From a virus, in the IMG/VR virus record IMGVR_UViG_3300025870_000040, positions 1 through 33,218 of that record: a stretch of 33,218 nucleotides of DNA; one strand, 5' to 3'. Shown here in pieces: positions 1 through 33,218 of the stretch. The notes beneath the pieces are model-generated. The model worked only from the letters and a program-made list of their open reading frames with translations, was not told where the DNA came from and ran no database searches. Position 1 is the first letter of the stretch. Each line of letters begins with the position of its first letter. Made by a program: the position numbers and the translations under genes.

Positions 1-220
1 AAAGTTAGAACCGAACATTTATCAAGAAGAAAACTACATCGATAAAGACTTTTATGATCTAGATCAAGTAGAAGAAATGTATAAAGATTACAACATTCTT
101 AATTTATGTAATATGTATGTTGATGGCTTAAACGAAGAAGACGATAATAAACAGAAATTAAAAAATAAATTAAAACAATTGTACACTCAATGTGCATATA
201 ATTACGATATAGAACAATGA
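1..220 (+). CDS. 47: Recombination nuclease subunit, C-terminal fragment (gp47/SbcD-like, partial)
   Basis: An open frame reads from base 2 to a TGA at 218-220 and is cut by the window edge. The visible 72 residues are acidic and lysine-rich (it ends QCAYNYDIEQ) and carry no diagnostic motif. The stop overlaps the ATG of the next gene as ATGA, the usual sign of translational coupling. The next gene is a clear gp46/Rad50-type ATPase. In T4-like phages its partner is the Mre11-type nuclease gp47, which lies directly upstream. The assignment rests on that context rather than on residues seen here. Confidence 0.6.
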   Translation, partial: KLEPNIYQEENYIDKDFYDLDQVEEMYKDYNILNLCNMYVDGLNEEDDNKQKLKNKLKQLYTQCAYNYDIEQ

Positions 221-1887
221 GAATAGATTACGTTGAATTTAGAAATTTCTCATCTTATGGTAATCAAACTCAAAGATTAGAATTTGAAAAAGATGAATCA
301 AAGTTATATTTAACTTTAGGTAAAAATGGCGATGGTAAAACTACTATTGCCAATGCAATTATCTATGCGCTTTATGGTAAAGTAGAAGGTGTTAAGTTAT
401 CAGATTTACCAAATAGAATTAACAAAGAACTTTATGTTAAAATTGGTTTAGAATGTAAATCAATGAAAGTTGAAATAGAAAGAGGTTTAATGCCAAATAA
501 ATTTAGTGTTAAATTAAATGGAGTTGAATTTGATAAAGCAGGTAAAAAATCTGTACAAGACTATTTAGAAGAAGAAGTATTCGGTATTCCATATCATGTA
601 TTTAAAAACATAATTATTTTATCAGTAAATGATTTTAAATCATTTTTAACGATGTCTAATCAAGATAAAAAACAAATTATCGATAAAATGTTTGGTTTCT
701 CTATTCTTAATGATATGCAAAAACAAATCAAAGACGAGAGGAGAGATATTAAATACGACATCGATTCATACGATGCAGAATTAAAACAAATCATAGATTC
801 TATTGGTTCAGTTAAGGGTAAATTAAATACATTACTTGTTGAATCTGCAAGCGCCAATGAATCTAAAATAGAAGAATTAAAATCTCAGCTACTTTCATTA
901 AAAGATGTCGTAACAAATTTAGACGATACTAGAAAATCAAAAGAAGGTGAAATGCATAAGTTCAATTCGCAATATAACGATAAACATTCTGATGCTAAAG
1001 ATATTAAAAGAGAAATAGATTATTTAAAAAAGAAATTGTCTTTGTATGAAAGTGGCCATTGCCCAACATGTGAAACCAAATTAGATACAGAATGGCACGA
1101 TAACCAAAAGTGCGAATTTGAAGAAAATATTAAAACTAATATGGATAGTATTAAATCTCTTAAGGTAGAGATGGATGTCATATCAGAAAAAGTAACTGAT
1201 GCTAGAGACTCTAAGTTAGAATTAGAAAACCAAATTAGAGATAACAAAGTAGTTATGGGACAATTAAAATCTGAATTACTTAAAATAAAAGATACTCCAG
1301 CTGGTTCTGACTTTGATCATATGCGAAATTTAATTCAAGAGTTTGAAGATAAAGAAGCAGAAAAATCTAAGAATGTTGGCGAATTAAATGCTAGCTATAA
1401 TTTTATGGAAACGGTAGAGCAGATTTTAGGAGAAGATGGTGTTAAAAATTTAGCTGTTAAAACTATTTTACCAGGTCTTAATACAAACATAGCAGCCATG
1501 GCTCAAACTATGCACTTGCAATTTCATATAAGATTTGATGAGAAGTTTAATTGTGTTATCAATCACCTAGGTGAAGAAATTAATCCAATGACTTTATCCA
1601 CCGGTGAAAGAAAAAAGGCAGATTTTATTATTATTATCGCAATTATTAAAATATTAAAACTAAGATTTCCACAATTAAATTTGTTATTCTTAGATGAATT
1701 ATTATCTTCAGTCGATCATGACGGTGTATATAATATTCTTAAAATATTAAATCAAGTCATTAAAGAAAATAAAATAAATACGTTTGTGATTAATCATTCA
1801 GTTTTACCTCATGAAATCTTCGATAAAAAGATACAGATTTATCGAGAAAACGGCTTTTCTAAATTTACAATAGAAAACATTGAATAA
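217..1887 (+). CDS. 46: Recombination endonuclease subunit gp46 (SbcC/Rad50-like ATPase)
   Basis: This is the ATPase of the phage Rad50-Mre11-type complex, which with gp47 resects DNA ends for recombination-dependent replication. The order of motifs is complete. Walker A is GKNGDGKTT at residues 35-43. A long coiled coil follows, split by a zinc hook CPTC at 282-285. The signature motif LSTGE starts at about 460, and Walker B LLFLDE is at 489-494. The 556-aa length is close to T4 gp46. The start overlaps the upstream stop as ATGA, supporting this ATG and coupling to the gp47-like gene. The N-terminus MRIDYVEFRNFSSYG is typical of Rad50/SbcC. Identification is firm. Confidence 0.95.
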   Translation: MRIDYVEFRNFSSYGNQTQRLEFEKDESKLYLTLGKNGDGKTTIANAIIYALYGKVEGVKLSDLPNRINKELYVKIGLECKSMKVEIERGLMPNKFSVKLNGVEFDKAGKKSVQDYLEEEVFGIPYHVFKNIIILSVNDFKSFLTMSNQDKKQIIDKMFGFSILNDMQKQIKDERRDIKYDIDSYDAELKQIIDSIGSVKGKLNTLLVESASANESKIEELKSQLLSLKDVVTNLDDTRKSKEGEMHKFNSQYNDKHSDAKDIKREIDYLKKKLSLYESGHCPTCETKLDTEWHDNQKCEFEENIKTNMDSIKSLKVEMDVISEKVTDARDSKLELENQIRDNKVVMGQLKSELLKIKDTPAGSDFDHMRNLIQEFEDKEAEKSKNVGELNASYNFMETVEQILGEDGVKNLAVKTILPGLNTNIAAMAQTMHLQFHIRFDEKFNCVINHLGEEINPMTLSTGERKKADFIIIIAIIKILKLRFPQLNLLFLDELLSSVDHDGVYNILKILNQVIKENKINTFVINHSVLPHEIFDKKIQIYRENGFSKFTIENIE

Positions 1888-1895
1888 CATGATAT

Positions 1896-2735
1896 ATGAA
1901 ATATCAATATAATAAAGATTCTAAATTTATACAAATAGATCCTAGTAAAAATTGGGGAGATATCATATCATATCACGTTATTAAATACTTTTCAAAAAGC
2001 GATAAGATAAAACCTGAACATGTTTTTTGGTTTGATCCAAAAGCCAAACAAGTTTTTAAAAATGGAAAGATTTTGGCGATTGGAAGCATAATGAAATTTA
2101 CTAAACCAAATGATATAGTATGGGGAAGTGGAATTATTGATGGTAGATCAATAGGAGAAAATCCTAAAAAAATATATGCAGTTAGAGGACCTTTGACAAG
2201 AAATAAATTAATTTCTAAAGGAATAAAGGTACCAGAAGTATATGGAGATCCTGCACTATTATTTCCAAAAATATACAATCCAATCAACGTTATAGAAAAA
2301 TCTCATGAATTCGGTATAATTCCGCACTATGCTGATTTTAATGATCCTGAAATTTTAAAATTATTACAAAAATTAGAAAGCGCAGGCGTTAAAATCATAA
2401 ACATCACGTCAGGTGTGTATCATTTCATTGACGAATTATTATCATGCAAAAATATTATTTCGTCTTCTTTACACGGTTTAATCGCTTCTGATGCATATAG
2501 AATACCCAATGTTAGGTGTATTCTTGGAAATAACGTAATAGGTCGTGATTTTAAATATGAAGATTATTATCAGTCTATTGGAAGATCACACAATATGATC
2601 TCTTTAAATAAATACACGAATCTAGATTTAAAAACTCTAAGAGGATTTAACTATAATACTGGACACAATATAGATTTGGATTTATTACTTAAAAGCTCCC
2701 CATGGAATGATCCTGATTGCGAATATTTTAAATGA
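1896..2735 (+). CDS. Polysaccharide pyruvyl transferase-like protein
   Basis: The 279-aa product resembles the polysaccharide pyruvyl transferase family (WcaK/CsaB type), which moves pyruvyl groups from phosphoenolpyruvate to sugars of surface glycans. Visible family features are an N-terminal NWGD element (the family GD loop), AVRGPLTRNKL and VYGDPALLFP in the middle, and SSLHGLIASDAY near the C-terminus, matching the conserved S-x-R/L-H-G-x-I-x-A block. The gene starts 8 nt after gp46 and precedes a virion gene. It is not a core T4 gene, so it is probably acquired. Its substrate cannot be read from the sequence: modifying a host surface glycan or a virion glycan are both possible. Family call fairly sure, role unknown. 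Confidence 0.75.
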   Translation: MKYQYNKDSKFIQIDPSKNWGDIISYHVIKYFSKSDKIKPEHVFWFDPKAKQVFKNGKILAIGSIMKFTKPNDIVWGSGIIDGRSIGENPKKIYAVRGPLTRNKLISKGIKVPEVYGDPALLFPKIYNPINVIEKSHEFGIIPHYADFNDPEILKLLQKLESAGVKIINITSGVYHFIDELLSCKNIISSSLHGLIASDAYRIPNVRCILGNNVIGRDFKYEDYYQSIGRSHNMISLNKYTNLDLKTLRGFNYNTGHNIDLDLLLKSSPWNDPDCEYFK

Positions 2736-2742
2736 TATATAA
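2734..2742 (+). promoter_or_regulatory. Late-promoter-like motif GATATATAA
   Basis: A copy of the recurring 9-mer lies only 3 nt before the ATG of the gp15-like gene. At this spacing a T4-type late start point would fall at or inside the start codon, so this copy may be leaderless or fortuitous. Confidence 0.35.
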
Positions 2743-2745
2743 CTA

Positions 2746-3810
2746 ATGGCGACATACAATTTAAAATTTAATAAAGACGATTCAGTTATTCGACATCTTG
2801 TTGTTGGGTTACTTGCAGACTTGAATAGTAAACTTAGTTTTTGGAGACAAATTTCTAATGATGAAAGATCAATAGTTGATGTACCGTTCTTTTATTCAGT
2901 TACTGGAGATGAGAATTTCATGAAAGATAGTTTCTTATTTTCAAATGTAAACGGACCCGGTTGTGAACCTGACGGTCAATTCGCAGATGGCAATTATGAT
3001 AAAGTACCGAGGGGTATTGTAAATCTAACTTCATTTAATGTTGATCCTTCAAAACTAATTAACAAAAGAAATCTCGGTAATTATTCTATGATAAATGAAC
3101 ACGGCCTCATGGAAGGTTTTGTTGCAGAATTTGAAATGATTCCAGTAGTACTTGGTGTTGATGTTGAAATTTTAGTTTCTAGTCAATTAGATTTATTCAA
3201 AGTAACAGAAGCTATTGTCAAAAAAATGTATAAAGCTAATTTTTATCATGTTGATGCAGGTCACTTAGAAGACGGTACTTATAGAATTAGTTCAGAATAT
3301 ATGATGCCCGATGATTATACACAAGAACGACCAGTAGAATATTCATTCGACGATAAAGAAAATCACAAAGTAACGTTTAGTTTAGAAATAAATTCATTTA
3401 TACCTGCGTTTGATTTTGAAGAAGATATTTACCAGAAATTTACAAGAACGTCGCATGCAGATGGAATCACAGGTAATTATGGAGATCCTAACGGATTCTT
3501 AGATCCAACTGTACCTCCATTTGAATATTACGATTGTGATACAAATTCAAAGTGGACTTCTGATGGAAATAAATGGACTCTAGTAGCAACAGACATTGAC
3601 TGTTCAGCGTTGAATTTAGGCAATCAATTGACTACTGAAACACAATTAAAAAGAGTTAGTCGAAGAAAAAAACAATCTAACAGAATGTTTACTATAGGTA
3701 ATAGTGGATTAAATGAAAGGGGATTTAAAGATCTAGAAAATCAAAAAAACAACTCTATGTTGGGTGACAAATATGACGTAGATGGTACTGAGTTGCCATT
3801 CGATCAATAA
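2746..3810 (+). CDS. 15: Tail completion / sheath stabiliser protein (gp15-like)
   Basis: The 354-aa product shows a diverged T4 gp15 pattern. The N-terminal DDSVIRHLVVGLLADLN segment corresponds to the first helix of gp15, and it is followed by VDVPFFYSVTGDENFM, like the VPIAYGPKE block. The centre has an EGFVAEFEMIPVVLGVDVEILVSS strand region followed by a helix (LFKVTEAIVKKM). gp15 caps the tail tube and sheath and joins the tail to the head. The roughly 100 C-terminal residues are extra relative to T4 and include a lysine/arginine-rich stretch (KRVSRRKKQSNR). Likely a virion protein by context; the gp15 name is by pattern only. Confidence 0.5.
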   Translation: MATYNLKFNKDDSVIRHLVVGLLADLNSKLSFWRQISNDERSIVDVPFFYSVTGDENFMKDSFLFSNVNGPGCEPDGQFADGNYDKVPRGIVNLTSFNVDPSKLINKRNLGNYSMINEHGLMEGFVAEFEMIPVVLGVDVEILVSSQLDLFKVTEAIVKKMYKANFYHVDAGHLEDGTYRISSEYMMPDDYTQERPVEYSFDDKENHKVTFSLEINSFIPAFDFEEDIYQKFTRTSHADGITGNYGDPNGFLDPTVPPFEYYDCDTNSKWTSDGNKWTLVATDIDCSALNLGNQLTTETQLKRVSRRKKQSNRMFTIGNSGLNERGFKDLENQKNNSMLGDKYDVDGTELPFDQ

Positions 3811-3816
3811 AATAAA

Positions 3817-3825
3817 GATATATAA
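3817..3825 (+). promoter_or_regulatory. Late-promoter-like motif GATATATAA
   Basis: Copy of the recurring 9-mer, ending 21 nt before the ATG at 3847, in the short gap after the gp15-like gene. Confidence 0.55.
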
Positions 3826-3846
3826 TTAAAATCAAAGACCAAAAAA

Positions 3847-5034
3847 ATGGGAAAATTAAATAAAGCAATTTTATCTCCAGTACTTGAAGATCAAGGCACT
3901 ACAATATTTAGTGTTGCTGGACATAACTTTAAAATGACAGGAGAAAACATAGAATTAACTAAAGAAGTTAATCCTACATTTAACTCGCTTGTTGAAGCTA
4001 CAAACATGTTTTCATTTGAAGAAAACTCAATTTCTTTTTATTATGATTACAATAATAAAACTAAAGTATTTAAAGTAGAAGAAGCTGCATTAGAATCTTT
4101 TAATACTCTTATTGAATTAGAAGGTAAAATTAAATTCTTAAAAGAATCTAAAAAAACAGTTTCACTTAATTCAGAAACCAAATTTACAGTATCTACGGTT
4201 GAAGAAGAATTAACTTTATTAGAATCTGAATTAAAGAAGATTAAAAAATCTTCAATAGCTATAAAATTTACATACAACATCAAAGAGAATAAATATTTTG
4301 CTAATAACATCGAAATGTTAATTAATCAAGGTTTACCTTTATCAGAAAGCGTTTTTAGTTCAGGTTATATCAGATACGAAGACAAAGCCATATTTAATTT
4401 ATTTGAATTAGCTACATTAAATGCAAGTTTATATAAAAAATTAGATTTCGTTACTGAAACTAGAGATAACAATATTGTTTCCGTGGCAATGAGGTCTGGT
4501 AATAATACATTTGTATTTGATTTAAACGAATCTACTAAAATTTCAGCGTTTAAAAAACTATTAGCAGATGAAGCTATAGAATACGTTGCTGAAAAAACAG
4601 GAGAAGATATTACATTCATGGTAGAAGATATATTAGAATCTTTCAAATCTAAAAGAGAAGAAAAAACAAAGAAACTATCATTAATGCAAGAAATGATATT
4701 TTTCTTAAAAGATCAGAAAGGCCGCTTAGCTGAAGCCAATAGAAATTTACCAGATATTAAAGCTGCAGATAATTTACTTAATACTGAAATTAAAAGAATT
4801 TCTGAAGAAATTGAAGATTTAAATAATGAAAGTTCACTTGGGCTTTCTGACGGTTATTTAGATGCTACTATTTCTAGAGCAGCAGAAGGTTTAAAAGAAG
4901 GTGATTCAATTAAAGTAGACGCAGTAGAATACACGGCAGCTGGAAAAGATGACACATTAACTGTTTTTGCAAATGACGAACCGCTTAGAATTGAAAAATT
5001 TAGAATAGAATTAGCTGCGGGTACAGGAATATAA
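3847..5034 (+). CDS. Unknown protein with C-terminal coiled coil, probably late-expressed
   Basis: I do not recognise this 395-aa product. It is rich in K, E, L and S. Heptad-like stretches lie at about residues 80-145 and 260-330 (for example SKREEKTKKLSLMQEMIF and LNTEIKRISEEIEDL). The last 60 residues look like a small beta-rich domain (GDSIKVDAVEYTAAGKDD). There is no signal peptide or membrane segment. It has its own upstream GATATATAA and ends at a strong terminator, so it is probably transcribed late together with virion genes. A structural or head/tail accessory role is likely by context but not shown. Confidence 0.8.
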   Translation: MGKLNKAILSPVLEDQGTTIFSVAGHNFKMTGENIELTKEVNPTFNSLVEATNMFSFEENSISFYYDYNNKTKVFKVEEAALESFNTLIELEGKIKFLKESKKTVSLNSETKFTVSTVEEELTLLESELKKIKKSSIAIKFTYNIKENKYFANNIEMLINQGLPLSESVFSSGYIRYEDKAIFNLFELATLNASLYKKLDFVTETRDNNIVSVAMRSGNNTFVFDLNESTKISAFKKLLADEAIEYVAEKTGEDITFMVEDILESFKSKREEKTKKLSLMQEMIFFLKDQKGRLAEANRNLPDIKAADNLLNTEIKRISEEIEDLNNESSLGLSDGYLDATISRAAEGLKEGDSIKVDAVEYTAAGKDDTLTVFANDEPLRIEKFRIELAAGTGI

Positions 5035-5041
5035 ATACTTT

Positions 5042-5067
5042 TTGGTAATTATTAACAATATTACCAA
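5042..5067. repeat. 8-bp inverted repeat TTGGTAAT/ATTACCAA
   Basis: A perfect 8-bp inverted repeat with a 10-nt loop lies just after the stop of the 395-aa gene and 19 nt before the strong terminator. No T-run follows. It may protect the mRNA 3' end or be chance in AT-rich DNA. Confidence 0.4.
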
Positions 5068-5086
5068 CAATAAACTTTAAACTAGA

Positions 5087-5116
5087 GCTCGTTTGGAAAC
5101 AAACGGGCTTTTTTTT
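5087..5116 (+). terminator. Rho-independent terminator with GAAA tetraloop
   Basis: GCTCGTTTG and CAAACGGGC form a 9-bp stem (one G-T wobble) around a GAAA tetraloop and are followed by eight T residues. It closes the transcript carrying the 395-aa gene and separates it from the sigma factor gene. Confidence 0.9.
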
Positions 5117-5121
5117 GTATA

Positions 5122-5143
5122 ACTATAAATAAAACTATATAAC
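5122..5143 (+). promoter_or_regulatory. T4-late-type TATAAATA box before the sigma factor gene
   Basis: TATAAATA, the exact T4 late consensus, lies between the terminator and the GTG start at 5144. A second box-like CTATATAAC directly abuts the start. The position right after a terminator makes a promoter here necessary; which of the two is used is not decided by sequence. Confidence 0.45.
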
Positions 5144-5524
5144 GTGCCCAGAAAAAAGAACTATTTAAATAATAAAGATTTATACAATGCGATTGTAGAA
5201 TCTAAGCAAGACGATAAGTTAACACCAACAGCAGAAAAAATGCTAGTTCTTTTAGCTGAAAGAACAATTAGAAAATTAACATATGTAAGCGAAGACGATA
5301 GAAACGATTGTTTACAATTTGCTTTATTAGACTTATTAAAATATTGGCGTAACTTTAACCCTAAATATACCAATGCATTTGCATATTTTACAGAAATAGC
5401 AAAAAGAGGATATGCTAAAGGTTGGAATAAAATTCATCCCCAAAAATATAAAAACACGATGTCTATAGATAGAATTACTACAGGAAAAGGTGGTGATGAT
5501 GGCAATGGCATGTTCAATATTTAA
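5144..5524 (+). CDS. 55: Late-transcription sigma factor (gp55-like)
   Basis: The 126-aa product resembles T4 gp55, the small sigma-family factor that directs host RNA polymerase to late promoters and contacts the sliding clamp. The N-terminal NYLNNKDLYNAI matches the YVNNKELLQAI region of T4 gp55. The centre, DCLQFALLDLLKYWRNFNP followed by NAFAYFTEIAKRGYAK, looks like sigma region 2 (T4 has NPHAYITQACFNAF). It is shorter than T4 gp55 (about 185 aa). The C-terminus GMFNI is hydrophobic and could serve as the clamp-binding tail. The start is GTG at 5144, preferred because the T4-like N-terminal motif begins within a few residues. It is followed directly by gp4 with no gap. Confidence 0.8.
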   Translation: MPRKKNYLNNKDLYNAIVESKQDDKLTPTAEKMLVLLAERTIRKLTYVSEDDRNDCLQFALLDLLKYWRNFNPKYTNAFAYFTEIAKRGYAKGWNKIHPQKYKNTMSIDRITTGKGGDDGNGMFNI

Positions 5525-5998
5525 ATGTCAATAAAAAACTTAAAACCCACAGGAAATTCAGGATTTGTTCAAGGATATTTCAACCCAACTAATCCTGATA
5601 AATATATTGGTCCATCTCCGATCATATACAGATCCTCGTGGGAACGTAAGTTTATGATAATGTGTGACACTAAAGATAGTGTTGTAAAATGGTCCAGTGA
5701 GCCAGTAGAAATTAAATATATATGGTCAGCTGACAAAAGGGAACATAAATATTATCCTGATTTCTATATGAAAACAAAAACGGATGAAGGATTTGAAGAA
5801 TTTTTAATAGAAGTAAAACCAGAGGCACAAATTAAAAAACCACAGCCTCCTAAAAAAAGAAGTCAAAAGGCACTAAAATCATATAAATTTTTAGCTGAAC
5901 AATTTATTAAAAACCGAGATAAGTATGCATACGCGAAAGCTTGGGCAGAAAATAGAGGTTGGAGATTTGTTGTTTTAACAGAAAAGACACTTAAGTAA
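5525..5998 (+). CDS. 4: Head completion nuclease-like protein gp4
   Basis: The 157-aa product is a clear T4 gp4/gp50-type head completion protein with a TnsA/restriction-endonuclease-like fold. It has GYFNPTNPDKYIG followed by IIYRSSWERKFM (E40), HKYYPDFY (D79) and FLIEVKPEA (E96, K98), a complete E...D...ExK catalytic set. gp4 acts on the head after packaging, before tail joining. Its ATG follows the gp55-like stop with no gap, and its stop overlaps the next start as TAATG, so the three genes form one translational unit. Confidence 0.92.
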   Translation: MSIKNLKPTGNSGFVQGYFNPTNPDKYIGPSPIIYRSSWERKFMIMCDTKDSVVKWSSEPVEIKYIWSADKREHKYYPDFYMKTKTDEGFEEFLIEVKPEAQIKKPQPPKKRSQKALKSYKFLAEQFIKNRDKYAYAKAWAENRGWRFVVLTEKTLK

Positions 5999-6603
5999 TG
6001 GGTCAAATTAAAAAAGACATAAAGAAATTATCTAAGGAAGCTGGTGGAAAACTACGCGCTAGAAAAAAGGCTGAAGATTGGTTTTTTAAATCTTCTAAAT
6101 CTATTAGAGAAAATTCAGTTTCAAATCATATACGTCCATTTAAAACAGGCATGATACATGTATTTAGGTATGATAAGCCTAAGCATATGGAAAAATTACC
6201 TTGGTGGGATTCTAATCCTGTAGTACTTGCATTAGATCCAACTGAAGCGGGTAATGATTTAGGAATTAATTTAAATTTACTTCCAGTTGCAATCAAAGAA
6301 AACATGTTAGATATGATCTATGATACAATGGAAGGTGAAATAAAATCACAAATTAAAGGTAAAAGCAGTAATAACGCTAAAAATCAAGGGCAAATAAAAT
6401 TCACATACGAAGGTGCTAAAAAATATTTAGAGAGATTTGGATTAGATTTTGCAATTAGACAATATATACCTCAACTTAAAAAAAATCAAAAAATAGTGTC
6501 TTATGAACATTGGGCAGAAATAGTTCTTTGTGATTTTATTGATTTAAATGGAACGACTATTGGTAAGATAAAATATGCCTTTAGAAACCACCTTAAAAAA
6601 TAA
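5998..6603 (+). CDS. Probable DNA-end protector-like virion protein (gp2-like family)
   Basis: The 201-aa basic protein carries MIHVFRYDKPKHMEKLPWWDSNPVV followed, after a short gap, by DLGINLNLLP. This resembles a family in T4-like cyanophages with the pattern YDPK-x-K-x-LPYYD-x-FPLV followed by GLNLHYLP, which I recall being annotated as DNA end protector (gp2). gp2 protects the packaged DNA ends from RecBCD-type nucleases in T4. In T4 gene 2 lies close to gene 4, and here the gene overlaps gp4 by one base. Family membership is moderately sure; the gp2 function is by recalled annotation and context. T4 gp53 was considered because of its size and position but does not fit. Confidence 0.5.
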   Translation: MGQIKKDIKKLSKEAGGKLRARKKAEDWFFKSSKSIRENSVSNHIRPFKTGMIHVFRYDKPKHMEKLPWWDSNPVVLALDPTEAGNDLGINLNLLPVAIKENMLDMIYDTMEGEIKSQIKGKSSNNAKNQGQIKFTYEGAKKYLERFGLDFAIRQYIPQLKKNQKIVSYEHWAEIVLCDFIDLNGTTIGKIKYAFRNHLKK

Positions 6604-6612
6604 GATATATAA
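6604..6612 (+). promoter_or_regulatory. Late-promoter-like motif GATATATAA
   Basis: Copy of the recurring 9-mer at the end of the gp2-like gene, ending 24 nt before the portal ATG. Confidence 0.6.
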
Positions 6613-6636
6613 AAAAGAACATAATAATAAAACAAT

Positions 6637-8229
6637 ATGGCAGGATTCACCGACAGAAACGGACCGTTAAGTAATAGTTCAAACCCGTTTAGCCTTTCAA
6701 ACTCATTGAAAACGCTATCAAGTTTTGGTATGCGCTATGATGATTTAGTACTTAGACAATCTCAGGCGATTGGACCAATGGAAGCAGAGATCGGATATGG
6801 TCAAATGAATCCATACGGTGTCGATAACGATGACATTTATGGAGCATTTGCTGCAATGTCAATGACAGATACCAATCTTAAGAAAAATATTCCATTTTTT
6901 GATCAAGATTATCAAGCAAAAAGAGACGAATTAAGAAGTTTTTCTTTAAATGACGAAGTAGAAGACATTCTTGACATTTTATGTGACGAGACTGTAGTAT
7001 ATGACGATAAGAATTTTTTCTGTCAACCTGAAATATTAGGACTAGATGTTTCATCAGATGTTGAAAAAGATCTTAATAAATATTTTAGACAAATATATCA
7101 TTATTTTGGATTTAATTCTGATCAATCTGCGTGGTATTATTTTAGAAAATTCTTAATAGATGGTTATTTAACTTTCGAAATAATTTATTCCCCAGACCAA
7201 AAAGAAGTAATAGGATTTAAAGAACTTGATCCTGTTACATTAATACCAGGATATAATCACGAGGACGGTAAGAAAGTTTGGGTACAATATAAAGATGATC
7301 CGGTTAAAGAAAGAAAATTATACGATTCACAAGTAATATACTTATCTTATTCATCAATAACTACTGCATCTAGAGTTTCATATATTGAAAGATTAACTAG
7401 ATCGTTTAATTTGCTTAGAATTATGGAACACACCAGAGTAATCTGGGCAGTGACTAACGCTTCATTTAGAATGAAGTTTATTATTCCAGTCGGTGGTAAA
7501 TCTAAAACAAGGGCTAAACAATCACTTGCTCAATTAATGAATTCATACAAAGAGACTGTAGATTTTGATTGGGAATCGGCAACATTAGCAACAGATGGTA
7601 AACCAATGCTACAGTTTAGCAAAGAATATTGGTTACCTTCTAAAGATGGAGAAACGCCAGAAATTGAAACGCTAGGTGGTGAAGGACCAGATCTTTCAGA
7701 TACAGAAGCACTTAAATACTTCTCAGATAAATTAAAACACGTTTCAAAAATTCCATACTCAAGATTCTTATATGAAGATGGTGGTGGTGATTTCAACTTA
7801 GCGGCTGATGGTATGATTAGAGACGAGATCAAGTTTGGTAAATTTATTAAGCGTTTAAGATCTGTGTTCCAGGAAATTATGGTTAAACCATTATACATTC
7901 AAATGTGTTTAAAATATCCTGAATTTACAAACGATCCTCAATTCAAAACACAGGTTGCATTAAGATTCAATGAAGAAAACGTATTCGCTGAATTAAAAAC
8001 AATGGAAATCATGGAACGTAGATTAGACTTTATTGGATCAATGAGAGACAGTTTAATGACTACAAATCAAGAAACGATGGAAGAAGAATATTACTTCGAT
8101 CAAGAGTATTTAGTTAAGAAATATCTTAAACTTACTGATGATGAAATTAGAGCAAATAATGCTGCTAAATCTAAACAAGCAAAAGATGATGCTGAAGCTC
8201 CAGAGCCCGAAGATCCATTCGCAATGTAA
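6637..8229 (+). CDS. 20: Portal protein gp20
   Basis: The 530-aa product matches T4 gp20, the dodecameric portal through which DNA is packaged and to which the neck is attached. Recognisable elements are DEVEDILDILCDETVV, the ELDPVTLIPGY and VIYLSYSS strands, and the SYIERLTRSFNLLRIMEHTRVIWAV helix typical of gp20, followed by AKQSLAQLMNSYK. The length is close to T4 gp20 (524 aa). No Shine-Dalgarno is visible; the start follows an A-rich leader. It opens the head module. Confidence 0.96.
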   Translation: MAGFTDRNGPLSNSSNPFSLSNSLKTLSSFGMRYDDLVLRQSQAIGPMEAEIGYGQMNPYGVDNDDIYGAFAAMSMTDTNLKKNIPFFDQDYQAKRDELRSFSLNDEVEDILDILCDETVVYDDKNFFCQPEILGLDVSSDVEKDLNKYFRQIYHYFGFNSDQSAWYYFRKFLIDGYLTFEIIYSPDQKEVIGFKELDPVTLIPGYNHEDGKKVWVQYKDDPVKERKLYDSQVIYLSYSSITTASRVSYIERLTRSFNLLRIMEHTRVIWAVTNASFRMKFIIPVGGKSKTRAKQSLAQLMNSYKETVDFDWESATLATDGKPMLQFSKEYWLPSKDGETPEIETLGGEGPDLSDTEALKYFSDKLKHVSKIPYSRFLYEDGGGDFNLAADGMIRDEIKFGKFIKRLRSVFQEIMVKPLYIQMCLKYPEFTNDPQFKTQVALRFNEENVFAELKTMEIMERRLDFIGSMRDSLMTTNQETMEEEYYFDQEYLVKKYLKLTDDEIRANNAAKSKQAKDDAEAPEPEDPFAM

Positions 8230-8258
8230 TATCAGAACAAAACAATAATATATAGATT

Positions 8259-8597
8259 ATGAAAATTTTTAAAACATTTACAGACTTTATTTCGGAAGAA
8301 GCTTTATCAGCTGGTGAAGAATCTAAAGTCTATATAGACGATCAAAAATTAGATTCAGGTCCAGAAATTAAAGCTGCAGAAATCTTAGGAGCAATTACAT
8401 CATCAAAAACTGAAGATGGATTCAAGGACTATTTCTATAAAGAATATGGAGAAGCCGCGTTTGCAGAAGGAGAAATGGATATTTTAGTTGGCTACTATTT
8501 AGACACTGAAGCTGAAGCTGCACAAGCTGAAAAAGACGCTGAAAAAGAAGAAGAAGAAGCTGAAGAAGCTGGTGATGATCCGCTTGCAGATTTGTAA
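8259..8597 (+). CDS. 67: Acidic prohead core protein (gp67-like by position)
   Basis: This 112-aa acidic protein lies between portal and protease, where T4 has genes 67 and 68 for prohead core proteins. The C-terminal third is an E/A/D run (residues about 85-112), like the acidic tail of T4 gp67. The N-terminus MKIFKTFTDFISE resembles the capsid-targeting peptide of T4 internal head proteins, and ISE at 11-13 fits the T4 prohead protease consensus [LI]xE. It is therefore probably built into the prohead core and cut during maturation. The position is strong evidence; sequence similarity to gp67 beyond composition is weak. Confidence 0.55.
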   Translation: MKIFKTFTDFISEEALSAGEESKVYIDDQKLDSGPEIKAAEILGAITSSKTEDGFKDYFYKEYGEAAFAEGEMDILVGYYLDTEAEAAQAEKDAEKEEEEAEEAGDDPLADL

Positions 8598-8621
8598 TAA
8601 GATATTTCAATAATAAAATAG

Positions 8622-8630
8622 GATATATAT
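8622..8630 (+). promoter_or_regulatory. Late-promoter-like motif GATATATAT
   Basis: A one-base variant of the recurring 9-mer, ending 22 nt before the ATG of the protease-scaffold gene. Confidence 0.55.
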
Positions 8631-8652
8631 TAAAAATAGAAAAACTATCAAT

Positions 8653-10818
8653 ATGAAAAATACAAACGATTTATTAATCGTCGAGATGTCGTCATCTGCT
8701 CTTAGTTCAGTCCAGAATGAAGAGAAAGCGTACATTTTAGAAGGTGTTTTCGGTCAAATTGACCAAAAAAATAGAAACAATCGTATCTATACCGAGTCTG
8801 AATATGTTCCTCAAATAGAGGCTCTTCAGCAGAAAATAGAGGCTTCTAAACTTTTGGGTGAATTAGATCATCCAACTTCATTCGACACATCACTTAAAAA
8901 CGTATCTCACATTATCGAAGAACTTACTTATGATAAAGAATCAAAAGAAGTAAGAGGTAAAATTAGATTATTAGATACAGACGCCGGTCGTCAAGCAAAG
9001 GCACTTGTAGATGCAGGTATTCCTTTACAGATTTCATCAAGAGCTGCTGGTGCAGTTGAATCCAATGGTAAGGTAAAAATTAAACAATTATTTACTTATG
9101 ATCTGGTTGCAGATCCTGGATTTGAAAATGCAGAATTAAAAAGAGTTAACGAATCTTATGGTTTCGATAATAATTCTGGTTTATGGATTTATGAAATGAA
9201 CAATGAAGGTCAAGCTACAAACGAATTAGAAACTAACAAAACACAAATAAAAGAAAATAAAAACATGGCAGAATTTGTAAAGGCTGACGACTTCAACAAG
9301 TACTCAGAGTATTTAGCGAACGAAATCAAGTCTATTAAAGAAGGTATCATAGCTAAAGAAGAAACTTCTAGTGAAGATACAACAGTTGAGAATTTAACTT
9401 CTCACAACGATCATATCGTAGAAAGTGTTAACAAACTATCAGATTATGTTGGTTATTTGGCAGAAAAATTAGATGAATCTATTCAATATAGTGAACACGT
9501 AGCTGAAAAAACAGATCAATCTATTTCTTATTCAGAAAACATTGCTGAAAAACTAGATCAAGGTATTCAATACACAGAACATTTGGCAGAAGCAGTTACT
9601 AAAGTTAAAGATTTCTCTAATTATTTAGCAGAGGCACATAATGAAGGTGCAACGACACACGAAACTTTAGTAAGTTATGTAGAATACTTAAAAGAAAATT
9701 TACAATCAGTTTCTGAGTATGCTGATTATATTGCAGAGTCTATTAACGAATCAGTTGTTACTGAAGAAGATGGCGCTGAAAACCCAGGCATTGAAGAAGA
9801 AGATGTTGAATCTGCTGAAGAAATTACAGATAATGAAGAAGAGGGTGACGTTAAAGGAGAAGAAGTTGCTAAAGAAGGTGACGAGGATGCAGAAGATGCA
9901 GAAGACGTAACTGAAGTTGGACCAGAAGGTGAAACTAAATCTCAAGACGAAAGCTATTCTGAAGAAGTTGACGAATCTGATGAAGGTGCAAAAGATGTTG
10001 AAGAAATAGAAGACGAAGACGTTGAAGCTGGAGATAATTCAACAGAAGGCGACGTATCTGATGCAGGTGAAGGTAAAGATGTTGAAGAAATCGACGGAGA
10101 AGAAGTTGAAGCTGGAGATAATTCAACAGAAGGTGATGTTGAAGGCGAGGTAGTTGCTAAAGAAGGCGACGAGGATGCAGAAGATGCAGAAGACGTAACT
10201 GAAGTTGGACCAGAAGGTGAAACTAAAGAAGCTGATGCAGGTGAAGGCGAAGAAGAAGCTGAAGGCGAAGAAGGAGCACATGATCCATTAGAAGCTTACA
10301 AAAACGAAATCTCTTCAAAATTAGATAAATTAGTTGAAAATGCACAAATTAAAGAAAATGAAAGTCCTTCATTCTTTAAAGTAGTTTCATCTAACACAAG
10401 AGAAGCATATAACGCGCTAAATGAAGATGCTAAACGTAATGTTAGACAACATGTTACAAAAAGAGGATTTATGACAGAGAGAGAAATCTTATCTAGAATT
10501 AATGAATCTCAATTAATAGTTGAAAATGTAGGTGCACAACCAACATTCATTGCTCTTATGCCATCTGAATACGCAGAAACATGGGCTAACCTATCTGAAG
10601 CTAAACAAAATCAGATAACAGCTCAATCCAAATACAAAACATTGAACACAGAGTATCAAGTTGCAAATTTCTGGCAAACTAGAGATTTAAGAGAAGCTCC
10701 TGTTAAAATGGAAAAAGTAGAAATGGTAAAAGAATCTAAGGACGTTGTTAAAAAGCAAGAAACACTATATGATGTGTCTACTTACGCAAACGAACTTAAA
10801 AGGAGATTTAACAAATAA
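8653..10818 (+). CDS. 21: Prohead protease fused to scaffold-like core domain (gp21-gp22)
   Basis: The 721-aa product joins two functions that T4 encodes separately. Residues about 1-170 are a gp21-type serine protease: GELDHP carries the catalytic His73, ISSRAAG carries the Ser at 128/129, and LVADPGF follows. T4 gp21 cuts scaffold and capsid at [LI]xE. From residue 205 (NMAEFVKADDF) to the end the protein is scaffold-like. It has about four 14-residue coiled-coil repeats of the type YxEHxAEKxDQxI (about 270-330), then a very acidic segment with internal duplications (about 375-550), then a helical C-terminus. Core and protease are thus one polypeptide unless the internal ATG at 9265 is used. 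The N-terminus MKNTNDLLIVE also ends in an [LI]xE site. Confidence 0.9.
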   Translation: MKNTNDLLIVEMSSSALSSVQNEEKAYILEGVFGQIDQKNRNNRIYTESEYVPQIEALQQKIEASKLLGELDHPTSFDTSLKNVSHIIEELTYDKESKEVRGKIRLLDTDAGRQAKALVDAGIPLQISSRAAGAVESNGKVKIKQLFTYDLVADPGFENAELKRVNESYGFDNNSGLWIYEMNNEGQATNELETNKTQIKENKNMAEFVKADDFNKYSEYLANEIKSIKEGIIAKEETSSEDTTVENLTSHNDHIVESVNKLSDYVGYLAEKLDESIQYSEHVAEKTDQSISYSENIAEKLDQGIQYTEHLAEAVTKVKDFSNYLAEAHNEGATTHETLVSYVEYLKENLQSVSEYADYIAESINESVVTEEDGAENPGIEEEDVESAEEITDNEEEGDVKGEEVAKEGDEDAEDAEDVTEVGPEGETKSQDESYSEEVDESDEGAKDVEEIEDEDVEAGDNSTEGDVSDAGEGKDVEEIDGEEVEAGDNSTEGDVEGEVVAKEGDEDAEDAEDVTEVGPEGETKEADAGEGEEEAEGEEGAHDPLEAYKNEISSKLDKLVENAQIKENESPSFFKVVSSNTREAYNALNEDAKRNVRQHVTKRGFMTEREILSRINESQLIVENVGAQPTFIALMPSEYAETWANLSEAKQNQITAQSKYKTLNTEYQVANFWQTRDLREAPVKMEKVEMVKESKDVVKKQETLYDVSTYANELKRRFNK
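9265..10818 (+). other. Possible internal start giving free scaffold (gp22-like)
   Basis: ATG at 9265-9267 is in frame (Met205 of the fusion) and follows an A-rich run (AAGAAAATAAAAAC) that looks just like the leaders of genuine starts in this genome. Translation from it would give a 517-aa protein lacking the protease. Many phages make scaffold this way from inside the protease gene (lambda Nu3). Not proven from sequence. Confidence 0.4.
9865..10227 (+). repeat. Duplicated acidic-region repeats in the scaffold part
   Basis: A 75-bp unit at 9865-9939 recurs at 10153-10227 with one silent difference (GGT/GGC). Between them a 66-bp unit at 9991-10056 recurs in diverged form at 10075-10140. Units encode acidic peptides such as GDEDAEDAEDVTEVGPEG and VEAGDNSTEGDV. 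The near identity of the 75-bp copies suggests a recent duplication. Confidence 0.9.
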
Positions 10819-10824
10819 TATAAA

Positions 10825-10833
10825 GATATATAA
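10825..10833 (+). promoter_or_regulatory. Late-promoter-like motif GATATATAA before the major capsid gene
   Basis: Copy of the recurring 9-mer directly after the protease-scaffold stop. It ends 89 nt before the capsid ATG, the longest leader in the set. The leader contains only a 4-codon ORF (ATG at 10873) and no clear hairpin. Confidence 0.6.
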
Positions 10834-10922
10834 ATTAATCGACGATAGGGTGACAGAAGCAGAAAACCCAAGTATGTCGAGTTTTTAACTAAACAACAAA
10901 CTAAAAAAACGATCATTAAAAA

Positions 10923-12338
10923 ATGGCAAATTTATTAAACGAAGCTGAGATCAGAAATACTTGGGCGCCAATCATTGAAGAGGCAACTGGTATTAATGAA
11001 TCAGAAAAATTAGCGTGGATGTCGACTTACTGTCACAACCACAAACTGTATGAAGACGCAAACATTATGTCTTTATCAAACAACCCTGGCCCAATGAACC
11101 TTTCAGGTATGGGCGCAGTAACATTCCCAGGTAGCATCTCACAAGGTGCCGCTGCAGGTGAGACTGGTTCAGGTGACAAAGCACCAACATTATTGCCTTT
11201 GGCAATGCAAGTTGCTGCACAAACTATCGGTCTAGACTTAGTACCAGTAGTACCAATGGCTGGACCAATGGGATTACTTTCTTACTTAGACTTTACTTAC
11301 CAAGGTGGTAGAGTAGATAACGCACAAGCTCCAACTTATGTTAAGACTGCAAAAGCTCCAGTTGATGGTACAAAAGAAGTTGAAGTAGGTACTTCAAGAA
11401 TCGATGGTTCAAAAATCTATTCAATAGGTAGTGAACTAGCTGACAATGAAACTGTTCTAAATTTATTTACTGGCGCTGAAGCTGGTGATGTAGAATTAGT
11501 TGCTGCACTAGAAGATCATATTCCTGGATTCTCAGGAGGTACAGATGTATTAGACGCTAACGATGCTGTCCTTTACAGAAAGCCTTTCACTAGAGATGCT
11601 GGTGAAAAGACTGCTGACAAAGTAATGGGTCTATCTTTATTCTCTAAAAGCGTTGCTGCTGAAACTTTCCAAGTTGCTGCTGCCGTAACAAGAGAGCAAA
11701 TTCAAGATCTTAAACAATTCGGTGTTGATGCTGTAGCTCAAGTTGAGTCAGTATTAACTAACGAATTAACTCAGTCAATCAACCAACACATTTTAGGTAA
11801 AATGAGAGAAATCGCTAAAACTGATTTATTCGGAATTAACGAGCTTGATTTAGCTTTAGATGCTGGTGAAACTAGAGGTGATGCACACAGAAGAATCTTA
11901 ACAAACATTTTAGCTGCTGCTAACATTATCGCAATTAACGGAAGAAGAGGTGCTGGTAACTTCGCTGTCGTAGGTGGTAAAGTTGCATCTGCATTACAAG
12001 GTGTTGCAGGATTCGTACCAAACCCAATGGCTAACACTTTCAACCAAGTTGCAGGTGCTATTTTCCCAGTAGGTTCGGTTGCAGGTATCAATGTATACAC
12101 TGACCCTAACTTATCTTTCAGTGAAAAAGAAATCTTAGTTGGTAGAAAAGGTGACGGAAACGGTCCTGGTCTAGTATTCATGCCTTACTTAATGGCTGAA
12201 TCAGTACAAGCGATCGCTGAAGGAACTATGGCTCCTAAAGTAGCTGTGAAATCAAGATATGCTTTAGTTGAAGCTGGTTTCCATACTGCTGAGCAATACC
12301 AAAAGTTCTCTCTAAAAGCTTCTGCATTTACACTATAA
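10923..12338 (+). CDS. 23: Major capsid protein gp23
   Basis: The 471-aa product is a T4-type major capsid protein. N-terminal features are NTWAPIIEEATGI, the LSGMGAVTFPG segment, LLPLAMQVAAQTIGLDLVPVVPM and GPMGLLSYLDFTY, which are hallmarks of T4-like gp23. The central and C-terminal parts contain TREQIQDLKQFG, GAGNFAVVGG and the VYTDPNLS region. It is somewhat shorter than T4 gp23 (521 aa). A likely maturation cut follows LYE at residues 42-44, in line with the [LI]xE specificity of the gp21-type protease next door. The ATG follows an A-rich run. A terminator follows the stop by about 30 nt. Confidence 0.97.
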   Translation: MANLLNEAEIRNTWAPIIEEATGINESEKLAWMSTYCHNHKLYEDANIMSLSNNPGPMNLSGMGAVTFPGSISQGAAAGETGSGDKAPTLLPLAMQVAAQTIGLDLVPVVPMAGPMGLLSYLDFTYQGGRVDNAQAPTYVKTAKAPVDGTKEVEVGTSRIDGSKIYSIGSELADNETVLNLFTGAEAGDVELVAALEDHIPGFSGGTDVLDANDAVLYRKPFTRDAGEKTADKVMGLSLFSKSVAAETFQVAAAVTREQIQDLKQFGVDAVAQVESVLTNELTQSINQHILGKMREIAKTDLFGINELDLALDAGETRGDAHRRILTNILAAANIIAINGRRGAGNFAVVGGKVASALQGVAGFVPNPMANTFNQVAGAIFPVGSVAGINVYTDPNLSFSEKEILVGRKGDGNGPGLVFMPYLMAESVQAIAEGTMAPKVAVKSRYALVEAGFHTAEQYQKFSLKASAFTL

Positions 12339-12370
12339 TTTATAGTTTAAATTAGACTTTTAAATATTAA

Positions 12371-12399
12371 AAGGCCCTCAATTTGAGGGTCTTTTTTTT
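12371..12399 (+). terminator. Rho-independent terminator after the major capsid gene
   Basis: AAGGCCCTC pairs with GAGGGTCTT (one G-T wobble) around loop AATTT, followed by an eight-T run. It ends the capsid transcript. Confidence 0.9.
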
Positions 12400-12425
12400 G
12401 TTAGAAACTTTTAAAAAATTGAAGA

Positions 12426-12434
12426 GATATATAA
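12426..12434 (+). promoter_or_regulatory. Late-promoter-like motif GATATATAA
   Basis: Copy of the recurring 9-mer, 27 nt after the capsid terminator and 40 nt before the ATG of the 573-aa gene. Because it follows a terminator, a promoter is needed here. Confidence 0.65.
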
Positions 12435-12474
12435 AGTATAATCTAATATTAAGTTTTAAAAAAATACAACAAAG

Positions 12475-14196
12475 ATGAAATTAACTAAAAAGATAATGTT
12501 ATTAGAAGATTTTGCTACAAACGCAGCCTCAGATAACACTAGCGCAACTCCCGTTGCTCCAACAACAAACACATCAGTATCAATGGATGCTACTACTACT
12601 ACACATGATGTTTCAGGAGAAACTTTAAGAACTGAAGTACTAAAAGACGTTGATTCAATTTTAACAAGATTATCAGAGCTATCAGATAATATTAAAGAGG
12701 GTTTAAATATACACGTAGGCTTCAACGAATATGAATCTTTATTAGAAGAATTAGTTGATCACTCGTCTTTTCATAACGTAGATGAAGGTTTAGGCGATAT
12801 GTTAACAAATATTAAAGCATTTGCAAGTAATCCTATAAAATTTACTAAATTAAAAAATAATTTAAAAAAATATCAAAAGGCATTAGTACAGCAGGCCATT
12901 AATAATGTTGATTTTGCAAAAAAGAAACAAGCATCAAATGATGATGGTAAAGATAAAAAGAGAGCAGAAACTTTAGACGCAGCCAATAAAGCTAAGAACC
13001 AAGCATTAAAAGATACCGTTGATGCAATCGAAGCTAGAATGAAAGACTTAGCAACTAGTGAACCTCTTAAATTATATAGCAACCTTAAAAAGAATGGTGC
13101 TAAATTACAAGCTGCACAAATAGTATTAAAAGCTACGTCAGGTGAAGAAGCAAAACAATTAAAATTAAAAATAGAAACTTTAGAAGATAGAATCTCAGAT
13201 GATGGTAAATCTCTAAAAGATTATGCTGCACAAGATGGAGAAAATGGAGCTCAAGCACAAGATACTACAATAGATGGCGCCAAAGGTGAAGGTGCTAAAG
13301 GTGAAGGTGCTAAAGGTGAAGGTGCTAAAGGTGAAGATGTAAAAGATGATAAAAAGGCACAAGAAATAGAAAAAGCTAAAGGTGAAGTAACTAAGGCTCA
13401 AGAAGCTATTGACGCTTTAGAAAATGAAAAAGGACCAGATGGTCAACCTGCAAGTGCCCCTAAAAAAGCTGCAGCACAATTGGTAAAATTAGAAGCTGAA
13501 CTTGTAGTAGCTGAATTAGAAGAAAACACCGAAAGAATAGAAGAATTAAAAACAAAGATAGCAAATGCTAACAAAACTGTATCTTTAAAGGTTCAAAAAA
13601 TAGTAGGAACTACTGAACTAACTGATGAGCAAAAGGCTAAAAATAGCAAAGAAGGTAAAATTACAAGATATAAGGCGCTTATAGATGGAACCGACGACGA
13701 AGCTAAAAAGGCACAGTATCAGAAAAAAATAGAAGATCTACAAGAAGAATCATGGGAATCTTTCTTAGATAGTGATTATGTTGCTGTTTTAGAAGCTGAA
13801 CTACTAGAATTTGAAAATTCAGTAAATAAATTAGAAAATTTAGAAGTAATACAAGAAGCTACGTTATCTGATCTAATGGCGTTTGACGCTGATGAAGATG
13901 GTTACAAATACTTAAAGGCACAAGCTAAGAAATTAGGCGTTAAGGTTGCAATCGCTTCCGGTGACAAATCTACATATTGGGATATGGGATATGATAGTTT
14001 AACGTATACTGGTAAAAAAGATGCTATTTTAAAGTTAGCTGCGGTATCAGGTCATGATCAAGATATTTGTCCAGGAGATGAAGATTGCGGTGGATATACT
14101 TTAGAAGAAAGCGATATCAAATCAACATTACCTAAAAAAGTAAAACTTTATGAAGGTATGTCAGTTGCTGATAAATTTAAAGCTTTGATGCAATAA
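12475..14196 (+). CDS. Probable internal head protein, lysine/glutamate-rich, with AKGEG repeats
   Basis: I do not recognise the 573-aa product by family. It begins MKLTKKIMLLEDF, a short basic-hydrophobic peptide ending in LLE, which fits the prohead protease consensus and resembles the T4 capsid-targeting peptide. A Thr/Ser/Ala-rich linker follows (about 15-45). Then come long K/E/A-rich helices (about 110-250 and 290-400) separated by four tandem AKGEG units (residues about 269-288). A compact C-terminal part has a D/C-rich segment, DICPGDEDCGG, near residue 540. It sits between gp23 and the replication island with its own late motif and terminator. Delivery into the head with the DNA is inferred, and its function is unknown. 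Confidence 0.8.
   Translation: MKLTKKIMLLEDFATNAASDNTSATPVAPTTNTSVSMDATTTTHDVSGETLRTEVLKDVDSILTRLSELSDNIKEGLNIHVGFNEYESLLEELVDHSSFHNVDEGLGDMLTNIKAFASNPIKFTKLKNNLKKYQKALVQQAINNVDFAKKKQASNDDGKDKKRAETLDAANKAKNQALKDTVDAIEARMKDLATSEPLKLYSNLKKNGAKLQAAQIVLKATSGEEAKQLKLKIETLEDRISDDGKSLKDYAAQDGENGAQAQDTTIDGAKGEGAKGEGAKGEGAKGEDVKDDKKAQEIEKAKGEVTKAQEAIDALENEKGPDGQPASAPKKAAAQLVKLEAELVVAELEENTERIEELKTKIANANKTVSLKVQKIVGTTELTDEQKAKNSKEGKITRYKALIDGTDDEAKKAQYQKKIEDLQEESWESFLDSDYVAVLEAELLEFENSVNKLENLEVIQEATLSDLMAFDADEDGYKYLKAQAKKLGVKVAIASGDKSTYWDMGYDSLTYTGKKDAILKLAAVSGHDQDICPGDEDCGGYTLEESDIKSTLPKKVKLYEGMSVADKFKALMQ
13279..13338 (+). repeat. Four tandem 15-bp repeats (AKGEG)
   Basis: Four in-frame copies of GCTAAAGGTGAAGGT, the first with GCC and the last ending GAT, encode AKGEG x3 and AKGED. 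The copies are almost identical at DNA level, indicating slippage-type expansion; copy number may vary between relatives. Confidence 0.95.
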
Positions 14197-14198
14197 CA

Positions 14199-14708
14199 CT
14201 AAAGGGAGCGTTTGGCTCCTTTTTTTGCAAGTTTAAGAAACTCCTCTCGTTCTTCGAGTAGGAGTTTTTTGCATTTCTTGCGAAACTCAATAGAAGATTT
14301 TAATATACGACTGTCCACCATAGGCGCGTCTAATACATCATAATATTCTGGATGTATAAAGTTTTTTAAATCAAAATTCATAAACTTAGCCTTTATTGGT
14401 TTTAAACTAATAGCACATTTCCATTTTAGTGTATTGTAATTAGATTCTAACGTTTTGTAATTTACTAAACTTTGAGATTCTCTATCCCAATATCCACGCT
14501 CTTCTAATTTTGTTTGCTTAACTGGCCGTTGTGTTTTAAGAATACACTCTATAACCCTGTCGTCTTTAGCCCACTTTCTAACATGCCTGTGTTCTACTAA
14601 AAATTTACGATAAAACTTTTGTAAAGGTGCAAGTATAATACCATATCGATTGCGAGGATTTGGACCGTTTGTTCGATTAAGAATAATATGTAAATATGAT
14701 TTTGCCAT
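14199..14708 (-). CDS. Unknown basic protein, the only reverse-strand gene
   Basis: The 169-aa product is not recognised. It is strongly basic (K/R-rich throughout), starts MAKSYLHIILNRTNGP and has a helical C-terminus (EFRKKCKKLLLEEREEF). No membrane segment, signal peptide or zinc motif is visible. It converges on the 573-aa gene across a terminator and diverges from clamp loader gp44, with about 65 nt between the two starts. A nucleic-acid-binding role is possible from charge and from its place in the replication island, where T4 keeps the translational repressor regA, but it does not look like RegA. Its isolation on the other strand suggests independent acquisition or separate control. 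Confidence 0.8.
   Translation of the reverse strand: MAKSYLHIILNRTNGPNPRNRYGIILAPLQKFYRKFLVEHRHVRKWAKDDRVIECILKTQRPVKQTKLEERGYWDRESQSLVNYKTLESNYNTLKWKCAISLKPIKAKFMNFDLKNFIHPEYYDVLDAPMVDSRILKSSIEFRKKCKKLLLEEREEFLKLAKKGAKRSL
14201..14226 (+). terminator. Rho-independent terminator between convergent genes
   Basis: GGAGC and GCTCC pair around loop GTTTG, with A/T extension and a seven-T run on the + strand. The hairpin terminates the 573-aa gene and also encodes the last codons of the reverse-strand gene. Confidence 0.85.
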
Positions 14709-14743
14709 ATATTATATTTATCTCTGAAACAAATCAGCGCTTA

Positions 14744-14755
14744 TTTAGTATAACC
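14744..14755 (+). promoter_or_regulatory. Possible early promoter element TTTAGTATAACC
   Basis: This lies 18 nt before the gp44 start and resembles the TTTTT-GTATATT element before the 5' nuclease gene and the last gene of the window. GATATATAA is absent here. Confidence 0.25.
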
Positions 14756-14773
14756 AGTAAACAATATAACTAT

Positions 14774-15730
14774 ATGCAATCAGTGAATCAACTTTTTACA
14801 GAAAAATACAGACCAAAGAATTTAGAAGAGTTAATATTACCAGATAGAGTAATGTCTAAATTTAAAGACGGATTAGTTCAAAATATGTTATTATCGGGTT
14901 CTCCTGGAACTGGTAAAACTTCATGTGCGAAGGCAATTGTAAATCAATTTGAATTACCTTACCTTTATATAAATGCATCTACAGATACCTCGGTTGATGT
15001 TATTCGTACAAGAATTACTGATTTTTGCTCTACTGTTTCTATTATGGATAAACCAGGTATGTTTAAAGTAGTAATACTAGATGAGGTTGATGGTGTATCA
15101 GATCAATTTTTTAAAGCATTGCGTGCTACTATGGAAACATTTGCATCTAATTCTAGATTTATTGCAACATGTAATTATATTAATAAATTACCAGATCCTA
15201 TTTTATCTCGTTTTGAAGTTATTGATTTTGATTTTGACAAAGAAGAAGAAACAGAATTAACTAAAAAATACATTCGAAGAGTTTATGAGATTTGTGGTAA
15301 AGAAGAAATGACTATTGAAAAACCAGCATTAGTTGAGTTTGTTCGTAGAAACTTTCCAGATCTAAGATCTACTTTAAATAAATTACAAGGATATAAAACA
15401 CAAGGAACAAAAAAAATAACACTAGAGGATGTTAAGAAATTTAATTCAGTTTACAAAGATGTGTTTGAATTAGTGTTTAATGAATCTGATCCAGCTAAAA
15501 ACTATCAATTACTTGTTAGTAATTATGCAAATAGAGTAGATGATGTTCTACAATCAATGGGTGAGGAATTCGTAGAATATATACAACAAGAACAATTACA
15601 ATCAGTCAAACATATACCACAGATTATTATTTCGGTAGCTAAGCATCAAGCACAGAGAGTACATGTAATAGATCCTGTAATTACAATGTTAAGTTGTATT
15701 TATGAGGTACAAGGAATTGTTAAAGATTAA
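14774..15730 (+). CDS. 44: Sliding clamp loader large subunit gp44 (AAA+ ATPase)
   Basis: This is the ATPase subunit that loads the gp45 clamp for the phage replisome and, in T4, for late transcription. From the ATG at 14774 (MQSVNQLFTEKYRP) the protein is 318 aa, almost exactly T4 gp44 (319 aa). The frame is open from an ATG at 14696, but those 26 extra residues are not family-like and would overlap the reverse-strand gene, so 14774 is chosen. Walker A is GSPGTGKT at 42-49, Walker B is VVILDEVD with D103/E104, the sensor region is ATCNY, and the arginine-finger region is SRFE at 145-148. Identification is firm. Confidence 0.95.
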   Translation: MQSVNQLFTEKYRPKNLEELILPDRVMSKFKDGLVQNMLLSGSPGTGKTSCAKAIVNQFELPYLYINASTDTSVDVIRTRITDFCSTVSIMDKPGMFKVVILDEVDGVSDQFFKALRATMETFASNSRFIATCNYINKLPDPILSRFEVIDFDFDKEEETELTKKYIRRVYEICGKEEMTIEKPALVEFVRRNFPDLRSTLNKLQGYKTQGTKKITLEDVKKFNSVYKDVFELVFNESDPAKNYQLLVSNYANRVDDVLQSMGEEFVEYIQQEQLQSVKHIPQIIISVAKHQAQRVHVIDPVITMLSCIYEVQGIVKD

Positions 15731-15770
15731 AAATAAACAGCAAATAATTTTACCCGGTCATTTATTTTTA
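15728..15770. repeat. 10-bp A/T inverted repeat spanning the gp44 stop
   Basis: TAAAAATAAA at 15728-15737, which includes the gp44 stop codon, pairs perfectly with TTTATTTTTA at 15761-15770. The right arm abuts the GTATATT element before the next gene. It could be a weak terminator or operator, but is A/T only. Confidence 0.35.
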
Positions 15771-15779
15771 GTATATTGG
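15771..15779 (+). promoter_or_regulatory. Candidate host-type promoter element GTATATTGG
   Basis: TATATTGG approximates the Bacteroidota -7 box TAnnTTTG. The 25-nt spacing to the ATG is identical to that of GTATATT before the gene at 33106. No convincing -33 element is seen. Confidence 0.35.
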
Positions 15780-15802
15780 CTAGGTAATAATAATCATAAG
15801 AT

Positions 15803-17056
15803 ATGAAAGTGGGAAAACACACATTGTTAATAGACGGTAATTACTTTGTTTTTAGTAGATTATTCGTTCTACCAAAACCAAAGAATGGTAAATTGTTAGG
15901 TGACGACAAACAAAAGTCACAATTTATGAGAAAATTATCAATTGACTTTGCATCAGAAATGCGCAAACTTAAAATGTTTGTTGATGATGTTGTATTGACA
16001 GTAGATTCTAAATCATGGCGCAAGGACTTATATCCAGAAGCAGAATACAAAGGTACAAGAAAACAAAGTTCTAATGTAGATTGGACTGCAGTATATTTTG
16101 TATATGAAGAATTTCAAAAGATACTAGCTTCACATGGTGTCACCGTACATCAAATACAAGGTGCTGAAGCAGATGATGTTATTTTTGGTTGGTCTACAGC
16201 ACTTAATAATAGAGGTAAATCATGTATAGTGTGGTCTGGGGATAGAGATTTAATTCAATTAGTAAATTACTCTAAAACTAACGATGCACATACAATATGG
16301 TATTACAACACTAGAAAATCTCTATATGCATATCAAGGCTTTGAAGAAGATATGATAGAATCTGCATCTTCAGGCTTGTCTAAAGATGATATGTTATTTA
16401 ATATGGGCGGAGAACACATGTCAAGAGATCAATATCAAGATAATATTCTTGGTTGGGTTCAAGCTAATAAGGTAAGTATTACAGAAATAGATTGTGATGA
16501 GTTTATTTTTAAGAAAATATTAACCGGCGATAAATCCGATAATATACCATCAGTTGTTACTTGGCAAAAAGAAATGAAAACGGGTAAACTTAGAACTTAT
16601 TCTATTACAGATAAAACAGCTGACACCATTTACAATCAATTTATCAAAGAGTGTGATAACTTTACAATAGATTATTTATTCAATAATGAATATAAAGATA
16701 AGTTAGCAGACATCATATATAGAGTAATTGGACATAGTAATATTGGCCTAATTAAGATTTCTATTCAAAATAACATATCATTGATGTTACTTCATGTAAA
16801 AACTATTCCAGATCCAATTCAAAAGGCCATCTATGAGTCTATAGAGAAGGACTGGGAAGGTGCACTCGACAATATAGATAATGTAATGGATATGGAAAAG
16901 ATTCTGAAGGGCACAGCTTGGTTAGACAAGAGTGCTTCATTTGCACCTGATGCATTTGCAGGTATGGATATTCCAACAGAAGAAAAGCCACCAATGAAAT
17001 TAGTAGGTAAAAAAACAAAACCAACTGAACAACCTAAATCAAAAAAATTATTTTAA
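15803..17056 (+). CDS. rnh: RNase H / 5'-3' exonuclease of the FEN family (T4 rnh-like)
   Basis: This structure-specific 5' nuclease would remove RNA primers from lagging-strand fragments. The family acidic residues are visible: D11 in LLIDGNY, D68 in VDSK, E122/D124/D125 in GAEADDVI, D147/D149 in SGDRDL and D243/D246 in the helix-hairpin segment KKILTGDKSDNIP. At 417 aa it is longer than T4 RNase H (305 aa). The extra part includes an insertion around 160-235 and a lysine/proline-rich tail ending KSKKLF, which might contact the clamp or the ssDNA-binding protein. In T4 rnh is followed by dsbA, 33 and 59; a small ORF follows here after 1 nt. Confidence 0.9.
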   Translation: MKVGKHTLLIDGNYFVFSRLFVLPKPKNGKLLGDDKQKSQFMRKLSIDFASEMRKLKMFVDDVVLTVDSKSWRKDLYPEAEYKGTRKQSSNVDWTAVYFVYEEFQKILASHGVTVHQIQGAEADDVIFGWSTALNNRGKSCIVWSGDRDLIQLVNYSKTNDAHTIWYYNTRKSLYAYQGFEEDMIESASSGLSKDDMLFNMGGEHMSRDQYQDNILGWVQANKVSITEIDCDEFIFKKILTGDKSDNIPSVVTWQKEMKTGKLRTYSITDKTADTIYNQFIKECDNFTIDYLFNNEYKDKLADIIYRVIGHSNIGLIKISIQNNISLMLLHVKTIPDPIQKAIYESIEKDWEGALDNIDNVMDMEKILKGTAWLDKSASFAPDAFAGMDIPTEEKPPMKLVGKKTKPTEQPKSKKLF

Positions 17057-17057
17057 A

Positions 17058-17228
17058 ATGAGTATAGGAGAATTAAGTGTAGAACAGCAAATAGAAGAAA
17101 TTATTCAAGAAGCTAGTGCACATGGCTTACATTTAGAAGTAATCAATCACGCTAGAAAAAACATAGATGGTGGTGACATTGATATTTTACAAGCATATAT
17201 AGATGCATTTGACGAATGGATTAAGTAA
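17058..17228 (+). CDS. 33: Small acidic protein, candidate late transcription co-activator gp33
   Basis: A 56-aa ORF starts ATG at 17058, 1 nt after the nuclease stop, and reads MSIGELSVEQQIEEIIQEAS... to FDEWIK. It is predicted to be all helical and acidic. In T4 gene 33 lies just downstream of rnh, and gp33 bridges RNA polymerase and the clamp in late transcription. The pattern (helix, then a G-D-I-D-x-x-Q-A-Y-x-x-A helix) loosely recalls the short gp33 of cyanophages. The coding call is good because spacing and composition fit; the gp33 name is an inference from position. T4 dsbA is an alternative. Confidence 0.55.
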   Translation: MSIGELSVEQQIEEIIQEASAHGLHLEVINHARKNIDGGDIDILQAYIDAFDEWIK

Positions 17229-17257
17229 ACAATAATAAATTACTACATATAATTAAT

Positions 17258-17686
17258 ATGCTAGACGAAACAAAATTATTTGACTTTGTAAAGATAATGT
17301 TTACGAAGAAATCTCTTTATTCTAAAATAAAGAATCATAATAAAAAAAGACATCACTTCATGATTAATCGTTTTATGGCTATTAAATATCCATCAAACGC
17401 TAATCACTTCAATATAAATGGAATAAACGGCGCTAATGTCGTTGAATCTTGGGCAATGGTAGCTCAAAGATTTAAATCTGTTCCGGGTTGGTTTTACACT
17501 AAAACTAAAAAAGCTCAAAAAAAACAGAAGGATAAATACATTCCAGGTGATAGAGCAATTCAATTATTTCTAGATAAGAATGAAATAGGCATGAGAGAAT
17601 TTAATGAATTAAAACATTTTGCCAAAGAAGAACTCTACATTGATTTAAAAAAAATTGAAGAACAAATAGATGTCTACAGAAATTAA
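17258..17686 (+). CDS. 62: Possible clamp loader small subunit (gp62-like)
   Basis: The 142-aa basic product has a pattern seen in diverged gp62 proteins of T4-like phages: an N-terminal FDFVKIMFTKK helix, then HHFMINRFMAIKYPSNANHFN, then a helix ending in VPGWFYTKTKKAQKK, and a C-terminal helical pair (FLDKNEIGMREFNELKHF). gp62 is the non-ATPase partner of gp44 and has poor sequence conservation. In T4 gene 62 directly follows gene 44; here it is separated by the nuclease and the small ORF but stays in the same island. Its stop overlaps the next gene by 17 nt. The call is tentative. Confidence 0.45.
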   Translation: MLDETKLFDFVKIMFTKKSLYSKIKNHNKKRHHFMINRFMAIKYPSNANHFNINGINGANVVESWAMVAQRFKSVPGWFYTKTKKAQKKQKDKYIPGDRAIQLFLDKNEIGMREFNELKHFAKEELYIDLKKIEEQIDVYRN

Positions 17687-18320
17687 AGATACTTTTACAG
17701 AAATTGTTGATATTACATTATACAAATATAACTCTATTGATTTAAAGTTATGGGGAATTATGGCAAGAGATCCAGGTGTAAAGAAAATATCTGACGATGC
17801 GCTTTTAGTAAATGTTCAAAAGTTAAATAAATATCTACAAGAATACTTTAGATCAGATATCAATAGATTTCAATCTGTTAGCGATGTTACTATCCATAAG
17901 GAAGCTACTTCTATTTATTTTCTTTTTCAGTCATTGAAAACAATGCCCAATTTAACTTGGATTAAATGTAATCTTAATAAAAATTCAAGTTACAATAGAG
18001 TAATAAGTGTTGACCAAATAAAAACAATTAAATATAGCATTAAAATTCTTAGAGGTAGTTTAAGATTATTTGATATATTTAATGAACATGAAATGTATCT
18101 GGCTAATAAAATATTAAACCAATGCGGTTTATTAAAAGAAGACGAACATTATACAATAATTAAGGTAAAGCACTTTTTAAATATATTGGACGTTTACTTA
18201 TCTGAAAATAATACAGCTGAATTGTTTACTATATTAAATGTTTTAATACAAACATTGGAACCATACGAACCTGATGACCCAGAAATGTATTTAATAACTG
18301 ATAAAAAATCAGATATATAA
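17670..18320 (+). CDS. Unknown helical protein in the replication island
   Basis: I do not recognise the 216-aa product. It is rich in I, L, K and N, appears all-helical, has no membrane segment, and ends in an acidic tail (LEPYEPDDPEMY). Its ATG lies 17 nt inside the preceding gene, so the two are likely translationally coupled. The stop codon TAA is the end of a GATATATAA late-promoter-like motif, so the late unit for gp14 begins here. T4 gp59 has a similar length (217 aa) and neighbourhood, but I see no convincing sequence match. Confidence 0.8.
   Translation: MSTEIKDTFTEIVDITLYKYNSIDLKLWGIMARDPGVKKISDDALLVNVQKLNKYLQEYFRSDINRFQSVSDVTIHKEATSIYFLFQSLKTMPNLTWIKCNLNKNSSYNRVISVDQIKTIKYSIKILRGSLRLFDIFNEHEMYLANKILNQCGLLKEDEHYTIIKVKHFLNILDVYLSENNTAELFTILNVLIQTLEPYEPDDPEMYLITDKKSDI
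18312..18320 (+). promoter_or_regulatory. Late-promoter-like motif GATATATAA
   Basis: Copy of the recurring 9-mer that includes the stop codon of the preceding gene, ending 31 nt before the neck protein ATG. It marks the switch from the replication island to the tail module. Confidence 0.65.
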
Positions 18321-18351
18321 ATAAAAATAAGACATTGCGTCATTAATTTTA

Positions 18352-20322
18352 ATGGTAAATAATTTCACAGCCGATGAAATCGGAGATATTCTTTTTGCTA
18401 AATTAGTAGAACCATACCAAAATGTAACAGGCATTAATTCATGGTCAATTCTAACAGGTCTCAGTAACCCTAACACAGTAGGTGGTTTAACTATGGTTGG
18501 TGGTACAAATATCATATATGGTATTAATACAAATCTAAATTTACAGCCAGGTCACAAAATTATAGTTGTAAATCATGTGCTAACTGTCGATACTATATTA
18601 AGTCCTACTGAATTTACAACAGAAGAGCCTGCTCCCTTTTCAGCAGAAAACATTAAATTTTATTTAATGCCAAATCCAAACAATCAGTTTGAAATGGAAT
18701 TTAGATGGTCTCAAAATCCACTCACATCAGATGGCGGTCAAATGTCAGAGCTAAGGCCTTTGAATATAGGAGTTGGACCCAGAGATATATTAGGTTTAAA
18801 TTTTGATCCGGGAAAACCATTGTGGTTAGATGTTAAATTAACAGTAGATAGATTATCATCTTTTAGTAGTTTAACTTTAATTTCTACTGAATTTGAAATT
18901 CAACAAGAAGACGGACAGATTGTATCTTGTCCTCAATTTTGTACAGAGTGTGTAGATCCTTTTTTAGCAAACGGATGTGCAAATATAGTAGCAGAATGTA
19001 CAGATGATATGTTTAATCCATATAATCTAAGTAAGCCATCTAAAATGTATACGCAGCTTAGTGACATTTCTACAGAAATGTGGGGACATGAAGTTAAATA
19101 TTTTAGAGTTGAACCAGATAAAAGAACAAGCGATGTTATTTTAATGGAGTATTCTTTATACAACGTTAAAGAACAAGGACAATTAAAAATAATGGTCCCC
19201 GATAACGAAATGCCATCTCAGATGTTTCAGTATGATATTTTCGGAATGGGATTTGAGGACTTTGAAATACACATAACTAAAACTCAATTTGAATCTGCAT
19301 TTGGTCCTAATTTAAGTCCTATAAGTAGAGATTATCTTTATTTTCCATTAATGAACAGAATGTACGAAGTAAGTTCGGTTGCATTTGCAGACGAGTTCAA
19401 TATGAACATGACATATTGGAAAGTAATGCTTAAAAAATACGAGGAGCGTACAAGCACGTTGTTTAATTCAGGAGATGTTAACACTGATGAGATTTTAGAA
19501 CAAGAGTTAGATAATTTAACAACTGGAATTGAAGAGGTGTTTGGAGAAGAAATACAAAAAGAATATACACAAACTACTAAACCTGAACAATATCAAACTG
19601 TATTTACTCCAGTTGGAGATGGAATTAGAGATAGAATTCATAATCAATTATTAATTACAGATAAGCAAATTAGAAATAAATGGACAATACTTAGTAAAAA
19701 TGGCTACGATTTAAGTACCATTAAAGATAAAGGTATAGAAGCGCTTGTATATAAAAGAAAATCTAAAATATCTACAAACGAAGACTTGTCTATCACTATG
19801 TGGTTTAGACCTAAATTCGTTTCTAATAATGGAACGGACATATTAATAACGGGTAAAACAGGTAACGATGGTTTAGAATTATCAGTAAACGACGCTTCTT
19901 TAAATATTAAAATAAACGGAGATACAGAAACATACACGTTTGATTCATCTTTAGAAAATGAAACTTGGTATGGATTAGTATTTAATTTAAATAATAAATA
20001 TGGATCAATGACGACCGATTTATATAGATTAGATCCTATGAATAATTGGCAAACTGCAAATTCTAATACAAAAACCATAACAAGCGTTTTACATAAAACT
20101 AAAGATTTTACACTTCCTTATTCGTGGGACGTTGCTAAACAATGGTCATTGATGCCAGGTAATTTAGAAATAACAAACATAAGATTATTTTCAAAACCAA
20201 TAGAATCTGAGCAGCATTTGAATATACTTCAACAATATGTTGTAAGAGATAATCATTTAGCAAAAATCATTGACAACGCGATTCCTTCTATTCAATTAAG
20301 AAGATATAATCAAAATAGATAA
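18352..20322 (+). CDS. 14: Neck protein gp14-like with C-terminal jelly-roll (LamG-type) domain
   Basis: The 656-aa product is over twice the size of T4 gp14 (256 aa). A central part (about 240-370) follows the gp14 pattern: EVKYFRVEP for VECYYVPREY, MVPDNEMPSQMFQYDIFGMGFED, ITKTQFES and DYLYFPLMNRMYEVSSV for DLIYFPMDNSLFEITWV. The N-terminal 230 residues are extra and carry a cysteine cluster (C-x3-C-x2-C at about 193-200, more Cys to 216). Residues about 474-625 look like a concanavalin/LamG jelly-roll (LSITMWFRPKF, ILITGKTGNDGLELSV, TWYGLVFNLNN, ITNIRLFSKPI). gp14 closes the head neck; the jelly-roll probably binds glycan or decorates the neck. It precedes the terminase genes, near which gene 14 also lies in T4. 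Confidence 0.7.
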   Translation: MVNNFTADEIGDILFAKLVEPYQNVTGINSWSILTGLSNPNTVGGLTMVGGTNIIYGINTNLNLQPGHKIIVVNHVLTVDTILSPTEFTTEEPAPFSAENIKFYLMPNPNNQFEMEFRWSQNPLTSDGGQMSELRPLNIGVGPRDILGLNFDPGKPLWLDVKLTVDRLSSFSSLTLISTEFEIQQEDGQIVSCPQFCTECVDPFLANGCANIVAECTDDMFNPYNLSKPSKMYTQLSDISTEMWGHEVKYFRVEPDKRTSDVILMEYSLYNVKEQGQLKIMVPDNEMPSQMFQYDIFGMGFEDFEIHITKTQFESAFGPNLSPISRDYLYFPLMNRMYEVSSVAFADEFNMNMTYWKVMLKKYEERTSTLFNSGDVNTDEILEQELDNLTTGIEEVFGEEIQKEYTQTTKPEQYQTVFTPVGDGIRDRIHNQLLITDKQIRNKWTILSKNGYDLSTIKDKGIEALVYKRKSKISTNEDLSITMWFRPKFVSNNGTDILITGKTGNDGLELSVNDASLNIKINGDTETYTFDSSLENETWYGLVFNLNNKYGSMTTDLYRLDPMNNWQTANSNTKTITSVLHKTKDFTLPYSWDVAKQWSLMPGNLEITNIRLFSKPIESEQHLNILQQYVVRDNHLAKIIDNAIPSIQLRRYNQNR

Positions 20323-20323
20323 T

Positions 20324-20354
20324 TTGTAACAAAAATAGATTAAATTTGTTACAA
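20324..20354 (+). terminator. Weak hairpin after the neck gene
   Basis: TTGTAAC and GTTACAA form a 7-bp stem with a 17-nt loop, followed by TTATTTT. The sequence AAAATAGAT plus AATTTGTAAC is also roughly repeated in direct orientation here. Termination strength is doubtful. Confidence 0.3.
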
Positions 20355-20364
20355 TTATTTTCTT

Positions 20365-20373
20365 GATATATAA
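20365..20373 (+). promoter_or_regulatory. Late-promoter-like motif GATATATAA
   Basis: Copy of the recurring 9-mer, ending 16 nt before the small terminase ATG. Confidence 0.6.
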
Positions 20374-20389
20374 AATATAATATAATAAT

Positions 20390-21058
20390 ATGAGTGAAGA
20401 AAACAATAAGAAAAGAACTATCTCAGAACAAGCAGATGAAATTCGTAAAGAATTAGACGATTTGATCGGAGATAATATTAGTTTAGATGTTGAAAGTGAT
20501 CCTAAAGATTTGCCTATAAAATCTAGACCATCAGATACTTTACCAGCAATAAGTTATGGAGAATTAAAGTCTAGTGCTACAACAAAGGCACAGAAAACAA
20601 TTACTTCGTTAATGAAATTTTATTTAGATGCAGATATTATTGAAAAAGATGAATATATTGCGGCTAAAAAGAAAATGGATGAGATGACAATGTCATCATT
20701 AATATATCAATTACAGGCAGGAGAAAGAGCACTAACTACACTTTTACAAACAATAGAAGATGGTGAATTAGCACCTAGGATGTTCGAAGTTTTGGCAACA
20801 TTACAGAAATCAATGTTAGACATTATTAAATCTCAGACTATGTATTTAATGGCAGCTGAAGAATCTACAAAAAGAATAGCCAGAGATATTGAAATTTATA
20901 GAAAAAGAGAAGATACTAGAGAGATAGAAGAATCTGGTGGAGATACAGAAAATAAAAACATTCAAAGAGGTACTAAAGATTTGATGGCAGCAATTCAGGC
21001 AGGTATTAATAATTCTCCAGAAGAAGACATTGAAGATATAGAAGAAGCAACAGAATAA
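20390..21058 (+). CDS. 16: Small terminase subunit gp16
   Basis: The 222-aa mostly helical, charged protein lies directly before the large terminase with a 3-nt gap. Long helices suitable for the ring-forming coiled-coil core of gp16 are visible (KAQKTITSLMKFYLDAD, then MTMSSLIYQLQAGERALTTLL, then FEVLATLQKSMLDIIKSQT). The C-terminus is very acidic (EEDIEDIEEATE). T4 gp16 (164 aa) forms rings that regulate gp17 and start packaging. Assignment rests on position, fold pattern and length. Confidence 0.8.
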   Translation: MSEENNKKRTISEQADEIRKELDDLIGDNISLDVESDPKDLPIKSRPSDTLPAISYGELKSSATTKAQKTITSLMKFYLDADIIEKDEYIAAKKKMDEMTMSSLIYQLQAGERALTTLLQTIEDGELAPRMFEVLATLQKSMLDIIKSQTMYLMAAEESTKRIARDIEIYRKREDTREIEESGGDTENKNIQRGTKDLMAAIQAGINNSPEEDIEDIEEATE

Positions 21059-21061
21059 TAT

Positions 21062-22891
21062 ATGAGTGATTACGTAGGAGATAATAGGTGGATTCCTAAA
21101 GAAGAAGGCGCTCAAGCTACTTCTGATAGAATTGTTTGGTCTACTAAACAAGTTAATGATTTATTATTAGCAATGGATCAAGGTTATAGACCTAAAGTTG
21201 CTATGCCATTTTATGAGGGTAAACAATTTCTACGCAAAGGTAATATTGTATTTGAATATACAGACGATGAAGTTTCTGAATTAGCTAGATGTGCCACGGA
21301 TATTGTTTATTTTGCAGAGAAATATGCTGTAGTAATGACAGATGAAGGAATTAAACAGGTTAAACTAAGAGATTATCAAAAAAAAATGCTCAGAAACTTT
21401 CAACACGAAAGATTCAATATTGTTCTAGCTTCTCGTCAAATGGGTAAAACAGTAACAGCATCTATATTTAATGCGTGGTACTTAACGTTTCATACTGATA
21501 AAAATACTCTTTTATTAGCCAATAAATCAGATTCAACTAAAGAAATTATTGATAAAGCAAAAACAGTTGTTGAAAATTTACCATTCTTTATGAAACCTGG
21601 CATTATTAAATATGATGTAATGAATGTGCGTTGTGACAATGGATGTAGATTGATAGGACAATCAACTACCGCAAAATCAGGTATTGGTTTTACAATTCAT
21701 AATCTATATTTAGATGAGTTTGCTCACATTCACCCTTCTATTGCAGATTCTTTTTATGAAAATGTATATCCTACTCTTTCAGCTTCACAGGTTTCTAGAA
21801 TTACTATTACTTCTACTCCAAATGGATTTAATAAATTTTATCAAATATATGCAGATGCAGCTAGTGGGAATAACGAATACAATGCAATGCGTATTGATTG
21901 GTGGGAACACCCAGATAGAGATGACGCATGGTATAAAAGAGAGTTAGGAAATTTAGGTTCAATTGAAGCATTTAATAAACAATATGGAAATGAATTCGTT
22001 TCTTCTTCAAATCTTTTATTAGATCCAGTAGATATGAAGAAGATGAGAAAGAGAATGCAAAATTATGTTTATCATGATTTTGAAGAATTTGAAAATATTT
22101 CTATTGAAACTGAAGGTTTTTTAAAATGGAATCCCAATTTTGAAACTGAAGAAACTAAAAGCAAAGGTAATTTTTGGTTATTTTCTGTAGATATTGCAGA
22201 AGGAAATGGAGGAGATGCATCTGTTATTAATATATTTCAAGTAGTTCCTATGGATAAAAAAGAAATAGAAAATACATTAAACCCAGGTGCAATGTACGAT
22301 TTCTTTAAATTAGATCAGGTTGCTGTATTTAGATCAAATGAACATGTTATTGAAGATTTCGCAAAGGTGCTGTATACATTATCAGTAGATATCTTTTATT
22401 CAGAAAACGTAAAAATGATTGTAGAATACAACACATACGGTTCTATATTATTTCAATATCTAAGATCTGTGTTTCCACAAAGAAATGATTTTGACGACGA
22501 GATGGTAGTTAAATTTAGACACCGACATGATGCAAAAACACTAAAACCTGGTATAAAAATCAAATCAGATAATAAGGCTATATTTTGCCAGAATTTTGCA
22601 AAATTATACAAGATAAATAGATTAGATCTTACACATGACGAAACTATTTCAGAAGCTAGTTTATTTGGAGCATTACCCAGAGGAGGGTATGGAGCACAAA
22701 TGGGAAATGACGACATAATAATGACAGTTATTAGTTCAACCGAATTTTTCAATACAACAGATTACGCAGATTATGTAGAAGAACTACTAGATTTTGTAGA
22801 TCCAGATATATATAATACAATGGAAACGGTCTTATATAAGGATAGCACGACAGATGGAGATTTACAATATGATATTTATGACCTGATATAA
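21062..22891 (+). CDS. 17: Terminase large subunit gp17 (packaging ATPase and nuclease)
   Basis: This 609-aa motor protein matches T4 gp17 (610 aa). The region RDYQKKMLRNF precedes Walker A SRQMGKT at 124-130. Walker B LYLDE is at 215-219, and the coupling motif region ITSTPNG follows. The C-terminal RNase H-like nuclease begins with FSVDIAEGNGGD, where D377 is the first metal ligand, and VEYNTYGSIL carries the second acidic site. gp17 cuts concatemers and pumps DNA through gp20. Identification is firm. Confidence 0.97.
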   Translation: MSDYVGDNRWIPKEEGAQATSDRIVWSTKQVNDLLLAMDQGYRPKVAMPFYEGKQFLRKGNIVFEYTDDEVSELARCATDIVYFAEKYAVVMTDEGIKQVKLRDYQKKMLRNFQHERFNIVLASRQMGKTVTASIFNAWYLTFHTDKNTLLLANKSDSTKEIIDKAKTVVENLPFFMKPGIIKYDVMNVRCDNGCRLIGQSTTAKSGIGFTIHNLYLDEFAHIHPSIADSFYENVYPTLSASQVSRITITSTPNGFNKFYQIYADAASGNNEYNAMRIDWWEHPDRDDAWYKRELGNLGSIEAFNKQYGNEFVSSSNLLLDPVDMKKMRKRMQNYVYHDFEEFENISIETEGFLKWNPNFETEETKSKGNFWLFSVDIAEGNGGDASVINIFQVVPMDKKEIENTLNPGAMYDFFKLDQVAVFRSNEHVIEDFAKVLYTLSVDIFYSENVKMIVEYNTYGSILFQYLRSVFPQRNDFDDEMVVKFRHRHDAKTLKPGIKIKSDNKAIFCQNFAKLYKINRLDLTHDETISEASLFGALPRGGYGAQMGNDDIIMTVISSTEFFNTTDYADYVEELLDFVDPDIYNTMETVLYKDSTTDGDLQYDIYDLI

Positions 22892-22894
22892 ATA
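22887..22894 (+). promoter_or_regulatory. T4-late consensus TATAAATA before the sheath gene
   Basis: TATAAATA overlaps the gp17 stop codon, 19 nt upstream of the GATATATAA copy. The two boxes in tandem may both serve the sheath gene, or one is chance in AT-rich DNA. Confidence 0.35.
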
Positions 22895-22912
22895 AATTCG
22901 AGAATTAGAATA

Positions 22913-22921
22913 GATATATAA
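22913..22921 (+). promoter_or_regulatory. Late-promoter-like motif GATATATAA
   Basis: Copy of the recurring 9-mer, ending 31 nt before the sheath ATG. Confidence 0.65.
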
Positions 22922-22952
22922 TAAAAGAACAAAAAAATAAAATAGAACAACT

Positions 22953-25799
22953 ATGGCATTAAGTCCTCAATTACAACAGTTCAAAAGCTCAGGCGTATAT
23001 CGTTTGGAGTTTGACAAATCACAGACAGTTAATATCCCTGCTGAGACTATTAGATTAGTTGTAGGTAGATCTAAAAAAGGTCCTTACAACATTCCAGTCT
23101 ATATAGAAAACGTAGAACAATTTACGCAAATATTCGGTAGCGTTGACAAGTCACTAGAGAAAAAAGGAATGTTTTTCCACAGATCAGCAAAAGAAACCCT
23201 TTCTAGAGGGCCAATTTTAGCTTTAAATTTAACAATAGCTGACGACCTAGATACAGTTGCAATGGTATCACCAGCAACTAATTCTTCAAAAGAAGGTTTA
23301 GGAGATATTCCACAAAGCGTACAATATAGTTCAGTATTTGATACTGATAAATTTTGGGTTCCTTCAGATCTAAAAGTATTGCAAGCTGCTGGAAATACAG
23401 AATCAGGTTCAAATCACGCCATAACATTCACAAATATCAAACAAGATCCAATTACAATTATTGTAAGACAAGCAGCTAATACTGCCGGATTTGAATTGAC
23501 GGCTAGAGAATGGTATGGAGAAGCTAATATTCCAGAAGGAATTGAAGAATTAGAATACGTATCAGATTACATGGTAGATGTTTTTATCTTTAAAGGTAAA
23601 TTCGACGCGGCAGAATTAAATAACGACCCAACATATGGTGGAATGTTTACAGATAAAGGTCTATTAAGATCTGAGTTTGCTAAATTCGCTGGATTAAGAG
23701 AAGTTAGTTTATTAGCACAGTATACTGGATCATTAATTCCAGAATTCATGGATAACGAAGGTCGTCAATTATACATTGAAACTTTAATTAACATCGAAGC
23801 TAGAAGAACAGGTTTATTCTGTGCAATAAATGAAGATGCGTTAGCACAAATTGACTTAGTAGGTAATACATTTGATGTATATCAAGATTATCAATTACTT
23901 TCACATAGAGTTGATCAAGCTATTGCACCTAGTACAGTAACAGGTTTAAATAAAATAATTAATATTGTTGGAGATGAATTGACAATATTAGATTATGATG
24001 GTAGTGGAGCAGGAGCAGACATTCTTGTAGGCCAGTGGCTTGAATCATCTGTAGACGGAGAATATGTACAAGTAACAGATATCGATTATGATGGAGCTAA
24101 TACAACATTAACTTTAACTGGAGCGCCAAACGAATCTGCATATAAAACATTTTCTCAAAATGGCGTAACGCCAGTTACCTTTGCTAATGTACCAGTATCG
24201 GTAGACGAAAATGGAAATATAGTTATAGACAGTCAATCTATTACACAACCTGGTTTTGCAAATAATAATAAATACTTAAAATCAGTTAATGCTGGAGAAT
24301 TTGTATTAGTAGGAAATGTTGATGAAGGTGTCGATTACAACGGAGTGGCAAAAACAGTTATATCTCCTGTAGGAAGTACAGGATTCGATCCTGTCGAATA
24401 CAACGGTAACTTAAATCAAATTTTACCGTTTGTGCACGTAGCAACAGAAAACTTCTTACAATTCGATATTTCAGAAAACGATAGAGCTGTAATGTTCCCA
24501 TTAGGTGGAGGCGCATATAATTATGATAACACTTCAGCTGGAGAATTTACATTCACAGTAAATACAGTATCTGATGACTTTGATTGGTCAAACATTAAAG
24601 TTGGTATGTATGTACCAGCAGATAAAGATGATTCTACTCCAATTAAAGCAGCAAGAATTACAAGAATTAAAAAAGAAATCAAAGATGATGCAACTCTTTA
24701 TAGATTCAGTATTTCTAGACACATAGTCAAAAGACCAGCATATGCTCTTAAGAGATATGAAGAGTCTACATCAACATATACTATGTTCCCATTAGTTGGT
24801 GCAACTCAAACTGAGAAATCTATTAAAGAATTACTAGACGTAATGGTTCCAGGATCAGGTCTAGCTAATACGTTAGTTGATAAAGATGCAATTACATTTA
24901 GATATGTTGTTGATACATTCGGTTCATTAGGAGTTGGAGGCACAATCTTAAACAAAGAGCAATTATCGCAACTTTGTAAAGAAAGACAAAACGCTTCTGC
25001 AATTCTTAACGCACCAATGGTAAAAGAATTTAAAGCTGCAACTAATCCTTCATTTAAGGATTCAGAAGGAGTATTTAAAGCAAGATTAGTTTCAACTGGA
25101 GGTAATTTAGACCTTAACCCAGATTCAATCTACACACTACCTTCAATTGGTGAAGGTGCAAACTTCGGATTCTATTATGGTCCAGGTTTAAATGTGTTAG
25201 AAAACGGAAGAGTTAAAGTAATTCCACCAGCAGCATACGTATCAAACAACTATATCGACAAATACTTAGACGCATTACCATGGTCTATCATCGCAGGACC
25301 AAGAAGAGGTGTTGTAGGTGGAATAGGTGTACAAGGTTTAGAATTTGCATTTGATAAAGATGACAGAGATTTCTTAGAGCCATTTGGATATAACCCAATC
25401 GTATTCGAAAGAGGCGTTGGTTTAACCATTAAAGGTAATAAGACTGCACAACAAGGTATTCAATCAGCGTTATCTTCAGCTCACGTGAGAGAAGCAATGA
25501 TCTACATTGAAGATGGTTTAGCAGAAATCTTGAAAAACTACTTATTCGAATTCAATAATGCTCAAACAAGATTAGAGATTAAGACTTTAGCAGATTCATT
25601 TATGGAATCAGTTAAAAAAGACGGAGGTGTATACGACTATAGAAATATTATGGACGGAACAAATAACACTAACGAAGTAATCGATAATAACATGGGTATT
25701 TTAGATACATTTGTTGAGCCAGTTAAAGGACTTGAAATCTTAGTATCGAGAGTAACTATCTTGAACACAGGAGAAATCGCAACTGGAAACTTTGCATAA
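22953..25799 (+). CDS. 18: Tail sheath protein gp18, enlarged
   Basis: The 948-aa product is a contractile sheath protein. The N-terminus (SPQLQQFKSSGVYRLEFDKS, then VVGRSKKGPYNIPVYIENVEQF and FGSVD) and the C-terminus (AKFAGLREVSLL, NYLFEFNNAQTRLEIKTLADSF and a final RVTILNTGEI strand) are typical of the T4 gp18 family. The conserved core GPRRGVVGGIGVQGLEFAFDKDD also fits. It is much longer than T4 gp18 (659 aa). Extra beta-rich, Gly/Asn/Asp-rich material lies at about residues 325-560 (for example TILDYDGSGAGADIL and TTLTLTGAPNESAY), probably a surface insertion. Tube gene follows, as in T4. Confidence 0.93.
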   Translation: MALSPQLQQFKSSGVYRLEFDKSQTVNIPAETIRLVVGRSKKGPYNIPVYIENVEQFTQIFGSVDKSLEKKGMFFHRSAKETLSRGPILALNLTIADDLDTVAMVSPATNSSKEGLGDIPQSVQYSSVFDTDKFWVPSDLKVLQAAGNTESGSNHAITFTNIKQDPITIIVRQAANTAGFELTAREWYGEANIPEGIEELEYVSDYMVDVFIFKGKFDAAELNNDPTYGGMFTDKGLLRSEFAKFAGLREVSLLAQYTGSLIPEFMDNEGRQLYIETLINIEARRTGLFCAINEDALAQIDLVGNTFDVYQDYQLLSHRVDQAIAPSTVTGLNKIINIVGDELTILDYDGSGAGADILVGQWLESSVDGEYVQVTDIDYDGANTTLTLTGAPNESAYKTFSQNGVTPVTFANVPVSVDENGNIVIDSQSITQPGFANNNKYLKSVNAGEFVLVGNVDEGVDYNGVAKTVISPVGSTGFDPVEYNGNLNQILPFVHVATENFLQFDISENDRAVMFPLGGGAYNYDNTSAGEFTFTVNTVSDDFDWSNIKVGMYVPADKDDSTPIKAARITRIKKEIKDDATLYRFSISRHIVKRPAYALKRYEESTSTYTMFPLVGATQTEKSIKELLDVMVPGSGLANTLVDKDAITFRYVVDTFGSLGVGGTILNKEQLSQLCKERQNASAILNAPMVKEFKAATNPSFKDSEGVFKARLVSTGGNLDLNPDSIYTLPSIGEGANFGFYYGPGLNVLENGRVKVIPPAAYVSNNYIDKYLDALPWSIIAGPRRGVVGGIGVQGLEFAFDKDDRDFLEPFGYNPIVFERGVGLTIKGNKTAQQGIQSALSSAHVREAMIYIEDGLAEILKNYLFEFNNAQTRLEIKTLADSFMESVKKDGGVYDYRNIMDGTNNTNEVIDNNMGILDTFVEPVKGLEILVSRVTILNTGEIATGNFA

Positions 25800-25807
25800 C
25801 AAAATTA

Positions 25808-25816
25808 GATATATAA
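25808..25816 (+). promoter_or_regulatory. Late-promoter-like motif GATATATAA
   Basis: Copy of the recurring 9-mer, ending 21 nt before the tail tube ATG. Confidence 0.65.
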
Positions 25817-25837
25817 AATAAATAAGAAATTAAAGAT

Positions 25838-26395
25838 ATGGCTTTACCACATTATTCAGAGGACCAAACGTCCAAAAAAGGCAAAAATTTTGAACCGGTA
25901 CAAGGAAACCTGTTTGAGGTAACTATTTTACCTCCAGACGGCGTAGCTGGACAAGAATTATTGCTCCAACATGTAAAATCAATTTCAGGTCTAGATACAT
26001 TGCACAATGCCGTATCACCTGTAGAACAGAAATACAAATTCGCAACTAGATCATATGCAGGTATGATAGATCAAACTGCGGTAGATGTTACTGTAAACTT
26101 TACATTAAATTTAAACGACTCTAACCAAGCATACTTATATAAAACTATGAGACAATGGTATAGAGCAGCATACAATCCAGAAACTGGCGAAATGGGTCTT
26201 AAGAAGAACTATGTCGGTACTATGGTAATTGTACAATTTAACAGAGAGGGTGATATTTACAGAAAGATTACACTTGATGATTGTTTCATTGTATCAGGTT
26301 TACCAATGACTGGAACTTTAGATTACGGTGCTCCAGAGCCTGTAGACTTAGAAGTTCAGTGGAGAGCTGATGTTTGGGCAGAAGAATTAAACTAA
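25838..26395 (+). CDS. 19: Tail tube protein gp19
   Basis: The 185-aa product is the inner tube subunit of the contractile tail. It has GNLFEVTILPPDG near the N-terminus, the central AVDVTVNFTLNLNDSNQAYLYKTMRQWYRAAYNPETGEMG block, which is diagnostic for T4-like tube proteins, and VQWRADVWAEE at the end. It is slightly longer than T4 gp19 (163 aa). A strong terminator follows directly, ending the sheath-tube unit. Confidence 0.95.
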   Translation: MALPHYSEDQTSKKGKNFEPVQGNLFEVTILPPDGVAGQELLLQHVKSISGLDTLHNAVSPVEQKYKFATRSYAGMIDQTAVDVTVNFTLNLNDSNQAYLYKTMRQWYRAAYNPETGEMGLKKNYVGTMVIVQFNREGDIYRKITLDDCFIVSGLPMTGTLDYGAPEPVDLEVQWRADVWAEELN

Positions 26396-26403
26396 TAACT
26401 TTT

Positions 26404-26440
26404 TAAAAGGAGGATCGCTTATGATGCCTCCTTTTATTTT
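26404..26440 (+). terminator. Rho-independent terminator after the tube gene
   Basis: TAAAAGGAGG and CCTCCTTTTA form a perfect 10-bp stem with a 13-nt loop, followed by TTTT. The A/T flanks make it usable in both directions. Confidence 0.85.
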
Positions 26441-26443
26441 GTA

Positions 26444-26454
26444 AGATAAATATA
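26444..26454 (+). promoter_or_regulatory. AT-rich element AGATAAATATA before the RHH gene
   Basis: The same 11-mer occurs in reverse orientation at 14713-14723, just before the reverse-strand gene. It contains GATAAATA, one base from the T4 late consensus TATAAATA. A promoter is expected here because a terminator precedes it. Confidence 0.35.
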
Positions 26455-26481
26455 TTATATTATTAACATATCATAAAGATT

Positions 26482-26703
26482 ATGACAAATCATAAATTAA
26501 CAAAAAAACTTCAGGTTCTCTTAACAGAAGATGAAGTGTCTCATGTTAATCGAGTCATTCTAAACGAAGCGCTAGAAAACGAAGAGAGACCTGTATCAGT
26601 AAGCGCATGGATTAGACAGTTGATCCAAGCCGAATTGAGCAAACAACAAATAGAACAAAAATCATTTATTAAACAAACTGTTAAAAACTTAAATAAAAAG
26701 TAA
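26482..26703 (+). CDS. Small ribbon-helix-helix (Arc/CopG-like) DNA-binding protein
   Basis: The 73-aa product reads as an RHH protein: a short strand KLQVLL, then helix A (EDEVSHVNRVILNEAL), a turn with RPVSVSAW, and helix B (IRQLIQAELSKQQ), followed by a basic tail. RHH proteins bind DNA as dimers and usually repress transcription. It lies alone between the tube terminator and the gp26-like gene, and its stop is followed after 1 nt by the next ATG, so it is cotranscribed with the chaperone and probably the tape measure module. A role in controlling tail genes or shutting off other genes is inference. The fold call is moderately sure. Confidence 0.7.
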   Translation: MTNHKLTKKLQVLLTEDEVSHVNRVILNEALENEERPVSVSAWIRQLIQAELSKQQIEQKSFIKQTVKNLNKK

Positions 26704-26704
26704 T

Positions 26705-27706
26705 ATGAGCGATAATAACAAAAAAAACGATAGCGATGCTATGAAAGCGTTAGACGCCAAAGATCAAATTAATCAAAGAACAGTAGAATCTCCACAAGAT
26801 ACTGAAGCTGATGCAATGATTGAAGAAATATCTTCAGTTGGATTAGGAAAGGTAAACATGGATCAATTTGGACAAGCAAGACCAGATAAATCTGCTGATC
26901 AGATGTTAGGTTGGCATCTTTTGAATAAAGATACTCTTCCGTCTAAGGGTAAATTTTATCCTGAAAATCTAGTAATACAAATTAGGTCTGCTAGAGCGAA
27001 GGAAATTAGACATTTTTCAACGATGGATGAAACCAACTACATCGACATGGAAGAAAAATTAAATGCTATAGTAGAGTCATGTACTCAACTATTGTCTGAT
27101 AAGCAAAAACTATCATATAAAGACCTCTTGGAAGAAGATAGGATAATTATCTTACTTAGCATCAGAGATTTATCTTTTCCAGAACCTGAAAATAAAATTA
27201 TTTTAAAGGGTAAAACTGAAAAAACTAAAAGACAAGTAGATGTTGAACTTTCTGTTTCTAACTTAATCCCATCTGTAGTTCCTACAGAAATAGAAGATTA
27301 TTATAGTAATACCGAAAGAACATATGTAATAAAAACAAGATCAGCTGGTGTTATTAGAATGAAGCCTCCTACTATAGGCATAATGGAAGAAGTTACTTCT
27401 TATTTAAAGGACAGGCAAGAAAAAGAAGTAGAATTAGACAAGGCATTTGTACAAATTTTACCTTATATTGCTGATAATTGGAGAAGTCTTAATTTACCAG
27501 GAATTTTTAACTTAGAAGTTGATTACAAATCTTGGTCTGAAAAGAAATTCATGATCGTTTATAGATTAGCTGAAAAAATGAAAATTGGAGTAGAAACTAC
27601 ACTTGAAACAGAATTCGACGGGGAGATTGCAAAAGCCCCTCTTGATTTCCCAGGTGGCATCAAAAGTCTTTTCATTATTTCAGATCTCGCTGGAGAATTA
27701 CTTTAA
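26705..27706 (+). CDS. 26: gp26-like baseplate/tail chaperone protein (T4_baseplate family), with probable +1 frameshift end
   Basis: The 333-aa product has the pattern of the T4 gp26-type family in phages (LLNKDTLPSKGKFYPENLVIQIRSARAKEI, then LLEEDRIIILLSIRDLSFPEP, then a TRSAGVIRMKPPTIGIMEE strand-helix). T4 gp26 is a baseplate hub component. In many phages proteins at this place, between tube and tape measure, act as tail assembly chaperones. The N-terminal 65 residues are acidic and probably disordered. The frame ends GELL-stop at CTT TAA G, a prfB-like +1 slip site, and the reading frame entered by slipping is open for 82 more codons. So both a short and an extended product are likely. 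Confidence 0.75.
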   Translation: MSDNNKKNDSDAMKALDAKDQINQRTVESPQDTEADAMIEEISSVGLGKVNMDQFGQARPDKSADQMLGWHLLNKDTLPSKGKFYPENLVIQIRSARAKEIRHFSTMDETNYIDMEEKLNAIVESCTQLLSDKQKLSYKDLLEEDRIIILLSIRDLSFPEPENKIILKGKTEKTKRQVDVELSVSNLIPSVVPTEIEDYYSNTERTYVIKTRSAGVIRMKPPTIGIMEEVTSYLKDRQEKEVELDKAFVQILPYIADNWRSLNLPGIFNLEVDYKSWSEKKFMIVYRLAEKMKIGVETTLETEFDGEIAKAPLDFPGGIKSLFIISDLAGELL

Positions 27707-27707
27707 G
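27701..27707 (+). other. Candidate programmed +1 frameshift site CTT-TAA-G
   Basis: Leu CTT at 27701-27703 is followed directly by the stop TAA. A +1 slip onto TTT at 27702-27704 places AAG at 27705 in the A site, in frame with the downstream ORF. The arrangement matches the CUU-stop slip site of bacterial prfB. No upstream Shine-Dalgarno stimulator is evident. Confidence 0.6.
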
Positions 27708-27737
27708 ACTAAGTTCTACCTGGGTATACATCTTAGA

Positions 27738-27953
27738 ATGCAGCCCTCGGAGATTGAAGAAATGTATTACTACGAGTTTTGGTATTATATTCAGAATCTT
27801 CAAGAGTACATCAAAGCTAAGAATAAACAATCAGAGGATCAACAAGAACAGGCAAATGAACAACATAATTCAATGAGTTCAAAATATAAAACGCCTTCGA
27901 TGCCCAAGATCCCAACAATGAAAGCACCTTCTATGAAGATGCCGAAATTTTAA
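27738..27953 (+). CDS. Second tail chaperone-like ORF (gp51-like position), probably read by +1 frameshift
   Basis: The frame is open from upstream of 27603 to 27953. The first ATG after the gp26-like stop is 27738, giving 71 aa (MQPSEIEEMYYYEFWYYIQ...). The residues immediately before that Met (KTKFYLGIHLR, from 27705) look like part of the same conserved helix. This argues that the frame is normally entered by +1 slippage at 27701, which would give a gp26 fusion of about 415 aa. An in-frame ATG at 27603 lies within gp26 and seems less likely. The tail is a repeated proline/methionine/lysine segment (SMPKIPTMKAPSMKMPKF). Position just before the tape measure is that of the lambda T domain. 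Confidence 0.6.
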   Translation: MQPSEIEEMYYYEFWYYIQNLQEYIKAKNKQSEDQQEQANEQHNSMSSKYKTPSMPKIPTMKAPSMKMPKF

Positions 27954-27954
27954 A

Positions 27955-27963
27955 GATATATAA
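27955..27963 (+). promoter_or_regulatory. Late-promoter-like motif GATATATAA before the tape measure gene
   Basis: Copy of the recurring 9-mer directly after the chaperone ORF stop, 64 nt before the TTG start. A perfect hairpin lies between motif and start. Confidence 0.6.
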
Positions 27964-27974
27964 TACAGTAGTAA

Positions 27975-27998
27975 GAAACACCACGTAAGTGGTGTTTC
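27975..27998 (+). promoter_or_regulatory. Perfect leader hairpin before the tape measure gene
   Basis: GAAACACCAC and GTGGTGTTTC form a perfect 10-bp stem with a GTAA loop, 11 nt after the late motif and 29 nt before the TTG start. No T-run follows (TATATACTT), so it is more likely a 5' stabiliser, processing signal or translational control element than an efficient terminator. Confidence 0.6.
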
Positions 27999-28027
27999 TA
28001 TATACTTAAAAAATACTTAATAAACAT

Positions 28028-31000
28028 TTGCAATTTCCAAAGTTTTTACAAAGCGCTTTCGATAGACTAGGTAACGATCAAGAATCGATGAAAGCAGTTG
28101 CTGCAAATACTGCAACAACCGCTGCTTCAGTTTCTGTAGGTGGTGCTTTATACGAAAGGGTTGATAAATTAGTAACTGCCATAGAAAGCCTTAAAGGTGG
28201 AATGGGTGGTAAAGCAAATTTTACAGAAGCACTCGCTCTTCGTATTGTTACACCCGCTCTTAAGCCTATTGGACTTGGTTTAGGATTTATTGTCGATGCA
28301 TTAGAAAGAGCACCGGAAGGTAAAGTACTAAAAGAAAAAATGGACGCCATCGTCGGTGGATTAACCAAACTAGGTGATGTCGCAAAATCTATTTTATCAT
28401 TCGCTGGATATATTATATTAGCAATACCGCTTCTTATGGTAGCAGCTGCTACTATTCCTATATGGGCTCCTTTATTATTTTTGGTTGTCAAGACGTTGAT
28501 GTTTGTGACAAAATCACTAGATAAAAAAGCATTAGAATCATTAAATAATTTAGGTGAAGTAGGTCTTAATTTATTAGCACTCGCTGGTTCACTTGCTATA
28601 ATTGGATTAATAGCAGTAACAGCTCTTAAAGGTACTTTAGCCGCAGGCTTAATAGTATTAGCAATAGGAGGTGTATTTATGTTGCTAGAAGAAATGGGAA
28701 TTTCAGAAACTTTAAAAACTGTAGGTACTAATTTAGCAACAGCAGGTTTAGGTATATTAGGTTTAGTGGTTTCTCTAGCATTAGCTGGATTAATAATATC
28801 AGCAGTTGGAGCCGAACCTATGTTTAAAGTTTTAGCTGTGGTTGGCGCAGTTGGACTTACATTCTTTATAGTAGGTCTTTTTTCAAATCAAATAGAAAAA
28901 GGAGCAAAGGCACTTATGTTTGCAGCAGGTTCAGTAATAATTTTAGGTTTAACTCTTTTATTTATGAAATTTGTTATGAGCCAATTAGGTGGTTCTGGTG
29001 TAGAAGGTGGTCCTATGTCATTGATAGATGCTTTACCATCGCTTGGTATTGTCTTAGGAATGGGTATCATTTTCGGTATTTTAGGCTTTGCGGCTGAAAA
29101 TATTGTTAAAGGTGCAGGAGCATTAATAGTTGGAGCCATTTCATTAATAGTATTGTCATTTGGATTAGATATGATCAGCGCGTCTGTTCCTGATCTTGAC
29201 ACATCTTTAGCTATATTAGGAATAGTTGGAGGATTAGGTATAGTATTTGGCTTAGCAGGAATTGGACCAGTTCCTATGGCTATAGCTTTAGGTGCTGCAG
29301 CAATGGCTGCGGTAGGAGTTTCTTTAATGGTTATTGCCGCAGGTTTAGCTATAATAGGACCCGTTGTTAAGGGTATGAAAATGGAAGAAGCTGAGCAAAT
29401 AGCAATCATAATAGGTGGATTGGCGCTTGGATTTGCAGCAGCAGGTTTAGCTGGTCCTTTGATATTATTAGGTTCAGCTGCAATGTTAGTGGCAGGTGTG
29501 GCAACTATTACAATAGCAGCAGCATTAGCCGTACTTGGACTTTTAGATTTCAGTTCACTTGGAACACTTAACGAAAAATCAAGCAAACCTTTTGGATTTT
29601 CTGGTGAAGTTAGTGAAGGTTTCTTAGGTTTTGGTAAGGGTCGTAAAAAGACTAACTTTGAAGTTGCAACAGAAGCAATTGCCGCTGGTGTAGCATTAGG
29701 ACCTTTGCAAATACTTGGAGTTATGACAGGTGCACCGGTATTACTTTTAGCTTCAGCTGCAATAATAGGTATTGCAACAGGTTTAAGACTATTTAAAGGA
29801 ATTCTTGGAGAAGTTAATTTAAGCGACCTCAAGAGTAATATGGAAACGATTGTTGACGCACTTGCGGGTGTTTTCGCAGGAGTTCATGAAAAATATCCAG
29901 GAGAAGCCGGCGAAGAAGGATTTTTAGCTGCTTTGACCGGAAAGGGTAAAAGAGGAAAATCACCAGTAGCACTTGGTATTTCAGCTGTCGCTGGAATGGG
30001 TAAAGCACTTACAGGTATTGCAAAAGGAACACAAGCCATGGCGAATTTAAAGTTCCCGACAGGATTTGATAAAGATGGTAAACCGACTGGATATGAAACT
30101 ATTAATCTAACAAAAGCAATACCACAATTAACATTAAACGTTAAAGACATAGTAACTGGGTTATCTGGTGCATTTGCAGAAGTAGGAGCAGCAAACGGAG
30201 GTGGCGGATGGTTTAGTAGTTCTAATTACGAAAAGGGTGTTAAAGTTGTTCAAGAAATGGGAACACCTCTTTACAATTTAGCAAACGGAGTACAGAACAT
30301 GGCGAACTTAAAGTTCCCATCTGGTTATGATAAAGATGGTAAACCTACAGGATATAAATCGATTGGCAATGTAGGTAAATTGGTTAAAGATTTAACTAAG
30401 AATACAAAGGCTATCATAAAAGGTTTAGCGTCAGTATTTGAAGATATTGGTAAAGGAGATGCAGCAGACACGAGTTGGTTTAGTAAGAATAGTTTTGAAA
30501 AAGGAATTCAGGTTACAGAAATGTTGGCTTCACCGTATGCTAGTTTGGCACAAACAGTGGATGATGTTGTATCTATTACAGGTAAAGTCACAGATGCAGA
30601 TGGTGTTAGAAAAAAAATATCTGCTATAGTAGAAGCTATAACATTATCTGGAGATAACGACATATCTTTAGTAGATGCTAAAAGTGATTTTGTTGAAGTA
30701 TTAGGAGACGCATACGCTAAAATGGGTAAAGCAATTCCTAAGATAATAGACTCAATAGCTAAATTTACAGTAGATAAAGCAAAATCATTTGCTAGTATAT
30801 TTGGTGGAGAATCACCAGCTGAGGCTTTTCCATTGAAAGAAAAATTCATGAGAGCCCTTACTGCGTCATATCTTAGAATGGCTGTTGCTATTCCATTAAT
30901 AGTAGGATCAATTAACACAGTACAAGCTGAACAATTAGATGCATTCTCAAACATATATGGAGGTTCTTTATCAAACTTAGAAGAATCAGCTGTAACAACT

Positions 31001-31636
31001 AGATCTACGTTATTTGATTCAGTCGGCAACGCATATCAAAAATTAGGATCAGCGTCAGGTCAAATAACACAAGCCATAAATTCAGTAGATGAAAATAAAC
31101 TTATAGAATATAAAGGTTTATTTGTAGGTAGAGTTAGTGGATTAAGACCAGTCGCAGGATATGAAGCACAAACTGAACTGTGGAATGCTATAGGTGAAAA
31201 TTCAGGAAAGACATCTAGTAGCATGCCAGGTATTACTGCAGCTGTAAATAGTATGGATATTACTAAACTAATAGAATCTAGAAAAATGTTTGAAGCACTT
31301 GGAGTACTTGCAAATGGAGGTTCTGCCGGTGATATTTTGGAAAGAATGGGAGAATCCTTAGAAGAAGCAATGGAACGACTAGCTGACATTTTAATGGAAT
31401 TCCAAACTTCTGTTGGAGATGCTCAAAATACTCAAGGCGGTATATTATCAGAAATAGCTAGTATACCAGGTAAATTAGTAGGAGGCGTAGTTAACGGAGT
31501 TACAGGTGGTAACAGTAGTAAAGATACTGGTAAAATTACTAAAGCTATCAATGATCTTCGTAGAGCATTACAAGATACTGGAATTAAAGTAAAAGAATTA
31601 CCAGCAGTATCTCCACTTGATAGATTAAATCAATAG
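28028..31636 (+). CDS. 29: Tape measure protein (gp29-like position)
   Basis: The 1202-aa protein follows tube and chaperone genes and has the usual tape-measure make-up: a very long, Ala/Gly/Ile/Leu-rich N-terminal half with many hydrophobic segments (about 120-510, e.g. YIILAIPLLMVAAATIPIW) and a helical C-terminal half ending in a basic segment. It sets tail length and is probably ejected into the host envelope with the DNA. T4 gp29 is only 590 aa, so the tail should be longer. Residues about 671-689 (MANLKFPTGFDKDGKPTGY) recur 87 residues later, an internal duplication. The start is TTG at 28028; the next ATG in frame is 28088. TTG is preferred because the preceding 20 residues (QFPKFLQSAFDRLG) read as protein. 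Confidence 0.85.
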   Translation: MQFPKFLQSAFDRLGNDQESMKAVAANTATTAASVSVGGALYERVDKLVTAIESLKGGMGGKANFTEALALRIVTPALKPIGLGLGFIVDALERAPEGKVLKEKMDAIVGGLTKLGDVAKSILSFAGYIILAIPLLMVAAATIPIWAPLLFLVVKTLMFVTKSLDKKALESLNNLGEVGLNLLALAGSLAIIGLIAVTALKGTLAAGLIVLAIGGVFMLLEEMGISETLKTVGTNLATAGLGILGLVVSLALAGLIISAVGAEPMFKVLAVVGAVGLTFFIVGLFSNQIEKGAKALMFAAGSVIILGLTLLFMKFVMSQLGGSGVEGGPMSLIDALPSLGIVLGMGIIFGILGFAAENIVKGAGALIVGAISLIVLSFGLDMISASVPDLDTSLAILGIVGGLGIVFGLAGIGPVPMAIALGAAAMAAVGVSLMVIAAGLAIIGPVVKGMKMEEAEQIAIIIGGLALGFAAAGLAGPLILLGSAAMLVAGVATITIAAALAVLGLLDFSSLGTLNEKSSKPFGFSGEVSEGFLGFGKGRKKTNFEVATEAIAAGVALGPLQILGVMTGAPVLLLASAAIIGIATGLRLFKGILGEVNLSDLKSNMETIVDALAGVFAGVHEKYPGEAGEEGFLAALTGKGKRGKSPVALGISAVAGMGKALTGIAKGTQAMANLKFPTGFDKDGKPTGYETINLTKAIPQLTLNVKDIVTGLSGAFAEVGAANGGGGWFSSSNYEKGVKVVQEMGTPLYNLANGVQNMANLKFPSGYDKDGKPTGYKSIGNVGKLVKDLTKNTKAIIKGLASVFEDIGKGDAADTSWFSKNSFEKGIQVTEMLASPYASLAQTVDDVVSITGKVTDADGVRKKISAIVEAITLSGDNDISLVDAKSDFVEVLGDAYAKMGKAIPKIIDSIAKFTVDKAKSFASIFGGESPAEAFPLKEKFMRALTASYLRMAVAIPLIVGSINTVQAEQLDAFSNIYGGSLSNLEESAVTTRSTLFDSVGNAYQKLGSASGQITQAINSVDENKLIEYKGLFVGRVSGLRPVAGYEAQTELWNAIGENSGKTSSSMPGITAAVNSMDITKLIESRKMFEALGVLANGGSAGDILERMGESLEEAMERLADILMEFQTSVGDAQNTQGGILSEIASIPGKLVGGVVNGVTGGNSSKDTGKITKAINDLRRALQDTGIKVKELPAVSPLDRLNQ
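30038..30355 (+). repeat. Internal duplication in the tape measure gene
   Basis: A 57-bp segment at 30038-30094 recurs at 30299-30355 (about 261 bp apart), coding MANLKFP-[TS]-G-[FY]-DKDGKPTGY. Flanking residues (GW/SWFS...N-[YS]-[FE]KG-[VI]) are also similar after each copy, so an 87-residue module was duplicated. Confidence 0.85.
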
Positions 31637-31692
31637 TAATTAATTTTTGAAACTTTAAAAATTATCTATGTATAACTATTAAACATTAGATA

Positions 31693-31995
31693 ATGAGAAC
31701 ATCAACTACTTCATATTACGATTCTTCAACAATAACGCATGCTGCGTATAACTTTACAACTAAAGATTTAACAGTACATTTTAATCATGCAACTTATGTT
31801 TACGAAGACGTATCATTAGAAGACTTTCTATTATTTGAAAGTGCAGAATCTCAAGGTAAAGCTTTAAATAAATTTATTAAACCAACTTACAAATTTGAGA
31901 AATTAGGGGAACCAGAATTAGTAAATAACAGACCTATTATTCCAGGTAGTTTACTAGATGAATTACCACCTGCTGATTATCAACTCGATAACTAA
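31693..31995 (+). CDS. KTSC-domain protein
   Basis: The 100-aa product matches the KTSC domain, a small domain common in phage and bacterial proteins whose role is not established. Visible are SSTITHAAYNFTTKDLTVHF, then YVYEDVSLEDFLLFESAESQGKALNKFIKPTYKFEKL, the strand-helix pattern of the family. A Pro-rich tail follows. It begins 56 nt after the tape measure stop and opens a series of small genes. No GATATATAA copy precedes it. Function unknown. Confidence 0.8.
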   Translation: MRTSTTSYYDSSTITHAAYNFTTKDLTVHFNHATYVYEDVSLEDFLLFESAESQGKALNKFIKPTYKFEKLGEPELVNNRPIIPGSLLDELPPADYQLDN

Positions 31996-32007
31996 TATTA
32001 AATAATC

Positions 32008-32244
32008 ATGACAAAAGCAAGTATTGTACAAAGACTATTAGACGAAAATAAGATTACGACAGAAGAAGCAGTAGTTCTATTAAAGACTGAAACTGTAAAT
32101 ATTCCAATGTATACGCCTAATCCATATTACGATAACACCGATACAACACCTCCGCCAGTATGGTGTTCTACAGATACTCTCAATACTCCGGCCGCTGGAG
32201 ATAGTTGGGAATACAAAGATACTAAATACACTCCTGAAAAATAA
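32008..32244 (+). CDS. Unknown small protein with N-terminal helical and Pro/Thr-rich parts
   Basis: A 78-aa ORF 12 nt after the KTSC gene. Residues 1-27 form a helix-turn-helix-like pair (ASIVQRLLDENKITTEEAVVLLK); the rest is rich in Pro, Thr, Tyr and Asn (NPYYDNTDTTPPPVW), probably unstructured. Not recognised. Coding is likely from tight spacing and codon use like its neighbours. Confidence 0.65.
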   Translation: MTKASIVQRLLDENKITTEEAVVLLKTETVNIPMYTPNPYYDNTDTTPPPVWCSTDTLNTPAAGDSWEYKDTKYTPEK

Positions 32245-32264
32245 CATATTAAATCCAAGGCGTC

Positions 32265-32426
32265 ATGCAAAAGCGCAAAAATAAAAAAGATTTTGAATCT
32301 AACCCTGAAGATCGTAAACGAAAACTTAATTTTAAAAGGAAAAAGCAACGCGATCAAGAAAAGATGATTGATTATAGAAAAATGTCTAATCTAAACGATT
32401 TCGATGAATACGAAGATTATATCTAA
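32265..32426 (+). CDS. Unknown 53-aa highly basic protein
   Basis: ATG at 32265 reads MQKRKNKKDFESNPEDRKRK and ends NLNDFDEYEDYI at a TAA at 32424-32426. The first 35 residues are very K/R-rich, the end is acidic. The ORF overlaps the next gene by 23 nt. Not recognised; nucleic-acid binding is possible from charge only. The coding call rests on its place in a string of small overlapping genes. Confidence 0.5.
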   Translation: MQKRKNKKDFESNPEDRKRKLNFKRKKQRDQEKMIDYRKMSNLNDFDEYEDYI

Positions 32427-32634
32427 AGAAGAACAAAACTTTATACACAGGTACATTGAGAGCATATTAGATGTTCCTGGTGATCTTAGTTCTGGGATCA
32501 ATGGTTGTATACTCGCAAGTGCATTCGACAGAGCATGTGACATCCTAGAATCAAACGGATCTAAGAAACCTACGATTGTCGATATCATTGATGATCCAGA
32601 ATGTGAACTAACATATTTAGTAGAAAATGGATAA
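32404..32634 (+). CDS. Unknown small acidic protein
   Basis: A 76-aa ORF, MNTKIISKEEQNFIHRYIES..., predicted helical and acidic, with CILASAFDRACDILESNG in the centre. It overlaps the preceding basic ORF and is followed 4 nt later by another short ORF. Not recognised. Confidence 0.6.
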   Translation: MNTKIISKEEQNFIHRYIESILDVPGDLSSGINGCILASAFDRACDILESNGSKKPTIVDIIDDPECELTYLVENG

Positions 32635-32638
32635 TAAT

Positions 32639-32746
32639 ATGATATTCTGGGATGATATGTGGAATGTACCAATTAAAAAATTAAACAAAGATGAAAATAT
32701 TACAAAAGATAGCGTGGAAGACACGCAGGTGGAATCTGAAGATTAA
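32639..32746 (+). CDS. Possible 35-aa small protein
   Basis: ATG at 32639 reads MIFWDDMWNVPIKKLNKDEN and ends VESED at a TAA at 32744-32746. It overlaps the start of the next gene by 56 nt, which weakens the call. It could be a leader peptide that couples translation of the next gene, or chance. Confidence 0.3.
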   Translation: MIFWDDMWNVPIKKLNKDENITKDSVEDTQVESED

Positions 32747-33023
32747 TCTATTAGACATATTCCTTCATGATGGAGACCGATGTTGGGGATTTACACTTTT
32801 TGAAGTTGTTCATAATTTTCAACCATGGGCTTTATTTTCTTTTGAGTTTAGACTTCCTAATGGAGCAGAAGTTAAACATTTTACTATTGATAATTGGGAT
32901 ATTCTATTTATTAGACGTTTTTTATATAATCATTGGGAAAAGTTAGACGATAGAAAAATGTGGTCAGGACCTCTTTCTAGATGGGATGAGTTTAAATTAA
33001 AGATACTCGAAAAAATACTTTAA
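32691..33023 (+). CDS. Unknown aromatic-rich small protein
   Basis: The 110-aa product is rich in W and F (for example KTRRWNLKINLLDIFLHDGDR, FQPWALFSFEFRLPN and NWDILFIRRFLYNHW). It reads as a compact alpha/beta protein without a signal peptide. Not recognised. It is the last complete gene of the window and lies in the small-gene cluster downstream of the tape measure. Confidence 0.7.
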   Translation: MKILQKIAWKTRRWNLKINLLDIFLHDGDRCWGFTLFEVVHNFQPWALFSFEFRLPNGAEVKHFTIDNWDILFIRRFLYNHWEKLDDRKMWSGPLSRWDEFKLKILEKIL

Positions 33024-33073
33024 AATAAAAAGTAAAATAATTCACCCAGATTTTTTTATGTCATAAACTTTTT

Positions 33074-33082
33074 GTATATTAG
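33074..33082 (+). promoter_or_regulatory. Candidate host-type promoter element GTATATTAG
   Basis: CTTTTTGTATATTAGTAG resembles TTTTTAGTATATTGGCTAG before the 5' nuclease gene, with the same 25-nt distance from GTATATT to the ATG. Confidence 0.35.
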
Positions 33083-33105
33083 TAGTATAATATTAAAGCA
33101 AAACT

Positions 33106-33218
33106 ATGAGATATACAGTAACTTATGAAGTTTACATTGAAGGTGACAATGATAAACATGCTTTTTCTAAAGCAGAACTGATCGCCAAAAACCAGAATGC
33201 GTTGCACCCAAATCAACA
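33106..33218 (+). CDS. Unknown protein, 5' part only
   Basis: ATG at 33106 opens a frame (MRYTVTYEVYIEGDNDKHAFSK-start) running off the window end. The first strand VTYEVYIEG followed by a helix (KHAFSKAELIAKN) suggests a small alpha/beta domain. It has its own candidate promoter. Not recognised. Confidence 0.55.
   Translation, partial: MRYTVTYEVYIEGDNDKHAFSKAELIAKNQNALHPNQ

Follow-up and report, generated by a model that had tools for sequence, protein, structure and literature searches.

In other phages, tail chaperone genes are known to use shifts of −1, −2 or +1 (PMC5009743), and programmed −2 shifts are rare, a 2016 recoding review naming phage Mu, arteriviruses and one Trichomonas virus. 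In T4, gp26 and gp51 have been listed among the hub assembly chaperones (PMC3004832). As summarized in PMC10885494, Vladimirov, Gautam and Davidson (2022) identified gp26 and gp51 as the tail assembly chaperones of T4-like phages, some of which carry separate short and fused genes. The same authors are credited, in PMC12846349, with the polyT −1 signals of T4-like TAC-N genes. An earlier note on the DNA studied here had stated that no described +1 chaperone frameshift was known to it in T4-like phages; −1 sites are thus published for these genes, but no +1 or −2 site in this group was found in the literature searched, where Vladimirov et al. (2022) was represented by citing papers. A frameshifted T4-like tail chaperone is a known kind of gene, and what appears new is the use of the other frame at the homologous point, with the motif T-MTT-TTC and probably a −2 shift, by a large clade that includes Bacteroidota phages. 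We consider it probable that the present locus encodes a T4-superfamily tail assembly chaperone pair, with the fusion made by a slip at AGT CTT TTC, most likely of −2.

The putative chaperone locus and its relatives

The window, i.e., the whole stretch of 33,218 nt that was analyzed, is a 33-kb viral metagenome record. Upstream of the gp26-like ORF, phrog matches identified a tail sheath gene (22953..25799, + strand; phrog_34521 tail sheath, E 7.5e-116) and a tail tube gene (25838..26395, + strand; phrog_32623, 1e-41, and tail tube phrog_45, 2e-7). A 73-aa ORF with no family match lies at 26482-26703, between the tail tube and gp26-like genes. The gp26-like ORF (26705..27706, + strand) encodes a short form of 333 aa, a putative tail assembly chaperone of the TAC-N type, and ends in GGA GAA TTA CTT TAA, with the stop at 27704-27706. 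Further downstream, a 1202-aa ORF (28028..31636, + strand) gave no match in family searches and is, from its position and length, the probable tape measure gene. The pair formed by the gp26-like ORF and its extension sits between the tail tube and tape measure genes, the latter assigned in this way, and this agrees with the chaperone position proposed in the earlier note. Direct BLASTN of the region against phages returned no match.

A direct Pfam search with the short form found no match, and hhalign related it to the T4-like gp26 of the PF12322 family (96.8%, E 2e-10). Its AlphaFold model (pLDDT 80) matched, in a Foldseek search of viral models, PAU gp93, pT24, PTm1 and the T4-like "baseplate hub subunit", to E 6e-10; the Foldseek search of the same model against the PDB and the sequence search against solved structures gave no match. 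Past the gp26 stop, the +1 frame continues as AAG ACT AAG TTC TAC CTG and ends with TAA at 27951-27953, so that the bases described previously (CTT TAA closing the gp26-like ORF, with the +1 frame open through to 27953) were exact. The same frame is also open 5' of the gp26 stop, back to −110 nt, a feature on which the earlier note did not draw. The predicted 93-aa extension in this +1 (= −2) frame, SLFQISLENYFKTKF...KMPKF (27672..27953, + strand), matched phrog_634 (baseplate hub assembly catalyst, gp51; E 9e-7), with the match beginning 13 residues before the gp26 stop. Tails of the window type also aligned with the gp51 tails of the −1 clade described below (hhalign, 97.6%, E 4.6e-12), and a direct profile match to T4 gp51 alone was not significant. 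Judged by these profile comparisons, the +1-frame extension is real and homologous to gp51, and homology to T4 gp26 and gp51 suggests the chaperone role.

The relatives compared here form four sets: 80 close contigs, 80 more diverse ones, 80 from a further subclade, and isolates or complete huge phages (Tenacibaculum PTm1 and pT24, Chryseobacterium MA9V-1, Flavobacterium MaF61, Sphingomonas PAU, Prevotella Lak and LR7565xx). The Bacteroidota label of the clade was taken from the isolates and not from the close relatives of the window. A search of viral contigs with MA9V-1 gp26 as the query found no relatives. The motif counts given below refer to 158 unique relatives (groups A to C plus isolates), which are not independent. 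Every relative in the four sets retained the gp51-like tail, placed in +1 relative to gp26, and this frame was open at the gp26 stop in 79/79 viral-contig relatives that reach the stop, far beyond chance. The observation is real and more general than had been stated, and the comparative data strongly support the earlier proposal that recoding would extend a gp26-type chaperone to give a short form and a longer fusion. Public records (PTm1, MA9V-1, PAU and cyanophage gp51) annotate only the piece after a downstream ATG; gene annotation would be corrected in these genomes, with the short "gp51" ORFs read as extensions, not genes.

Position of the frame change

The two frames were compared in 1959 pairs from 81 unique, gap-free sequences. 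In the last 30 nt before the stop, amino acid identity was 0.87 in the +1 frame versus 0.59 in frame 0, and in the 36 nt before the proposed slip it was 0.24 versus 0.54. Per-position entropy gave the same register: 5' of the slip, the third position of frame 0 was the most variable (1.28 bits), and after it the first position was (0.77 bits, with 0.22 at the third), the switch falling directly after TTC 27671-27673. In MaF61, frame 0 after SLF had diverged to SVSSRSAVLFSDDE followed by a stop, and the +1 peptide FSLFQVDLQYYF and TCT CTT TTC were retained. MaF61 and the better conservation of the +1 frame before the stop together argue that CTT TAA (27701..27706, + strand) cannot be the entry point into the +1 frame, and we read it solely as the point where the short form terminates. 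The earlier note had placed the slip at this CTT-TAA; the +1 frame is already under protein-level selection 5' of that stop, and the data converge instead on AGT CTT TTC (27665..27673, + strand), 33 nt upstream. The co-conservation check that the note had suggested did not favor its site either, since CTT preceded the stop in only 79/158 relatives and the tail was kept regardless. In group C, the stop context was GAA-TAA in 54/55 sequences, and TTA, CTA, GTT, GAG and TCT were also found before the stop among the relatives.

At the change point, the consensus across groups A to C and the isolates was NNT-(C/A)TT-TTC. AGT CTT TTC was invariant in 45/45 unique close relatives. The diverse group carried TCT CTT TTC in 29/46, plus GGT, AGT, GAT or GCT CTT TTC and TCT ATT TTC; group C had GGT, AGT or GCT ATT TTC in 54/55; and the isolates had TAT, AAT, CAT or TCT before MTT TTY. 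The T before MTT was present in 151/158 unique relatives, and in the codon preceding CTT it had an entropy of 0.00 bits versus 1.29 and 1.05 bits for the other two bases. Departures from the motif were found in pT24 (ACT ATT GTC), Lak (GCR ATA TTC), L168/169 (CTG TTC) and L195/201 (TTA TTT). Comparison among relatives thus shows, at the level of sequence, the frame of the fusion, its conserved site and the homology to gp26 and gp51.

A proposed −2 slip and its competitors

We infer that the fusion would arise in translation, by −2 rather than +1, and in a minority of ribosomes. The majority would terminate at 27704 to give the 333-aa gp26-like short form, and the minority would slip at AGT CTT TTC (27665-27673) into the +1 frame to give a 416-aa fusion, GGIKSLF-SLFQISLENYFKTKF..., with the gp51-like tail. 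In a −2 slip, the Phe tRNA would move from UUC to UUU, and the P-site tRNA would retain at least the middle U pair. Such re-pairing of Phe is possible in 151/158 unique relatives, and forward re-pairing of CUU to UUU (CTT T) in 87/158, all the close ones included. TCT CTT TTC allows perfect re-pairing of both tRNAs at −2 (CUU to CUC and UUC to UUU); the P-site change of CUU to CUC requires TCT or GCT as the codon before it, and in the window, with AGT before CTT, P-site re-pairing at −2 is imperfect (CUU to GUC).

The anti-Shine-Dalgarno-like element AGGTGG (27652..27657, + strand) ends 10 nt before CTT, many relatives having GGAGGG, and it may assist the −2 slip. Anti-Shine-Dalgarno duplex energies upstream of the slip were −7.0, −7.4, −6.2 and −5.6 kcal/mol in the four groups, over a background of −2.3 to −3.3, a complementarity for which the conserved Gly-Gly codons partly account. 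Elements of this type favor backward shifts when they lie about 10 nt from the slip codons, and forward shifts when they lie about 3 nt away, as in prfB. The 10-nt spacing and the re-pairing of Phe are the reasons why we prefer −2 over +1. Ribosomes of Bacteroidota are reported to make little use of Shine-Dalgarno pairing, and therefore the upstream element may not act. No consistent stimulatory RNA structure was found 3' of the window-type slip, the z-scores being near zero in most sequences.

The same fusion, with a product of 415 aa, could also be obtained by a +1 slip in which the Leu tRNA moves from CUU to UUU at 27668-27671, and we regard this as unlikely. The CTT T that it needs is found in the 87 relatives mentioned above, and the movement is the one that occurs at the prfB site, CUU UGA (PMC10885494); however, the window has no in-frame A-site stop at 27671, where a common Phe codon, neither stop nor rare, is found instead, and its anti-Shine-Dalgarno-like element lies about 10 nt upstream, not about 3 nt as in prfB. 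ATT occupied the place of CTT in 55/55 of group C and in several isolates, and an Ile tRNA re-pairs poorly with UUU; the invariant T before CTT would also be left unaccounted for. A slip of +1 at CTT-TAA itself (27701-27707), as first put forward, would give ...AGELL-KTKFYLG. In its favor, CUU-stop is the prfB motif and CTT TAA G was invariant in 47 close relatives, yet we consider it highly improbable: the +1 frame is coding upstream of the stop, a prfB-type site combines a conserved CUU-stop with a Shine-Dalgarno element 3 nt upstream whereas CTT before the stop was missing in 79/158 tail-keeping relatives and present in the other 79, the +1 codon TTT (Phe) accounts for the T of CTT, and a distance of 4-5 nt, not 3, separates the anti-Shine-Dalgarno-like GGAGA from CTT.

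Translation without any frameshift would require that a gp51-like protein overlapping gp26 be made from an internal start, the candidates being GTG 27654 and TTG 27642, both in +1, and ATG 27738. These three codons are conserved in close relatives, and the public records of PTm1, MA9V-1, PAU and cyanophage gp51 begin at such an ATG. Nevertheless, this is very unlikely, as 17/104 unique sequences of the −2 clade have no ATG, GTG or TTG in the stretch from the last +1 stop to the slip, and 26/77 of the −1 clade have none before the conserved peptide; the ATG falls after the conserved LENYFKTKF block, T4 holds the same parts in one polypeptide, and T_TTT_TTC is invariant in the sister clade. The remaining alternative, in which independent, dual-coding genes would be connected by an earlier slip, near GGC ATC (27656-27661), is barely credible. 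Wobble constraint does set in at codon −15 (third base C), ahead of the slip by two to three codons, and is only partly explained by the anti-Shine-Dalgarno element; frozen TTT CCC or TTC CCA codons could point the same way. Just upstream, however, the third base varies freely (codon −16 in groups A and B; GCC, GCG or GCA at −17 in group C), the +1 peptide differs radically at this place (P/R/H), and no common re-pairing exists. The −2 slip at AGT CTT TTC and the two +1 slips would leave different products, the tryptic junction peptides predicted from the window being SLFSLFQISLENYFK for −2, SLSLFQISLENYFK for +1 at CTT and SLFIISDLAGELLK for +1 at CTT-TAA.

Two further observations were made in this region. 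The codons TTC CCA at 27647-27652 of the window, and the homologous TTT CCC in L168-L344, have third positions frozen within each subgroup; they are 7-8 codons upstream of the slip, and coding in either frame does not explain them. The TTT CCC codons are not universal (TTC CCA in the window; CGT or CAA in others), and on this ground a +1 slip of the CCC-N type was rejected there. In Lak (L248 and L249, stop at 2002) and pT24 (L255, stop at 2098), gp51 likewise occupies the +1 frame, but T-MTT-TTC is broken; the gp26 stop of Lak reads TTT TAA, which would permit a true +1 slip there.

The sister −1 clade, T4 and other frameshifted chaperones

Relatives of the cyanophage type had T TTT TTC at exactly −9 nt from the stop in 67/67 unique contigs and passed directly into the −1 frame, with the peptide FFRIALFHNTLEGYYKTNF. 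The heptamer was also found in Vibrio VH7D, Aeromonas Aeh1, Stenotrophomonas DLP6, Nitratidesulfovibrio SRB7757, Rhizobium IG49, Acidovorax ACP17 and Prochlorococcus P-HM1, one codon further upstream in the case of IG49, and Methylophilales Melnitz has T TTT TTT. Single-sequence folds 3' of the slip had a mean z of −2.5 in this clade, and RNAalifold found no consensus helix worth naming. The short form and C-terminal tail of the window are homologous to T4-like gp26 (TAC-N) and gp51 (TAC-NC), with the short/long pair at one locus, and the slips of both clades would fall at equivalent places, directly behind GG-[IL]-x-x-[LF]-F. The gp26 parts of the two clades are homologous as well (96.8%, E 2e-10). 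The −1 polyT signal, however, is an in-frame X_XXY_YYZ heptamer with a −1 extension, whereas the window has T CTT TTC (T-MTT-TTC, not T-TTT-TTC), with the extension in the +1 (= −2) frame. Its proposed slip precedes the stop by 33 nt, leaving about 11 codons dual-coding, versus 9 nt in the −1 clade.

The locus also resembles lambda G/GT in having a low-level frameshift, here putative, late in a short chaperone gene that is flanked by the tube and tape measure genes, although lambda shifts −1 at GGGAAAG and is not known to share sequence similarity with it. If the −2 reading is right, phage Mu offers a −2 shift in a tail chaperone gene (PMC5009743), with a different slippery sequence and phage lineage. 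In T4, both gp26 and gp51 belong to PF12322, and gp51 consists of a PF12322 N-part and a C-part like the −1 tails (E 2e-4) in a single frame; therefore T4 carries the short and long forms as separate genes, oppositely oriented, and a frameshift is unneeded.

In a maximum-likelihood tree of gp26, with long branches and an arbitrary root, the two clades were separated with full support, and T4 gp26 and gp51 fell together inside the −1 clade. On balance, we lean toward a history in which a whole clade of T4-superfamily phages, Bacteroidota phages and huge uncultured ones among them, would use −2 at U_(C/A)UU_UUC with an anti-Shine-Dalgarno element, switched from or to −1 at U_UUU_UUC of the sister clade at the homologous position, and in which the T4 products became two genes. 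A clade-wide −2 shift beside a −1 sister clade, if true, would allow the evolution of a frameshift's direction and size to be studied.

The gp51 of cyanophages has been described as lacking the first ~200 residues, and Aeh1 as lacking gp51 (PMC3037559), and both are explained by the frameshift. The Aeh1 gp26 gene carries GAT TTT TTC at its end, and gp51 is present there, following in the −1 frame (L258:1911-2084). In Vibrio phage K474 (L263, stop at 1921), also of the −1 clade, CTT TTT GCG replaces T TTT TTC before the gp26 stop and is likely a variant slip site.
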